DNA from: Thermoanaerobacter wiegelii Rt8.B1
Lineage (GTDB): Bacteria; Bacillota; Thermoanaerobacteria; Thermoanaerobacterales; Thermoanaerobacteraceae
Length of the DNA: 64,000 nucleotides
Reading direction: 5' to 3'
Assembly: GCF_000147695.2 (NCBI RefSeq)
Contig: NC_015958.1
Span: 474,501-538,500, forward strand
The position numbers and the translations under genes are program-made. The notes under the pieces were generated by a model. The model made no database searches. It saw only the letters and a program-made list of their open reading frames with translations, and was not told the origin of the DNA. Shown here in pieces: positions 1-64,000 of this stretch. Position 1 is the stretch's first letter. Every line of letters begins with the position of its first letter.

Positions 1-666
1 CACAGCATGAAGGACATGCCTTATGAAATACCTGAAAAGCTCAAGCTCATGGCAGTTTTAAAAAGAGAAGACCCAAAGGATGTGTTTGTTTCAAGAAATG
101 GAACGAAATTTATAGATTTAAAAAAAGGGGCTAAAATTGGGACCAGCAGTTTAAGAAGGCAAGTGCAGCTTAAAGCTTTAAGGCCAGATATACAGATTGT
201 TCCAATAAGAGGTAATGTGAGGACGAGGCTCAAAAAAATGGAAGAACTAAACCTTGACGGCATTGTTTTATCAGCGGCGGGTTTGCACAGGTTAGGATTG
301 GAGAGTATTATTACTGAATATTTCCCACCTGATGTAGTTGTACCAGCACCTTGTCAGGGAATTCTTGCAGTAGAAATTGCAGAAAGTTTTGATAATATAT
401 TTCAAGAGTTTTATCCCTATATTGTTGATAGAAGAACATTTTTTGAGGCTTCTGTTGAAAGGGAACTTCTAAAAGTCTTTGGAGTTAATTGCAGACAGCC
501 TTTTGGTGCCTATGCCCAATATGGGAGAGAGAATGATGGAGAAAAAATAGACATAAAAGTTGCTTATCAAAAAGAGGATAAGCTTTTAAAAAGTGAAATG
601 ACTGGCTTAATTGTAGAAACCGATAAAATGATAGAAAAGCTTATTAAAGAATTTGGAGGTATATGA
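1..666 (+). CDS. hemC: Hydroxymethylbilane synthase (porphobilinogen deaminase), 5' end cut by window
   Basis: Polymerises four porphobilinogens into hydroxymethylbilane in cytoplasmic tetrapyrrole synthesis. The reading frame is open from base 1 (His-Ser-Met-Lys-Asp, the conserved HSMKD segment), so roughly the first 80 residues lie before the window. Visible family motifs are GTSSLRRQ (about residue 47 of the fragment), the PIRGN..TRL substrate loop, and a Cys at about residue 164 in GVNCRQP, the expected attachment site of the dipyrromethane cofactor. The stop overlaps the next start (ATGATG), indicating translational coupling to cobA/hemD. Seen: motifs and frame; known: family role. Confidence 0.96.
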   Translation, partial: HSMKDMPYEIPEKLKLMAVLKREDPKDVFVSRNGTKFIDLKKGAKIGTSSLRRQVQLKALRPDIQIVPIRGNVRTRLKKMEELNLDGIVLSAAGLHRLGLESIITEYFPPDVVVPAPCQGILAVEIAESFDNIFQEFYPYIVDRRTFFEASVERELLKVFGVNCRQPFGAYAQYGRENDGEKIDIKVAYQKEDKLLKSEMTGLIVETDKMIEKLIKEFGGI

Positions 667-2159
667 TGTCAGGGATTGTATATTTGATCGGAGCAGGACC
701 TGGAGATATTGGGCTTTTAACCTTAAGAGCAGTGGAAGTTATAAAAAATGCAGATGTGCTGGTGTATGACAGGCTCATTAATGAAGATATCTTAAAAATG
801 GCAAAAAAGGATGCAGAGCTTATTGATGTTGGAAAGTTTCCGGATAATCACAAAGTACCTCAAAGTAGAATAAACGAAATAATTGCGAAAAAGGCCCTTT
901 CTGGCAAAAAAGTAGCGAGAATTAAAGGAGGGGACCCATTTGTATTCGGAAGAGGTGGCGAAGAGGCTGAATACCTTTCACAAAAAAGAATACCTTATGA
1001 GGTAGTGCCAGGCATAACATCTGCAGTGGCTGTCCTATCCTATGCAGGAATTCCTGTAACTCATAGAGATTTAAGCTCTTCATTTCACGTAATAACGGGT
1101 CATGAACGGGAAGGGAAAGATAAAATCCTCGATTGGGAGGTCATATCAAAACTCGAGGGGACACTTGTATTTCTCATGGGGATAAAAAATATAGAAAAAA
1201 TTGTGCAAAAACTTCTCAATTACGGCAAAGATCCTCATACACCAGCAGCAGTAGTAATGGAAGGCACTACTCCAAAGCAAAAAGTTGTAACTGGGAAACT
1301 CATTGATATTCCAAGTCTCGTCCGAAAAGAAGGAATAAAAAATCCTGCAGTTATCGCTGTAGGAGATGTTGTGGCATTAAGGGATAGATTAAAATGGTAC
1401 GAAAACAAAAAGCTTTTTGGAAAAAGGATTTTGCTTACAAGGACCTATGAACAGTCACAGCAGATGAAAAAAATTTTGAGTGAAGAGGGAGCAGATGTTG
1501 TTGTTTGTCCTACTATTAAAATCACGCCGTTTTCAGATAATATAGTAAAGTTTTTAGAAGAAATACATAAATTCGACTATGCTGTATTTACAAGTGTAAA
1601 TGGCGTTTGGAGTTTTATTGAAGCTTCCCGAGAAAAAAGGTTTGATTTAAGAAATTTAAGTATTAAAGTAGTAGCGATAGGAAGTAAGACTGCGGAAGCT
1701 TTAGAAAATATTTTTATATATCCAGATATAATTCCTGAGGAGTACACCTCATACTCTTTAGCAAATGCACTTAAAAAACATGTTGAAGGAAAAAACATAG
1801 CGCTTTTGACTTCTCAGATAGGCGGGGATATATTAATGGAAAGTCTAGAAAATTGTGCTAACGTACAAAAAATTGTCGCATATAAAAATGAACCAAATTA
1901 TGAAATAAAGGGAAATCTTATAAGTGAACTCCGCAAAGGAATAGATATTGCTGTATTTACAAGTTCCTCTACTTTTAATTATATGCATCAATTAATAGGA
2001 GACGAAATAAATCTTCTAAAAAACTCTAAAATAGCTGCAATAGGACCTGTAACAAAGAAAGCTATAGAGGATAAAGGATTTGATGTAGACACAATGCCAA
2101 GTGAATACACAACGGGAAAACTTATTGAAGAAATATTAAAAAACTATCAAAACCAATAG
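663..2159 (+). CDS. cobA-hemD: Fused uroporphyrinogen-III C-methyltransferase / uroporphyrinogen-III synthase
   Basis: Bifunctional 498-residue protein. The N-terminal half (about 1-245) is an SAM-dependent uroporphyrinogen methyltransferase with the glycine-rich LIGAGPGD motif near residue 8 and [13 protein letters not shown] near residue 88. The C-terminal half (about 250-498) is a HemD-type synthase that closes and inverts ring D of hydroxymethylbilane. The fusion is common in clostridia and channels carbon from hemC to precorrin-2. The start overlaps hemC by 4 bp; hemB follows 14 bp downstream behind an AGAGGAG ribosome site. An alternative ATG lies 3 bases further in; the first gives the better overlap. 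Confidence 0.95.
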
Positions 2160-2173
2160 AAAGAGGAGATAAA

Positions 2174-3148
2174 ATGGATTTGGTAAAAAGGCCAAGAAGG
2201 CTTAGAGCGAACAGCATTTTAAGGGATATGATAAGAGAAACTTCTTTAGATGTAGGTGACCTTATATATCCTCTTTTTGTTGTGCCAGGAGATAATATAA
2301 AAGAAGAGATAGATTCAATGCCGGGTGTTTATCATTTTTCTATAGATTTGCTTATAGAAGAAGTTAGAGAAGTGCGTAACCTTGGAATTCCTGCTATTTT
2401 ACTTTTTGGTGTGCCTTCATATAAAGATGAATTGGGGTCAGAGGCTTATAGTGAGGAAGGCATCGTTCAAAAAGCGGTGAGAGAAATAAAAGAAAAAGTG
2501 CCAGAAATTGTGGTAATAACAGATGTGTGTATGTGTGGGTATACAATTCATGGACACTGTGGCATTGTTGAAAATGGCCAAGTTCTAAATGACAAAACAG
2601 TGTACTACATTGCTAAAATAGCCTTGTCCCATATTGAGGCAGGGGCGGATATTGTAGCGCCTTCTGACATGATGGATGGAAGAGTAGCTGCCATAAGAAA
2701 GCTTTTAGATAGTAAAGGATTTGTAAACACACCTATTATGGCTTACAGTGCTAAATACGCTTCCTCTTTTTATGGACCTTTTAGAGAAGCAGCAAATTCT
2801 TTCCCACAATTTGGCGACAGAAAGTCTTATCAAATGGACTATGGAAACTCCAATGAAGCCTTAAGAGAAATAGCTCTTGACATTGAAGAAGGAGCAGATA
2901 TTGTCATGGTAAAACCTGCACTTTCTTATCTTGATATTATAAGGCGGGTAAAGGATAATTTCAATATTCCTATTGCTGCTTACAATGTAAGTGGAGAATA
3001 TTCAATGGTAAAGGCGGCAGCTAAGATGGGTTGGATTGATGAAAAATCGGTAGTCTTAGAAATACTTACTTCGATTAAAAGAGCAGGAGCAGACATGGTT
3101 ATAACCTACTTTGCAAAGGATGTTGCGAAATGGCTTACTACCCTGTAA
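2174..3148 (+). CDS. hemB: Delta-aminolevulinic acid dehydratase (porphobilinogen synthase)
   Basis: Condenses two 5-aminolevulinates to porphobilinogen. It is 324 residues, normal for the family. A cysteine cluster (C119, C121, C129 in [14 protein letters not shown]) is the zinc site of the zinc-dependent class. Two Schiff-base lysines are visible: K194 in [13 protein letters not shown] and K247 in [10 protein letters not shown]. An AAGAGGAG ribosome site precedes the ATG. The 3' end overlaps the next gene by 19 bp in a different frame, typical of tight operon coupling. Confidence 0.97.
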
Positions 3149-3702
3149 TGCTTAATATAAAAAACAAAAAATGCCTTGTTGTAGGAGGTGGAAAAGTTGC
3201 TCTTAGAAAAATTTTATCTCTTGTTGAAGGAGAAGCTTTAGTTACTGCCATTTCTCCTTCTTTTGATCAAGGAATAATTGAGCTTGCAGCAAAAGGAAAG
3301 GTGGAACTTATAAGACGTGAGTATCAACAAGGGGATGTAAAGGGATTTTTTGTTGTGATTGCTGCTACAAATGATGAGAAGGTAAATAAACTTGTGGCGT
3401 CAGATGGAGAAAAATACAATGTGCTTGTAAATGTGGTTGATGATAAAGACCTTTCTTCTTTTATTGTACCTGCCATTGTAAAAAGGGGAGACTTAATTAT
3501 TTCTATATCTACAAGTGGCAAAAGTCCACTTCTTTCGAGAATGATAAAGGAAAAGTTGGAGTCAATCTTCAATGATGACTATGAAAAACTATTACAAAAG
3601 CTATATCAGAAGAGGATAGAATTAAAGGAAAAAGATTTTGCTGAAGAAGAAAAAATGGCTGTTTACAGAAAAATTATTGAAAAAAGCGGGCTGTTAAAAT
3701 AA
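3130..3702 (+). CDS. Precorrin-2 dehydrogenase / sirohydrochlorin ferrochelatase-like protein
   Basis: Resembles the SirC/Met8/CysG N-terminal family, which oxidises precorrin-2 with NAD and in some members inserts iron to make siroheme. It is 190 residues and opens with a Rossmann motif ([11 protein letters not shown], about residues 16-26), followed by the family's dimerisation segment with [17 protein letters not shown] near residue 125. It starts inside hemB (19-bp overlap). No separate chelatase is seen, so it may be bifunctional or siroheme may be finished elsewhere; sequence alone does not settle this. Its product also feeds cobalamin synthesis, matching the B12 riboswitch remnant downstream. 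Confidence 0.9.
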
Positions 3703-4095
3703 TTCTACGTTAAGCCTTGAGAAATGTTTTTTATCAAAAGTAAATACTTTTTTGTTTCCTGAATTTATTGCATGGGCAGCTATATACGCATCAATAAAAT
3801 CAACATTATTTTCTCTATAACTGTTTAGAGATAGAATTAATGTGTCCCGTTCTTCTGCTTCCACAGCTTCAGAACATATAAAGGTAATAAGCGTATCAGA
3901 TATTTGATCCTTTGATATTTTGTAGAAAGACTCAAGTGTCCATACTACTTCTGCAATAGTGAGAGGAGATACGAGAAGTTTTAATTCTCCGCTGTCCGCT
4001 TTTTTCATAATTTCATACGCTTTTGCATAAAATTCTTCATTGTCCTTTAAAAGGTATCTCAAAATGACATTGGCATCAATCCATATTTTCTCCAT
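3694..4095 (-). CDS. vapC: VapC-type PIN-domain toxin
   Basis: A 133-residue PIN-domain protein, family known as Mg-dependent RNases that act as toxins. The first acidic residue is in WIDANVILRYLL (D7); later acids are in AEVVWTLE (E near 50) and in the C-terminal D..DAYIAAHA and TFDKKHF segments, giving the expected acidic quartet. Its start lies 20 bp inside the upstream antitoxin gene, a typical toxin-antitoxin overlap. The pair runs against the flanking tetrapyrrole genes, suggesting later insertion. Its 3' end overlaps sirC-like by 9 bp. Confidence 0.9.
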   Translation of the reverse strand: MEKIWIDANVILRYLLKDNEEFYAKAYEIMKKADSGELKLLVSPLTIAEVVWTLESFYKISKDQISDTLITFICSEAVEAEERDTLILSLNSYRENNVDFIDAYIAAHAINSGNKKVFTFDKKHFSRLNVELF

Positions 4096-4360
4096 TGTAA
4101 TTTCTCCTTACTCTTTTATTTACCCAAATTTCTTTTGTATTTTCTGTTTCTTCATCAATGCTTTTGAATTTTACTTGAGATTTTAACGTTCCACCTAATT
4201 GTGAAAGCTTTTTCTTTTTTATTAATTTCAACACTATTTCTTTGTTGTCTTGTACTATAAAGATGACGTTATCTCCTATATCAGCACCAATAGCTTTTCT
4301 GATTTCTGCAGGCAATTGAATTTGCCCTTTGCCTGTAATTGTAGACGTAGCATGTATCAT
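4076..4360 (-). CDS. vapB: AbrB/SpoVT-type antitoxin VapB
   Basis: A swapped-hairpin AbrB DNA-binding domain fills the N terminus (STITGKGQIQLPAEIRKAIGA, about residues 5-25); the C terminus should wrap and inhibit the toxin. I chose the ATG at 4360 because GGAGGTG lies 7 bases upstream; an in-frame ATG 18 bases earlier has no ribosome site. By family precedent VapB represses its own promoter, which would lie in 4361-4440. It overlaps vapC. Confidence 0.88.
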   Translation of the reverse strand: MIHATSTITGKGQIQLPAEIRKAIGADIGDNVIFIVQDNKEIVLKLIKKKKLSQLGGTLKSQVKFKSIDEETENTKEIWVNKRVRRNYNGENMD

Positions 4361-4482
4361 TTTTTCACCTCCACACATCTTTTACTTAGATTATAATACA
4401 TGATTTATTATTTTTCAATTACTTATGATTTATTCATGAAATTTAAACAGAGAATGATAAAAATTTAGGAAGAGGTGGTTCT

Positions 4483-5784
4483 GTGAAAACTGATAAATCG
4501 CAAAAGCTTTTTGAAAAAGCTAAAAAACTTATGCCAGGTGGTGTTAATAGCCCTGTAAGAGCTTTTAAATCAGTAGGAGCTACTCCTGTTTTTATAAAAA
4601 AGGGACAAGGAAGTCATATTTGGGATGAAGATGGCAATGAATACATAGACTATGTTCTTTCATGGGGACCGCTAATACTTGGGCATTCACATCCACAAGT
4701 GGTAGAAGCTATTAAAAAACAGGCACAACTTGGGACCAGTTTTGGAGCCTGCACAGAGTTAGAAGTTAAGATGGCAGAAAAAGTAATTGAGGCTGTTCCA
4801 TCTGTAGAAGTTGTCAGAATGGTAAATTCAGGCACAGAAGCCACTATGAGTGCTATAAGATTGGCAAGGGGATATACGGGCAGAGACATCATTGTAAAAT
4901 TTGAAGGATGTTATCACGGACATTCTGACAGCTTACTTATAAAAGCAGGCTCAGGGGCACTTACTTTTGGAATGCCTGATTCAAAGGGCGTGACAAAAGA
5001 GGTAGCAAAGAACACAATTATAGCGAGATACAATGACATCAAAATGGTAGAAGATATTTTTAAAGTTTATGGTGAAAATATTGCTGGTGTCATTGTAGAA
5101 CCTGTTGCCGGAAACATGGGTACTGTTTTGCCTGATGAAGAGTTTTTAAAGGGATTGAGAGAGATTACTACAAAGTATAAATCACTTTTAATTTTTGATG
5201 AAGTGATGACAGGTTTTAGAGTGTCTTATTCAGGGGCACAAGGACTTTACAACATTATGCCTGATATTACTACGCTTGGTAAAATTATTGGTGGAGGTCT
5301 TCCTGTTGGTGCCTATGGAGGAAGAGAAGAGATTATGAGAATGGTTTCTCCTGATGGACCGGTGTATCAAGCAGGGACTTTGTCTGGCAATCCTCTAGCA
5401 ATGATAGCAGGCTTTGAGACTTTAAAAATATTATCTGAAACTTCCAATATTTATGAAGAGTTAGACAAGAAAGCAGAAAAATTGTGTAAAGGGCTAAAAG
5501 AAAGCATGGTTCAAAATGGAATTGATGTTACAATAAATAGAATAGGCAGCATGATGTGCATGTTTTTTAATAAACACGAAGTAAAAGACTATGAGTCTGC
5601 GCTAAAATCAAATACTACTTTGTACGCTAAATATTTTAGAGAGATGCTTAAAAGGGGAATATACATGCCGCCTTCGCAATTTGAAACCTTCTTTTTGTCA
5701 ACTGCTCACACAGATGAAGACATTGAAAAAACGATTGAAACAAGTTTTGAAGTGGCGAAAATTATAAGTCAGCAATTAGAATAA
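4483..5784 (+). CDS. hemL: Glutamate-1-semialdehyde 2,1-aminomutase
   Basis: PLP enzyme that converts glutamate-1-semialdehyde to 5-aminolevulinate, the entry to this cluster's pathway. Length 433 residues is standard. The PLP-binding lysine is K267 in [26 protein letters not shown] near 238 supplies the cofactor aspartate; [10 protein letters not shown] near 115 contacts phosphate. The start is GTG, with AGGAAGAGGTGG just upstream. It is separated from the siroheme genes by vapBC but has the same direction, so it was probably contiguous before that insertion. Confidence 0.96.
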
Positions 5785-5844
5785 AGGCATCTTTACATTT
5801 ATTGACAACTATTTGCAAAATGGTATGCTTTATTTAGAACAAAA

Positions 5845-5950
5845 TTTAATAACAAGCGAATACAGGTGCCTAATTTTGCAATCAAATTGGGTTAAAAGGG
5901 AAGCAGGTGAAAAGCCTGCACGGTCCCGCCACTGTGATGGTGAGCTCTTT
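5845..5950 (+). promoter_or_regulatory. Cobalamin riboswitch, 5' portion only (truncated)
   Basis: The conserved B12 aptamer elements appear in order: ACAGGTGCC near 5862, TTAAAAGGGAA near 5892, then the GC stem GCAGG-TGAAAA-CCTGC and CACGGTCCCGCCACTGTGA around 5903-5938. The 3' half, with the closing B12-box strand (CAGGAGACC type) and the expression platform, is absent: coding sequence of the cbiN tail begins at about 5952. Established: complete versions control cobalt/B12 uptake genes. Inference: the deletion that removed cbiM also destroyed this switch. Confidence 0.88.
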
Positions 5951-5951
5951 A

Positions 5952-6095
5952 CATTATGCCTTTAAACCAATTTGGGAGCCACCAAGTGGAGAAATTGAAA
6001 GCCTTTTGTTTGCCGCCTTACAGGCTGCAATTGGTGCAGGCTTTTTGGGATATTATATAGGTGTTGCGAAGGGGAGAAAAAATGCTAATAGATAG
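5952..6095 (+). pseudogene. cbiN: cbiN 3' remnant (cobalt ECF transporter subunit)
   Basis: The translated segment KPIWEPPSGEIESLLFA followed by LQAAIGAGFLGYYIG is the characteristic C-terminal part of CbiN, including its last membrane helix. About the first half of cbiN and all of cbiM are missing. An open frame can be traced backward into the riboswitch with a GTG at 5907, but that is an accident of the deletion fusion and is unlikely to be a real start. The stop overlaps the cbiQ start, the normal operon arrangement. Confidence 0.85.
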
Positions 6096-6231
6096 TTATG
6101 CTTACACCAACAGGATGTACATCCTGTTGAATGTACATCCTGTTGAAAAATTTTTATTTGCTTTTTTGACTATGATTTTATGCTTTGAATTTGATGCCTA
6201 TACAAATGTTACAATAATTTCAAAATCCTGA
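6082..6231 (+). pseudogene. cbiQ: cbiQ 5' remnant (cobalt ECF transporter T component)
   Basis: It starts normally with MLIDSYAYTN and continues NVHPVEKFLFAFLTMILC, the family's N terminus, then stops after 49 residues where the frame runs into cbiO sequence. Most of the gene (over 200 residues in the family) is deleted. Three extra residues (around ILL) sit between YTNR and NVHP because of a duplicated 16-base unit here. The product would be a single-helix fragment. Confidence 0.85.
6108..6146 (+). repeat. 22-bp perfect palindrome overlapping a 16-bp tandem duplication
   Basis: Bases 6108-6129 (CAACAGGATGT / ACATCCTGTTG) form a perfect palindrome. The 16-base unit ATGTACATCCTGTTGA occurs at 6115-6130 and again at 6131-6146. 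Both lie in the cbiQ remnant. The duplication could be replication slippage on the palindrome during decay; an operator is possible but there is no gene start here to control. Confidence 0.75.
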
Positions 6232-6784
6232 CATACAGCTTTTCTTTGCTAGTGTATACCAAGAAATTTCTTTTGGCCCTATGAACCTGGGTTATCCAGA
6301 AAATATAGTAAAAGAGAAAGTGGAAAAAGCCATGAAGGAAACGAGAATTATTGATTTAAAAGACAAGCCCACCCATTTTTTAAGCTATGGGCAGAAAAAA
6401 AGCGTCTCAATAGCTGATATTATAGTTATGGAGCCTGAAGTTATTATATTGGATGAGCCAACGGTTTATTTAGACCCTAAGCATGTTCAAGAGATTATGG
6501 GCTTGTTTGACAAATTGGTTGAAGAGGGAAAGACACTCATTTTATCAACTCATGATGTGGACTTTGCTTATTCATGGGCTGACTATATATATGTCATAAA
6601 GAATGGAAAAGTTGTTGCAAAAGGCGAACCTGCGGTTGTTTTTACTAACGCAAAAGAACTCGATTGGAGTGATTTGAGAAGGTCTATGCTTTTGGAAATA
6701 TATGAAATTTTAAAAGAGAAAGGAGTTATTGACGAAAGTAATATACCAAAAAATATGGAAGAATTAAAGAAGTGTATAAAATAA
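6218..6784 (+). pseudogene. cbiO: cbiO 3' remnant (cobalt ECF transporter ATPase), Walker A lost
   Basis: Homology begins at the Q-loop (FQNPDIQLF, 6218-6244) and runs to a natural C terminus. It keeps the signature LSYGQKKS, Walker B VIILDEPTVYLD and the H-loop STHDVDFA. The N terminus with the Walker A P-loop is missing, so no functional ATPase is expected. The start of homology abuts the cbiQ remnant, marking a second deletion junction near 6218. A hairpin terminator follows immediately at 6785. Confidence 0.88.
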
Positions 6785-6810
6785 AAAGCTGCTGAGGTTT
6801 CAGCAGCTTT
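6785..6810 (+). terminator. cbiO terminator hairpin = left copy of 26-bp IS target duplication
   Basis: Stem AGCTGCTGA/TCAGCAGCT with loop GGTT, bordered by AAA and TTT. The identical 26 bases recur at 9041-9066, so this hairpin is also the left target-site duplication of the IS at 6811-9040. Confidence 0.88.
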
Positions 6811-6818
6811 CAGTTTGT

Positions 6819-7476
6819 GTGCGCCCGGCATGGGCGATAGCTAGGCGGTGAAAGTCCGCTGTGGGCTTGGTAGTGGGAACCACTAGCCGAGAGCAAGGGT
6901 GTCCATCGTGAGGTGGAATCTGAAGGAAGCTTAAGGCAAAATCTCGGTCTGATGAACAAGAACCAGATAAGAGGCTGAATTGGGATGGATGAGTTTGCAC
7001 ATCAAAACAAAGTCCAACACTACCCGAATCCCATACAGTAAATCTGGCAGATATATGAGATGAAAGCTATCGTTCTTACCCAGGGAGGTCTCAAGGATAA
7101 GTCATGGAAGTAAAATATGAAGTGACAACCCATACAGTGATGTATGGCTGAACCTTGAGAAGTCAGCAGAGGTCATAGTACTTATCTAGACATGAATAGA
7201 TAAGGAAGGACTGAACATTAGGAGGTTTCGGAAATCTTATGAACTCGAGAGATATGCGAAGACTGCAGACAACTCAACAAAGAGGCTATCCGTTGGATAG
7301 AGAAATGGAATTTCAAAAGACAACGGAAGTGCATAGTATATCATCGGCGTCAAGGGATGGAAGAAACGATGTACTAAGAATTGTACATAATTCCTAATGA
7401 ACCGCCGTATACCGAACGGTACGTACGGTGGTGTGAGAGGACGCTGAATAAAATAATTATTCAGCTCCTACTCGAT
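6819..7476 (+). mobile_element. ORF-deleted group II intron (class C-like), 658 bp
   Basis: Its ends match the full-length intron at 35757-37669: it begins GTGCGCCCGGCATGGGCG and ends CTACTCGAT, and the shared parts are about 96-97% identical by eye. Domain V (ACCGCCGTATACC-GAAC-GGTACGTACGGTGGT, about 7399-7433) and a domain VI hairpin with a potential branch A are intact. Only the domain IV reverse-transcriptase frame is lost, between about 7365 and 7392. It lies 8 bases after a terminator hairpin, as class C introns do, and inside the IS left inverted repeat (TTTGT / TGACAAAA). It could splice or move only with a maturase supplied in trans. Confidence 0.87.
7239..7397 (+). pseudogene. Remnant of group II intron maturase, 52 codons
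   Basis: The ATG at 7239 follows TTAGGAGGTTT and begins like the complete maturase at 36177 (N-S-R-D-M-R-R-L-Q versus D-S-K-D-M-Q-R-L-Q). It keeps about 45 N-terminal residues, then switches to unrelated codons and stops at 7395. All reverse-transcriptase motifs and the maturase domain X are missing. Confidence 0.8.
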
Positions 7477-8941
7477 TGACAAAACGAAATTTAAGCCCCT
7501 GTTTTCTTAGTCCCGAAAACAGGGGCTGTATATATCTGGATAAAATTTTCCTTAAAGTTCCAAATAATGGGTAAAAATTTAAAGTGCCAAAAGGGCTCTT
7601 ACCCCTCCTCCATAACCATGTTGCCATTTTCTTTAAATTCATGGCAACAAAAACAAGCATCGCTTGCATGGACAATTTTTCTTTTCCTCTTAATGTTGTC
7701 CATCGCAAACCATGCTTCTCCTTCAAATCTGCAAACACTCTCTCTATTGTCTCTTTCCTTCTCTCATATACTTCTTTACAATAAGGTGTATGTCTTAAGT
7801 GTTCTGCTTCTTCTACATATCCTTCCCATATGTGCCTGAATATCCTCTTTGTGTAGTCTTTACTTTGGGTACACTTTTCTCTTAAAGGACAATTCTTGCA
7901 TTTTTCTGGATTTGATTTGTACTCTCTATATCCTTCTCTATTGGTTGTGACATATGTTAGTATTTCATTTTGTGGGCATATGTAACAGTCATAATATTCA
8001 TCATACACAAACTCATGTTTCTTCATAAAACCGTCTTTTGTTTTTGGTCTTGTGTATGGCACTGCTGGTATTATTTCTCTATCAAATATTGTCTTTAATA
8101 TGTACGGATTTTTGTATCCTGCATCTACTGCTATTGCTTTCGGTTTTCCTATTCTCTTTTCAACTTCTTCTAATACTTCTTCAAACATTACGCTGTCGTG
8201 GACATTTGCAGCTTCAACTTTTACTCCTAATACAAATCCGTTTTTATCGCAGGCTGTGTGAAAAGAATATGCAAAACATTTTTCTTTTCCATTTTTATTT
8301 AACATTCCGCTATCTGGGTCTGTTTTGCTTACTTTCACTTCTTTCGTCTTTATTTTCTTGATTTTCTTTAATGGCTTTTTGCCATGAGCTTCTCTATCTT
8401 TGTTTATTTCTTCTTCTAGTTTTTCTTGATAAGTCCTGGCTTCTTGTTCTACTATTTCTTTGGTGTATTTCTTCTTGTTGGCACTTGCTTTTACATGGGT
8501 TGAATCTATGAATACTTCCTCCGCATTTACTAGCCCATGCCTTATTGCTTCTTCTAAAATCTTCGTAAATATTTTCTCAAATATGTCTGTCCCTTTGAAT
8601 CTTCTTATGTAGTTCTGGCTAAATGTTGAAAAATGAGGTATTTCTTCTGTTAGCCCATACCCTAAAAACCACCTATATGCCACATTTGTTTTTATCTCTG
8701 ATATTGTCCTCCTTATTGAGGGTATGCCAAAAAGATACTGAATAAACAGGATTTTTATTAATACTACTGGATCTATGCTTGGTCTGCCGTGATCTTCGGA
8801 ATATTTGTCTTTTACTAAATCGTATATGAAATTAAAGTCTATAACTCTTTCTATCTTTCTTAAAAGGTGATCTTTTGGTACTAATTGATCTATGCTTACA
8901 AATTCTATTTGATGTCTTGCATCCTGTTTCTTTGTTAACAT
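7457..8941 (-). CDS. IS1182-family transposase (DDE)
   Basis: A 494-residue transposase with the family's N-terminal helical region (HQIEFVSIDQLVPKDHLLR), the DUF772-like segment GRPSIDPVVLIKILFIQYL, and a C-terminal DDE domain. Candidate catalytic acids are in VFIDSTHVKA (D near 147), AIAVDAGYKN (D near 274) and ERVFADLKEKHGLRW (E near 422). A cysteine cluster (CPQNE, CKNCPLREKC) is typical. AGGAGAGG precedes the ATG. The last seven codons and the stop come from the inserted intron; without it the frame reads through the inverted repeat into flanking DNA. The catalytic region is intact, so activity is plausible. Confidence 0.9.
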   Translation of the reverse strand: MLTKKQDARHQIEFVSIDQLVPKDHLLRKIERVIDFNFIYDLVKDKYSEDHGRPSIDPVVLIKILFIQYLFGIPSIRRTISEIKTNVAYRWFLGYGLTEEIPHFSTFSQNYIRRFKGTDIFEKIFTKILEEAIRHGLVNAEEVFIDSTHVKASANKKKYTKEIVEQEARTYQEKLEEEINKDREAHGKKPLKKIKKIKTKEVKVSKTDPDSGMLNKNGKEKCFAYSFHTACDKNGFVLGVKVEAANVHDSVMFEEVLEEVEKRIGKPKAIAVDAGYKNPYILKTIFDREIIPAVPYTRPKTKDGFMKKHEFVYDEYYDCYICPQNEILTYVTTNREGYREYKSNPEKCKNCPLREKCTQSKDYTKRIFRHIWEGYVEEAEHLRHTPYCKEVYERRKETIERVFADLKEKHGLRWTTLRGKEKLSMQAMLVFVAMNLKKMATWLWRRGKSPFGTLNFYPLFGTLRKILSRYIQPLFSGLRKQGLKFRFVNRVGAE

Positions 8942-9040
8942 CTTCCTTTTCCTCTCCTCTTTTGCTTTATACTACTAAAAATAAAAAAACAAGGAACCCT
9001 TTTCATAATAACGGGTTCCCGATATTTTGTCAACAGTCTG

Positions 9041-9066
9041 AAAGCTGCTGAGGTTTCAGCAGCTTT
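9041..9066 (-). terminator. Stomatin-operon terminator = right copy of 26-bp IS target duplication
   Basis: Identical to 6785-6810. On the minus strand it directly follows the stop of the 9066-9839 gene, with one base of overlap, and reads AAAAGCTGCTGA...TCAGCAGCTTT. The hairpin is bidirectional. Before the insertion one copy probably served both convergent transcripts, cbiO and the stomatin operon. Confidence 0.85.
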
Positions 9067-9839
9067 TATTCGATTTTATTTTCCTTCGGCCCTTGAGGGA
9101 AAAATTGCTGAAAAATATCTAAAGACATTGGGAAAACTACTATGTTTGACCTATCATTAGCTATTTCTCTTAAAGTTTGAAGATACCTAAGTTGCAGAGA
9201 AACGGGTTGTGAGGCTATGATGCGGGCAGCTTCAGCGAGTTTTGCCGCTGCTTGATATTCTCCATCAGCATTTATAATTTTAGCACGGCGTTCCCTTTCT
9301 GCTTCTGCTTGTGCTGCCATGGCCCTTTGCATGCTTTGTGGTAGTTCTACATCCCTTATTTCTACAAGATTTACTTTTACTCCCCATGGTTCTGTTCCCT
9401 CATCTATAATCTCGCGAAGCCTCTTGTTTATTTCTTCTCTGTGAGATAATAATTCGTCTAAGTCAGACTGACCTAAAACGCTTCTTAATGTAGTTTGTGC
9501 CAGCTGAGATGTTGCTCTTATGTGGTCTAAAACTTTTATAACAGCGTTGGCAGGGTCTATTACTCTGAAGTATACTACTGCATTTACTTTAACAGTAACG
9601 TTGTCTCTTGTAATTGCCTCTTGTGTTGGTACTTCCATTGTTATGACTCTCAAATCTACTTTTTGCATTCTCTCTATTATAGGAATCAAGAAAAATATTC
9701 CTGGTCCTCTTATACCTACGTAGCGCCCAAGACGAAAAATTACGCCCCTTTCGTATTCCTGTACTATTCTAATGGATGCGGAAATTAAACTTATAAGGAT
9801 TATTAATAAGGTGAATAGAAATGCAAAACTCTCAATCAT
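9066..9839 (-). CDS. SPFH/Band 7 (stomatin/slipin) membrane protein
   Basis: A 257-residue membrane scaffold protein with one N-terminal helix (about residues 4-24), then the SPFH domain ([17 protein letters not shown]... through about 190) and an Ala/Glu-rich coiled segment [17 protein letters not shown]. Slipins of this length pair with NfeD proteases; here nfeD lies directly upstream with its end overlapping this start by 8 bp, so the two are co-translated. NfeD is known to cleave the slipin C-terminal hydrophobic tail. Role: membrane-domain organisation, inferred from family. Confidence 0.93.
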
Positions 9840-11159
9840 TTTTTTTACTGCCTCCCTCTTTTATTTTTTCAACTTTAACTGTCAAACCCTCTACTGCTGT
9901 AATGACCACCTTTTCGCCTTTTGCAATATACTCTTTAGATTCTGCCTGCCACCTTTCTCCTTCTACCAAGACTATGCCATTTGGATTAATATCACTTACT
10001 GCAATACCTATTTCACCAATTAGACCTTCTACTCCTGTGACTACTTTTCTCTTTTGAGCTTTTATAACAGCAGCTAAGAGGAAAGAAACAAAAGCTGCCA
10101 TGAAAAAGGCTGTTGCGAAAACTACTCCTTTGTTTATAGTGAGTCCCATTTGGTTTCCACTAAATAACATTAAAGAGCCAAGTACGAAGGAAGTTATACC
10201 GCCCACTGCTAAAATTCCATGGCTTACCACAAAGGCTTCAGATGCCAAAAGCACAAGCCCTAATATGACAAGAAGCATTCCACTTAATTGAGCATTTAAT
10301 GTTCCAAGTGTGTAGAGGCCTAAAAGTAAGCTTATTCCTCCTGCCACACCGGGAAAGATAGCCCCAGGATGATAAAGCTCCAATACAATGCCCAAGATAC
10401 CAGCGCTCATGAGAAGATAAGCAATATTTGGATCGCTTATTGCAAAGAGAAATTTTTGAGCTGAAGACATTGGGAAGTATTTGATTGGACCATCAGTTTG
10501 CAAAGTTGTAGTTGTGCCGTCAAAATTTTTGACTGTAAGGCCGTTTATTTTTTTAGAAGGTCATTTAAATTAGTAGCTTTAAAATCGACTAAATGGGCAT
10601 TTAATGCTTCTGTGTCAGTAAAAGATTTGCTTTCAATAACTGCCATTTCAGCATTTTTGGGGTCTCTCCCTCTGTTTTCTGCGATGCTTCTTATCCAGGC
10701 AGCAGCGTCATGAGTGAGTTTTTGCCTTTGTACATCTGATAAAGCAGAGTCGTCTTCCATTGACACAGGATGGGCGGCGCCTATTCTACTTCCAGGAGCC
10801 ATTGCAGCGACATTTGCTGAAAGTGTTATGAAAGTACCAGCAGAGCCCGCCCAAGCTCCTGCGGGAGAGACATATACTACAACAGGAATATGAGAATTTA
10901 GTATTTTTGTGACGATTTTTTGAGTAGTAGAATACAAACCGCCAGGTGTAGAAAGTTCTATGACTATACAACTTGCACCATTTTTTTCTGCTTCCTGAAG
11001 ACCGCTTTCAATGTAATCAGCGACAACTGGTACAATAGGGCCATCAATGGATAGTACATAAACGGGGCTTTGGGGCGGAACTGCTTTTAAAGAAGAAAGT
11101 GGCAGTATAACAAAAATTAACAAGATTATAAATAGTAAAATTTTCCTTAATTTAAACAC
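9832..11159 (-). pseudogene. nfeD: NfeD-like membrane serine protease, frame broken at an A7 run
   Basis: Two open frames make one long-form NfeD. 11159-10545 encodes a signal/TM helix and the ClpP-like protease domain, with the probable nucleophile in GAWAGSAGTFIT and the lysine region ESKSFTDTEAL. The next frame down to 9832 encodes about four membrane helices and the C-terminal OB-fold domain. The frames separate at seven adenines (minus strand; plus 10548-10554) immediately before UAA. One extra A, or a -1 slip on A-AAA-AAA, restores LLKKINGLTVKNFDG. Programmed slippage, true mutation and sequencing error are all possible. Called pseudogene conservatively. Confidence 0.85.
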
Positions 11160-11221
11160 TTTTTGTTCCCCCCCTTTAATAACATTTTAACATAACTGAA
11201 AAATTTTATATAGTATTTTAT

Positions 11222-11715
11222 GTGATTGGCAGAAATTTTTTTGAAAGATTTACGCCACAGGAAATAGATTTAGCTATTAAGTTGGCGCCAAGATCTGTAA
11301 TAACTTCTACGCTTATAAATAATACACTTTCGTGGATTTTTATCGTGTTAGCTCTTTATGCTGTAATCAAATGGGTATTTAGAGGAAAAGCGGATGTAGC
11401 ACAATTATTTTCAATTACTGGTTATGCCTATACTCCTGTTTTAATATATTTTCTAATATGCTTTATTGCATCCTTTTTTACGGGACAACTTTATGTGAAT
11501 ATGTCTTTAGCATTGCTTGTTCCTTCCTTAAAAGGAACTACTATATATGGCTTTTTAAGGAGTATTGATCCCTTCATGGTGTGGTAGTTTATAATCATAG
11601 GTATAGGAATCAAGATGACAAGTGAACTTAAAAAAGCGATGTATATTGGGTTACTGCTTTTGTGTTTCTAATTAGTATATTTATAAATATTGATTATTAT
11701 AAACTGCTGGATTGA
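11222..11715 (+). pseudogene. Yip1-domain membrane protein remnant
   Basis: The first 121 codons resemble the C-terminal half of bacterial Yip1-family membrane proteins (GYAYTPVLIYFL, FTGQLYVNMSLALLVPS, KGTTIYGFLRSIDPF), with three hydrophobic helices. An in-frame TAG at 11585 interrupts it. The same frame then continues FIIIGIGIKMTSELKKAMYIG, and after a frameshift near 11650 VTAFVFLISIFINIDYYKLLD to a stop at 11713. The 5' part of the family is missing. A decayed gene of unknown role. Confidence 0.7.
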
Positions 11716-11716
11716 T

Positions 11717-11890
11717 ATGCAAGAAATGACAGGAGGAAAGCTCGAATTGAACCATCCAGATGAGGCAGAGACCTACTCTACCTTAAAAGACGAATTAGCC
11801 AAAAAGTATCCCTATAATATTGAGGAATATATTAAAGGGAAGGATTACTTTATCAAAGAGATTGATCAAAAGGCAACGAAAGAACGATAG
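11717..11890 (+). pseudogene. GrpB-family nucleotidyltransferase, C-terminal remnant
   Basis: The segment LELNHPDEAETYSTLKDELA followed by KKYPYNIEEYIKGKDYFIKE has the spacing of the C-terminal end of GrpB/UPF0157 proteins (Y..LK..LA...Y..Y...K..FI). The catalytic N-terminal domain is absent. Its stop lies inside the REP-like palindrome at 11886-11916. Identification is by pattern only. Confidence 0.55.
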
Positions 11891-11916
11891 ACAAGGGGAC
11901 GGTTCCCTTGTCTATC
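11886..11916. repeat. REP-like palindrome with GGGGACGGTTCC core, copy 1
   Basis: Perfect inverted repeat GATAGACAAGGG/CCCTTGTCTATC around GACGGTT, followed by CTTTTTAT so it can terminate plus-strand transcription. The core matches elements at 19044-19070 and 37896-37963. The motif is dispersed in many clostridial genomes and is often linked to REP-associated tyrosine transposases (family knowledge). Confidence 0.8.
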
Positions 11917-11920
11917 CTTT

Positions 11921-13132
11921 TTATAATATTTCTTCTAATGTCTTTTTAATTTCAATGAGGAAACTTTCTGTATTTACAACAGTTTTATTTGGCAAGTCAG
12001 AAAGCATAGCTAAGTCTTTTGTCATTATGCCCTTTTCAATTGTCTGAAGGGATGCTTTTTCAAGTTTATCTGCGAAGTTTACAAGGTCTTCTATTCCGTC
12101 AAGTTCTCCTCTCTTTTTCAAAGCACCTGTCCATGCGAAAATTGTAGCAATAGAATTTGTAGAAGTTTCTTCTCCTTTAAGGTATTTGTAATAATGCCTT
12201 GTAACTGTTCCGTGTGCTGCTTCAAATTCATATTTGCCATCAGGAGAAACCAGTACTGATGTCATCATGGCAAGACTTCCAAAGGCTGTTGCCACCATAT
12301 CTGACATTACATCGCCGTCATAATTTTTGCATGCCCAAATCATTCCGCCTTCAGAGCGTATAATGCGAGCTACTGCATCGTCAATAAGGGTGTAGAAGTA
12401 TTCAATTCCTGCTTCTTCAAATTTTTCTTTATATTCATTTTCATATATTTCCTGGAATATGTCTTTAAATCTGTGGTCATATATTTTTGATATGGTGTCT
12501 TTGGTCGCAAACCACAAATCCTGCTTGGTGTCTAAGGCATAGTTAAAACATGCTCTTGCAAAACTCTTTATTGATTCATCAGTGTTGTGCATGCCGAGGA
12601 TAACTCCAGGACCTTCAAATTCATGTATTGTCTGCTTTGACACTTCACCACTTTTTGATACGAAAACAAGTTCTGCTTTTCCTTTATTTTTGACTCTGTA
12701 TTCCACATCTTTATAAATGTCTCCATAGGCATGTCTTGCAATTGTAATGGGCTTTTTCCATGTTTTTACGAGAGGTTTGATACTTTCTACAATAATAGGT
12801 GTGCGAAAAACTGTTCCGTCAAGTATTGCTCTGATTGTACCATTAGGGCTTTTCCACATTTTTTTAAGATTGTATTCTTCAACTCTCTGGGCATTGGGAG
12901 TAATTGTTGCACATTTTACACCAACACCATATTTTTTGATGGCATATGCCGCATCAACTGTGACTTGGTCCTCTGTTTCGTCTCTGTTTTTAATTCCAAG
13001 GTCATAATATTCCGTTTTGAGGTCTATATAGGGCTCTAAGAGTATTTCTTTTATTAATTTCCATATGATTCTTGTCATTTCGTCCCCGTCCATTTCAACG
13101 AGGGGAACCTTCATTTGAATTTTATCAGCCAT
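11921..13132 (-). CDS. icd: NADP-type isocitrate dehydrogenase (eukaryote-like subfamily)
   Basis: Oxidatively decarboxylates isocitrate to 2-oxoglutarate in the cytoplasm. At 403 residues, with [12 protein letters not shown] at the start, [27 protein letters not shown] and the metal-site region [20 protein letters not shown] and [17 protein letters not shown], it belongs to the homodimeric subfamily related to mitochondrial IDH rather than the E. coli type. AAGGAGAG precedes the ATG. It is monocistronic. In a fermentative anaerobe it would supply 2-oxoglutarate for glutamate synthesis. Confidence 0.96.
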
Positions 13133-13261
13133 TTATTTCTCTCCTTTGTTTGAAATATAACAAAAACTTCGAAAATTTATCAATACAAATTGATAAAGCA
13201 TAACTTGAATATTATTATATAGGATAAGTCATATTTTCGCAACAGAAAAATTATTTTATCC

Positions 13262-13486
13262 TTTTCGTTCCAAATTCCACAAATTTAATTTTAAATATTG
13301 TATAATATTTTATGGAATTAATAAATTTTTAAAAATGTTTATAGCATTTTGGGGGTATAAAAAATGGACTTTTTATGTCCACAAAAGGAATTACTTTCTT
13401 CTTATAAACGATGCAATAAAATGGGTATCGACACTTCAATAACTGCACCATTAATAATGCTAAAATCAAGCAGGTTTAGAAAATGA
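13262..13486 (+). pseudogene. Duplicated promoter and 5' fragment of the GAF-LuxR regulator
   Basis: Bases 13364-13486 encode MDFLCPQKELLSSYKRCNKM and then GIDTSITAPLIMLK, clearly paralogous to the start of the regulator at 16089, then stop. About 100 bases upstream are also shared (CGTTCCAAA.TTCACAAATTTAAT, AAATATTGTATAAT, TTTTGGGGGTATA). It is a partial duplicate of the regulator promoter plus about 40 codons, next to an ABC exporter. The rest of 13133-13261 shows nothing beyond the icd promoter region. Confidence 0.85.
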
Positions 13487-13531
13487 TGTAATTATACTTT
13501 CGATAGACAATAACAAGGAAGGATAAAAGAT

Positions 13532-14260
13532 TTGCTTACTGTTAAAAATTTATACAAAAAATACAATAAAAGCAAGGCTATAGCTTCAAACAATATATCT
13601 ATGGATATAAATAAAGGGGAAATAGTAGGACTTCTCGGCCCGAATGGAGCAGGGAAAACCACTTTACTCAAAATAATATGCGGTTTAACAATTCCTGATT
13701 CAAGTGAAGTTATTATATCTAATATCAAAATGGAAGACAAAACTCGATTAAAAATAATGGAAAAAATAGGCGTAGTACTTGAAGGCAACAAGAATTTATA
13801 CTGGGCTATTTCGGTCCTTGATAATTACTATTATTTTGGAAGTATAAAGGGAAAAACAATGGGAGAAATAAAGAAAAATATAGAAAAATATGAAGACATT
13901 CTAAAAACAAAAGAATTATTAATACGAAAAGTAAATACACTTTCAATGGGGCAAAAACAAAGGGTAGCGATAACTGCTTCTTTGCTTCACGAGCTGGAGC
14001 CTTTAATTTTGGACGAACCTTCTAATGGATTAGATATAGAATCGCGTATTTTACTTACCAATGCTATTAAGACCTTGAGAGAGGAGATGAAGATAACAGT
14101 ATTGATTGCTTCTCATGATACTGACTTTTTAAGAAAAACAGTTGACAGATTTATAATAATAAACAATGGGAACATCGTTGATGAATTCGAGAATACCAAT
14201 ATTACAGCAGAAGACATAGAAAATAAATATAAAATACATACAAATCTGAAGGAGGTTTAA
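13532..14260 (+). CDS. ABC exporter ATP-binding protein
   Basis: A 242-residue nucleotide-binding subunit of a drug/bacteriocin-type ABC exporter. Walker A is GPNGAGKTT near residue 35, the signature is LSMGQKQR near 138, Walker B EPLILDEPSNGLD near 157 and the H-loop ASHDTDF near 192. The start is TTG, preceded by AAGGAAGGAT. It pairs with the permease 6 bp downstream. Because that permease carries an in-frame stop, the transporter may be inactive. Substrate unknown; the GAF-LuxR remnant upstream suggests it was once under the same control as 16089. Confidence 0.9.
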   Translation: MLTVKNLYKKYNKSKAIASNNISMDINKGEIVGLLGPNGAGKTTLLKIICGLTIPDSSEVIISNIKMEDKTRLKIMEKIGVVLEGNKNLYWAISVLDNYYYFGSIKGKTMGEIKKNIEKYEDILKTKELLIRKVNTLSMGQKQRVAITASLLHELEPLILDEPSNGLDIESRILLTNAIKTLREEMKITVLIASHDTDFLRKTVDRFIIINNGNIVDEFENTNITAEDIENKYKIHTNLKEV

Positions 14261-14266
14261 ATCAGT

Positions 14267-15046
14267 ATGTTAAAATATTTAAACATTGTAAGAGCCGAAA
14301 TAATAAGAAGTTTAAAGGAAAGTTTTTCATATAAAATGGGTTTGGTCAGTGATATTGTAGTATTAACACTTCTTTATGCTGGCCTTATTTTCATGGATAC
14401 AGGTAGTATGTTAGGAGAATATTATAACAATCCGGGAAATTCTAAAACGCTCCTCCTTTTGGGGTATATTTTTTGGAGCTATTCAATAGCAGCTATAAGT
14501 GGAGTAAGCACTGAAATTAGCATAGAAGCAGTTAAAGGGACTTTGGAACAAAAATTTATGGCAGTAATTCCCTACCCTTTTCTTATAGCAGGAAATATAA
14601 TTAGCAGCCTTCTATTAAGCAGTATCGTAGCTTCTGTAATAATTACTTTTTCAAACCTAATTATGGGAGTGAGTATTATAATAAATTGAAAAGTTATACT
14701 ATCCCTTTTAGCGACCTTAATTGGAATGTATGGCATGGGTCTTATTTTGGGAGGACTTTCCCTAATAGCAAAAAGAATTAATCAATTGACGCTACTCATA
14801 CAAATCATGCTTCTTTTTATAACAGACACGTTAACTAAAACATCTTCGTCCAGCGCAATTAGTTTGATTTTACCACTTACAGTGGGAAATGATATAGCGA
14901 GAAAATCAGTAAGTAATATTGCCATTTCTTACAATGAGTTGCTGATACTTATACTTCTAGGTATCTTGTGGTTTATAGTTGGTTCGGTAGTTTTTGGTAT
15001 GAGTAGTAGGTATGCCAGAAAAAATGGATTATTGGGTACATATTAG
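14267..15046 (+). pseudogene. ABC-2 type permease with one in-frame TGA
   Basis: Two open stretches in the same frame form a 259-residue six-helix ABC-2 permease. The first (to 14689) has LLLGYIFWSYSIAAISG and EAVKGTLEQKFMA. The second resumes KVILSLLATLIGMYGMGLIL and ends near residue 259. They are separated only by the TGA at 14687-14689, probably a mutated Trp (TGG). AAGGAGG precedes the ATG. Read-through is possible but no recoding signal was recognised. Confidence 0.82.
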
Positions 15047-15091
15047 CTTCCTTGGGACTGTGGAGAAATCGCCATTGTGAGCACGAGTTAA

Positions 15092-15775
15092 TTAATACCT
15101 ATCTCTAAGGAACAACCTATTTAACAACACACCACTGATAAATCCTCCTATGTGCGCCCACCAGGCTATTCCACCAACCGTTGTACCACCAATGGCAGAG
15201 TAGACCGTGCCGGAATAGAGCTGGGTCAGGAACCATAGGAAGAGATAGACTACGGCGGGTATCGGGAGGAAGACTGGAACCAGGAAAAAGGTTGGTACCA
15301 GGGTGATTATCCTTGCCGACGGGAATAATACGAAATATGCACCCATAACGCCTGCAATAGCTCCAGAAGCCCCTACCACCGGCACTGGTGAGATGGGATT
15401 AAAAACCAGGTGAAATACACCTGCGATTACCCCACTAAGGATGTAGAAAATGAAGAATCTTATATGACCCATCCTATCTTCAACATTATCTCCGAACAGC
15501 CAAAGTATCCACATGTTGCTAATTAGGTGAAATGTGTTACCGTGAAGAAACATACTGGTGATAAAAGGGTATAAGTCGCTGCCGGAAAACGGTACACCGG
15601 ATATAACCAGTTTTGTAATTTTTGCTGGTATAAGCCCGTATTTGTAAACAAACCCGGCAAAAGTGCTGTATGAAGCACTTGAAAGAGTGAAGAAGATGAG
15701 CGAATTTATTATTATGAGCAGGAGCGTAATGAGGGGTGGTCGTCTGCTTGGTATATTATCCCTGATTGGAAACAT
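15092..15775 (-). CDS. Rhomboid-family intramembrane serine protease
   Basis: Cleaves membrane-protein segments within the lipid bilayer. Seven hydrophobic helices are visible. The catalytic pair is Ser in VVGASGAIAGVMG and His in WWAHIGGFISG; the loop HGNTFHLISNMWILWLFG is family-typical. I start at MFPIRDNIPSRRPP (15775), near the common N terminus; an upstream ATG at 15790 adds five residues. Base composition is clearly more GC-rich than the neighbours, suggesting horizontal acquisition. It stands alone, convergent to the permease. Confidence 0.93.
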   Translation of the reverse strand: MFPIRDNIPSRRPPLITLLLIIINSLIFFTLSSASYSTFAGFVYKYGLIPAKITKLVISGVPFSGSDLYPFITSMFLHGNTFHLISNMWILWLFGDNVEDRMGHIRFFIFYILSGVIAGVFHLVFNPISPVPVVGASGAIAGVMGAYFVLFPSARIITLVPTFFLVPVFLPIPAVVYLFLWFLTQLYSGTVYSAIGGTTVGGIAWWAHIGGFISGVLLNRLFLRDRY

Positions 15776-15969
15776 CTTTAGACCCTCCACTTTTTTTATT
15801 CTACCTTTGCAGGAAAACCGAGTTCCGTATCAAATCAAAATTATATTAAGATTATAGCACAAGTAATTCTGAAAAAGTAATATTGTAATGATTAAGTAAA
15901 TTTATTAAGTGCCAGGAAAAGAGGAGGTTATTTTCCTCAATTTTTTATAATTTCTAATTGTAAAATATT

Positions 15970-16088
15970 AGGCGAAAAATGCATTTTCGTTCCCCAAAAT
16001 GACACTTTCGTTCCAAAATTCACAAATTTAATCTCAAATATTGTATAATGTTTAAAAAGTGTTTTTACATTTTTTGGGGGTATAGAAG
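15970..16088 (+). promoter_or_regulatory. Promoter/operator region of the GAF-LuxR gene
   Basis: Contains CATTTTCGTTCCCCAAAATG, an inverted repeat (CATTTT/AAAATG), then a second TTTCGTTCCAAAA 16-18 bases later, then TATTGTATAATG as a probable -10. The second half is shared with 13262-13363. Repeated CGTTCC boxes are candidate activator or autoregulatory sites. The rest of 15791-15969 shows no feature. Confidence 0.5.
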
Positions 16089-16871
16089 GTGGATTTTTTA
16101 TGGCCACAGGGGGAGTTACTTTCTTCTTATAAACGATGTAACATAATAGGTGTTGATCCTTCAACAACTGTACCGTTAATAATGCTAAACCCAAAGGAGT
16201 TAGAGATAAAGATATATGAAAATAAAAAGCTTATAGATACTTTTTACCAGAGTATAGAGGAAGAGTGGATAATAGGAGAGTATCTATTTTTGCTTACAGA
16301 CGTTGAAGGATATTTATTAGAGGTAAAATGCAGTACAAAAGAAGAAAGGTGTATAAAAGATTCAGGCTTTAAACCAGGGGTATCCTTTAAAGAAGAAAGC
16401 TGTGGAACAAATGCAATTTCAATGGCGATGAGATTAAAGCGATTAGTCTATATCAGACCCCAAGAACACTACTGTAACATATTTAAAAGATGGTACTGCA
16501 TTGCTTCGCCCATAACGACAAAAGATGGGGAAATAATAGGCTATATAGACATATCTACAATTGATAAAAAGATTGCGAATGAAATAGTAATGGTGATAAA
16601 ATTGCTTGGTGAAAAAATAGCAAATGAATATGAAAAGCGGGTAAGAGAAGAAGAGCTAAATAAGATAAAGATTAAATTGAATGATAAGCAAATGAAAATA
16701 CTGACATTAGAGGCAAAGGGGTACAAGGAATTAGCCATAGCAGAAGCTCTTAGAATAGAAGTTGTGACTGTGAAATATCACAAAAGAAAGATAGTAGAAA
16801 AACTTGAAGCAAAAAACATTCAAGAAGCAGTAGCAAAAGCTATTAAGTTGGGTTTAATAGAAATGAATTAA
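16089..16871 (+). CDS. GAF-domain regulator with LuxR-type helix-turn-helix
   Basis: 260 residues. The N-terminal two thirds resemble the sensory GAF region of AcoR-like activators (LLSSYKRC..IGVDPSTTVP near the start, ESCGTNAISMAMRL near 99, YCIASPITTKDGEIIGYIDI near 135). The C terminus (about 195-258) is a LuxR-type HTH: LNDKQMKILTLEAKGYKELA, then VTVKYHKRKIVEKL. There is no sigma-54 AAA domain, so it acts as a simple DNA-binding regulator. The start is GTG. A truncated duplicate lies at 13364. Likely targets are adjacent membrane and exporter genes (inference). Confidence 0.82.
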   Translation: MDFLWPQGELLSSYKRCNIIGVDPSTTVPLIMLNPKELEIKIYENKKLIDTFYQSIEEEWIIGEYLFLLTDVEGYLLEVKCSTKEERCIKDSGFKPGVSFKEESCGTNAISMAMRLKRLVYIRPQEHYCNIFKRWYCIASPITTKDGEIIGYIDISTIDKKIANEIVMVIKLLGEKIANEYEKRVREEELNKIKIKLNDKQMKILTLEAKGYKELAIAEALRIEVVTVKYHKRKIVEKLEAKNIQEAVAKAIKLGLIEMN

Positions 16872-16968
16872 TGAAAATATACAAAAAGATTTGTTTTATT
16901 ACGGTTTTACAAAAATTTAGAGAAGAGGAACTATCCATGTTATACCTTTTATACCTCGATGAAAAGGG

Positions 16969-16984
16969 CTATACAAAAGTATAG
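16969..16984. promoter_or_regulatory. CTATAC-AAAA-GTATAG palindrome, copy 1
   Basis: Inverted repeat followed by TAGATTTTATAT. The same block occurs at 19082-19097 before another small membrane-protein gene. A shared operator is the simplest reading. Confidence 0.55.
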
Positions 16985-16999
16985 TAGATTTTATATAAA

Positions 17000-17350
17000 A
17001 TGCGGTTTAAAATAAAAGAAGAAAAAGGAGTTAGAGTTTTAACTGGAAATCCAGATCAGTGGGTTGTTGGAAAAGCTACAGCAATGGTAATAGATGAAGT
17101 TATATTGATATTGGGATGGATTGGTCTTTTTCTGCCGTATTATTGTATATCACAGATCAGGATAAGCAAACTTTTACCAATATTTCTATTACTTATATAT
17201 TCACTTTTTGAATTGATGATATTTGATATATTATATTACAACGTATATAAAATGCATATATTAAATTTTGTTATATTTATAACGATATTTCTGATAATCT
17301 CTTTAGCTCTTATATTTAGCTTGATGTATGAAAAGAAAAAAGTTAAATGA
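17000..17350 (+). CDS. Small membrane protein, unknown
   Basis: 116 residues. A soluble N-terminal 25 residues (RFKIKEEKGVRVLTGNPDQW) are followed by three or four hydrophobic helices and a basic C terminus (YEKKKVK). I do not recognise the family. No good ribosome site precedes the ATG at 17000, so the start is uncertain. It follows the CTATAC palindrome and precedes the DUF1648 remnant, suggesting one small transcript of membrane proteins. Confidence 0.6.
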   Translation: MRFKIKEEKGVRVLTGNPDQWVVGKATAMVIDEVILILGWIGLFLPYYCISQIRISKLLPIFLLLIYSLFELMIFDILYYNVYKMHILNFVIFITIFLIISLALIFSLMYEKKKVK

Positions 17351-17386
17351 AGAGAAAAACGTAATATAAGAAGGGAGAAAAATTTT

Positions 17387-17708
17387 ATGCGAGCAATAAA
17401 TTTTTTAGGCAAAAATAATTGGTTATTTGCTGTTTTTACATTTATCATAAACATCATTTTTTATAAGGCATTGCCACAGACAGTTGCTATTCAGTGGCAT
17501 TTTGATGGTAGTATTTCAAATACTACATCTAAAACAACATTTGTTTTTATACTTCCCTTGATGCAATTACTTGTTTATGGGTATATAAAACTCAAGACAA
17601 AAGGGAAAAGCACAACTCTTTATACTGACTTAATATTCTATATTTGTTAATCTGCTTATATTAATTGTTGATATAGTAATCATCTTAATAAATTTAAAAA
17701 TTTTCTAA
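17387..17708 (+). pseudogene. DUF1648 (SdpI-like) small membrane protein, frameshifted
   Basis: Starts MRAINFLGKNNWLFAVFTFI, then ALPQTVAIQWHFDG, the DUF1648 signature of SdpI-type proteins (bacteriocin-immunity relatives). The frame stops at 17650. The final helix continues in the +1 frame (LLILIVDIVIILINLKIF to 17706), matching the third helix of the intact paralogue at 19151. A GGGAG ribosome site lies upstream. Immunity is a family-based guess. Confidence 0.7.
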
Positions 17709-17725
17709 TAAGAGCTGCACTAATT

Positions 17726-17806
17726 ATGCTTATTTTAGAAAATGTATCAAAGACATACTATGGATGTGATAAAAAGGCTGTAGATTTATTAATGTATATG
17801 ATATAA
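17726..17806 (+). pseudogene. 5' stub of an ABC transporter ATPase gene
   Basis: MLILENVSKTYYGCDKKAVD is the usual N-terminal opening of an ABC ATPase before Walker A. It stops after 26 codons without Walker A. A further trace of ABC exporters in this region. Confidence 0.6.
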
Positions 17807-17843
17807 TTAAAGAACTTCTTATTTTTTATAAAAAGGTGAAAAT

Positions 17844-19034
17844 ATGAATAGGGATATTAATTTTCTTATATCCTCACAGGTAGTCTCAGATATAGGAAAT
17901 TGGATAGATAGAATTGCTGTTTTAACGTTGGCATACGATATTAACAAGTCACCTATAAGCATGTCATTTTTATCTATTATGATGTTATTACCTTCAATAA
18001 TATTTGGAGCTTTTGCTGGGAAAATAGTTGATAGTTACGACAAGAAAAAAATTTTAGTTTTAGGAGATTTCATAAGGGCTATTTTGGTCTTTCTAATACC
18101 CTTTTTTAAAGAATACATATTTTTTATAATTTTTGCTGTTTCTTCTGTCTCTATATTTTATGATACAGCTAGAAGTAGTATATTGCCAGAGCTAGTGGAA
18201 AAAGAAGAGTTAAAGCAGGTTAACAGTTTAAGTAGTTCTTTTTCTTCATTGATGATGGTAATAGGTCCTTCATTGGCCGGCGTTATTATTTCTAAGCTTA
18301 ATATAGAGTATTGTTTTTATGTTGATTCCTTAACATTTCTAATATCAATGGTGTTAGTTTATATGATTAGGTTATATAAATATGAATCTCCAAAGGCTGT
18401 GAGACTATATCAAATAGATAGAATTTCATTTATTGAAGGGTTAGAATATATAAAAAGTAACAAGATTATTTATAATCTATTGTTAATAAATACAATAGTT
18501 GGATTAGCTGCTGGTATGCTAAATGGGTTATTAATCATGTATGTTTATGAGTTTTTAAACACAAATTCGCAGGGATATGGCACTATTCTTACATTTAAAG
18601 GTTTAGCTATGATTTTAACTTCTTTGGTTCTGTACAAATACTTGAAAAATGTATCAATTGATGCTGTTTTTAAAACGGGTTTAATAGGTTTAGGAATTTC
18701 AACTACTATATTCCCTTTAAATAAATTTTTTATTTTGGCCATTGTAATACAGTTTTTTAATGGAATATTTAATTCTTTGTTCTTTATATCAAGAACTACG
18801 ATTATGCAACATAGTTGTGATAAACAATATCTAGGTAGGGTATTTAGTATGAATACAATGTTAATGAATATTTCATCAATAATTTCTCTAGTTTTTGGTG
18901 GATTTGCGGCAAAGATTTTTAGAGTTAGGGTTGTGTTGATATTAGGGGGACTTTTGATATTAATTAGCGGTGTAATATCATTAAATAAAATTTGTTCAAA
19001 ATCCGTGCTTTTTGAGGACGGTTTTTCTGCCTAG
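17844..19034 (+). CDS. Major facilitator superfamily exporter (EntS/macrolide-efflux type)
   Basis: 396 residues with twelve hydrophobic helices. The N terminus (FLISSQVVSDIGNWIDRIAV, then the DSYDKKKILVLGDFIRA motif A loop) matches the MFS_3 group that contains enterobactin and macrolide exporters. AAAAGGTGA precedes the ATG. It follows the DUF1648 and ABC remnants and precedes a REP-like element. Export of a peptide or antibiotic fits the immunity-like context but is inference. Confidence 0.88.
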   Translation: MNRDINFLISSQVVSDIGNWIDRIAVLTLAYDINKSPISMSFLSIMMLLPSIIFGAFAGKIVDSYDKKKILVLGDFIRAILVFLIPFFKEYIFFIIFAVSSVSIFYDTARSSILPELVEKEELKQVNSLSSSFSSLMMVIGPSLAGVIISKLNIEYCFYVDSLTFLISMVLVYMIRLYKYESPKAVRLYQIDRISFIEGLEYIKSNKIIYNLLLINTIVGLAAGMLNGLLIMYVYEFLNTNSQGYGTILTFKGLAMILTSLVLYKYLKNVSIDAVFKTGLIGLGISTTIFPLNKFFILAIVIQFFNGIFNSLFFISRTTIMQHSCDKQYLGRVFSMNTMLMNISSIISLVFGGFAAKIFRVRVVLILGGLLILISGVISLNKICSKSVLFEDGFSA

Positions 19035-19043
19035 AGTAATCCG

Positions 19044-19070
19044 GACAGAGGGACCGTCCCTTTGTATGTC
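19044..19070. repeat. REP-like element, copy 2 (degenerate)
   Basis: GACAGAGGGACCGTCCCTTTGTATGTC: palindromic core AGGGAC/GTCCCT, related to the GGGGACGGTTCC elements at 11886 and 37896, directly after the MFS stop. Could act as a weak terminator. Confidence 0.65.
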
Positions 19071-19081
19071 TAAATAATAGA

Positions 19082-19097
19082 CTATACAAAAGTATAG
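19082..19097. promoter_or_regulatory. CTATAC-AAAA-GTATAG palindrome, copy 2
   Basis: Same inverted repeat and trailing TAGACTTTATAT as at 16969-16984, about 70 bp before the DUF1648 gene at 19151. Candidate common operator. Confidence 0.55.
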
Positions 19098-19150
19098 TAG
19101 ACTTTATATTAAATACATTTTACAATAAAAGCAAGTGAATTGAGAGGAGG

Positions 19151-19483
19151 ATGTTAAAAATGCTAAAAAGAGTAATGAGATATTTGTATAAGTGTGGGTG
19201 GATGTTTCTAGTTATAACCTTTATTATAAATATTTTTGCATATAAGTATCTACCTGAAAGTATACCACTTCAAAGGGATGCTTTTGGAAATATAAATTAT
19301 ACTGTATCTAAGTTGGAATTTATATTTTTTATACCTATATTGCAGTTGTTTTCTTATATTGCAATAAAATATCCTCACGCAAAAGGGAAAAGGAAAATTT
19401 CTCATGGGATATATGATATTGCAGCAGGGGTTATACTTTTATTTTTTGACATTTTTCTATTGTATGTTTTTATACGAAAATAG
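19151..19483 (+). CDS. DUF1648 (SdpI-like) membrane protein
   Basis: 110 residues, three hydrophobic helices, with YLPESIPLQRDAFGN (the DUF1648 PxxIPxH-like box) near residue 36. Intact paralogue of the broken gene at 17387. GAGAGGAGG precedes the first start; a second ATG in frame at 19160 is closer to usual SD spacing. Full SdpI proteins are larger; short DUF1648-only proteins are common beside lantibiotic-like exporters. Function unproven. Confidence 0.75.
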   Translation: MLKMLKRVMRYLYKCGWMFLVITFIINIFAYKYLPESIPLQRDAFGNINYTVSKLEFIFFIPILQLFSYIAIKYPHAKGKRKISHGIYDIAAGVILLFFDIFLLYVFIRK

Positions 19484-19663
19484 TACCCTTTCTGATTATA
19501 AATAGTTAGAACTGTGAGAAGGCAACCTGATAGAGATATGTTAAAACTATGTTAAATTTTGCTATGGTTTGGAAATAAAAGAAGGATTTTAGGGAATTTT
19601 GTAGAATTTATAGTATTGTGTAAAAAATTTCTTGTCTAATAACTTCCAAATGGAGGTAATTTT

Positions 19664-20140
19664 ATGGGATTAAAAATTAGAGAAGCTATTATTTCGGACT
19701 ATGAAAATTTATTATTACTAGTGAAGGAAGTGCATGAGATTCATTATAAAGCTAGGCCAGATTATTACAAAGATACCGATATTCCACTGGACAAAGAAGA
19801 TTTTATAAATAAGTTGTCTCACACAGAGTATAAAATTATGGTTGCAGAAAATGAAAACGATGAGATAGCAGGGTATATAATTTATAAAATAAAAAAGATT
19901 GAAGAGCATCCGCTTCTTGTTGACAGAGTAGTAGTATATATAGAAGATTTATGCGTAGCAGGAAGATTTAAAAGAAAAGGTATTGGAAAGAAACTTTTAG
20001 AAAGTGCTATTGAATATGGGAAAGAAATTAATGCTTCTTCAATTGAATTGACTGTATGGGCTTTTAATGAAGAAGCAATAAAATTTTATGAATCCCTGTC
20101 TTTCAAGCCTCAAAGTATAAAAATGGAAATGATTTTATAA
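19664..20140 (+). CDS. GNAT family N-acetyltransferase
   Basis: 158 residues. GNAT fold signature: the acetyl-CoA loop RFKRKGIGKKLLESAIEY near 105-122 follows the beta-4 strand VVVYIEDLCVAG, and the C-terminal AFNEEAIKFYESLSFKP is the usual beta-6/7 region. Substrate unknown. TGGAGG precedes the ATG. The gap 19484-19663 holds no recognised feature. A YhfC-like membrane gene starts 19 bp downstream, so the two are probably cotranscribed. Confidence 0.9.
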   Translation: MGLKIREAIISDYENLLLLVKEVHEIHYKARPDYYKDTDIPLDKEDFINKLSHTEYKIMVAENENDEIAGYIIYKIKKIEEHPLLVDRVVVYIEDLCVAGRFKRKGIGKKLLESAIEYGKEINASSIELTVWAFNEEAIKFYESLSFKPQSIKMEMIL

Positions 20141-20159
20141 TCTAAAAGGGGTGCTTTAA

Positions 20160-20918
20160 ATGTTTTTTGTAATGGTACTTGTTGATGTAATTATAGTATT
20201 TTCGTTCTTGTTTATAGCACTGAGAAAAGGTGATATACATATAAAAAACAGAATGTGGGTGTATTTGTTCATTTCTGGTTTTTTATTTCAAATAATATTT
20301 TTATTGAGAAAACACTGGGAAGTTTATCTTTTAAGTTTAAACACTTCATTGTGGTATGTGCTTACAGTTGTGCAGGCGGATAATGCTTTTTGGGAAGAAT
20401 TAGCTAAATTATTAGCTGTTTTGGTTGTAGTATACTTTCTTGATAAGAATATGATGGTACAATTTAAAGATTTAAAATATTCTACAGCGATTTTTACATA
20501 TACAGGGCTTGCTTATGGTATAGGTGAAGCGATGTCTTTGATGTTTTTGCTTTATAATCCTCAATATGGTAGAGTTTTCGGAATGCAGTTCCCTGTAGGA
20601 ACATTTGTCGGTTTTGTTTATGTTTTTGAAAGATTTCTTGCTATTCAAATGCACGGCATTATGGGAGGCATAATAGGAATAGGCTTTAGCAGGTATGTTT
20701 TTAATAAAAAATTCATTAGTCTCTTAATATATTTTGTTGTTGCAATGTTTTATCACATGTTTATTGACAACTTTGCAATGTTTTTTCAATATTATCCTGC
20801 TTTGCGTTATGTTCTTATTTATGTTTATGCAGTATTTTTGCTGTCAAGTACACTGTTAGGCTATGTTTTGCTTTATTTTCTTTATAAAAATGCTATTAAA
20901 GTGGAAAGGAGAGTCTAA
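20160..20918 (+). CDS. YhfC/PrsW-like membrane glutamic protease candidate
   Basis: 252 residues, about seven helices. Motifs of glutamic-type intramembrane proteases are present: AFWEELAKLLAV (EE..K, near 76), TYTGLAYGIGEAMSL (helix Glu near 123), HGIMGGIIGIGFSRY (His near 164) and FYHMFIDN (His...Asp near 203). Assigned to the YhfC/DUF2324-PrsW-CPBP clan by these motifs, not by overall similarity. It is followed 2 bp later by a lipoprotein, which could be cotranscribed. Confidence 0.72.
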   Translation: MFFVMVLVDVIIVFSFLFIALRKGDIHIKNRMWVYLFISGFLFQIIFLLRKHWEVYLLSLNTSLWYVLTVVQADNAFWEELAKLLAVLVVVYFLDKNMMVQFKDLKYSTAIFTYTGLAYGIGEAMSLMFLLYNPQYGRVFGMQFPVGTFVGFVYVFERFLAIQMHGIMGGIIGIGFSRYVFNKKFISLLIYFVVAMFYHMFIDNFAMFFQYYPALRYVLIYVYAVFLLSSTLLGYVLLYFLYKNAIKVERRV

Positions 20919-20920
20919 GT

Positions 20921-21631
20921 ATGTTTAAAAAATTTTTAATGCCAGTTATAATTTTTTCATTGTTTATTCTTGCAGGCTGTTCACAGAGTGCAAAGCCTAT
21001 GGAGATTGGCAAGATTCCTTGGGTAGGCTATCAGAGGCTTACCTATGACATTTTTGAAAATAACAAATTAATTGGCACAGCGGAATTTATAATTGAAAAG
21101 TCTCAAAGCACAAATACTTATGAGATATCATCTATTACAAAGATTGACTCAGCAGAGTTGAGCACAAGTACATCAGTTACGTCTGATACTTTAATGCCTG
21201 TAAGTTCTTACTACAATGTGATGTCACCACAAGGGGATATAAAGATAGAAACTACCTATAAGGATAAGTGGAATATTAAGGCTAAAACTTCCAAAGGGGA
21301 GCAGAATCTAACTGTAAAACTTCCTAAATATTATTATGACAATGATTCTCTTCTTATGATTATGAGGGCATATCCCTTTAAAATAGGAGCAGAGTTTACT
21401 ATATACGATTCAATAGCTTCAACTGCTCAGATAGTGCCTATTACAAATAAAGTTGTATCTAAAGAGAAAGTTACTGCCCCTTATGGAGAAGCAGAATGCT
21501 TTAGAGTTGAATTAAAGGCTGGAACATCAAGACAGTATATATGGTATTCAGATGATGAAAATAAGTTTTTGTATCAATATGATAATGGAAAACTTGTGTA
21601 TAAGCTAAAAGAAGTTAAAAATAATAAATAA
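20921..21631 (+). CDS. Lipoprotein, DUF3108-like
   Basis: 236 residues. Signal peptide FSLFILAGC has a lipobox Cys at about residue 20. The rest is beta-rich and resembles DUF3108-type extracytoplasmic proteins (GTAEFIIEKSQSTNTYEI, ECFRVELKAG, RQYIWYSDDENKFLYQY). It starts 2 bp after the YhfC-like stop with GGAGAG overlapping that gene. In the same frame after its stop an open hydrophobic stretch (FLESGVFLLFANFIFEKLG, to 21725) may be a fused remnant; its meaning is unclear. Confidence 0.75.
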   Translation: MFKKFLMPVIIFSLFILAGCSQSAKPMEIGKIPWVGYQRLTYDIFENNKLIGTAEFIIEKSQSTNTYEISSITKIDSAELSTSTSVTSDTLMPVSSYYNVMSPQGDIKIETTYKDKWNIKAKTSKGEQNLTVKLPKYYYDNDSLLMIMRAYPFKIGAEFTIYDSIASTAQIVPITNKVVSKEKVTAPYGEAECFRVELKAGTSRQYIWYSDDENKFLYQYDNGKLVYKLKEVKNNK

Positions 21632-21800
21632 AGTGTTTTAACAGCATCTTTAATGATGTTTTTAGAATCGGGAGTGTTTTTACTCTTTGCAAACTTTATA
21701 TTTGAGAAGTTGGGATTAAAATAAAATTTCTTCGTTTTTAACTTTAAAATTTATTATAGTGTAGTTACGAATATTTCTTACTGAGAGGGGAGTAACAACT

Positions 21801-22337
21801 ATGTCAAAAGAAAGAGAATTCTATTACATAGGAGAAAGGAAGAGAATAGGTACTGATATATGGAAGCTTATACTTAAATATGGTGTACTTTCAGCATCTC
21901 ATTTTGAAGTTCGATTTCCTGATGATCCAACAATGACACTTTCTGAAGGAAGAGAAGAATTTCTTGGGCTACCTAAAATTTCTGTGGAGCCATGGAGTGG
22001 TATGAAGGGAGCTATTGCTGTAAAAGGGGAGATGACAAAAGAGGCAAGAGAATTATTCTTACAAATTATAGAAACTGGAAGAATAAGGCTTTGGGACTTT
22101 ATACTTTTTAGGGATGGAAGAAAACTTCTATCAGTTTCAGATTTTGATGATCGCATTGTGACGGAGAATTTTGCTAAAGAATTTATGGAAAAACTCTTTC
22201 TTACTTGGTTTGAACCTATTCTAGAACCGGGAATTAAATCAGAGGGAATTTCAAAAGATTTTCTTGAAGAAATCAGTCAGGCGATTCAAGAAGCATTATC
22301 TAAATTGGTGTCAGACCTAGAAAATGATAAAAATTGA
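21801..22337 (+). CDS. Hypothetical cytoplasmic protein, 178 aa
   Basis: Not recognised. Soluble, charged, no signal or membrane segment. Notable are an N-terminal [18 protein letters not shown], a central [19 protein letters not shown] and a C-terminal amphipathic helix. GAGAGGGGAG precedes the ATG. Its last 14 bases overlap an ATG of the next frame, and the ABC remnant natA follows, so it may have been a regulatory partner of that transporter (inference from position). Confidence 0.65.
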
Positions 22338-22353
22338 AGGTGAGGGGGTAATT

Positions 22354-23440
22354 TTGGTAGAAGTTAAGGGATTGACTAAAGTGTTTAAAAACGTAAGAGC
22401 TGTAGACGATTTAAGTTTTAAGGTAAAAGAAGGAGAAATATACGGGCTTTTAGGTGAAAATGGTGTAGGCAAAACCACAACTTTGAGGATGCTTGCTACA
22501 ATGGTTAAACCTAAAGTGGAACAGCAGTTATAGGTGGAAAAGACTTGGTAAAAGAGCCAGAAGAGATAAGAAAAGAAGTTGGGATACTTTTTGGAGGAGA
22601 AAGCGGTTTATACGACAGGCTTACTGCAAGGGAAAATATAAAATCTTCAAATGCGGAGAATATGATAAGAGGTCTTATAAAAGAATATGCGAATAATATT
22701 GTAAAAGAAAGACTTATAGCAAAAGGGATAGATCCTAAAATATTAGATCCAATTGAGGTAAAGACAAAAAACATAGCTTCACAGAGTAAAATGGCAGGGT
22801 CTTTTTTAGCATTCATTGTACCAATGTTATTGACTTTATGGACAGCGACAGGAGGTATAGGGGCTGCTGTAGATTTGGCTGCAGGTGAGAAAGAAAGAGG
22901 GACTCTAGAACCTTTGCTTACGACTTCTGCATCAAGACTTTCAATAATGGCGGGAAAATACTTGGCTGTAACATCTATGGCACTGCTTAGTGCTGTTGCT
23001 TCACTTTTGGGACTTTTCGCATCTTTTGCTTTTAACAAAGACATGGCATCTCTAAATGCCGATTTTAAAATGAGTCAACAGCAATGATTGTTATGTTCGT
23101 GGCTGCCTTTTTTACAGCTTCAATATTTGCAGCTTTAGAGCTTGGTTTAAGTGCATATGCGAAATCTTTTAAAGAAGGGCAGATATATATTTCACCAATA
23201 ATGTTTATTGTGATAATTCCTGCATATATGGTGATGTATAAAATGCCCAATGAAATACCATTGTCTTATTTTGCAATACCTGTATTTGGAACTATTTCGG
23301 TTTTTAAAGAATTGCTTTATGGTATTGTAAATATGGCACATATAGGTATATTTGTATTTTCATCAATAATATATGTGGGTATTAGTGTATATTTGGCAAC
23401 TTTGATGTTTAAGCAGGAATGGGCACTATTTAGGGTGTAA
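22354..23440 (+). pseudogene. natAB-type ABC exporter collapsed into one broken gene
   Basis: Starts at a TTG behind GGTGAGGGGG. ATPase N terminus ([19 protein letters not shown], Walker [14 protein letters not shown]) shifts frame near 22512 and continues GGKDLVKEPEEIRKEVGILF to LTARENI. It then jumps directly into a NatB-like permease (DPKILDPIEVKTKNIAS, DLAAGEKERGTLEPLLT). The ATPase signature and Walker B and the permease N terminus are therefore deleted near 22645. A second frameshift at about 23080 precedes the final helices (AALELGLSAYAKSFKEGQIY). Inactive. Confidence 0.88.
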
Positions 23441-23465
23441 AAAATCTTTTATAATTTGCAAATAG

Positions 23466-23488
23466 CAGGGGAAACCCTGTATTTTTTT
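23466..23488 (+). terminator. Rho-independent terminator
   Basis: CAGGG-GAAA-CCCTG followed by TATTTTTTT, just after the natAB remnant. Confidence 0.85.
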
Positions 23489-23631
23489 GCTTGTATATAG
23501 GACAGCAATTTACATTGTAACCATTTTGTAACCAGAATTTAAGAATTTCTTAATAAATTTTAACATTTAAAAGGGTATAATGGAAGAAAGAGTCTTTGAG
23601 ATATTAAAAAATATATGGAAAGGGTCAATAA

Positions 23632-24231
23632 ATGATGTTTAAACAACCTTTAAAAATCATGCTTGTTTTATTTACTTTATCCGGATTATTATCGGCATGT
23701 GGTTATACATTTAAAAATGAAGAAGACCATGTTAAGTATACAATTGAAAAGTTTTACAATGTGCAGTATAAAGCGTACTTAAAAATGGAATATATTGACA
23801 CAACACCATATCTGGATATGACAAAAATACAGAATCAAAATAAAGTAATAGCACTTAAAGAATTAACATTTAGAAGAAAATATGCTTTTGAAAAAGGGTA
23901 TGGATACGTTGAAAGAAGGCGATTTCCTTTGAAATTTAATTACAAAAATATAGATATAAATGGTAACAGAGCAAAAGTAGTAGTGGAATTAGAAATAGAT
24001 CGTACTAAGGCTTACCCAATGTTTATATGTCCAGGTGATAATATCTTTGAATTGGAAAAACAAGACGGGCATTGGAAGATAATAAATCATACATATCAAG
24101 GCTTGACACAGTATGAATTATGGATTGATAAAAAATTACCTGAACCAGATTATGAAAAAATAAAGCGTCAATTAGATAAAGAATTTGGCGAAACAAATGC
24201 TTATGAGAAATATAGAACTAAAAAATATTAA
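23632..24231 (+). CDS. Lipoprotein, unknown, 199 aa
   Basis: Signal peptide with lipobox LLSAC at about residue 23. The mature part begins EDHVKYTIEKFYNVQYKAYL and has a mixed alpha/beta pattern (NGNRAKVVVELEIDRTKAYP, GHWKIINHTYQG) reminiscent of small NTF2-like or DUF4829-type extracytoplasmic domains; family not confirmed. The promoter is likely just upstream (GGGTATAATGG near 23573). Its 3' end overlaps an opposing reading frame at 24172-24417. Confidence 0.7.
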   Translation: MMFKQPLKIMLVLFTLSGLLSACGYTFKNEEDHVKYTIEKFYNVQYKAYLKMEYIDTTPYLDMTKIQNQNKVIALKELTFRRKYAFEKGYGYVERRRFPLKFNYKNIDINGNRAKVVVELEIDRTKAYPMFICPGDNIFELEKQDGHWKIINHTYQGLTQYELWIDKKLPEPDYEKIKRQLDKEFGETNAYEKYRTKKY

Positions 24232-24417
24232 GTCCCTTTCGCTTCCATCAAATTTTTCAATATCTAAACTTAAAAAGCGTAAACTATTCATAAAATATCC
24301 ATTAATACTATCCATTTGAGCTTTATAATTCTGGATAACTTTATAGTGTTGCAGGTTTAAAATTAATGAAGTTATTAGTAAAATTGAAGTAATCCATGAA
24401 CCAATATTCTTTTCAAT
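24172..24417 (-). pseudogene. Small membrane protein fragment with ATT at the start position
   Basis: A minus-strand frame of 81 codons opens with I-E-K-N-I-G-S-W-I-T-S and a strong hydrophobic helix (SILLITSLILNL), then HYKVIQNYKAQMDSI and NGYFMNSLRFLSLD. AAGGAGGAG lies 6-8 bases before an ATT, so the original ATG has probably mutated or ATT is used. The frame ends inside the convergent lipoprotein gene, so its natural 3' end is probably lost. Family unknown. Confidence 0.5.
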
Positions 24418-24524
24418 TTTAAACTCCTCCTTACATTTGCAAAAATATCTGTCTTATTATCTTCCTATTGCGTAGAAGTAAGAATCCATAGAACCTATGT
24501 ATACTGTAAGTTTTATTTTCCTAC

Positions 24525-24782
24525 ATGTATCTAAAGACAGGGAATCTGTGGATGCCGATTGGATATCACATATCGTGGAATTATTTCCAAGGTTACATAT
24601 TTTGGTTTAATGTGAGTGGCAATGCTATAAGAGGTATTTACAATGCTTTTCCGAGAAACAATTTTCTTTCTGGAGGGGATTTTGGACTGGAGGGAGGAAT
24701 AATTGCAACTTCTGTTATTTTAATTACTCTTTTAGTATTGTATTATTACTATAAAAAAGCAGAAGAAGTAGAATTGGGATAA
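24525..24782 (+). pseudogene. CPBP (CAAX-protease-like) membrane protein, C-terminal remnant
   Basis: LKTGNLWMPIGYHISWNYFQ followed by GYIFWFNVSG is the last conserved block (the H..WN motif) of CPBP/Abi-family intramembrane proteases, with the final helix and tail. The earlier EExxR and FxxxH motifs are missing; a stop codon lies a few codons upstream in frame. Region 24418-24524 contains nothing else recognised. Confidence 0.78.
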
Positions 24783-24798
24783 AAAGAAGGGATAAATT

Positions 24799-25563
24799 AT
24801 GGATATTGACGAAAAAGTTTTAGGTATAGACGGCGCTAAAGGGGGATGGGTGGTAGCCACTTGTAAAAAAGGAGAGGTTTTTGTCCAATTTTTTGAGAAA
24901 ATTGAGGATGTATGGCAGCTTTATGAGAGTAAAGCCAAACTTATTCTTATTGACATTCCCATTGGTCTTCCTCATTCTCAAAAAAGGTATAGAAGCTGTG
25001 ATGAAGAAGTGAGGAAATTTTTGGGTTATCCTCGCTCTTCCAGTATATTTTCTCCCCCTTGTAGAGAAGTTTTTAAGGCGAAAAGTTACACAAAGGCCTT
25101 GGCTATAAACAAAGAAGTTCTGGGCAAAGGGCTGTCAAAACAAGTCTGGAATATTGTTCCTAAAATAAAGGAAGTGGATGAATTTATAATTAAAAATCCA
25201 GAAGCAATTGAATTGATAAAAGAATCGCATCCAGAAGTGGCTTTTAAAGGTTTAAAAGGTGAGGCGGCAAAATTCAGTAAAAGAGATGAAGAAGGGTATA
25301 AAGAGCGAATAGAATTTTTGAGAAAACTTTTTAAAAATTTTAATTGCGAGATAGTTGAAAATAAAATTGAAGGGTTGAAAAGAGACGATATAGTAGATGC
25401 CTTGATTTTGCTGATGACAGGAATCTTGGCAATTAAAGGAGAAAAAGTGGGGAGTGAAATATGCTCTTTTCCCACAAATTTTAAGGAAAAAGACCTTTTG
25501 GGGTTGCCAATGGAAATTTTCTTTGTAAAATTTAGCAGGTTAAATGAATTTTCTATAGAATAA
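24799..25563 (+). CDS. DUF429 family protein (predicted RNase H-like fold)
   Basis: 254 residues. N-terminal GIDGAKGGWVVATCKKG resembles the first strand and acidic residue of RNase H-like nucleases; LILIDIPIGLPHS provides the second acidic strand; RDDIVDALILLMTG near 195 the last. PGCRE-like SIFSPPCREVFKA is typical of DUF429. Biochemical role uncharacterised in the family. GAAGGGAT precedes the ATG. An alpha/beta hydrolase follows 36 bp downstream. Confidence 0.85.
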   Translation: MDIDEKVLGIDGAKGGWVVATCKKGEVFVQFFEKIEDVWQLYESKAKLILIDIPIGLPHSQKRYRSCDEEVRKFLGYPRSSSIFSPPCREVFKAKSYTKALAINKEVLGKGLSKQVWNIVPKIKEVDEFIIKNPEAIELIKESHPEVAFKGLKGEAAKFSKRDEEGYKERIEFLRKLFKNFNCEIVENKIEGLKRDDIVDALILLMTGILAIKGEKVGSEICSFPTNFKEKDLLGLPMEIFFVKFSRLNEFSIE

Positions 25564-25599
25564 ATATTATTGTAAAGAAGTTTGAAGAGGGGGAGCAAA

Positions 25600-26544
25600 A
25601 TGGCAAGTAATTACAGTAACTTTTTTATAAAAGGTGAAGACGGGGTAGATATATACGTTCATTTATGGGAGCCTGTAGAAATTCCAAAAGGGATTATTCA
25701 GATATTTCATGGAATGGCTGAACACGGAGGAAGGTATGGGAATTTTGCCCGTTATATGAATGAAAAAGGTTTTATAGTGTGTGCTAATGACCACAGGGGT
25801 CATGGGAAAACGGCAGGAACTCTTGATGATATAGGCTACATAGGGAAAAATGGCTTTGAAAAAATAGTAGAAGACGAATATGTAATAATGAAATTTTTAA
25901 AAGAAAAGTACGAAAATCTTCCTGTTGTAATATTTGGACATAGTTTTGGATCTTTTATAGCCCAAGAGTTTATGATAAGGCATGGGAAAGAAACAAATGG
26001 CGTTATATTGAGCGGTTCTTCTGCGATTAAAGAATTACCCCTTAGATTTGGTTATGCTTTAGCTTTTGTTGAAAAAACCCTCTTTGGTGAGAAAAAAAGA
26101 AGCAAAATTTTAGATAAACTTACATTTGGAAGCTACAACAAAAAAATAAAGGAGGATAATTTAAGCAAATTTGAGTGGCTTTCAACAGATAAGGAAGAGG
26201 TTAAAAAGTATGAGGAAGACCCTTATTGCGGTGGCGTTTTTACAGTTGGATTTTTTTATTACTTTTTTAAAGGACTTTTAAATCTGTATAAGACTCAAAG
26301 GTTACTGGCAATACCAAAAGATTTGCCTTTATTTGTAATTTCTGGAGAAGAAGATCCTGTAGGTGAGTATGGTAAATTAGTAAAGAGGCTCTATGAGCTT
26401 TACAAAAGTATAGGATTAAAACAAGTGAATATAAAGCTTTATCCAGGGAAAAGGCATGAGCTTCTCAATGAAGTAGAGAGGGAAAAGGTTTATGAAGATA
26501 TTCTTACATGGATTGGAAAGAGAGTATTAAATTACTCTCAGTAA
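25600..26544 (+). CDS. Alpha/beta hydrolase, monoacylglycerol lipase-like
   Basis: Serine hydrolase; nucleophile in IFGHSFGSFIAQEF (GHSFG), oxyanion-side motif HGMAEHGGRYGNFA near 45, Asp in ISGEEDPVGEYG and His in YPGKRHELLNE. About 314 residues. I chose the ATG at 25600 because GAGGGGGAG lies 7 bases upstream; a TTG at 25582 in the same frame adds six residues without a site. Substrate likely lipid esters, by similarity to lysophospholipase/MGL proteins. Its end converges with and overlaps the AEC gene by 18 bp. Confidence 0.92.
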   Translation: MASNYSNFFIKGEDGVDIYVHLWEPVEIPKGIIQIFHGMAEHGGRYGNFARYMNEKGFIVCANDHRGHGKTAGTLDDIGYIGKNGFEKIVEDEYVIMKFLKEKYENLPVVIFGHSFGSFIAQEFMIRHGKETNGVILSGSSAIKELPLRFGYALAFVEKTLFGEKKRSKILDKLTFGSYNKKIKEDNLSKFEWLSTDKEEVKKYEEDPYCGGVFTVGFFYYFFKGLLNLYKTQRLLAIPKDLPLFVISGEEDPVGEYGKLVKRLYELYKSIGLKQVNIKLYPGKRHELLNEVEREKVYEDILTWIGKRVLNYSQ

Positions 26545-27474
26545 GGCCATCAAAAAGGGCATTATAACGACACTGGATATTGTTGTATATGTGATCATAC
26601 TTGTGGCAAATTCATAATCTGCTCCGTAAACTCTTGCAATAATTGCAGAGTTTACCAGCACAGGCATTGCTGACATTATGACAAATACATCTCTCATAAG
26701 CTTTGGTACTGGAATGAATATGTTTAGAAGCAATACGAAAGCAGGAGTTATTAAAAATCTTCCGACAAAAACTAAAATAGCATCTTTGTCAACTTTAAAT
26801 TTGTCGAAACCCATTTCATAAATGACTATACCGATATAGAATATTGATAAAGGAGTAGTAAGGTTTCCAATCATTTTAAAGCTGTCAAAAAGGAATTTTG
26901 GAAAAGAAATATTTGCAAAGACAAAAATCACTCCTATGATGAAACCTAGAAGAGGAGGATTAAATATTCTTTTTATGGTGTCTAAATTTAGTATTTTTTG
27001 CTCCTTTCCATTTACATCCCGAATAATACCGTAAACCCCTAATGTCCACCAAATTGTAGTATTTGCCATGTAATATAATAAAGTATAGGGTGTTGCAACT
27101 TCTCCAAAAAGAGCTTGAGACATTGGCAGTCCTACAAATATAGAATTTGAGAGTGAAAATATAGCTACAAACACTCCTCTTCTTTTTCTTTTGACTTTAA
27201 AAATTTCTGCAAGTACATAAGCAATAAAATAGGATATAAGTATTGACAAAAACGGTATTAAAAGTCCTCTTACTGAGTGTTCCAATTGTTCTTTTGAAAA
27301 AGTTGTGGAAATGTTTACAATCATATTAAGAGGTAAAGATACATTCACTACAAGCTTTGCAAACAGATCCGATGTTGATTTGTCAAACCACCCTATTTTA
27401 GATAAATAATATCCGAGAACTAATATAAATACAATTGTTAAAACTCCTTGAACTGATGAGAAGAAGGTGTCCAT
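26527..27474 (-). CDS. AEC family (auxin efflux carrier-like) transporter
   Basis: 315 residues, ten hydrophobic helices in two repeats of five, with the mid-membrane segments VVNVSLPLNMIVNIS and SAMPVLVNSAIIARVYGADY typical of AEC carriers, which in bacteria export or exchange small carboxylates. Start ATG at 27474 chosen because AAGGAGG lies 7-8 bases upstream; an in-frame ATG at 27537 lacks a ribosome site. Monocistronic. Confidence 0.9.
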   Translation of the reverse strand: MDTFFSSVQGVLTIVFILVLGYYLSKIGWFDKSTSDLFAKLVVNVSLPLNMIVNISTTFSKEQLEHSVRGLLIPFLSILISYFIAYVLAEIFKVKRKRRGVFVAIFSLSNSIFVGLPMSQALFGEVATPYTLLYYMANTTIWWTLGVYGIIRDVNGKEQKILNLDTIKRIFNPPLLGFIIGVIFVFANISFPKFLFDSFKMIGNLTTPLSIFYIGIVIYEMGFDKFKVDKDAILVFVGRFLITPAFVLLLNIFIPVPKLMRDVFVIMSAMPVLVNSAIIARVYGADYEFATSMITYTTISSVVIMPFLMALLRVI

Positions 27475-27583
27475 CAAAAAAGCCTCCTTATGAGAGAGTA
27501 CAGCACTGTGTTTAGACTTATTTATTAAGGATAACATAAAATGATAAAAATTTCAAAGAGGGAAGATATTAAAAGATACTTAA

Positions 27584-27683
27584 TAAAAATTTAATAATTT
27601 GTAGCCAATTTGTAATATCTGATAAACGAGATAGTGGTATAATCTTGGTAGAAGCATTTATGGGAGGCTTGAGTAAAAAATGA
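27584..27683 (+). repeat. Duplicated promoter/leader block, copy 1
   Basis: About 95 bp (AATTTAATAATTTGTA..CAATTTGTAATATCTGATAA..GGTATAAT..TTGGTA) is repeated at 30281-30378 with roughly 80% identity by eye, ending at a start codon in both places. It includes a TATAAT box. Copy 1 precedes the BNR lipoprotein remnant. Confidence 0.75.
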
Positions 27684-28768
27684 AAAAAGTCTTTGTAATT
27701 TTGATAATTTTAATTTTGTTTTTTGGTGGATGTCAAATTAAAAAAGACGATAATGCAAGAAATACTGCTCTTAAATTAATTCCTAATTTTCAATATTTTC
27801 AAATGGTCGATAGAAAGAATGGATGGGCTATTGGAGGAAATAAAGTATTATTACAAATGAGGGAGGCAGTACATGGATAATGTTTCACCTTCTGCTATAG
27901 GTGACATTCGCGCATGGTATTTCATGGATTCCAATCATGCCTGGATATTTTATTCTAATGAGACTCTTTATAGAACGAAAGATAGAGGTAAAAACTGGAT
28001 TGGCGAGAAAGTACCTTTTAGTATGGGCAAATTATTTTTTGTAAATTCAGATGGAGAATATCAAGGATGGGAACTTAAAAAATATGGACCTGCTTCTGGA
28101 AATGTATTTGTGGATGTGTACAAATTGGTAAGCGATAAATGGATATTCATTCACAAAGGAGAATTACCCAATAATACTTCATCATCCACTAATTCACTTC
28201 CATATGAAGGAGAGAAAAAGAGCTTCATTTTTTTACCTGATGGAAAAACTGGTTTTGTTGCGATAGAAAGGCGTGAACCAGGAAAATATGGTTTATATAT
28301 AACTACTGATGGAGGGAATACGTGGAATAGAAAAGATATTCCACTACTTTCGGAATGTAAAAATGACAGTATTCTTATATATCCTTTTAAATTTTTTGAT
28401 AATAAAGGGAATACAGTAATTATATGGCCAGTTTCTATTTATAATGGGGCACAAAAAAACTATCAAACAATTTTTTAACTAGTAATGATAATGGAGGTAC
28501 GTGGAGTGAAAAAGCATCTTTTTTGTCCGATAAAAAACCAATTGAAATTGACTTAGTGGATAGAAACAACTGGTATATTTTATTAGATGGTGAACTGATT
28601 GCTACAAACGATGTGGGAAAGACATGGAATAAATTCAATGTTCCTCAAAATACTGTTCAAATTCAATTTATAGACCATAAGATTGGCTGGGCTTTAGCTA
28701 CGTTGAAGTCTGGAACAAATTTATATTACAGTAAAAATGGTGGTTATACGTGGGATAAACGGTTTTAA
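27680..28768 (+). pseudogene. BNR-repeat (Ycf48-like beta-propeller) lipoprotein, multiply frameshifted
   Basis: Lipoprotein signal ILILFFGGC, then repeated propeller motifs: MVDRKNGWAIGG, SNETLYRTKDRGKNW, ITTDGGNTWNRKD, TSNDNGGTWSEKA, ATNDVGKTWNKF, YSKNGGYTWDKRF. These alternate between frames, with breaks at about 27855-27875 (two close shifts) and about 28470. Six or seven Asp-box repeats remain recognisable, so decay is recent. Confidence 0.85.
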
Positions 28769-28799
28769 AATTACAATTATTTGAGGTGTATAGGGGGAA

Positions 28800-29264
28800 A
28801 TGGATAAAAACGAGAAAATGGAGAGGGATGATAACAAAATGGATAAAAAAGTAAAAGTTATTATATTAGTGGTAATAATTTGCTCTGCTGCTATTTTGGC
28901 TAAAAATCTGTATGAATATAGAGTAAAGACTATTGATGAAGCAATTGGGTTTAATCTTGATAATGTTTATAAAGTAGAGATATTAAGAAATGAGCAGTCA
29001 AAAATAACAGAAGATAAAGGAAAAATTAAAGAATTAACCGGATGGTTAAGAGGATACAAATATAAAATGAGTAGCACTGTAAAAGGAAGGATAGATTTTT
29101 CTTATTATGCAATCAATTTCTATTGTCATGGGGAAAACGGATTTGTAGCCTTTGATAAAGATAACAAAAAAAGTATAATTATAGTAAATGGGTATACATA
29201 CAATATCCTCGCTAATTTCATTGAGCAAAATTATTTAGAGCTTTTTTGGCAATCTATCAGATAA
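28800..29264 (+). CDS. Hypothetical membrane-anchored protein, 154 aa
   Basis: A charged N-terminal segment, one hydrophobic helix (VKVIILVVIICSAAILA, about residues 18-34), then an extracytoplasmic domain with a repeated beta pattern. Not recognised. GGGGGAA precedes the first ATG; an in-frame ATG at residue 14 is a possible alternative start. It lies between two damaged secreted-protein genes. Confidence 0.6.
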   Translation: MDKNEKMERDDNKMDKKVKVIILVVIICSAAILAKNLYEYRVKTIDEAIGFNLDNVYKVEILRNEQSKITEDKGKIKELTGWLRGYKYKMSSTVKGRIDFSYYAINFYCHGENGFVAFDKDNKKSIIIVNGYTYNILANFIEQNYLELFWQSIR

Positions 29265-29335
29265 AACAAAGTAGAAAAAGAAGATAAATTAGGAAGAAAA
29301 GGTTAATAAAATATTTGTTTGGAGGTGGAGTGTTA

Positions 29336-30057
29336 ATGAAAAAAGAATTTTTATATTAATTGCTTTCGCTATTGTTTTATCATTGGGTATGATTGCTGTT
29401 GCATTGTCGATATCAAAAGCCAATCCGAGTGATAAACCAAATGAATCACAATTTAATAATGTCATCAAAAAAGTAGGCAGTTTTTTAAAAGGTGATAAGG
29501 ACAGATTAAAAATCAACGAAGGGGATATAATTGCAGAAGTTAACGGTATACCGATATATAAAAATGAATTTGAATTGCGTAAGGGATTGACATTGGCATC
29601 AGAAGGACAGGTAAACGATATAAACAATTTTGTTTTAAGTAAATTGGTGAGGGAGAAAGTGAAAGAATACCTTGCTATGAAGTATAATCTAAAAGTATCA
29701 GAAGGTGAGATAAATTCGTATCTTGAAAAGGAAAAGCAACAATTCAAAGAATCTCCAGAAGTAGATAAAAAATTGAAAGAGTTAATTTCTGCAAGTGGTA
29801 TGACATATGATGAATACTGGAATGATTATGAAAAGTATAATGTAAAAAGAATGCTGCTGTTTGATAAATTATACAACACGATAATTAATGAAGGGATTAA
29901 GAGTGGAAAATTGGAAAAAACAGATAAAATGACTGTTGATACACAAAATGAATATAAAAAGTATGTTGACAGTATAATAGATCAATATGTAAAACAAGCT
30001 AAAATATCAATTAATGATAAATATAAAGATATGTTTAAGGGTTTCACAAGGGAGTGA
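29336..30057 (+). pseudogene. SurA N-terminal-like secreted chaperone, frameshifted in signal peptide
   Basis: The ATG at 29336, well placed behind GGAGGTGG, reads M-K-K-E-F then a stop. Adding one A to the A6 run (29339-29344) gives MKKRIFILIAFAIVLSLGM, a proper signal peptide joined to the long open frame. The mature part (EVNGIPIYKNEFELRKGLTL, LVREKVKEYLAMKYNLKVSE) matches the SurA_N helical chaperone fold; no PpiC isomerase domain. Could be translated from an internal start without a full signal peptide. Confidence 0.75.
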
Positions 30058-30280
30058 AAAATATTCTGTGTAAACTTAGAATTTGATTTTATAAAAAGTT
30101 GCTAAATTTTTGTTCCCATTCTTTTCAAATATTTAACCCTACAAATTGGAATGAGAAATATATTTATTGCCTTTTTTATTTCTGCAAGTATTTGTTTTTA
30201 AGTAGCATTTTCCATTTTATACTTGAATTTAAGTTAAGACAGGATTTTTTTAAAAAGCTTAATTTATTAAGAAAATTAAC

Positions 30281-30542
30281 AGAAATTTAATAATTTGTAA
30301 CTAATTTGTAATATCTGATAAGCGAAATAATGGTATAATGTTGGTAAAGTATTTGATGGGGGGTTGAGTGGATGTGAAAAAACTTTTAACCTCAAAGAAT
30401 TTATTTGGGTGGATACAGGGACTGGATTAATGGTTGGCTACCTGTAAGAACGGATATTTCGCATGGATATGGTTCTACTTCATGGGTAACACTTCATAGG
30501 GAGACTAGTAGTGAATGGGTGTTGATGTTAAATAATGGATAT
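30281..30542 (+). pseudogene. Duplicated promoter block, copy 2, with a gene remnant
   Basis: 30281-30378 repeats 27584-27683. It is followed by a GTG reading M-K-K-L-L-T-S-K-N, broken near 30425. From 30416 another frame reads YRDWINGWLPVRTDISHGYG, then TSSEWVLMLNNGYVK and stops, looking like the C terminus of a secreted protein of unknown family. 30058-30280 is AT-rich and shows no feature. Confidence 0.55.
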
Positions 30543-30633
30543 GTAAAGTGAAATTAAATTAGAAGAATTGAAAAGTATTACAATAACACAGAGGCGTTCT
30601 TTTTTATAAAAATAAAAGAAAGGGAGAGTGTTA

Positions 30634-31026
30634 ATGAAAGAAGAAAATGTAGAGTTTAAAATGTTTTTTATATTGTTAATATATATTTATTTAATCGTAG
30701 GTAACATATTGTTACAAAAGATAATCCGTATTTCAGAAGCTACATACAACCAAATAATACTTGTGTGGGGTAATCTAATTTTTTATTTCGTTTTAGGAAT
30801 ATTATTAACAATTCCTTTCTTTTTAAGTGAAACAAAGAAAGAAGGGAATTGGATGATAAATTATAAATGTCTATTGGCTTTTATTTTACCCTTATTTGTA
30901 GTAGTTTTTTTGTATCTTTATCCCATCTTATTGGACCTTTCTTATGTACTAGGACATGTTATTAATGCACTATCTGTGGTAGCAGGATATTCATTGATTT
31001 TTATAGTCAGCAAGAATAAGAGATAG
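30634..31026 (+). CDS. Small four-helix membrane protein, unknown
   Basis: About 130 residues, with hydrophobic helices near 10-30, 45-65, 80-100 and 108-126 and a basic C terminus. No recognised motif. The ATG at 30634 and a GTG at 30628 share the frame; AGGGAGAG favours 30634 or the GTG equally. Confidence 0.55.
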   Translation: MKEENVEFKMFFILLIYIYLIVGNILLQKIIRISEATYNQIILVWGNLIFYFVLGILLTIPFFLSETKKEGNWMINYKCLLAFILPLFVVVFLYLYPILLDLSYVLGHVINALSVVAGYSLIFIVSKNKR

Positions 31027-31063
31027 ATTTAAAAATAAATTGGTACACCAACTGTAAAAATAA

Positions 31064-31093
31064 CCCTCTGAGCTAGATTTACATCTCAGAGGG
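31064..31093 (-). terminator. Rho-independent terminator (minus strand)
   Basis: CCCTCTGAG/CTCAGAGGG, perfect 9-bp stem; on the minus strand followed by TTATTTTT. It would serve the inverted ABC ATPase fragment at 31155-31364. Confidence 0.75.
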
Positions 31094-31154
31094 GGAGAAT
31101 CAATAGATGTTTTATAGGAAAATCAATTTAAATTTCTTATTGTTACCTTGTTTA

Positions 31155-31364
31155 TTAGGTACTTTTTAGATAGCCTACGATTATCTGGTTTAAGTGCGGA
31201 TATTCGCCTATGTCTTCTTCTGTTCTTACCAGGACTTCGTTATTGAGGACTGCGATTACTTTTGCCCCTTTTATGTTTTCATTTAGGCTAACTATTCTGT
31301 GTTTTTGTTTCGCTTCATCAATGGAATCTGTATATAGTATTTTCCCATCTTTTATTATGGCAAA
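31155..31364 (-). pseudogene. Inverted C-terminal fragment of an ABC transporter ATPase (YtrB-like)
   Basis: On the minus strand FAIIKDGKILYTDSIDEAKQ continues through VIAVLNNEVLVRTEEDIGEY and ends PHLNQIIVGYLKST. This is the post-H-loop tail of an exporter ATPase of the kind encoded next to GntR/YtrA regulators. It lies directly upstream of, and opposite to, a GntR gene, so an inversion has broken an ytrAB-like operon. Confidence 0.72.
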
Positions 31365-31365
31365 T

Positions 31366-31488
31366 ACTTCTGATGAAACTGGTGAATTTTATATAGATGC
31401 AACAGGCGGTTCTTTAAAAATTATAAACAAAAGCAAAGCTCCTATCGACATAAAAAATTCAGGCATTATAAAATTAATCAGAGAGTGA
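31366..31488 (+). pseudogene. Remnant of a secreted/DUF4097-like protein C terminus
   Basis: Plus-strand frame SDETGEFYIDATGGSLKIIN then KAPIDIKNSGIIKLIRE, a repetitive beta pattern, running to a stop 10 bp before the GntR gene. It joins inverted ABC sequence at about 31365, which marks the rearrangement point. Confidence 0.45.
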
Positions 31489-31497
31489 TGGTGCAAG

Positions 31498-31854
31498 ATG
31501 TTAAGAAAAGTAGATAAACACAGTGGAGTACCTGCATATTTACAAATAGTAAACATGATAAAATCAGAAATTTTATTAGGTAACCTTCAAAAAGGCAGTC
31601 CACTTCCATCTATCAGAGATTTACAGGTGATATTTGACGTAAATATAAATACAGTTATAAAAGCTTTAGAAAAATTAAAAAACGAAGGATATATAGAGTC
31701 AGAGCAAGGCATAGGATATTTTATAAAGAAAGACATTGATGTAGAAGAAGGTGTAATAAAAATTATAAGAGAATGTGTCACAAAATTGAAAAACAGTCGT
31801 ATAGACTATTATACTTCTATGTTAATTTTTGAGGAGGTCTGGAAAAATGAATGA
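31498..31854 (+). CDS. GntR-family transcriptional regulator (YtrA subfamily)
   Basis: 118 residues: an N-terminal winged helix (VPAYLQIVNMIKSEILLGNL, PLPSIRDLQVIFDVNINTVI) plus the short C-terminal tail of the YtrA class, which represses its own ABC-transporter operon. The stop overlaps the start of the following permease gene (ATGAATGA). The ATPase partner has been lost or inverted (31155-31364). Confidence 0.92.
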   Translation: MLRKVDKHSGVPAYLQIVNMIKSEILLGNLQKGSPLPSIRDLQVIFDVNINTVIKALEKLKNEGYIESEQGIGYFIKKDIDVEEGVIKIIRECVTKLKNSRIDYYTSMLIFEEVWKNE

Positions 31855-32628
31855 AGTGATAAATAAAATGGATATTTATATACAGAAAGAATTAAAGGAG
31901 AAAACTGTAAGAATACTTTTTCTTACTCTTCTACTATTCATACCAGTATTATTAATCAAAACAATTGCACTTTTGTTTTTGTCTGCCACTTTTATAGTGT
32001 ATGATATAAGACATCAAAATGCAGAACTTTTATACTTCCTACCTTTTTCTAAAAAAGAATTGTTCCTTTACAATCTCATTTTCTTAAGCCTTGTTGTGAT
32101 TGTAACTTCTGCTATTGGAGAAATATTTTTAGGAGTCCATTTTATAAATAAATTTGAGCCTATTTTGAGAAGTTTAATACTTTTACTTGCAATATTTGGA
32201 CTTCAAATGACTTTTTCAGGCTTTGAGATGGATGGATTAGGTTGGAGCGCTTTTATAGTTTTCTTAGATGCGCTTTTCGGATATATGGGCACAACAGATA
32301 TCAATAGCTTTGCCTTCAATCCTTATAGTTTAATAAGTTTTACACGACAGGGCAATTTACTGTTATCCTTAATATTCTCTTTACTAGATATGCTATCTAT
32401 GTCTTTTACTGAAATTGATTTATCCGGCAGAAAATTTTCATGAGGGCGTAAGTCAGAAATTTCATTAGAACTATTCGGGATAGTTATTGGAGGAATATTA
32501 ATATGAATACCTAGAATATCAATTTTTGTACCATTGTCTTTTATAATTTCTGTCTTAACATTAGTATTTAAGCTAGAAAAAATAAGAAGGAATTTAAAGA
32601 TCTATGTAGAAATAATAAACTTGTAGAG
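31847..32628 (+). pseudogene. ABC-2-like permease of the GntR operon, 3' part broken
   Basis: Starts ATG at 31847 behind GAGGAGG, overlapping gntR. About 200 residues with six helices (YDIRHQNAELLYFLPFSKKE is typical of ABC-2 permeases of this class). The frame ends at 32443; further hydrophobic coding traces (ISLELFGIVIGGILI, SFIISVLTLVFKLEK) follow in other frames to 32625, so the C-terminal third is frameshifted. Probably inactive. Confidence 0.68.
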
Positions 32629-32684
32629 GTTAATCATTAAAATTTGAAGGTGGTTTAATAAAACTATACGGGAAGGGGTAGAAA

Positions 32685-33725
32685 ATGGATTATAAGGATT
32701 TATTAAAAAAGCTTAGTGAAAGCTACGGGGTTTCTGGGCATGAGAGAGGAATTTATGACCTCTTAAAAAAAGAATTTGAGCCAATTTCAGATGAAGTTAA
32801 AGAAGACAATTTTGGCAATCTTATTTTTAAAAAGAAGGGCACAAAAGGCAAGTACAAGGTGATGTTAGCAGCTCATTTAGATGAAATAGGTCTTATGGTG
32901 AAAGATATTGATGAGAAGGGATTTATAAAATTTACAACAGTAGGAGGGGTTGATCAGAGGACTCTTCCTTCCCAAGAAGTTATAGTTCACGGTAAAAAGG
33001 ATTTATTGGGAGTTATAGGAAGTAAGCCACCACATCTTTTGTCTTCTGAGGACATGGAAAAAGCGATAAAAATAGATGATATGTATGTGGATGTTGGACT
33101 TCAAAAGGAGGAGGTAGAAAAGCTTGTAAGTATTGGAGATATAATAATCGTAAAAAGGGAGTTTAAAGAGCTTTTGAATGAGAATGTTTCGGGAAAAGCT
33201 TTGGACGATAGAGCAGGGGTTGTGGTGATGGCAGTATGCCTTGAGGAGCTCAAGAAGGTGTACCATTATCACGACGTATATGCTGTAGCCACTCTTCAGG
33301 AAGAGGTGGGAGTAAGAGGAGCTACGACTTCTTCTTGCAATATTGAACCTGATATAGCTATAGCGATTGATGTGACTCATGCGAAAGCGAGGGGAGTTAG
33401 CCGAGACATAGAGGTAGGGAAAGGGCCTGCGATTGGGAAGGGGCCTAATATTCATCCTGCTGTATATAAAGGGCTTGTAGATATAGCTAAAAAATACAAT
33501 ATAAATTATCAGATAGAGCCGCTTCCTGGGCATTCAGGCACTGATGCATGGGCAATCCAGGTGTCAAAAAAAGGAGTTCCTACAGGGCTTGTGTCAATAC
33601 CTTTGAAGTACATGCATACTTCTGTGGAAACTGCTAATATGAAAGACATAATAGAAAGCGGCAGACTGCTGGCACACTATATTGCCAATCTGCCTGAGGA
33701 ATTGGAGGGACATTTATGTTATTAA
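32685..33725 (+). CDS. M42 family metallo-aminopeptidase, paralogue 1
   Basis: Dinuclear-metal cytosolic aminopeptidase (PepA/FrvX-type, forms dodecamers in the family). 346 residues. Metal ligands: His in AAHLDEIGLMV, Asp in ALDDRAGVV, Glu pair in TLQEEVGVRGA, Asp in AIAIDVTHAK and His in KYMHTSVET. Followed by two paralogues with overlapping ends. GGGGTAG is the ribosome site. Likely degrades peptides released by proteases; specificity unknown. Confidence 0.93.
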   Translation: MDYKDLLKKLSESYGVSGHERGIYDLLKKEFEPISDEVKEDNFGNLIFKKKGTKGKYKVMLAAHLDEIGLMVKDIDEKGFIKFTTVGGVDQRTLPSQEVIVHGKKDLLGVIGSKPPHLLSSEDMEKAIKIDDMYVDVGLQKEEVEKLVSIGDIIIVKREFKELLNENVSGKALDDRAGVVVMAVCLEELKKVYHYHDVYAVATLQEEVGVRGATTSSCNIEPDIAIAIDVTHAKARGVSRDIEVGKGPAIGKGPNIHPAVYKGLVDIAKKYNINYQIEPLPGHSGTDAWAIQVSKKGVPTGLVSIPLKYMHTSVETANMKDIIESGRLLAHYIANLPEELEGHLCY

Positions 33726-34735
33726 AGGAGTTAACTGAGCTTTTAGGTGCTTCTGGAGATGAAAAAGAGGTAAGAGAGAAAATAAGAGAAATAGTAAAAC
33801 CTTATGTGGATGAGATTTATGTAGACAGAATTGGAAATTTAATAGCCTGCAAAAAAGGGAAAAAGGAAAAGCCAAAGGTGATGCTGGCTGCTCACATGGA
33901 TGAAGTTGCTTTAATGGTGAAGTCTGTAAATGAAGACGGGACATTGAGTTTTTCTCCCGTGGGTGGAGTTGACAACCGTATTCTGGTAGCCAAAGCAGTA
34001 AAGGTAGGGGAGAAGAAGATAAACGGGGTAATAGGTGCAAAACCTATACATCTTCAGAAAAAAGGAGAGCAGGAAAAACCTCTTGACTTTCATGAACTCT
34101 ATATAGACATTGGAGCAGCATCTAAAGAAGAAGCTTTAAAGCACGTTTCACCCGGTGACTATGTCTACTTTGAATCAAATTTTGAACTTTTGGGGGATGG
34201 ATACGTTAAGGCAAAGGCTTTAGACGACAGAATAGGCTGTAACGTGCTGATAGAAATTCTGAAGAATACATATGAGTATCCTGTTTGTACAGCTTTTACA
34301 GTTCAAGAAGAAGTTGGTTTAAGAGGCGCAGGTGTAGCAGCTTACAATGTAGATCCTGATTTTGCAATAGTGGTAGAAGGCACTGTCGCTGCAGATGTTG
34401 TGGATTCAGAACCTCATTTGGTTTCTACAGAACTAGGGAAAGGACCAGCGATTTCACTTGTGGATAGAACCACTTTGTATGATAGAAAGATTATCGATAA
34501 AATCGTCAAGATAGCAGAAAAGAATAAGATACCCTATCAGTTTAGAAGAATAGCTAGCGGTGGTAATGACGCAGGGAAAATTCACATTACAAAGGGAGGA
34601 ATAAAGACGGTAGCTATATCTGTACCTTGCAGGTATATTCATTCCTTCGATTCTGTAGCTAATCTGAATGACTTTGATAATACAGTTAAACTTGTAGACT
34701 TAGTGATTAAAAATATTGAGGAGGTATTAGGATGA
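33716..34735 (+). CDS. M42 family metallo-aminopeptidase, paralogue 2
   Basis: 339 residues. Metal ligands: His in AAHMDEVALMV, Asp in ALDDRIGCN, Glu in TVQEEVGLRGA, Glu in AIVVEGTVAAD (Glu where the other two paralogues have Asp) and His in RYIHSFDSV. The acidic ligand swap is the usual marker of a specificity difference within M42. The start lies 10 bp inside paralogue 1 behind TTGGAGG; the end overlaps paralogue 3. Confidence 0.93.
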   Translation: MLLKELTELLGASGDEKEVREKIREIVKPYVDEIYVDRIGNLIACKKGKKEKPKVMLAAHMDEVALMVKSVNEDGTLSFSPVGGVDNRILVAKAVKVGEKKINGVIGAKPIHLQKKGEQEKPLDFHELYIDIGAASKEEALKHVSPGDYVYFESNFELLGDGYVKAKALDDRIGCNVLIEILKNTYEYPVCTAFTVQEEVGLRGAGVAAYNVDPDFAIVVEGTVAADVVDSEPHLVSTELGKGPAISLVDRTTLYDRKIIDKIVKIAEKNKIPYQFRRIASGGNDAGKIHITKGGIKTVAISVPCRYIHSFDSVANLNDFDNTVKLVDLVIKNIEEVLG

Positions 34736-35715
34736 GTGTAAATGTGGAACTTATAAAAAAGCTAACACAGGCTTTTGGACATTCGGGAAGTGAGGAGAAG
34801 GTTTTTGAGATTATAAAAGAGGAAGTCAAAGGCTTTTGCGATGAAATTACTCATGACGCAATGGGCAACATGATATGTGTGAAAAAGGGAAAGGGCAAAA
34901 AGATAATGGTGGCTGCTCATGCTGATGAAATAGGCATTATGGTTACGCATATTGAAGAGGAAGGCTTCTTGAGGTTTACAACGATAGGTGGCGTTTATGT
35001 AGAGCATCTGGTGGGAAGAAGAGTTGTGTTTAAAAATGGTACAGTAGGAGTGATTGGAGTAGAACATTTGGAAGATAAAAAGGATTTTAAACTAGAAAAG
35101 CTTTATATAGACATAGGAGCAAAGGATAAAAAAGAAGCTGAAGAGCTTGTCAGAATAGGAGATAGTGGGGCTTTTGTAGGGGAGTTTGTAGAAGCTGGAG
35201 ATAGGTTAGTCTCCAAAGCTTTTGATGACAGAATAGGTTGTTATGTAGCGATTGAAGCGCTAAAAAACGTGAAGACAGAAAATGAGCTGTATTTTGTCTT
35301 CACAGTGCAGGAAGAAGTAGGTTTGAGAGGAGCTACTACAGCCGCTTACAGTATTAATCCTGATTTTGCTATTGCTGTTGATGTTACAGCAACGGGAGAT
35401 ACTCCTAAAGCGAAGAAAATGGCGGTAGCTCTTGGTAAAGGCGCAGCAATAAAGGTGATGGATAGGTCAATAATTGTGAGCCCTTCTGTAAGAGATATGA
35501 TGATTGAAACTGCGAAAGAGAACAATATTCCGTATCAGTTAGAGATTCTAGAATTTGGGGGTACTGACGCAGGGGCAATTCACCTTTCAAGAGGGGGAGT
35601 ACCTTCAGGGGTGATTTCTATTCCCACAAGGTATGTCCACAGCGTTTCAGAGATGGTGGATAAAAGGGATGTAGAGGCAAGTATTAACCTCCTGATAAAA
35701 ATACTGGAAAAATAA
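34732..35715 (+). CDS. M42 family metallo-aminopeptidase, paralogue 3
   Basis: 327 residues. Metal ligands: His in AAHADEIGIMV, Asp in AFDDRIGCY, Glu in TVQEEVGLRGA, Asp in AIAVDVTATGD and His in RYVHSVSEM. It starts ATGAG over the stop of paralogue 2 (4-bp overlap) behind GAGGAGG. Three adjacent, diverged copies suggest a set of complementary peptidases or a mixed complex. Confidence 0.93.
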   Translation: MSVNVELIKKLTQAFGHSGSEEKVFEIIKEEVKGFCDEITHDAMGNMICVKKGKGKKIMVAAHADEIGIMVTHIEEEGFLRFTTIGGVYVEHLVGRRVVFKNGTVGVIGVEHLEDKKDFKLEKLYIDIGAKDKKEAEELVRIGDSGAFVGEFVEAGDRLVSKAFDDRIGCYVAIEALKNVKTENELYFVFTVQEEVGLRGATTAAYSINPDFAIAVDVTATGDTPKAKKMAVALGKGAAIKVMDRSIIVSPSVRDMMIETAKENNIPYQLEILEFGGTDAGAIHLSRGGVPSGVISIPTRYVHSVSEMVDKRDVEASINLLIKILEK

Positions 35716-35720
35716 AGCAA

Positions 35721-35752
35721 AAGACCCTGCTTTTCAAGTGGGGTCTTTTTAT
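35721..35752 (+). terminator. Terminator of the M42 operon
   Basis: AAGACCC/GGGTCTT stem with a 13-nt loop, followed by TTTTTATTTAT. The group II intron begins at 35757, directly after the U tract. Confidence 0.9.
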
Positions 35753-35756
35753 TTAT

Positions 35757-37669
35757 GTGCGCCCGGCATGGGCGATAACTAGGCGGTGAAAGCCCGCTGT
35801 GGGCTTGGTAGTGGGAACCACTAGCCAAGAGCAAGGGTGTCCATCGTGAGGTGGAATCTGAAGGAAGCTTAAGGCAAAATCTCGGTCTGATGAACAAGAA
35901 CCAGATAAGAGGCTGAATTGGGATGGATGAGTTTGCGTAACAAAACGAAGTCCAACACTACCCGAATCCCATACAGTAAATCTGGCAGATATATGAGATG
36001 AAAGTTATCGTTCTTACCCGGGGAGGTCTCAAGGATAAGTCATGGAAGTAAAATCTGAAGTGACAACCCATGCAGTGATGTATGGCTGAACCTTGAGAAG
36101 TCAGCAGAGGTCATAGTACTTATCTAGTCATGAATAGATAAGGAAGGACCGAACGTTAGGAGGTTTTGGAAATCTTATGGACTCGAAAGATATGCAGAGA
36201 CTGCAGACAACTCAACAAAGAGGCTATCCGTTGAATAGAGAAATGGAATTTCAAAAGACAACGGAAGTGCATAGTATATCATCGGCGTCAGAAGATAGAA
36301 GAAACGATGTACAAAGATATACCAGCAATATGCTTGAGATGATAGTAGAACGAGAGAACATGAGATTAGCATACAAGCGAGTCGTTACAAATAAAGGGAG
36401 CCATGGAGTCGATGGGATGGAAGTAGATGAACTTCTACCGTATCTCAAAGAGAAATGGCCAACCATAAAGCAACAATTGCTGGAAGGGAAGTATAAACCA
36501 CAACCAGTGCGAAGAGTAGAAATTCCCAAACCAGATGGAGGAGTAAGACTACTAGGAATACCTACAGCACTAGATAGGCTAATACAACAAGCAATAGCCC
36601 AAATACTAAATAGAGTCTACAACCATACATTTTCCGATAGCAGTTATGGATTCAGACCAAGACGCAGTGCAAAAGACGCAATAAAAGCCGCAGAAGCATA
36701 TATAAATGAAGGATACGCATGGGTTGTAGATATGGACTTAGAAAAGTTCTTTGACAGAGTAAACCACGACATAATAATGTCCAAACTAGAAAAGCGGATA
36801 GGAGACAAAAGGGTACTAAAGTTAATACGAAGATACTTAGAATCAGGAGTAATGATAAACGGAATCAAAGTATCAACAGAAGAAGGAACGCTGCAAGGAG
36901 GGCCACTAAGTCCGTTATTAGCAAATATCATGTTGGACGAATTAGACAAAGAACTTGAAAAACGTGGGCATAAATTTTGTCGATATGCAGACGACTGCAA
37001 CATATATGTAAGAAGCAGGTCTGCAGGAAACAGAGTAATGAAGAGCATAAAGAAATTCATAGAAAGCAAATTAAAACTAAAAGTCAACGAAGCAAAAAGT
37101 GCTGTAGATAGACCCTGGAGAAGAAAATTTCTTGGATTTTCATTCTATACAAAAGAAAATGAAGTGAGGATAAGAATCCATGAAAAATCCATCAAAAGGT
37201 TTAAGGAAAAAGTAAGAGAAATAACCAATCGGAACAAGGGAATAAGCATGGAAAACAGAATAAATAGACTAAATCAAATAACAACAGGATGGGTCAACTA
37301 TTTTGGATTAGCAGACGCAAAAAGCATAATGAAAACCCTTGACGAATGGATAAGGCGAAGACTAAGGGCATGTATATGGAAACAATGGAAGAAGATAAAA
37401 ACGAAGCATGATAACTTAGTAAAACTAGGAGTAGAAGATCAAAAAGCCTGGGAATATGCCAATACAAGGAAAGGCTATTGGAGAATTTCCAACAGCCCAA
37501 TCCTGAACGCAACTCTTACAAACAAATACTTTGAAAGCATTGGATACAAGAGTTTAACAAAAAGATATCTAACTGTGCATTAGTTCCTAATGAACCGCCG
37601 TATACCGAACGGTACGTACGGTGGTGTGAGAGGACGCTGAATAAAATAATTATTCAGCTCCTACTCGAT
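35757..37669 (+). mobile_element. Full-length group II intron (class C-like), 1913 bp
   Basis: 5' end GTGCGCCCGGCATGGGCG, 3' end CTACTCGAT. Domain V is at about 37592-37626 (ACCGCCGTATACC-GAAC-GGTACGTACGGTGGT), followed by a domain VI hairpin. The domain IV frame at 36177 encodes the maturase. Insertion immediately downstream of a terminator, and a maturase without an endonuclease domain, are hallmarks of class C. The intron boundaries were fixed by comparison with the deleted copy at 6819-7476. Probably mobile. Confidence 0.92.
36177..37583 (+). CDS. Group II intron reverse transcriptase/maturase
   Basis: 468 residues. RT domain: KPQPVRRVEIPKPDGGVRLL (RT1-2), SYGFRPRRSAKDAI (RT3), WVVDMDLEKFFDRVNHD (RT4, first catalytic Asp), GTLQGGPLSPLLANIMLDEL, the YADD box at FCRYADDCNIYV and KFLGFSF (RT7). 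Domain X ends with the class-typical RKGYWRISNSPILNATL. No En (HNH) endonuclease domain follows. AGGAGGTTTTGG precedes the ATG. It could also serve the ORF-less intron at 6819 in trans. Confidence 0.95.
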   Translation: MDSKDMQRLQTTQQRGYPLNREMEFQKTTEVHSISSASEDRRNDVQRYTSNMLEMIVERENMRLAYKRVVTNKGSHGVDGMEVDELLPYLKEKWPTIKQQLLEGKYKPQPVRRVEIPKPDGGVRLLGIPTALDRLIQQAIAQILNRVYNHTFSDSSYGFRPRRSAKDAIKAAEAYINEGYAWVVDMDLEKFFDRVNHDIIMSKLEKRIGDKRVLKLIRRYLESGVMINGIKVSTEEGTLQGGPLSPLLANIMLDELDKELEKRGHKFCRYADDCNIYVRSRSAGNRVMKSIKKFIESKLKLKVNEAKSAVDRPWRRKFLGFSFYTKENEVRIRIHEKSIKRFKEKVREITNRNKGISMENRINRLNQITTGWVNYFGLADAKSIMKTLDEWIRRRLRACIWKQWKKIKTKHDNLVKLGVEDQKAWEYANTRKGYWRISNSPILNATLTNKYFESIGYKSLTKRYLTVH

Positions 37670-37695
37670 GGACTTACGCATTTTCACTAGAGGTG

Positions 37696-37803
37696 CTATT
37701 TTTTTGAATTTACAGGCCAGTTGACTATAAAAAATACAGCCACTGTGAGGAGAACAAGCCCTGCTATTGCCCAGATGAGATTTTTAAGGTTGAATTTAAA
37801 CAT
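37696..37803 (-). CDS. Small single-helix membrane protein, 35 aa
   Basis: MFKFNLKNLIWAIAGLVLLT then VAVFFIVNWPVNSKK: one hydrophobic helix between basic ends. GGAGGGAG lies 6 bases before the ATG on the minus strand. Too short for homology assignment; the strong ribosome site and ideal composition support translation. Confidence 0.6.
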   Translation of the reverse strand: MFKFNLKNLIWAIAGLVLLTVAVFFIVNWPVNSKK

Positions 37804-37895
37804 CTTTTCTCCCTCCTCGGGAAGAGGTTAAAATTTATTGTTCTTACTTTCATTGTACAAGATATTAAGGGCAATATCAACACTTTTTAAAATCA

Positions 37896-37963
37896 GACAA
37901 AGGGGACGGTTCCTTTTGTCTGATTACTAAGTTGTTCAGATGAAAGGAACCGTCCCCTTTGTC
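37896..37963. repeat. REP-like inverted repeat, copy 3 (21-bp perfect arms)
   Basis: Arms at 37896-37916 and 37943-37963 (GACAAAGGGGACGGTTCC... and its complement) are perfect over 21 bp with a 26-nt loop, and short CAGACA/TGTCTG pieces flank them. Same core as 11886 and 19044. Two REP units in opposite orientation form one large cruciform. Confidence 0.88.
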
Positions 37964-38051
37964 CGCTGAATGTCTGAATAATTTTTTATGAAGGTAAAAC
38001 TATTTTTGAAATTTCTGTGTCTAATTTATAGAAGTGATAGGAGAGGCTTAT

Positions 38052-38569
38052 ATGAATATAGAAGAACTTGTGAGTAGAGCTAAAAAGGGCGACGATGATG
38101 CTTTTTACGAATTAATAAGTAATTTAAAAGAACAGCTTTATAGAATCGCATTTTCTTATTTAAAAAATGAAGAAGAATCTCTCGAAGCTTTGCAAGAGGT
38201 GACTTATAGGGTTTATATAAATATCAAAAAATTAAAAAAGGCTAAATATTTTAACAGTTGGGTTATACGTATAATGATAAATTATTGTATAAATGAGCTT
38301 AGGAATAAAAAAAGGTTTACTAATAAGGAAGTTTTAGAAGAAAAAGAGTTACAAGAAACGAATTCATTTATGAATTTTGACTGAATAGAGATAGAGACAA
38401 TACTTAATCAAATGGAAGAAAAATATCAAACAGTTATTAGATTAAAATACCTATATGATTTAAAAATTTCTGATATTGCATTTATAATGAATAAACCTGA
38501 AGGCACAGTAAAAACTTGGCTTTATAAAGCGTTAAAAAAATTAAGAGAAAATTTCATGGAGGTGAAATA
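38052..38569 (+). pseudogene. ECF sigma factor with in-frame TGA between sigma2 and sigma4
   Basis: Sigma region 2 (DDAFYELISNLKEQLYRIAF, SWVIRIMINYCINELR) and region 4 (KYQTVIRLKYLYDLKISDIA, KPEGTVKTWLYKALKKL) are in one frame, separated only by TGA at 38382-38384, probably former TGG. Start ATG 38052 behind GGAGAGG. Followed by a damaged anti-sigma gene, so the sigma/anti-sigma pair has probably been lost together. Confidence 0.85.
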
Positions 38570-38573
38570 GTAT

Positions 38574-39917
38574 TGGAAGAAATGCAGAAAAAGTGCTGAT
38601 GGAAATTAGTGAAAGTATAAATAAAATTGAGGTTCCTGAAGAAGTAGAAAATTATATAAAAAAGGGGATAGAAAAAGGGAGAAACAAAAAGATATTACAG
38701 AAGAAAAAAAGGATGCTTTCTTATGCTGCTGCAAGTATTTTAATAATTTTCTTTGTGTTGTCTATTAGGTTATCTCCCAGTGTGGCAGCGTATGTTAGCC
38801 AAATACGGGTTTTGAAGCAATTGTAAATCTTATTAGATATGATAAAGGCCTAGATCTAGCAGTAAGAAATGATTTTATACAGCCTCTTAATATTTCAAAA
38901 GAATATGATGGAGTAAAAGTGACGATAGGAGGAATTATCGTTGATGAAAGTCGCATTATAATCTTTTATTCCATCAAAAATGAATCTGGAAAATCACTGG
39001 AACTAAAGAATATAGAAGTATACAATGAAAAGAATCAACCTTTAGAAGAAATAAGTTTAAGCTGGAGTGGTTTTGATAATAATAGTGTAGAAAAAGAAAG
39101 TTTTATAGATATTGCTTTTTCGGGAGATAACAACAGCATACCGGAAGTATTAAATTTAAGTATGCAATTTAAAGGCCTAAAATCCAATACATTTAACTTT
39201 TCTATTCACATAGATAAAGATAAATTTAAGGGACTAAAAGAAGTTTATACTGTAAATAGAACAATAGAAATAGATGGTCAAAAAATTACTTTCGAAAAAG
39301 CCATTGTTTATCCTACACGTATTGCTCTTTATATTCATTATAACCCTTTAAACAGCAAAAAAATACTTGGTTATCCGGATATAGGAATTGTGGATGAGAA
39401 AGGAGATATATTTGGCCAAATAAGTAATGGGGTATCTGGTACAAGAAAAGATGACAACAATACAGTACTTTATTTTCAGAGTAATTATTTTAAAAAACCG
39501 AAAGAACTATATGTAGCTTTTTCAAAGGTTAAAGCAATTGATAAGGATAAGGCGGAGGTAATTATAGATTTAAAGAATAAAATGATTTTAAAAAAACCGG
39601 ATGAAAAGTTGAAGTTAAATGATATAGTGTACAATAAAAATGATATACAGCTTACATTTACGCTTGAAAAAATAGATAATACAAATAATTTTTATAGTCC
39701 TTTTTACAGTGAATTTGAAGATTCATCTATGAAAAAATATCATTTTTTAGGGGAGGAGATTCATGGAGGAAGGGAAGGAAAAGTAGAGGAAGTTTTAATT
39801 AGGATACCAAACGTTTCTTATGACAATTCAATTAAACTAAAAATCATTGACTATCCTAATTTTATTGGGGGAAAAGAAGTAAAAGTGAGAGTAAAACAAA
39901 GGGAAGTAATTAAGTAA
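38574..39917 (+). pseudogene. DUF4179-type anti-sigma factor, frameshifted
   Basis: A cytoplasmic N-terminal segment, one helix (MLSYAAASILIIFFVLSIRL) and a long extracytoplasmic domain (NISKEYDGVKVTIGGIIVDE ...) match DUF4179/DUF5643 anti-sigma factors. Breaks: near 38582 (one A missing; restored start L-E-E-N-A-E-K-V) and near 38805, where one C must be added to continue IPGFEAIVNLIRYDKG. The extracellular 330 residues remain open. Confidence 0.82.
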
Positions 39918-39928
39918 AATTTAGGAAA

Positions 39929-39960
39929 GCTATAACCTCTGTAGATGGTTATAGCTTCTT
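39929..39960 (+). terminator. Rho-independent terminator
   Basis: GCTATAACC/GGTTATAGC followed by TTCTTTTAT after the anti-sigma gene. Confidence 0.85.
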
Positions 39961-39963
39961 TTA

Positions 39964-40110
39964 TAGTTTCTCTCTTAGCCATAAACTGTTCAAAAAAACA
40001 GCCATATATCGCCTATCCGTATTGTGTAACTTTACCTGAACATCTTTTTTAATGAGTTTTTTATTGTACTGTTCTATTTCTTCAAAGTTTTTTGGAGGAT
40101 TATTAGCCTG
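39964..40110 (-). pseudogene. Minus-strand C-terminal coding remnant
   Basis: Minus frame NNPPKNFEEIEQYNKKLIKK then VQVKLHNTDRRYMAVFLNSL to a stop near 39964. Composition is protein-like, with no start and no recognised family. 40111-40200 holds nothing recognisable. Confidence 0.4.
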
Positions 40111-40202
40111 AGTCTGAGAACGAGCGTTAGTTTAGTCTGCTTTGTTGCTGGAGCAGACTTGCAAAGTGCCAATCAAAAAACATACTTTGTCTACAGTTTA
40201 TG

Positions 40203-40230
40203 AGGAGGGTTTTCGTCCTCCTTATTTTTT
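40203..40230 (+). terminator. Hairpin terminator, U tract on plus strand
   Basis: AGGAGG-TTTTCGT-CCTCCT then TATTTTTTA; it also lies just beyond the stop of the ferritin-VIT gene on the minus strand. Confidence 0.7.
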
Positions 40231-41317
40231 ATGCACTTATTCCAAATACTTTTTGCACTAGAGTTCCAAAGAGATATGATAAAACTGCTGCTCCAAGGCC
40301 TGTTGCTACCATTTCTAAAACCTTTCCTTTTATAGACAGACTTTCTGAAGCGACAGATACTATAATTCCTACTATAGAAAGTGCTATTGCTGCAAAAATT
40401 ACTGAAAATGCAAGAGCTACTAAAGAGGATGAAGTGATTATAAAGTAAGGCAAAACGGGGAATACAAGTCCTACAAGGTATGCGATACCAGTATATAGAG
40501 CAGATTTTATTTCGTTTTCAGAAATCTCTTCAGTTAAAAGATTTGTCATGGCATCTTCATTGTCACTAAGTTTGTTTACAATTTCTCTCCCGATATCTTC
40601 TGGTATACCGGATTCGGATAGTTTATTTAAAAATTCCTCTTTTGCCCTGTCTTTTGAGACTCTAAATAAAAGCTCCATTTTCTTCTTTATACCCTCATTT
40701 ACTTGTCTTTGAGACCTTACAGAGGTGTATGCACCTATTGCCATAGAAAGAGCACCAGCTACTCCTACTACCAAGCCAGCAGTGCCAACAGTGATGGGGC
40801 TTTTTGGATAAACAGCTGAAAGTCCCGTTACAGTTCCTAAAATTTCCACAAGACCATCGTTCATTCCAAGTATAAAGTCTCTTATGTTTTCTATGCTGAA
40901 TTTGTCTTTTTGGCTGCTAAACATTTTTTCATGTTCAAGTTCATCTTCTATGATTTTTGATAGAATTAATTTTTCTTCTTCTGTAAGAGAAGCTTCGTTA
41001 AAATAGCGATAATAGGATTCGGTACTTGTTGCTTCATTCATCTCAAGTATTGTGACAAATAATTTACTTCCTAATAAAGTTCTCAATATTTTATAAGTAA
41101 AAAGCCTAAATTTACGAGATTTTTCTTCCGGAATTTCTATATTTCTGTCTTTTAAAAATTGATGCCAAAATTTTGCGTGAGCTTTCTCTATTTTTGCAAG
41201 TGCTTCAAAATTACTTTTAGTTTGTGGATTTTTCTCAACTTTCGCGAGGTATGTATAAAGGTCGGCAGCTTCAACTTCTTCTTTGTAAAAACTGATAGCT
41301 TGGTCTATAGGATTCAT
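40229..41317 (-). CDS. Ferritin-like/VIT1-CCC1 fusion membrane protein (iron/manganese handling)
   Basis: 362 residues. N-terminal rubrerythrin-like four-helix domain (residues 1-145) with ExxH-type ligands in YKEEVEAADLYTYLAKVE, EKAHAKFWHQFL and EDELEHEKMF. The C-terminal VIT1/CCC1 domain has five helices (RDFILGMNDGLVEILGTVTG, VAGALSMAIGAYTSVRSQRQ). Members bind or export Fe2+/Mn2+. The promoter is probably the TATAAT on the minus strand at 41445-41450, about 130 bp upstream. The rest of 41318-41584 shows no feature. Confidence 0.92.
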   Translation of the reverse strand: MNPIDQAISFYKEEVEAADLYTYLAKVEKNPQTKSNFEALAKIEKAHAKFWHQFLKDRNIEIPEEKSRKFRLFTYKILRTLLGSKLFVTILEMNEATSTESYYRYFNEASLTEEEKLILSKIIEDELEHEKMFSSQKDKFSIENIRDFILGMNDGLVEILGTVTGLSAVYPKSPITVGTAGLVVGVAGALSMAIGAYTSVRSQRQVNEGIKKKMELLFRVSKDRAKEEFLNKLSESGIPEDIGREIVNKLSDNEDAMTNLLTEEISENEIKSALYTGIAYLVGLVFPVLPYFIITSSSLVALAFSVIFAAIALSIVGIIVSVASESLSIKGKVLEMVATGLGAAVLSYLFGTLVQKVFGISA

Positions 41318-41584
41318 TTACCATACCGTCCTTTCTGAGTGAAATTTTAAATGAGCAAGAATAACAAAAAATAAATAAAATGCTATACTAGTGCATATAA
41401 TTTTACATATGATATATTTACAAAAGTGACAAACACCCGTATATATTATACCACATTAGAATTAATATTAATGGTTACAGACATTTGCAGTGTGTATCAC
41501 AAGTTTGTAGGTCGCGCGCTTTGTGCATAATGTCAGCTATATTATTTTTCCTACTAAAATTTTACACACATGCCTTTTGCAGAG

Positions 41585-41615
41585 ATAAAAAAGGAGGGAA
41601 TGTTCCCTCCATTTT

Positions 41616-41616
<1 letters not shown>
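41585..41616 (-). terminator. PFOR terminator
   Basis: On the minus strand GGAGGGAA-CA-TTCCCTCC followed by TTTTTTATC. It overlaps the PFOR stop. Confidence 0.9.
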
Positions 41617-45173
<3,557 letters not shown>

Positions 45174-45205
45174 TTAAATAAAAAGGTCACCAATCAAAGA
45201 AGGAT

Positions 45206-45324
45206 GTACCTGATATAGCACAGTATACAATATTTCATTTTATTATATAACAGGTATTTATAGAGTGTATAACAGACCGTATTAATTTAGATTTTTGCTT
45301 TTATTAAAGCTATATAACAGGTAC
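45206..45324 (-). promoter_or_regulatory. PFOR upstream region with repeated TATAACAG boxes
   Basis: TATAACAG occurs at 45247-45254, 45268-45275 and 45313-45320; the first two start 21 bp apart, two helical turns. GTACCTGATATAGC (45206-45219) is nearly the reverse complement of GCTATATAACAGGTAC (45309-45324). The blocks lie 60-180 bp upstream of the PFOR start. Candidate operators for a redox or catabolite regulator; no known consensus was matched. Confidence 0.45.
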
Positions 45325-45339
45325 ATAATAATTATACCA

Positions 45340-45520
45340 CACCAACTAGAAAATTAAAACTTTTTTGTGACAAATCCATATCAAAAAATTTAGCTGTGGT
45401 TTCTCCACCAAATGAAACGAGGATAATCATTACAACAGCTATTGTACATTGCAACCAATAGCGTTTTTGGGTATACCATTTTCGAGAAGGAATGATTGTC
45501 AAAAAAATTCGATAAGAAAA
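45340..45520 (-). pseudogene. Membrane protein remnant near the poly-T tract
   Basis: A minus-strand frame gives RKWYTQKRYWLQCTIAVVMI then ILVSFGGETTAKFFDMD and ends SFNFLVGVV. One helix and a protein-like pattern, without its start. Family not recognised. Confidence 0.4.
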
Positions 45521-45524
45521 AAAC

Positions 45525-45562
<38 letters not shown>

Positions 45563-45641
45563 AAACTTTTTTAAAATTGACATTATAAGAAACAAATAGT
45601 ATAATTTTTTTGTCAAATTATGTCGAAAAGAAGGGAAAACG

Positions 45642-46241
45642 GTGGAAGTATACAATTACAGCGAGTATTATCTTATAAAGCATTTAATGACGAGTTTGAA
45701 ACATTATCACTATATAACTTATTTACACAGTATAAGAGTTGCGAAACTTACTTATTTAGTTTCTAAAAAATTAGGATTACCCAAAGAGGAGCAAATTTAT
45801 AACTGTAAGGGGGGATTATTACACGATATTGGCAAGGTATTAGTACCTGTCACCATTCTTGACAAGCCAGCTCCGCTTACAGAGTTGGAATACGAGTTTG
45901 TGAAGATACATTCAAGTTATGGCTCGGAAATGTTGAAAATTTTTCCTTCATTGAAGGATTTGGTCCCAGGGTTACTTTACCATCATGAAAGGCTAGATGG
46001 TTCTGGCTATCCTTTTGGTGTCAGTATTATTCCTTTAAGTGCTCAAATAATAGGAATTTGTGATTCTTTTGATGCAATGACTACAAAAAGGCCTTATAAT
46101 GAAAAGAGGTTAAAAAGTATACACGAGGCAATATTTGAATTAAAAACCCAACCACAAAAATATAATTACAAAATCGTAGAAGCACTGGAAGAAGTCTTGT
46201 GGGAAAAAAAGGGGGATCAACAACACTTTATTTCTATATAA
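45642..46241 (+). CDS. HD-GYP-type phosphohydrolase domain protein
   Basis: 199 residues. HD-GYP signatures: HSIRVAKLTYLVSKKLGL, GLLHDIGKVLVPVTIL, YHHERLDGSGYPFGVSIIPL (GYP) and DSFDAMTTKRPYN. Such proteins hydrolyse cyclic dinucleotides, typically c-di-GMP. No receiver or sensor domain is attached. The start is GTG at 45642, 7-8 bases after AAGGGAA. A chemoreceptor fragment begins 14 bp downstream. Confidence 0.88.
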   Translation: MEVYNYSEYYLIKHLMTSLKHYHYITYLHSIRVAKLTYLVSKKLGLPKEEQIYNCKGGLLHDIGKVLVPVTILDKPAPLTELEYEFVKIHSSYGSEMLKIFPSLKDLVPGLLYHHERLDGSGYPFGVSIIPLSAQIIGICDSFDAMTTKRPYNEKRLKSIHEAIFELKTQPQKYNYKIVEALEEVLWEKKGDQQHFISI

Positions 46242-46255
46242 TGGGAGGGTAACAA

Positions 46256-46462
46256 ATGAAAAGCATTAGAACAAAACTTTTGGTGTTTATGCTCTTGTTT
46301 ATTTTAATTCCCCTTGTTATAACAGGATATTTTTCAACAAATATTGCAGAGAGTATTCTTAAAAACAAGATAAACGATTCCAATCAAGCAGCTTTATCGG
46401 TTTTAAATAAGTACATAAATTCTTTTAAACAAAACACAGAAGATAGTGTAAAATTTCAGTAG
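46256..46462 (+). pseudogene. Methyl-accepting chemotaxis protein, 5' remnant
   Basis: A normal chemoreceptor N terminus (KLLVFMLLFILIPLVITGYF, then ESILKNKINDSNQAALSVLN), which stops after 68 residues. Sensor, HAMP and signalling domains are lost. GGGAGGGT precedes the ATG. A second, complete receptor follows at 46723. Confidence 0.82.
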
Positions 46463-46499
46463 GTGATTAAGCAGGAAAAAGAGGTGCAAATGTAGAAAA

Positions 46500-46684
46500 A
46501 AGACCTCACCGTAAAAAAAATCAAAACAACATCAAAAGGGAGGTGAGGTCTGATATGTTATTAGATGTTCGACACATAGTGGGTGCAATCCTGCTTTTTG
46601 TAGAAGGTTTAATAAAAATAATAAAAGAGAATAAAGATTTTTATATAGCAGAACCCCTTAATTTGTGAGGATTTTGGGGTTCTG
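46500..46684 (+). other. Inserted-looking segment with two hairpins and a 37-codon ORF
   Basis: Hairpin 1: AGACCTCACC (46500-46509) pairs with GGTGAGGTCT (46542-46551). Hairpin 2: CAGAACCCC (46649-46657) pairs with GGGGTTCTG (46676-46684). Between them an ORF (46555-46668) behind GGGAGGTGAGG encodes MLLDVRHIVGAILLFVEGLI then KIIKENKDFYIAEPLNL, a small helical protein. The segment separates a truncated and an intact chemoreceptor. No transposase or target duplication was found. Confidence 0.5.
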
Positions 46685-46722
46685 CAAAGACCTATGGATA
46701 CTAAACAAAGGAGGAACATTAA

Positions 46723-48486
46723 ATGAAAAAACTGAAAAAAGTAGGTACAAAAAGTATTAAATCAACATTAGTTTTAATGTTCATTGCAGTAACTTTAATA
46801 AGTATGTCTGTTTTAGGTTTTGCTGCTTATAATGTATCTAAAAAGGCACTTTTAAATCTTGGAGAAACCGCACTAAAAAATAAAGTAAATATGGGAATTG
46901 CTTTCATGGAAGCATTAGAAGAACAAGTTCAAGCGGGTAAACTAACAAGAGAAGAAGCACAAGAAATTTTTAAATCTAAGATGTTAAATCCTAAAAAGGA
47001 AGATGGAAAAACCAGAGGTCAAAATGATAAACTAGAACTAAATATAGGAGCTTATATGTATGCTATAAATAGTCAAGGAATAGAAATGATGCATCCATAT
47101 AAAGAAGGAGAAGATATATCCGAAGTAGTAGACCCTAAAGGTAATAATATAGTAAAGCTTATTATTGAAGAAGGTAGGAATCCTAAAAATAATGGTATTA
47201 TACATTTTTATTGGCAGAATCCTGGCGAGAAAAAAATGCGTCCTAAAACTAATGCAGTTGGGTATTTTGCGCCCTGGGATTGGTTTGTAAATGTTGGTGC
47301 TTATGATGAAGACTTTTATAGACCAGTAAAAACAGTTCTTAATGTAATAATTATAATATCAATAATAAATTTAATTGTTGGTTCTATGCTTATTATTTGG
47401 TTCCTTAATAGAAAACTTAATCCTCTTAATGAACTATCAAAAACAATGGAAGAGGGAGCAAATGGTAATTTGAATGTAAATATTGATATTAAATCAAAAG
47501 ATGAAGTTGGAATACTGGCAAACAGCTTCAACACAATGATAGAAGGAATAAAGAAACTTGTTTTTGACATAAAGAGCATATCAGAATCTGTAAATCATTC
47601 TGCAGAGAATTTAGCAGTAGCATCAGAGCAGGCAGCTCAAGCCACGCAGGATGTTGCAAAAGCCATTGAAGAAATCGCACAAGGAGCTTCCAGCCAAGCA
47701 AAAGAGGCAGAGGAGAGTGCTACAGCGACTGTAGTACTTGGGCAACTAATAGATAACTCATTAAAAAATGCAGAAGACATAAACCATGAAATAGAGAATG
47801 TAAACATGGTATCAAGTGAAGGACTTGTAACAATAAAAGAGCTAATAGAGAAGACAAAACACACAATAGAAGCAAATAACAATGTAAAAGAATCCACAAA
47901 TTATCTTTTAGAAAAATCTACGGAAATAAGCAAGATTGTAGAGACGATAACAGGCATAGCAGACCAGACAAATCTTTTATCACTAAACGCGGCAATAGAG
48001 GCAGCGAGAGCAGGAGAAGCAGGAAGAGGCTTTGCAGTTGTAGCAGATGAAGTGAGGAAATTGGCAGAACAGTCCTCACAGGCAGCGAGAAACATAGCAA
48101 ACTTAATATCTGAAATACAAAACACTATTAACAATACCTACAAAACAGTAGAAGACTCAACAAAATCGATAGAAGAGCAAAGCAATGTAGTCAATACTAC
48201 AAAAGATGTGTTTGAAGGAATAATTCATGCAGTGAATTTCATAGTAGAAAAAATTGATAATCTTAATAAATCTTTAAAGGAGATAGAATCTCACAAGAAC
48301 AAAATAGTTGATTCAATACAGAACATAGCGGCTGTATCAGAAGAGTCAGCGGCATCAGCGGAAGAAGTATCCGCAACATCACAAGAACAGTCGGCAATTG
48401 TGGAAGAGATGGCATCAACAGCAAATGAACTTAAGAATTATGCCAATACGCTTATTGAGGCAATTAAACAATTTAAAGTTGAGTAA
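46723..48486 (+). CDS. Methyl-accepting chemotaxis protein, Cache sensor
   Basis: 587 residues. TM1 ([20 protein letters not shown], about 15-35); a periplasmic-side Cache domain to about 205 ([35 protein letters not shown]); TM2 ([20 protein letters not shown], about 208-230); HAMP; then the methyl-accepting coiled coil with the highly conserved hairpin tip [20 protein letters not shown] and [18 protein letters not shown]. The ligand is unknown; small carboxylates are common for this sensor. AAAGGAGG precedes the ATG. Confidence 0.95.
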
Positions 48487-48487
48487 A

Positions 48488-48510
48488 GGCGGGGTCATTC
48501 CCGCTTTTTA
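48488..48510 (+). terminator. Rho-independent terminator
   Basis: GCGGG-GTCATT-CCCGC then TTTTTA after the chemoreceptor. Confidence 0.88.
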
Positions 48511-48605
48511 AATTTAAAAATGTATAAATATTAGCAGGATTTTTGAAGTGATAAATAGAAATATACTATATCACCAAATTAAAAAATTTATGGGGGGATT
48601 TAAAT

Positions 48606-50255
48606 ATGTCAAGAGTTATAAGAGCGCCAAGGGGGACCACATTACATTGCAAGAATTGGCAAATAGAGGCGCCTTACAGGACTTTGATGAACAATCTAGA
48701 TCCGGAGGTAGCAGAGGACCCGGCGAATTTGATAGTGTATGGAGGAGCAGGAAAAGCTGCAAGGAATTGGGAAGCTTTTGATAAAATAATAGAGAGCTTA
48801 GAAAATTTGGAGGAAGATGAGACACTTCTCATACAATCTGGGAAACCTGTAGGAATTTTTAAAACTCATACAATGGCACCAAGAGTGCTCATATCCAATG
48901 CAATGTTAGTACCTGCATGGGCTAATTGGGAAAATTTCTGGGACCTTGAGGCAAAAGGGCTTACCATGTATGGGCAAATGACAGCAGGAAGTTGGATATA
49001 TATAGGAACACAAGGGATTATAGAAGGAACTTTTGAGACTTTTGCAGCTCTTGCTAAAAAACATTTTGATGGAACATTGAAGGGAAAGTTTGTACTTACA
49101 GCCGGACTTGGAGGTATGAGCGGAGCGCAGCCTTTAGCAGTTACCATGTTGGATGGCGCATGCCTTGTAGTAGAAGTGGACAGAAATAGAATACAGAGAA
49201 GATTAGATACTAAATACCTTGATGTAATGACAGACAATCTTGACGAAGCTTTAGAAATGGTTTTGAAAGCGAAAGAAGAAGGAAAGCCTTTGTCAGTTGG
49301 ACTTGTCGGAAATGCCGCAGATGTCCATCCTGAGCTTGTAAGGAGAGGAATAATTCCAGACGTTGTAACAGACCAGACATCAGCCCATGACCCATTAAAC
49401 GGATATGTGCCAAATGGAATGACACTAGAAGAGGCATTTGCTCTTAGAAAATCAAATCCGGAGGAATATATAAAGAGAGCTAAAAAAGCTATGGCAGAGC
49501 ACGTTTCAGCAATGCTTGAGATGCAAAAAAGAGGAGCAATAGCTTTTGATTACGGCAATAACATAAGGAGAATGGCTTATGATGAAGGGGTAAAAGAGGC
49601 TTTTAATATCCAAGGTTATGTTCCTGAGTATATAAGAGATTTATTCTCTGAAGGGAAAGGACCTTTCCGCTGGATTGCATTATCAGGAGACCCTGAGGAT
49701 ATTTACAAGACTGACGAAAAAGTTTTAGAACTTTTTCCTGAAGATAAACTGCTTGAAAGATGGATTAGGTTAGCGAGAGAAAAGATTAAATTCCAAGGAT
49801 TGCCTGCGAGGATTTGTTGGTTAGGATATGGCCAAAGGGCGGAATTTGGACTTGCAATAAATGAAATGGTGAGAAAAGGCGAACTGAAAGCTTCTATTGT
49901 AATAGGTCGTGACCACCATGATACAGGTTCTGTCGCATCCCCTTACAGAGAAACGGAGGCAATGAAAGATGGCAGTGATGCTATCGCAGATTGGCCAATA
50001 CTTAACGCCTTGTTAAATACTGCTTCAGGAGCTACATGGGTATCAGTACATCACGGCGGTGGAGTTGGAATAGGATATTCAATACACGCAGGAGTAGTGG
50101 TGTGTGCCGATGGAACAAAAGAGTCTGACTTGAGAATAGAGCGAGTTTTGACCTCTGACCCTGGTTCTGGTGTTATGAGACATGCAGATGCTGGATATGA
50201 AATTGCAATAAGAACTGCGAAAGAAAAAGGAATAAAAATGCCTATGCTAAAATAA
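48606..50255 (+). CDS. hutU: Urocanate hydratase
   Basis: Hydrates urocanate to 4-imidazolone-5-propionate using tightly bound NAD+ as electrophile. 549 residues, standard. Motifs: [37 protein letters not shown], the Rossmann [16 protein letters not shown], and the active-site region [20 protein letters not shown]. Start ATG 48606 behind GGGGGGA. First gene of the hut cluster; ftcD follows 23 bp downstream. The preceding 95 bp carries no recognised attenuator. Confidence 0.96.
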
Positions 50256-50278
50256 TGTTGGAAAGGATGAGGAAATAA

Positions 50279-51175
50279 ATGGATCAGATAATTGAATGTG
50301 TACCTAATTTTAGTGAAGGAAGAGACCAAGAAAAAATAGCACAGCTTGTCAAAGAAGTTGTGTCGACTGAAGGAGTAAAGCTTTTGGATTACTCTTCCGA
50401 TAAAGACCACAACAGGACAGTTATAACCTTTTGTGGAGATGCAAAGGGAGTAAAAGAAGCGGCTTTTAAGCTCATTAAAAAAGCTTCAGAGATAATTGAT
50501 ATGAGGTACCATAAAGGAGAACATCCGAGGATTGGGGCAACAGATGTGGTGCCCTTTATACCTGTGAAAAATGCTACAATGGAAGAATGTATCCAAATTG
50601 CAAGAGAAGTAGGAGAAAGGGTTGGAAGAGAGCTTAATATACCTGTGTATTTATATGAAGAAGCTGCTATAACTCCTGAAAGAAAAAATTTAGAGAATAT
50701 AAGGCGGGGAGAATATGAAGGCTTTTTTGAAAAGATAAAACAGCCGGAATGGAAGCCAGACTTTGGTCCGCAGGAGATGAACCCCAAAAGCGGTGCGACA
50801 GTGATTGGCGCAAGAAATTTTCTCATTGCCTACAATGTCAATCTTGCTACAGACAATATTGATATAGCTAACAAAATTGCTAAAGCTATCCGATTTTCAA
50901 ACGGCGGTTACCGGTATGTAAAGGCGATGGGGGTGGAATTAAAAGAAAGAGGAATTGTGCAGGTGTCGATGAACCTTACTGATTTTAATAAAACACCTAT
51001 TTACAGAGTTTTTGAAACAATTAAAGCAGAAGCTAGTAGGTATGGGGTAAATGTTATAGGCAGTGAAATAATAGGGCTTGTGCCAGCAAAGGCTTTGTTT
51101 GATGTGGCAGATTATTATTTAAGAATAGAGAACTTTTCTGAAAATATGGTTTTAGAAAACAGAATATACGAATGA
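50279..51175 (+). CDS. ftcD: Glutamate formimidoyltransferase
   Basis: Transfers the formimino group of N-formimino-L-glutamate to tetrahydrofolate. 298 residues: only the transferase part of mammalian FTCD. Motifs: ECVPNFSEGRDQEKIAQLV, DKDHNRTVITFCG, KGEHPRIGATDVVPFIPV (catalytic His) and VQVSMNLTDFNKTPIYRVFE. The companion cyclodeaminase is encoded 10 kb away at 61163. GGAAAGGATGAGG precedes the ATG. hutI follows 9 bp after the stop. Confidence 0.96.
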   Translation: MDQIIECVPNFSEGRDQEKIAQLVKEVVSTEGVKLLDYSSDKDHNRTVITFCGDAKGVKEAAFKLIKKASEIIDMRYHKGEHPRIGATDVVPFIPVKNATMEECIQIAREVGERVGRELNIPVYLYEEAAITPERKNLENIRRGEYEGFFEKIKQPEWKPDFGPQEMNPKSGATVIGARNFLIAYNVNLATDNIDIANKIAKAIRFSNGGYRYVKAMGVELKERGIVQVSMNLTDFNKTPIYRVFETIKAEASRYGVNVIGSEIIGLVPAKALFDVADYYLRIENFSENMVLENRIYE

Positions 51176-51184
51176 GGTGTTAAA

Positions 51185-52432
51185 ATGGAGGCAGATTTGT
51201 TAATATACAACATTAAGAAAATTTATACACCTCTTGGCAATTGCCCACAATGTGGAAGTGACATGGAAAAGATAGAGGAGATTGAAAATGCTTACATTGC
51301 AATAAAAGATGGAAAAATTGTAGCGGCAGGGAAATCACCTGCCGCAATTTCTGCAAAAGAAAAAATTGACGCAAAAGGCATGATTGCAATTCCTGGATTT
51401 GTAGACCCTCATACTCATCTTATACATTATGGCTCAAGAGAAAATGAAGTGGCACTTAAATTAAAAGGGTATTGTTATGTAGACATATTAAAGCAAGGTG
51501 GAGGAATACTTTCTACTGTTAATGCAACCAGAAATGCTTCTGATAACCAATTGATAGAAAAAGCTATGAAAAGCCTTGATATAATGCTATCTCATGGCAC
51601 TACTACTGTAGAAGTAAAAAGTGGATATGGACTTAGCACAGAAGAAGAGATAAGGCTTTTAAGACTTATGAATAAGCTTAATTCAATCTCTCTTGTGGAT
51701 ATTGTTCCTACTTTTTTAGGGGCTCATTCAATACCCACGGAGTTTAAGGAGAATTCTTGGGGATATGTTGATAAAATTATAAATGAAATGATTCCCAAAG
51801 TAAAAGAGGAAAATCTTGCAGAGTTTTGTGATGTTTTTTGCGAAGATGGAGCTTTTGACTATGAACAGTCTAAAAAGATATTAGAAGAGGCTAAAAAGTA
51901 TGGAATGAAACTTAAAATTCACGCTGATGAGTTGACACAAAGTGGTGGAGGAGAATTGGCGGGAATATTAGGTGCTGTAAGCGCAGATCATCTTGAAGAG
52001 GTATCTGAAAAAGGAATTGAACTTATGAAAAAAGCAGGTACTGTAGGGGTACTTCTTCCTGGAGTTTCTTACTTTTTAGATAGACCTTATGCCAATGCAA
52101 GAAAATTAATTGAAAAAGGTCTTGCTGTGGCTCTTGGTACGGATTACAACCCGGGGACAAGCCCTACAGAAAATTTACAGCTTATAATGTCTTTTGCGTA
52201 TATAAAAATGAAAATGTCTGCCAAAGAGATTTTAACTGCTGTGACTTTAAATGCAGCTTGTGCTATTGATAAGGGTAACGATATAGGAACAATAGAAAAA
52301 GGGAAAAAAGCTGATATACTTTTAATCGATGCACCTAACCTTGACTATGTGATGTACCATTTTGGAGTAAACCATGTAAATACAGTCATAAAGTCTAAAG
52401 AGGATAAGGCGGTTGTAATTGGGGTGATGTAA
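51185..52432 (+). CDS. hutI: Imidazolonepropionase
   Basis: Zn/Fe amidohydrolase that opens 4-imidazolone-5-propionate to N-formimino-L-glutamate. 415 residues. Metal ligands His-X-His in DPHTHLIHYGSRENE, a later His in LKIHADELTQSGGGEL, and Asp in ALGTDYNPGTSP. AGGTGTTAAA precedes the ATG. An unusual CPQCGSDME near residue 20 adds a CxxC pair not needed for catalysis. Third gene of the hut operon. Confidence 0.95.
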   Translation: MEADLLIYNIKKIYTPLGNCPQCGSDMEKIEEIENAYIAIKDGKIVAAGKSPAAISAKEKIDAKGMIAIPGFVDPHTHLIHYGSRENEVALKLKGYCYVDILKQGGGILSTVNATRNASDNQLIEKAMKSLDIMLSHGTTTVEVKSGYGLSTEEEIRLLRLMNKLNSISLVDIVPTFLGAHSIPTEFKENSWGYVDKIINEMIPKVKEENLAEFCDVFCEDGAFDYEQSKKILEEAKKYGMKLKIHADELTQSGGGELAGILGAVSADHLEEVSEKGIELMKKAGTVGVLLPGVSYFLDRPYANARKLIEKGLAVALGTDYNPGTSPTENLQLIMSFAYIKMKMSAKEILTAVTLNAACAIDKGNDIGTIEKGKKADILLIDAPNLDYVMYHFGVNHVNTVIKSKEDKAVVIGVM

Positions 52433-52472
52433 AATATTGCAATTTGTGATATAATTATATGTGGTGATTGGT

Positions 52473-52904
52473 ATGTATAGTGTTTCAGAAAAATTAACTA
52501 ATATATGTAAAAAATACAATATCGCATTGGTGTATTTATTTGGCTCGCAAAAGGAAAATGCACTAAAATTGTTGAAAGAGGAAAAAGTAGTTATTGACGA
52601 TCCGTTGACTGATATTGATGTTGGAATAGTCTTTTTAGAAAATATAGAATTTATGAAAGATCGATATAAAATTTATGCCAATGTTTACAATGAAATGGAA
52701 GAGATATTTAAGCCATACAAATTAGACCTCATATTTTTACAAGAAAGGCATTCCATTTTCCAATGTGAAGCTTTAAAGGGAATTTGCATTTATTACTATT
52801 CAGAAGAATTTAAAGATGCATATGAAATGCGAATTTTGAGGCGTGCAGCAGATTTCAAATATGTCTATGATAAATACAATGAAGAAGTTTTAGAAAAGTA
52901 TTAA
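52473..52904 (+). CDS. mntA: MntA-type nucleotidyltransferase antitoxin
   Basis: About 143 residues. The minimal nucleotidyltransferase signature is GSQKEN... followed by DPLTDIDVGIVF (GS-x-DxD). In this family MntA AMPylates the HepT toxin's tyrosine to silence it. The next gene encodes HepT, 16 bp downstream, the standard order. Start at 52473 (ATGTATAGTG) chosen behind GTGGTGATTGG; an upstream in-frame start at 52461 is possible. TATAATTATATG just before is a likely -10. Confidence 0.88.
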   Translation: MYSVSEKLTNICKKYNIALVYLFGSQKENALKLLKEEKVVIDDPLTDIDVGIVFLENIEFMKDRYKIYANVYNEMEEIFKPYKLDLIFLQERHSIFQCEALKGICIYYYSEEFKDAYEMRILRRAADFKYVYDKYNEEVLEKY

Positions 52905-52920
52905 AAATGTGGTGAAAAGT

Positions 52921-53349
52921 ATGATAAATCGTCAGTTAATAATAGAAAGACTTACGCTTATTGATGGCTATTTAAAAGAATTAAGAGCCTTAGCTTCTAT
53001 TGATAAGAATTCTTTTTTAAGTGACAAAAGAAATGCAGCAGCAGCTGAAAGTTTTTTAAGGCGTACTCTCGAGGCAATATTTGATATAGGCAGGCACATT
53101 TTAGCTAAAACAGGGAATATTGATTTATCAACCGAATATAAATCAATTGCAAGAGGATTAGGAGAGTATGGATATGTAAGTCCAGAATTAAGCGATAAGT
53201 TAGTACAAATGGCTGGATATAGAAATCGCATGGTCCATTTATATAATCTGGTAACAGAGGAAGAGCTGTATGAGATTATTACTTCGGAACTTACTGATAT
53301 TGAAGAGTTCATATCTGACATAAAAAATAAAGTGTTAGAAGTAAAATAA
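52921..53349 (+). CDS. hepT: HepT (HEPN) RNase toxin
   Basis: About 142 residues, all-helical HEPN protein of the DUF86 family. The catalytic R-x4-6-H motif is GYRNRMVHLYN: Arg, His and the Tyr that MntA modifies are all present, so the toxin looks functional. I use ATG 52921 behind GGTGAAAAGT; a GTG at 52909 in frame is possible. The operon ends at the long hairpin 53352-53391. Confidence 0.9.
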   Translation: MINRQLIIERLTLIDGYLKELRALASIDKNSFLSDKRNAAAAESFLRRTLEAIFDIGRHILAKTGNIDLSTEYKSIARGLGEYGYVSPELSDKLVQMAGYRNRMVHLYNLVTEEELYEIITSELTDIEEFISDIKNKVLEVK

Positions 53350-53351
53350 TT

Positions 53352-53391
53352 GTGTAAAAAATCCACAGTAGGAGCTGTGGATTTTTTACAC
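53352..53391. terminator. Bidirectional terminator, 17-bp stem
   Basis: GTGTAAAAAATCCACAG/CTGTGGATTTTTTACAC with a TAGGAG loop. It lies between convergent hepT and the GH13 gene, with A and T runs on both strands. Confidence 0.92.
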
Positions 53392-53393
53392 TT

Positions 53394-55821
<2,428 letters not shown>

Positions 55822-55830
55822 TTTTTCACC

Positions 55831-56754
55831 TCATTCTAAAATATTTTTATCTAAAAGTCTTATATACATCATTGCAAAGATGAATACAAAAACGAATATT
55901 ATAACAGCTATTGCAGAGCCCATTCCAAAATCGAGGTTTCTAAAAAGTGTTTTATATGCATATATTGATAGGGTTTCTGTTGAGTTTCCTGGTCCTCCTC
56001 CTGTCATTACAAAAATTAGGTCAAACACTCTAAAAGCATCTAAAGTTCTAAAGATAAGAGCAACTAAAATTGTGGGTTTTAGCAAAGGCAAAGTGATACT
56101 AAAAAATTGTCTTATACTTCCTGCACCGTCTACTCTTGCTGCTTCATAAAGGTCATGAGATATGTTTTGAAGTCCAGCAAGCAGTAATAAAGCCATAAAA
56201 GGGGCAGTTTTCCATACATCTGCAAATATAGCGGCACCCATCGCTAAAGAAGGTGTACCCAACCATGCTCTGTAACTGTGAATTAACCCTATTCTCATAA
56301 GAATGTCATTTAATACACCAAATTGGTCATTATAAATGAATTTCCACATAAGGGCAGAAACTATAGTGGGGATTGCCCATGGAACTAACACGGCAGCCCT
56401 TGCCAATCCTGTTCCTTTAAATTTTTTATTCATCAAAAGTGCCATTATCATTCCAAGCACTAATTCCAACGTTACAGATACAACTGTAAAAATAATTGTA
56501 TTTGAAGTAGCTGACCAAAATCTCGGGTCATGAAATAATAGGGCGTAATTTTGAAATCCTACAAAGTGGGTCAGCCCCACAAGTTGAAGTTTCATATAGT
56601 AAAGACTCAATTTAAAAGTATTTAATACAGGATATAAAGCTATTGCAATAATACACAATAAAGCAGGAGCAACTAATATATATCCCAATGTGGCTTCACT
56701 TAGCTGGAACTTAGAGTTTTTAGTTGGGGATGTTAAATTTTTTTGTTCTACCAC
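55831..56754 (-). CDS. ABC sugar transporter permease (MalF-type)
   Basis: 307 residues with six helices after a 25-residue cytoplasmic lead. EAA loop EAARVDGAGSIRQFFSITLP. It partners the MalG-type permease downstream and the binding protein upstream (68-bp gap). Substrate likely an alpha-glucoside, from the attached GH13 gene. Confidence 0.93.
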   Translation of the reverse strand: MVEQKNLTSPTKNSKFQLSEATLGYILVAPALLCIIAIALYPVLNTFKLSLYYMKLQLVGLTHFVGFQNYALLFHDPRFWSATSNTIIFTVVSVTLELVLGMIMALLMNKKFKGTGLARAAVLVPWAIPTIVSALMWKFIYNDQFGVLNDILMRIGLIHSYRAWLGTPSLAMGAAIFADVWKTAPFMALLLLAGLQNISHDLYEAARVDGAGSIRQFFSITLPLLKPTILVALIFRTLDAFRVFDLIFVMTGGGPGNSTETLSIYAYKTLFRNLDFGMGSAIAVIIFVFVFIFAMMYIRLLDKNILE

Positions 56755-56821
56755 GATATCACCTCTTTATATTAAGTGGCAGCAAAAGCTGCCACTTTGG
56801 TTTTGTATGAAAAAGTACTTC

Positions 56822-58104
56822 TTATTTTCCTCCCTTTTTAATTATGTCATTCATATCTTTCGATACATTTTGTATAGCTTGCTGTGCTGTTATTTCTCCT
56901 GTCAAGGCTTTGTGGAAATTTATTTGCATTGAGTCAGACATTTGAGGATAGAATGGAGAAACAGGTCTTGGCCTTGCTGTTATGAATACTTCATAAAAAT
57001 CTGCCCAATAAGGATTTTTTGCTAATACTTCTTTGTCTTGATACAAAGATTTTATTGTTGGAAGTTGGCCAGCTTCTAAAGCGGTTATTTTCTGCCCTTC
57101 CTCACTTGTGACAAATTCTATAAATTTCCATGCTTCTTCGGGATGTTTTGAGTATTTGTTAATGCCAAGATTCCATCCACCTAAAACTGGCATACCTGCT
57201 GTTCCGTCTTTTCCTTTTGGTATCGGTGCAATTCCTACTTTTCCTTTTACCGGGGAATCATCTCCATTTACTAAAGACCATGCATAAGGCCAGTTTCTCA
57301 TAAAAATTGCCTCGCCTTGCTGGAATACATTCCTTGCATCTTCTTCCTGATATGTTGTTACACCTGGAGGGGCAATTTTTACTAAGTCCATCAAGTATTG
57401 AAGGCCTGCTATTGATTGCGGGGAGTCTATTACGACTTTATTTCCATCAAGAACATTTCCACCATTACTATAAATAAGTTCCAAAGCATCGCACACTAAA
57501 CCTTCGTATTGATTTCCCTGAAATACTATTCCATATTTGGTACCGGCTTTACCAACGTTTTCTTTTGCCATTTGAATTAATTCATCCCAGGTCTTTGGCG
57601 GGTTTTGGATGATATCTTTCCTATAATAAAGGACTCCAGCGTCTGTAAATCTCGGTACTGCCCATACATGACCATTATATGTTACTGCTTCAACGGGACC
57701 TGGCAAAAACTTGTCTCTCATTTCCTTCGTAAATTTATCGTCTAATGGAAGCAACCAATTAGCGGAAGCAAACTCAGGTGTCCATATAATGTCCATTGCT
57801 AAGACGTCAATGCTTGAATCGCCTGCTGACAATGCAGTGACGTATGAATTGTGCTGGTCATCTGTTGAACTTGGCAACTCTTGAAATTTTACCTTAATGT
57901 TTGGATATTTTTTTTCAAAAGCTTCAACTAGTTTTTGAGTTGCAGGTGTAGAATCTTTACCAGAGGAGTAGGTGATTGTGACTGGTTCATTTTTAGAAGT
58001 ATTACTTGATGTGGAAGAGCTGGTGTTAGAGCTACAACCGGCAATCAAGCTGACTATTAGTACCATCGAGATTAGTAAAGTGAAGATTTTCTTTTTTTGT
58101 TCAC
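56822..58104 (-). pseudogene. Sugar-binding lipoprotein (MalE-type), signal peptide frameshifted at A7
   Basis: A normal SBP1 binding protein (DDKFTKEMRDKFLPGPVEAV, AWKFIEFVTSEEGQKITALE). The signal peptide ISMVLIVSLIAGC has a lipobox, but its natural start, GTG at 58104 behind AGGGGGAA, is one base out of frame: the A7 run at 58092-58098 needs eight A's to read M-N-K-K-K-K-I-F-T-L-L. An internal ATG at 58066 can still start the frame but has no ribosome site and gives a very short signal. Classed as broken with reserve; slippage could rescue it. Confidence 0.75.
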
Positions 58105-58272
58105 ACTAAATTCCCCCTTAAATAAGATTAATGTTATATAATAATTATAAAAGAAATCGGTTGCGAAATTAATGTGACGTTTTTAATATTTTGTGTACTT
58201 TTTTATAAACTTTTAATTAAAAAGAAGGTAGTTTGTATATTTTGTTGAAATATTTATATAAAGGTGGTTTAT

Positions 58273-59976
58273 ATGTTATATAAAAAAATTTTGCTTTCAT
58301 ACATTTTGATAATAGTCATACCACTTATAATGGTGGCGGCGATAACAGGTGATATTACATCAAGATATATAAATGAAGAGGTAAAAAAGACTACCTTACA
58401 GACCTTAAATCAAGCAAATAAAAATATATCAAAAATGCTGGAAAATATGAAAAATGCTATACTATATGTTTCAATGAATAAAGAACTTCAGTATAATTTA
58501 TCACGCAATGGTGCAGAAACTCCTTTCGAAATAAACAGACAAGTTACGGCTATCAGAAACAGTATATTATATCCTGGAATATTTAATGAAAATTATTCTT
58601 CCATAGAAATTTTTGCTTTGCGTAAAAATCAATATCCAATGAGATTAGAACAAAATGATGTGATGTCTTCAAAAGTAGTCGAAAATAAAAAATGGTACAA
58701 AAAGACTATACAGCAAAATGGCAAGTTGTATTGGCATATAAAAGACGATTTTGGAAAACAGATGATTTCTGTTTCAAGGTTGGTTTTCAATGTAAAAGAT
58801 TTTACTAAACCTATAGCAGTCATTTCTGTAGATATGGACATATCCAAAATTGCTTCAGTGGTGTCTGATATACACCTTGGGAAAACAGGTAAGGTATATC
58901 TAGTTGACGATAAGGGGGGACTCATATATTCAGAGGACAAAAGCTTTTTATATCGTTATACCACTAAATTATACAATAGCAGTTCTGGAAGTGATTTTAT
59001 TACTATAAATGATAATAAAATAATGGTTATATACAATACTCTACCTCAAAATGGGTGGAAACTTGTTGGTATTGTGCCTATGGCTGAACTTAATGAAAAA
59101 GCTGAGATGATAAGAAATTTTATCTATCTTACTGCGCTTTTGAGTCTTGTGATTGCAGCCTTAATTTCTCTTTATTTTTCATACAGTATTTCACAGCCAA
59201 TAATAAAACTTGCTACTGAAATGAAAAAAGTTGAGAAAGAGAATTTCAATATAAGTGTTGAAGAAAACTGGGGCGGAGAAATAGGAGTGTTATATTCAAG
59301 TTTTAACTACATGATAAAAAGAATAAATGAACTTATACATGAAGCATATTTGTCAAAAATAAAGGAAAAAGACGCGGAATTAAAAGCTTTGCAGGCACAG
59401 ATAAATCCACATTTTTTATATAATACACTTGATTCTATTAATTGGATTGCAATACAACACAATGTGACAGAAATAAGTAAAATTGTAAAATCTTTAGCAT
59501 CAATTTTGAGATATAGCATTAATAAAGGGAATGATGTAACTACTGTGGAAAATGAATTGAAGCATGTCGAAAGCTATATTACAATTCAAAAAATCAGATT
59601 TGAAGATAAGTTTGAGGTGAATTTTAATATAGATAAAAGAATTTTACATTACAAGACAATAAAGTTAATTTTGCAGCCTCTTGTTGAAAATGCAATGATT
59701 CATGGGATAGAGACTTATGAAGGGAAAGGAAAAATTTTGATTAACGGTTATTTAGAGGGCGAAAAAATTGTATTTGAAATCATAAACAATGGTAATCCTA
59801 TAGATTTGGATTTAGTAAATAAACTATTGGATTCGCCGGCAGAGGACAAAGATAGTTATGGAATACAAAATGTTAATGAAAGGATTAAGTTATATTATGG
59901 AGAAAAGTATGGACTTTATTACCAAGTAATAGATGGCAATACTGTTGCGCGTATTGTAATTCCTGCTGTTTTGTGA
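58273..59976 (+). CDS. YesM-type sensor histidine kinase
   Basis: About 567 residues. TM1 ILLSYILIIVIPLIMVAA, an extracytoplasmic Cache-like sensor (about 35-280), TM2 near 285-305, HAMP, a LytS-type kinase box with phospho-acceptor His in QINPHFLYNTLDSINWIA, and a C-terminal ATPase with the N box QPLVENAMIHGIE. ATG 58273 lies behind AAAGGTGG; GTG 58264 is less likely. Divergent from the sugar operon, consistent with sensing its sugar. The response regulator follows. Confidence 0.92.
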   Translation: MLYKKILLSYILIIVIPLIMVAAITGDITSRYINEEVKKTTLQTLNQANKNISKMLENMKNAILYVSMNKELQYNLSRNGAETPFEINRQVTAIRNSILYPGIFNENYSSIEIFALRKNQYPMRLEQNDVMSSKVVENKKWYKKTIQQNGKLYWHIKDDFGKQMISVSRLVFNVKDFTKPIAVISVDMDISKIASVVSDIHLGKTGKVYLVDDKGGLIYSEDKSFLYRYTTKLYNSSSGSDFITINDNKIMVIYNTLPQNGWKLVGIVPMAELNEKAEMIRNFIYLTALLSLVIAALISLYFSYSISQPIIKLATEMKKVEKENFNISVEENWGGEIGVLYSSFNYMIKRINELIHEAYLSKIKEKDAELKALQAQINPHFLYNTLDSINWIAIQHNVTEISKIVKSLASILRYSINKGNDVTTVENELKHVESYITIQKIRFEDKFEVNFNIDKRILHYKTIKLILQPLVENAMIHGIETYEGKGKILINGYLEGEKIVFEIINNGNPIDLDLVNKLLDSPAEDKDSYGIQNVNERIKLYYGEKYGLYYQVIDGNTVARIVIPAVL

Positions 59977-59986
59977 GGTGGATTTT

Positions 59987-61084
59987 ATGAAAATTTTAAT
60001 TGTAGATGATGAACCGATTGTAAGAGAAGGGCTTAAAAATAATATAAATTGGGACGAAATGAATTTGGAAGTTGTGGGCTCAGCATCGGATGGGAGAAAT
60101 GCACTTGAGATTTTTACAAAGTCTTCTATAGATATAGTGCTTACAGATATACGTATGCCTTTTATGGATGGACTCGAACTTACAAGGAAAGTAAAAGAAA
60201 TAGATCCTTTGATTATTGTGATTTTGTTAAGTGCTTATGACGATTTCAAATATGCTCAGCAAGCTATAAAGTTGGGAGCTTTTGACTATATTTTAAAGCC
60301 AATAGATGTTGATGTTCTAAAACAAACTGTAAAACGAGCAATTTTTAAAAGGAAAGAATTATTAAATAAAGAAAAAGAAATATTGCCATCGCTAAATGAG
60401 GAAGATTTAAAATTTTTTAAAGCAGAATATTCTAAATATCCTTTAAAATTGGAAGAGGAATTGTCAAAAGCGATAAAACGAGGAGATAAAGATTCGGCTT
60501 TAAACATTTTTAATAATATTTGGAATGAATTTCAGGACAAAGGTTATACAGAAGACTTTATAAAAAGATGGGGGTTAGAGCTTGTCGCAATTATTACGCG
60601 GTCACTTATAGAAATTGGAGAAAATGCAGATATTTTATTTAAAGAAACGGACCCTTGGAGACAAATTTCTGATTTGTCTACTAAAGAGAAACTTCGCGAA
60701 TGGATGGAAAATATAATAGAAGTAGTATGCGAGTATGTTTCTATTACTAAAAATTCCAAAAACAGAAAATTAGTTGAAATGGCTATTAAACTGATACAGG
60801 AAAACTACAGTGACTTAAATATTTCTTTAAATAGTATTGCTGAAAAATTATATATAACCCCAAACTATTTAAGTGCTTTATTTAAAGGTGAAATGGGTGT
60901 CACATTTTCAGATTATTTAACAGCTTATAGGATTGAAAAAGCTAAAGAACTTTTAAAAGATGTAAAGATCAAAATCTACGAAGTAGCTGAAGCCGTTGGC
61001 TATACAGATCAACATTATTTTAGCAAAGTTTTTAAAAACATAACAGGTTTTACTCCAAAAGAGTATAGAGAAAAGGTTTTGTAA
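59987..61084 (+). CDS. YesN/AraC-type response regulator
   Basis: About 365 residues. Receiver domain with acidic pocket ILIVDDEPIVREGL, phospho-acceptor Asp in DIVLTDIRMPFMDG and the switch Lys in FDYILKPIDVDVLK. A linker (140-260) precedes a C-terminal AraC double HTH (NSIAEKLYITPNYLSALFKG; KIYEVAEAVGYTDQHYFSKV). ATG 59987 behind GAGGTGG; a GTG at 59978 is less likely. Probable activator of the divergent ABC operon. Confidence 0.94.
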   Translation: MKILIVDDEPIVREGLKNNINWDEMNLEVVGSASDGRNALEIFTKSSIDIVLTDIRMPFMDGLELTRKVKEIDPLIIVILLSAYDDFKYAQQAIKLGAFDYILKPIDVDVLKQTVKRAIFKRKELLNKEKEILPSLNEEDLKFFKAEYSKYPLKLEEELSKAIKRGDKDSALNIFNNIWNEFQDKGYTEDFIKRWGLELVAIITRSLIEIGENADILFKETDPWRQISDLSTKEKLREWMENIIEVVCEYVSITKNSKNRKLVEMAIKLIQENYSDLNISLNSIAEKLYITPNYLSALFKGEMGVTFSDYLTAYRIEKAKELLKDVKIKIYEVAEAVGYTDQHYFSKVFKNITGFTPKEYREKVL

Positions 61085-61162
61085 ATAGGTGTATTACAAA
61101 AATTATATATTCTTTTGGTATAATAGTTATTGAAGGAAATACTATAAAAAGGAGATGGTTTT

Positions 61163-61804
61163 ATGTTAATTGATGATTCATTAAAGGAGTATATTGAAAA
61201 AGTGGCATCTTCATCTCCAACACCGGGAGGGGGGAGTGTATCCGCGTTATCAGCAAGCCTTGGGATTGCCCTTTCAACAATGGTTTACAATCTTACAATA
61301 GGTCGAAAATTTTATGAGGAATATACAGATGATATTAAAGAAGAGATTCAACAAGGGCTTAGTATATGTAATCGACTTCTTGCAGAATATGTAAAGCTTA
61401 TTGATGAAGATACTGTAGCTTATGACGAAGTGATGAAAGCACTTAAGATACCAAAAGATACTGAAGAAAATAAAAAAATAAGAAGCGAAACACTTCAAAA
61501 AGCTTATATTAACGCTATGGATGTTCCTCTAAAACTTGCGAGATTATGTGGAGAGGCTTTTACCCCGACAATGCTTATTGCGGAATACGGGAATCCTAAT
61601 GCCATATCTGATGCGGCAGTTGGAGCGATTCTACTATATGCAGCAATAGAGGGTGCTGTTTTGAATGTTAAAGTGAATATTCCCTACATTAAAGATAGAG
61701 AAATTGCTGAAAAAGCAAATAAAGAATGTGATGAGATTTTGGGAAAATACAAAAATATAAGGGATGAAATTGTAAACAAAGTTTTAAACAAAATTTCTAC
61801 ATAG
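61163..61804 (+). CDS. fchA: Formimidoyltetrahydrofolate cyclodeaminase
   Basis: Converts 5-formimino-THF to 5,10-methenyl-THF plus ammonia, finishing the histidine route begun by hutU/ftcD/hutI. 213 residues, all-alpha FTCD_C fold; motifs SSPTPGGGSVSALSASLGIA, the MVYNLTIGRKFYEEY region, and NPNAISDAAVGAILLYAAIE. AAAGGAG precedes the ATG. It stands 9 kb from hutI, across two other operons. Its terminator hairpin overlaps the stop codon and is the target of the element at 61823. Confidence 0.94.
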   Translation: MLIDDSLKEYIEKVASSSPTPGGGSVSALSASLGIALSTMVYNLTIGRKFYEEYTDDIKEEIQQGLSICNRLLAEYVKLIDEDTVAYDEVMKALKIPKDTEENKKIRSETLQKAYINAMDVPLKLARLCGEAFTPTMLIAEYGNPNAISDAAVGAILLYAAIEGAVLNVKVNIPYIKDREIAEKANKECDEILGKYKNIRDEIVNKVLNKIST

Positions 61805-61822
61805 AGTGCGATGAGCACTCTT
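61802..61822 (+). terminator. fchA terminator hairpin = left target duplication (21 bp)
   Basis: Starts at the TAG stop; stem AGAGTGC/GCACTCT with loop GATGA. Perfectly repeated at 62084-62104. Confidence 0.85.
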
Positions 61823-62083
61823 CAGACTGTAGACAAACTTTCGGAAAGGAGATATTTTGCATAAGGAGCGACTTGTGACAAAGCGTTAACAAAACTTAGC
61901 AAGACCGAGGGTGGAGGCAGGGCCAAAGCCCAGGATGGCGGAGGCGGGCACCTGAGACAGGATGTCGCCTGACGGGGAACCCTGCCGGAACCCGAAGGTC
62001 GAGCTTAGTTTTTTCGCTTTGGAACACCGGAGCTACGATCCAAAATATCCTATTTAAAAATTTTTGACTTTGTCAACAAGCTG
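61823..62083 (+). mobile_element. 261-bp MITE-like element with structured RNA-like core
   Basis: Ends CAGACTGTAGACAAAC and, read inward from the right, CAGCTTGTTGACAAAG (12 of 16 matching). Both resemble the IS at 6811-9040. A perfect 21-bp direct repeat of a terminator hairpin flanks it. No ORF. Nested pairings close the whole unit: GATATTTTG (61851)/CAAAATATC (62041), AAAGCG (61880)/CGCTTT (62015), 61891-61906 with 61997-62012 (13 of 16), GGCAGGG (61916)/CCCTGCC (61980), AGGCG/CGCCT enclosing CCTG-AGA-CAGG. The core is far more GC-rich than its surroundings. Confidence 0.82.
61880..62020 (+). ncRNA. Candidate structured RNA, class unassigned
   Basis: GC-rich multibranch fold within the mobile element. 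The outer stem AAAGCG/CGCTTT and 61891-61906/61997-62012 lead into a junction with GGCAGGG/CCCTGCC, a GGGC-CAAA-GCCC hairpin (61920-61931) and an AGGCG/CGCCT arm. Purine-rich single-stranded pieces (GAGGGTGGAGG, CCGGAACCCGAAGG) look conserved in style. I cannot assign it to a named class from memory; raiA or HEARO-like RNAs are candidates for a covariance-model test. Strand is inferred from the direction of fchA. Confidence 0.5.
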
Positions 62084-62104
62084 TAGAGTGCGATGAGCAC
62101 TCTT
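62084..62104 (+). terminator. Right copy of duplicated fchA terminator
   Basis: Identical to 61802-61822; followed by AATTTTATG. It may now terminate transcripts crossing the mobile element. Confidence 0.85.
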
Positions 62105-62251
62105 AATTTTATGCTATATTTAAGCCAATATTGCCAAAAAAAATAAGCTTTAAATTTTGCATAAAAAATTGTTGCTGCAGAAATATAAAGAAAAGAGAAG
62201 ATTTTAAAAGATATCTATAAAAGAGCTTACTAAAATAACTTATTTTAGAAT

Positions 62252-62334
62252 TTGTAACAAGAGATTAATAAAGTTATAATAAAGTTAGATGTCAGACAAG
62301 TCTATATGTTTACTACTTGTATAAGTAGTAAACG
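62252..62334 (+). promoter_or_regulatory. BMP-operon promoter and palindromic operator
   Basis: TTGTAA (62252-62257), 17-bp spacer, TATAAT (62275-62280). Downstream lies GTTTACTACTT-GTAT-AAGTAGTAAAC (about 62309-62334), a perfect 11-bp-arm palindrome between the predicted start point and the AGGAGG at 62353. An operator or mRNA hairpin. No purine-riboswitch core was seen here. Confidence 0.6.
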
Positions 62335-62362
62335 GTAACAAAAATTTTTTATAGGAGGTTAT

Positions 62363-63424
62363 ATGATGAAGAAGTGGCGTGTTGTTTTAGCATCTGTGTT
62401 GATCTTGCTGCTGTCAGTATCAGTATTCTTATCGGGATGCTCTTCAAAGACAAAGCAAGAAAGCACACAACCTCAAACTACTACACAAGAAGCTAAAAAC
62501 AAAGATTTTAAAGTAGGGTTAGTTACAGACGTTGGTGGAATCAATGACCACAGTTTTAACCAAATGGCTTATGAAGGTTTACAAAGAGCTGCTAAAGAAT
62601 TAGGTGTTACAGTTAACGTAATACAGTCAAAGCAGATGACAGACTATGTTCCAAATTTAACAAATTTTGCACAACAAGGTTATAACTTAGTAATTGCGGT
62701 AGGTTTTATGATGCATGATGCTGTTGAAGAAGTGTCACAAAAATTTCCAGACACGAAATTTCTTATAATTGACTCAGAAGTGACAGACAGACCTAATGTT
62801 TCATCAGCTATGTTCAAGACAGAGCAATGCGGCTATCTTGTAGGTGCTATGGCTGGATTAATGGAAAAAGAAAAAACTGGTAAAGTAAAAGGTACAAACA
62901 TCATAGGTGTTGTTGGCGGAATGCAGATACCACCAGTTGATAGCTTTATTGCAGGTTATCAACAAGGAGCAAAAGCTGTAAATCCTGACATAAAAATTCT
63001 CATCAATTATACAAATAATTTCAATGACCCAGCAGCAGGTAAACAAATGGCTTTAACAGAAATAAGTCAGGGTGCAGAAATTATTTTCCAGGTTGCTGGT
63101 GGTACTGGTGACGGAGTAATAAAAGCAGCACAAGAGAAAAACGTATATGCTATCGGTGTTGATGCAGACCAAAGCTATTTAGCTCCGGATCATGTTTTGA
63201 CATCAGCAGTAAAAAGAGTTGATGTTGCAACATATGATGTTATAAAGGATACTTTAAATGGTAACTTCAAGAGTGGTATTGTATACTTTGATTTGAAAAA
63301 TGATGGTGTTGGAATAGGTAAAGTGAATAAAGATGTTCCGCAATCTATCATAGATAAAGTTAATCAATTAGCGCAAGATATAAAAGACGGCAAAATAACA
63401 GTATCTGATAAAGTTTCAAAATAA
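62363..63424 (+). CDS. BMP-family (basic membrane/TmpC-like) substrate-binding lipoprotein
   Basis: 353 residues. Signal peptide with lipobox VFLSGC (Cys near 26), then a PnrA/Med-type periplasmic-binding fold: KVGLVTDVGGINDHSFNQMA, GVVGGMQIPPVDSFIAGYQQ, GAEIIFQVAGGTGDGVIKAA and YAIGVDADQSYLAPDHVLTS. Family members bind purine nucleosides; the GGINDHSFNQ motif is typical. AGGAGG lies 6 bases before ATG. A terminator-like hairpin follows before the ATPase gene, favouring high expression of this subunit. Confidence 0.94.
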   Translation: MMKKWRVVLASVLILLLSVSVFLSGCSSKTKQESTQPQTTTQEAKNKDFKVGLVTDVGGINDHSFNQMAYEGLQRAAKELGVTVNVIQSKQMTDYVPNLTNFAQQGYNLVIAVGFMMHDAVEEVSQKFPDTKFLIIDSEVTDRPNVSSAMFKTEQCGYLVGAMAGLMEKEKTGKVKGTNIIGVVGGMQIPPVDSFIAGYQQGAKAVNPDIKILINYTNNFNDPAAGKQMALTEISQGAEIIFQVAGGTGDGVIKAAQEKNVYAIGVDADQSYLAPDHVLTSAVKRVDVATYDVIKDTLNGNFKSGIVYFDLKNDGVGIGKVNKDVPQSIIDKVNQLAQDIKDGKITVSDKVSK

Positions 63425-63441
63425 ACTAAAATCAAAAAAAC

Positions 63442-63467
63442 GGGGCTCGTACTTTGAGCCCCTTTTT
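63442..63467 (+). terminator. Intercistronic hairpin (attenuating terminator)
   Basis: GGGGCTC/GAGCCCC with loop GTACTTT, then TTTTT, between binding protein and ATPase. Commonly used to give binding protein in excess. Confidence 0.85.
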
Positions 63468-63479
63468 GGAGGTAGGAGT

Positions 63480-64000
63480 ATGAGTGCTATATTGGAAGTA
63501 AAAAATATTACGAAAGTATTTCCTAAAGTTGTAGCAAATGACAATGTTAATCTTACAGTTGAAAAAGGAGAAATTCACGCTATACTTGGAGAAAATGGCG
63601 CTGGCAAATCTACTTTAATGAATATTATATATGGGTTGTATAAACCAGATTCAGGTAAACTTATTTTTGATGGGGAAGAACTCAATCTAACTGGTCCTCA
63701 TGAAGCTATTGAAAAAGGTATAGGAATGGTACACCAGCATTTCATGCTTATTCCTGTTTTAACAGTTGCAGAAAATATTGTATTAGGAGCAGAGCCTAAA
63801 GGTATAACTTATGATAGAAAAAAAGCAAATGAACTTATAAGAGAAATTTCACAAAAATATCATCTTGAAATAGACCCTGAAGCAAAAGTAAAAGATTTAT
63901 CTGTAGGTCTTCAGCAAAGAGTTGAGATTTTAAAAGCTTTCTATAGAAAAGCGAAACTTTTGATTTTAGATGAGCCGACAGCTATGCTTACCCCCCAGGA
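63480..64000 (+). CDS. Nucleoside-type ABC transporter ATPase (YufO-like), 3' end cut by window
   Basis: Frame open to the last base. VKNITKVFPKVVANDNVNLT, Walker A AILGENGAGKSTL near residue 38, Q-loop MVHQHFMLIP near 85, signature DLSVGLQQRVEIL near 142 and Walker B LLILDEPTAMLTPQ at the window end. This is the first domain of a duplicated RbsA/YufO-type ATPase (about 510 residues in the family). TTGGAGGTAGG precedes ATG 63480. Partner of the BMP protein; permeases are expected beyond the window. Confidence 0.92.
   Translation, partial: MSAILEVKNITKVFPKVVANDNVNLTVEKGEIHAILGENGAGKSTLMNIIYGLYKPDSGKLIFDGEELNLTGPHEAIEKGIGMVHQHFMLIPVLTVAENIVLGAEPKGITYDRKKANELIREISQKYHLEIDPEAKVKDLSVGLQQRVEILKAFYRKAKLLILDEPTAMLTPQ

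What the first reader, a model, noticed from the sequence alone, without database searches (positions are those of the whole stretch)
61802..62104. Non-coding 261-bp mobile element with an RNA-like fold inserted in a duplicated terminator
The fchA terminator hairpin is present twice as an exact 21-bp direct repeat. Between the copies sits an element with imperfect terminal inverted repeats, no ORF, much higher GC than its surroundings, and nested complementarity along nearly its whole length. It may be a MITE carrying, or derived from, a structured RNA. That an RNA gene travels by transposition into terminators, where fchA read-through could transcribe it, appears unusual.
Basis: partly seen in the sequence, partly recalled or inferred. 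Interest (0 to 1): 0.88.

Follow-up and report, generated by a model that had tools for sequence, protein, structure and literature searches.

The report
RNA-carrying jumping element in terminators
A small jumping DNA element, present in dozens of copies in this heat-loving bacterium, lands precisely on gene-ending hairpins, copies the whole hairpin so that it lies on both sides, and carries a known but unexplained folded RNA (TwoAYGGAY), giving that RNA a mobile-element home and a possible role in binding the regulator CsrA.

Summary
61823-62083 is a mobile element: the genome holds 45 matching stretches, and eight further genomes of the genus hold many copies. Orthologous fchA terminators in two relatives are empty. 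A third carries the element at the same hairpin in the opposite orientation. In 80 copies with a clear duplication the repeat is the target hairpin itself (17-33 bp); its centre coincides exactly with the hairpin's in 69. The ends match an IS1182-family insertion sequence, one copy of which lies in this window (7476-9040). Eighteen of 28 IS1182 elements examined, most from other Firmicutes, show the same whole-hairpin duplication. The well-studied IS1272 instead deletes its hairpin, so this is a different outcome, proposed in 2017 only as a hypothetical pathway. The interior is a structured RNA with compensatory changes beyond a tree-based null. It is a divergent member of the orphan Rfam family TwoAYGGAY (RF01731), confirmed by reciprocal covariance models. 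The RNA also exists without these ends, as a single copy at one conserved locus in the neighbouring genus. IS1182-type ends and duplicated hairpins occur around it in two other families. Best functional guess: a CsrA-binding RNA (conserved ANGGAN loops; csrA in 49 of 51 carriers). This is untested.

The parts
61802..61822 (+). Left copy of the fchA terminator hairpin (target-site duplication), now cut off from most of its U-tract
   Evidence: Exact 21-bp direct repeat; single copy in the empty sites L318 and L317
61823..62083 (+). MITE-like element, 261 bp, non-coding
   Evidence: Boundaries from about 120 oriented copies and from empty sites
61823..61837 (+). Left terminal inverted repeat CAGACTGTAGACAAA, shared with the IS1182 left end CAGACTGTTGACAAAA
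62069..62083 (+). Right terminal inverted repeat TTTGTCAACAAGCTG, shared with the IS1182 right end TTTGTCAACAAACTG
61830..61858 (+). Promoter-like TAGACA-N17-TATTTT spanning the left TIR (78 of 97 copies with a recognisable GACA keep TATTTT at spacing 17)
   Evidence: consensus match only, and partly constrained by the TIR and the stem
61868..62025 (+). RNA core, divergent TwoAYGGAY (RF01731)
   Evidence: Model R1 169.9 bits (the window copy is in the training set); RF01731 18.9 bits in this degenerate copy, 29-40 bits in sister copies
61931..61936 (+). First AYGGAY-type hairpin loop (CAGGAT here; ANGGAN in most copies)
61959..61963 (+). Second AYGGAY-type hairpin loop (AGGAT closed by GAC/GTC here; CATGGATG in many copies)
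62084..62104 (+). Right copy of the terminator hairpin, followed by the T-rich tail: the working terminator
7476..9040 (-). IS1182-family element with the same ends, presumed source of transposase; its right TIR is interrupted by a group II intron
7457..8941 (-). IS1182 transposase ORF (494 aa as read in this interrupted copy)
   Evidence: NF033551 490 bits, DDE_Tnp_1_6 and DUF772
9041..9066 (-). Terminator-like hairpin abutting the left end of this IS1182 copy

Best explanation
A non-autonomous element moved in trans by an IS1182-family DDE transposase. SHOWN by sequence: it inserts on intrinsic-terminator hairpins, and the target-site duplication is the whole hairpin, centred on the hairpin. 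[quoted passage not shown] The left copy loses its U-tract and the right copy keeps it, so the host gene still has a terminator. SHOWN: the interior is a divergent TwoAYGGAY (RF01731) RNA kept in a paired state by compensatory change, with the structure stronger on the + strand. INFERRED: it is transcribed from a weak promoter in the left TIR and/or by read-through, and ends at the duplicated host terminator. INFERRED, about 0.35: it acts as a CsrA-binding RNA through its ANGGAN loops, alone or as many copies titrating CsrA. The confidence given is for the element, its targeting and its RNA family, not for the CsrA step.
For: Copies: 45 stretches in the own genome and many in 8 other genomes of the genus. 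Whole-hairpin duplication at different hairpins: 80 copies with clear TSDs, 69 exactly centred. Empty sites in G008 and G002, and an independent opposite insertion at the same hairpin in G005. IS1182 with the same ends. Intact 1566-bp IS copies L325 and L339 also duplicate a whole hairpin, as do 16 further IS1182 elements from other taxa; the control maximum was 13 against observed scores of 18-35. RNA: Watson-Crick cells 91.9% against 66.4 +/- 3.1% in the null, double-change cells 375 against 127 +/- 34. RF01731 hits at the same place, strand and full model span. Reciprocal model R1 finds 23 of 29 independent RF01731 loci and 0 of 6 negatives. Loops: ANGGAN in most copies. csrA in 49 of 51 RF01731-positive genomes against 236 of 347 negatives, p 4e-6.
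Against: No expression data. Thermoanaerobacter copies stay below the RF01731 gathering score (at most about 40 against 43), so the family link rests on the reciprocal model and on consistency. The GU over AC excess is modest (109 against 80, p 0.04). The csrA association is not corrected for phylogeny, and the csrA-positive family f4 has no such RNA. One intact IS copy (L350) lacks a hairpin duplication and shows only a 6-bp repeat. Genomes G153 and G067 carry the element but no close IS1182 transposase. T-run and A-run side preference is absent (19 against 17).
Confidence: 0.85

Rival explanations
1. The fold is only a DNA property: a near-palindromic MITE whose long hairpin helps transposition (single strand or cruciform), with no RNA function.
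For: Pairing runs from TIR to TIR; the element mobilises only by its ends; copies decay, as in the window copy.
Against: The same core with the same loops occurs without these ends, once per genome at one conserved locus in the neighbouring genus, where it is 94-98% identical while its flanks are 76-92%, and with other ends in another family. Loop letters, not just pairs, are conserved. The + strand folds better than the - strand.
Confidence: 0.12
2. A real structured RNA, but its job is not CsrA binding: for example a 3'-UTR stabiliser, a transposase-regulating RNA, or an insulator that sits before the host terminator.
For: Insertion just upstream of a working terminator puts it in 3' UTRs; co-directional with the upstream gene in 26 of 35 tandem contexts.
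Against: Two loops of ANGGAN type match the CsrA motif (Gardner & Eldai 2014, PMC4333381) and csrA co-occurs.
Confidence: 0.4
3. The hairpin repeats arose by local tandem duplication or by element-borne hairpins, not as target-site duplications.
For: A few copies have unlike hairpins on the two sides (L141), as recombination between copies would give.
Against: The repeat differs at each locus and matches the single hairpin of the empty orthologous site.
Confidence: 0.01
4. RNA-mediated (retro- or guide-RNA) mobility: the RNA itself directs insertion.
For: A structured RNA sits within the element, as in IS605, IscB and IS110 elements.
Against: The full-length IS1182 copies make the same whole-hairpin duplication, and no RNA core was seen in those examined; targets share form, not sequence.
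Confidence: 0.03

Closest known systems
IS1272 / IS1182 family (Furi 2016 PMC4923244; Wan 2017 PMC5678879)
   Same: IS1182-type DDE transposase; targets are terminator-type hairpins with no shared sequence; repeated use of one hairpin in both orientations.
   Different: IS1272 deletes or replaces the hairpin and leaves no target duplication. This group duplicates the whole hairpin, an outcome drawn only as hypothetical pathway b in Wan 2017. No RNA cargo is described there.
TwoAYGGAY RNA, Rfam RF01731 (Weinberg 2010 PMC2864571; Gardner & Eldai 2014 PMC4333381)
   Same: Same architecture: long stem with GA-rich internal loops and two apical hairpins with A-N-GGA-N loops; full-length model alignment.
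   Different: Carried here inside an IS1182-type MITE with 30 or more copies per genome; below the gathering score in this genus. The papers read describe no mobile context.
Prokaryotic MITEs with RNA potential (BOX/RUP/SPRITE; Coxiella QMITE sRNAs; review PMC10969869)
   Same: Short non-coding multi-copy elements with structured transcripts.
   Different: Those are not reported to carry a curated RNA family that also occurs alone, nor to duplicate whole terminators.
CsrB/CsrC/RsmX/Y/Z sponges
   Same: Several unpaired GGA sites, some in hairpin loops.
   Different: No sequence relation; CsrA binding not tested; Gammaproteobacterial.

Membership tests
MITE (non-autonomous TIR element) | Short, multi-copy, no ORF, terminal inverted repeats shared with an autonomous element | tested here: met
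   261 bp, no ORF, 45 stretches, ends shared with IS1182
MITE (non-autonomous TIR element) | Target-site duplication and empty allele | tested here: met
MITE (non-autonomous TIR element) | Mobilised in trans by the partner transposase | not testable with these tools
   Needs a transposition assay
IS1182 family (the partner IS at 7476-9040) | IS1182 transposase | tested here: met
   NF033551 490.4 bits, cut-off 270
IS1272-type hairpin-replacing transposition | Hairpin deleted, no target duplication | tested here: not met
   Whole hairpin duplicated in 80 MITE copies and 18 IS1182 copies
TwoAYGGAY RF01731 | Score at or above the gathering cut-off of 43 bits | tested here: not met
   Window 18.9; best in genus 40.4, neighbouring genus 42.7; same order 59.9
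TwoAYGGAY RF01731 | Full-length homology with covarying stem and two AYGGAY-type loops | tested here: met
   reciprocal model 23 of 29 positives, 0 of 6 negatives
CsrA-binding sRNA | Binds CsrA | not testable with these tools
   Only motif and csrA co-occurrence
HEARO / IS605-orfB omega RNA | Rfam match and linked IscB or TnpB | tested here: not met
   No such Rfam match; partner is an IS1182 DDE transposase
IS110 bridge RNA | DEDD recombinase partner | tested here: not met
   Partner is an IS1182 DDE transposase and makes target duplications

The most novel reading that the evidence does not exclude
TwoAYGGAY is, in part of its range, the RNA cargo of transposons: terminator-seeking IS1182 MITEs spread a CsrA-binding RNA to dozens of terminators. 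Each insertion duplicates the host terminator, so the RNA gains a ready-made 3' end and the host gene keeps its own. The copies together act as a dispersed, Clostridia-type CsrA sponge.
Probability: 0.3. Interest if true: 0.93.

Novelty: new variant of a known kind. Interest (0 to 1): 0.82.

Why it matters
It gives the orphan RNA family TwoAYGGAY a mobile-element context and many natural copies to test. It shows a self-sparing way to enter a genome: land on a terminator, double it, and leave the gene with a working end. It also supplies a natural series of more than 90 events (about 80 MITE, 18 IS) for the whole-hairpin-duplication pathway that had been only a drawing, making cruciform-directed DDE transposition directly testable. 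If the RNA binds CsrA, Clostridia have a dispersed sRNA antagonist of CsrA that has so far only been postulated.

Tried and rejected
Rfam gathering thresholds gave nothing in the element; only the E-value mode and the other genera revealed RF01731. Considered and rejected: 6S, SRP, OLE, ROOL, HEARO and IS605 RNAs (no Rfam match), IS110 bridge RNA, a degenerate group II intron (group II introns are elsewhere in the window), IS1634-type long TSDs (the transposase is IS1182). The T-run against A-run orientation test was uninformative because most hairpins are bidirectional. Strand asymmetry by GU against AC is only weakly significant. RF01731 copies in several other genera (G210, G307, G275, G322, G384) are multi-copy without a TIR or TSD that could be recognised; they were not resolved. 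Literature searches for IS1182 hairpin duplication found only the IS1272 papers; subscription reviews and ISfinder could not be read.

Full report
WHAT WAS CLAIMED AND WHAT IS THERE. The window holds TAGAGTGCGATGAGCACTCTT twice, at 61802-61822 and 62084-62104, 100% identical. It is the fchA terminator hairpin, and only the right copy is followed by the T-rich tail. The 261 bp between have no ORF of 60 aa or more, 49% GC against 31% in the flanks, and fold far better than shuffles (z -6.5 on the + strand, -4.8 on the - strand).

IT IS MOBILE. A search of the own genome finds 45 matching stretches (some are pieces of one copy), and other genomes of the genus hold many, typically 85-93% identical. 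The genus is Thermoanaerobacter in the broad sense: contig coordinates of relatives match records titled Thermoanaerobacter and Caldanaerobacter (the assignment is inferred). The orthologous site after fchA is empty in G008 and G002, with one hairpin copy and no element. In G005 the same hairpin holds an element in the opposite orientation, again with the hairpin on both sides. The same terminator was thus hit at least twice.

WHOLE-HAIRPIN DUPLICATION. In copy after copy the flanking repeat is a different terminator hairpin. Of 120 oriented copies, 80 have a clear duplication of 17-33 bp (median 23). The centre of the duplication coincides with the centre of the hairpin exactly in 69 and within half a base in 76. 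Hairpins are far better than shuffles of the same sites (mean score 12.9 against 6.0). Tandem insertions with three hairpins and two elements occur (L058, L149, L153), and a 54-bp deletion derivative keeps ends and duplication (L127). Gene contexts are those of terminators: tandem or convergent, rarely divergent. In tandem contexts the RNA strand follows the upstream gene in 26 of 35 (p 0.006).

THE ENZYME. Searching for unpaired ends led to an IS1182-family element in this same window (7476-9040, minus strand; NF033551 490 bits). It has four near-identical copies in the genome, and a group II intron interrupts a TIR of each. Intact 1566-bp relatives in G007 duplicate a whole hairpin (L325, L339), while L350 does not. 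Among 28 IS1182 loci, mostly from a scan of named genomes, 18 show a palindromic duplication of 18-35 bp exactly at ends of the form CAGRCTGTNGACAAA (Paenibacillus, Alkalihalophilus, Evansella, Anaerococcus, Thermotalea and others). Mismatched flanks never score above 13. This is inferred, not shown, to be how the MITE moves.

HOW THIS FITS THE LITERATURE. IS1272, the studied IS1182 member, targets terminator hairpins but removes them and makes no duplication (PMC4923244, PMC5678879). Wan et al. drew, as an alternative pathway b, that joining at the 5' feet of an extruded stem-loop would duplicate it whole. The copies here are what that pathway predicts. The cruciform step itself remains inference.

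THE RNA. Across 105 aligned copies, paired columns of the consensus are Watson-Crick in 91.9% of cells, against 66.4 +/- 3.1% when sequences evolve from the same consensus along the same tree without structural constraint; double-compensatory cells are 375 against 127 +/- 34. G-U intermediates exceed A-C ones (109 against 80, p 0.04) and are more often completed to a new pair (p 0.03). Both are weak hints that the + strand is what is selected. Unpaired GGA letters in the core average 92% conservation against 81% for other unpaired letters, and the first apical loop is ANGGAN in most copies.

WHICH RNA. In the neighbouring genus the core sits once per genome, at the same place in the genomes compared, without IS1182 ends. 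It is 94-98% identical between species whose flanks are 76-92% identical, and inverted in one. Rfam's TwoAYGGAY (RF01731) is the consistent best match at the same place and strand over the full model: 18.9 bits in the degenerate window copy, 29-40 bits in sisters, E 3.5e-5 for L039. In the same order it exceeds the cut-off (59.9 bits, 29 copies in G019). A model built only from this genus and its neighbour finds 23 of 29 independent RF01731 loci at the expected spots, E down to 4e-12, and none of 6 negative loci. By the letter of the gathering score the window copy is not a member; by homology it is a divergent one.

WIDER CONTEXT. RF01731 occurs in 51 of 398 genomes of the phylum and 0 of 14 controls, often in several copies. 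In G153 and G067, from two other families, copies again have CAGACTGTAGACAAA-type ends and duplicated hairpins. In G019 and G021 copies have other ends (GATTTWAGTGTA) and repeats of about 8 bp in some loci, which suggests capture by a second transposon type (partly resolved). In several genera no ends could be recognised.

FUNCTION. Gardner and Eldai (PMC4333381) proposed TwoAYGGAY as a CsrA-binding RNA from motif matches. Here csrA is present in 49 of 51 RF01731-positive genomes and 236 of 347 negatives (p 4e-6), uncorrected for phylogeny. I put CsrA binding at about 0.35. The left TIR contains a promoter-like site (TAGACA-N17-TATTTT in most copies), and the duplicated host hairpin supplies a terminator, so the element could be a complete transcription unit. 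No transcript has been shown.

VERDICT. Mobility, terminator targeting with whole-hairpin duplication, IS1182 ends and TwoAYGGAY homology are shown by sequence. Trans-mobilisation, the cruciform mechanism, transcription and CsrA binding are inferred.

Noticed in passing
window 6902-7476 and 35840-37669: Two group II introns on the + strand. The short one sits in the right TIR of the IS1182 copy, and introns of the same kind interrupt one TIR of all four IS1182 copies of the genome, as if the intron targets TTGACAAAA of the TIR.
   Followed up: partly
window 5847-6021: Cobalamin riboswitch, 42.3 bits, some 260 bp upstream of an ABC-transporter ATPase ORF (6281-6784).
   Followed up: no
L217 against L039 and L040 (neighbouring genus): The single-copy RNA core lies at the same locus but is inverted in one species, and is more conserved than the flanking genes. 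A flip through its own terminal inverted repeats is possible.
   Followed up: partly
L127, G000 about 606.9 kb: A 54-bp deletion derivative with both ends and a duplicated 25-bp hairpin: a minimal element.
   Followed up: no
L215, L232, L243, L245-L264 (G019): 29 TwoAYGGAY copies in another genus with other ends (GATTTWAGTGTA.../...TACACTAAAATC) and repeats of about 8 bp: a second, different mobile carrier.
   Followed up: partly
L141: An element whose two flanking hairpins differ in sequence, as recombination between two copies would leave.
   Followed up: no
L350 (G007): An intact IS1182 copy without a hairpin duplication, only a 6-bp CTTCAC repeat; seemingly a non-hairpin target.
   Followed up: no
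L128, window 8941-8960: The IS1182 transposase start is preceded by AGGAGAGGAAAAGGAAG, three GGA close to the ATG; possibly a CsrA site, possibly just a purine-rich ribosome-binding site.
   Followed up: no
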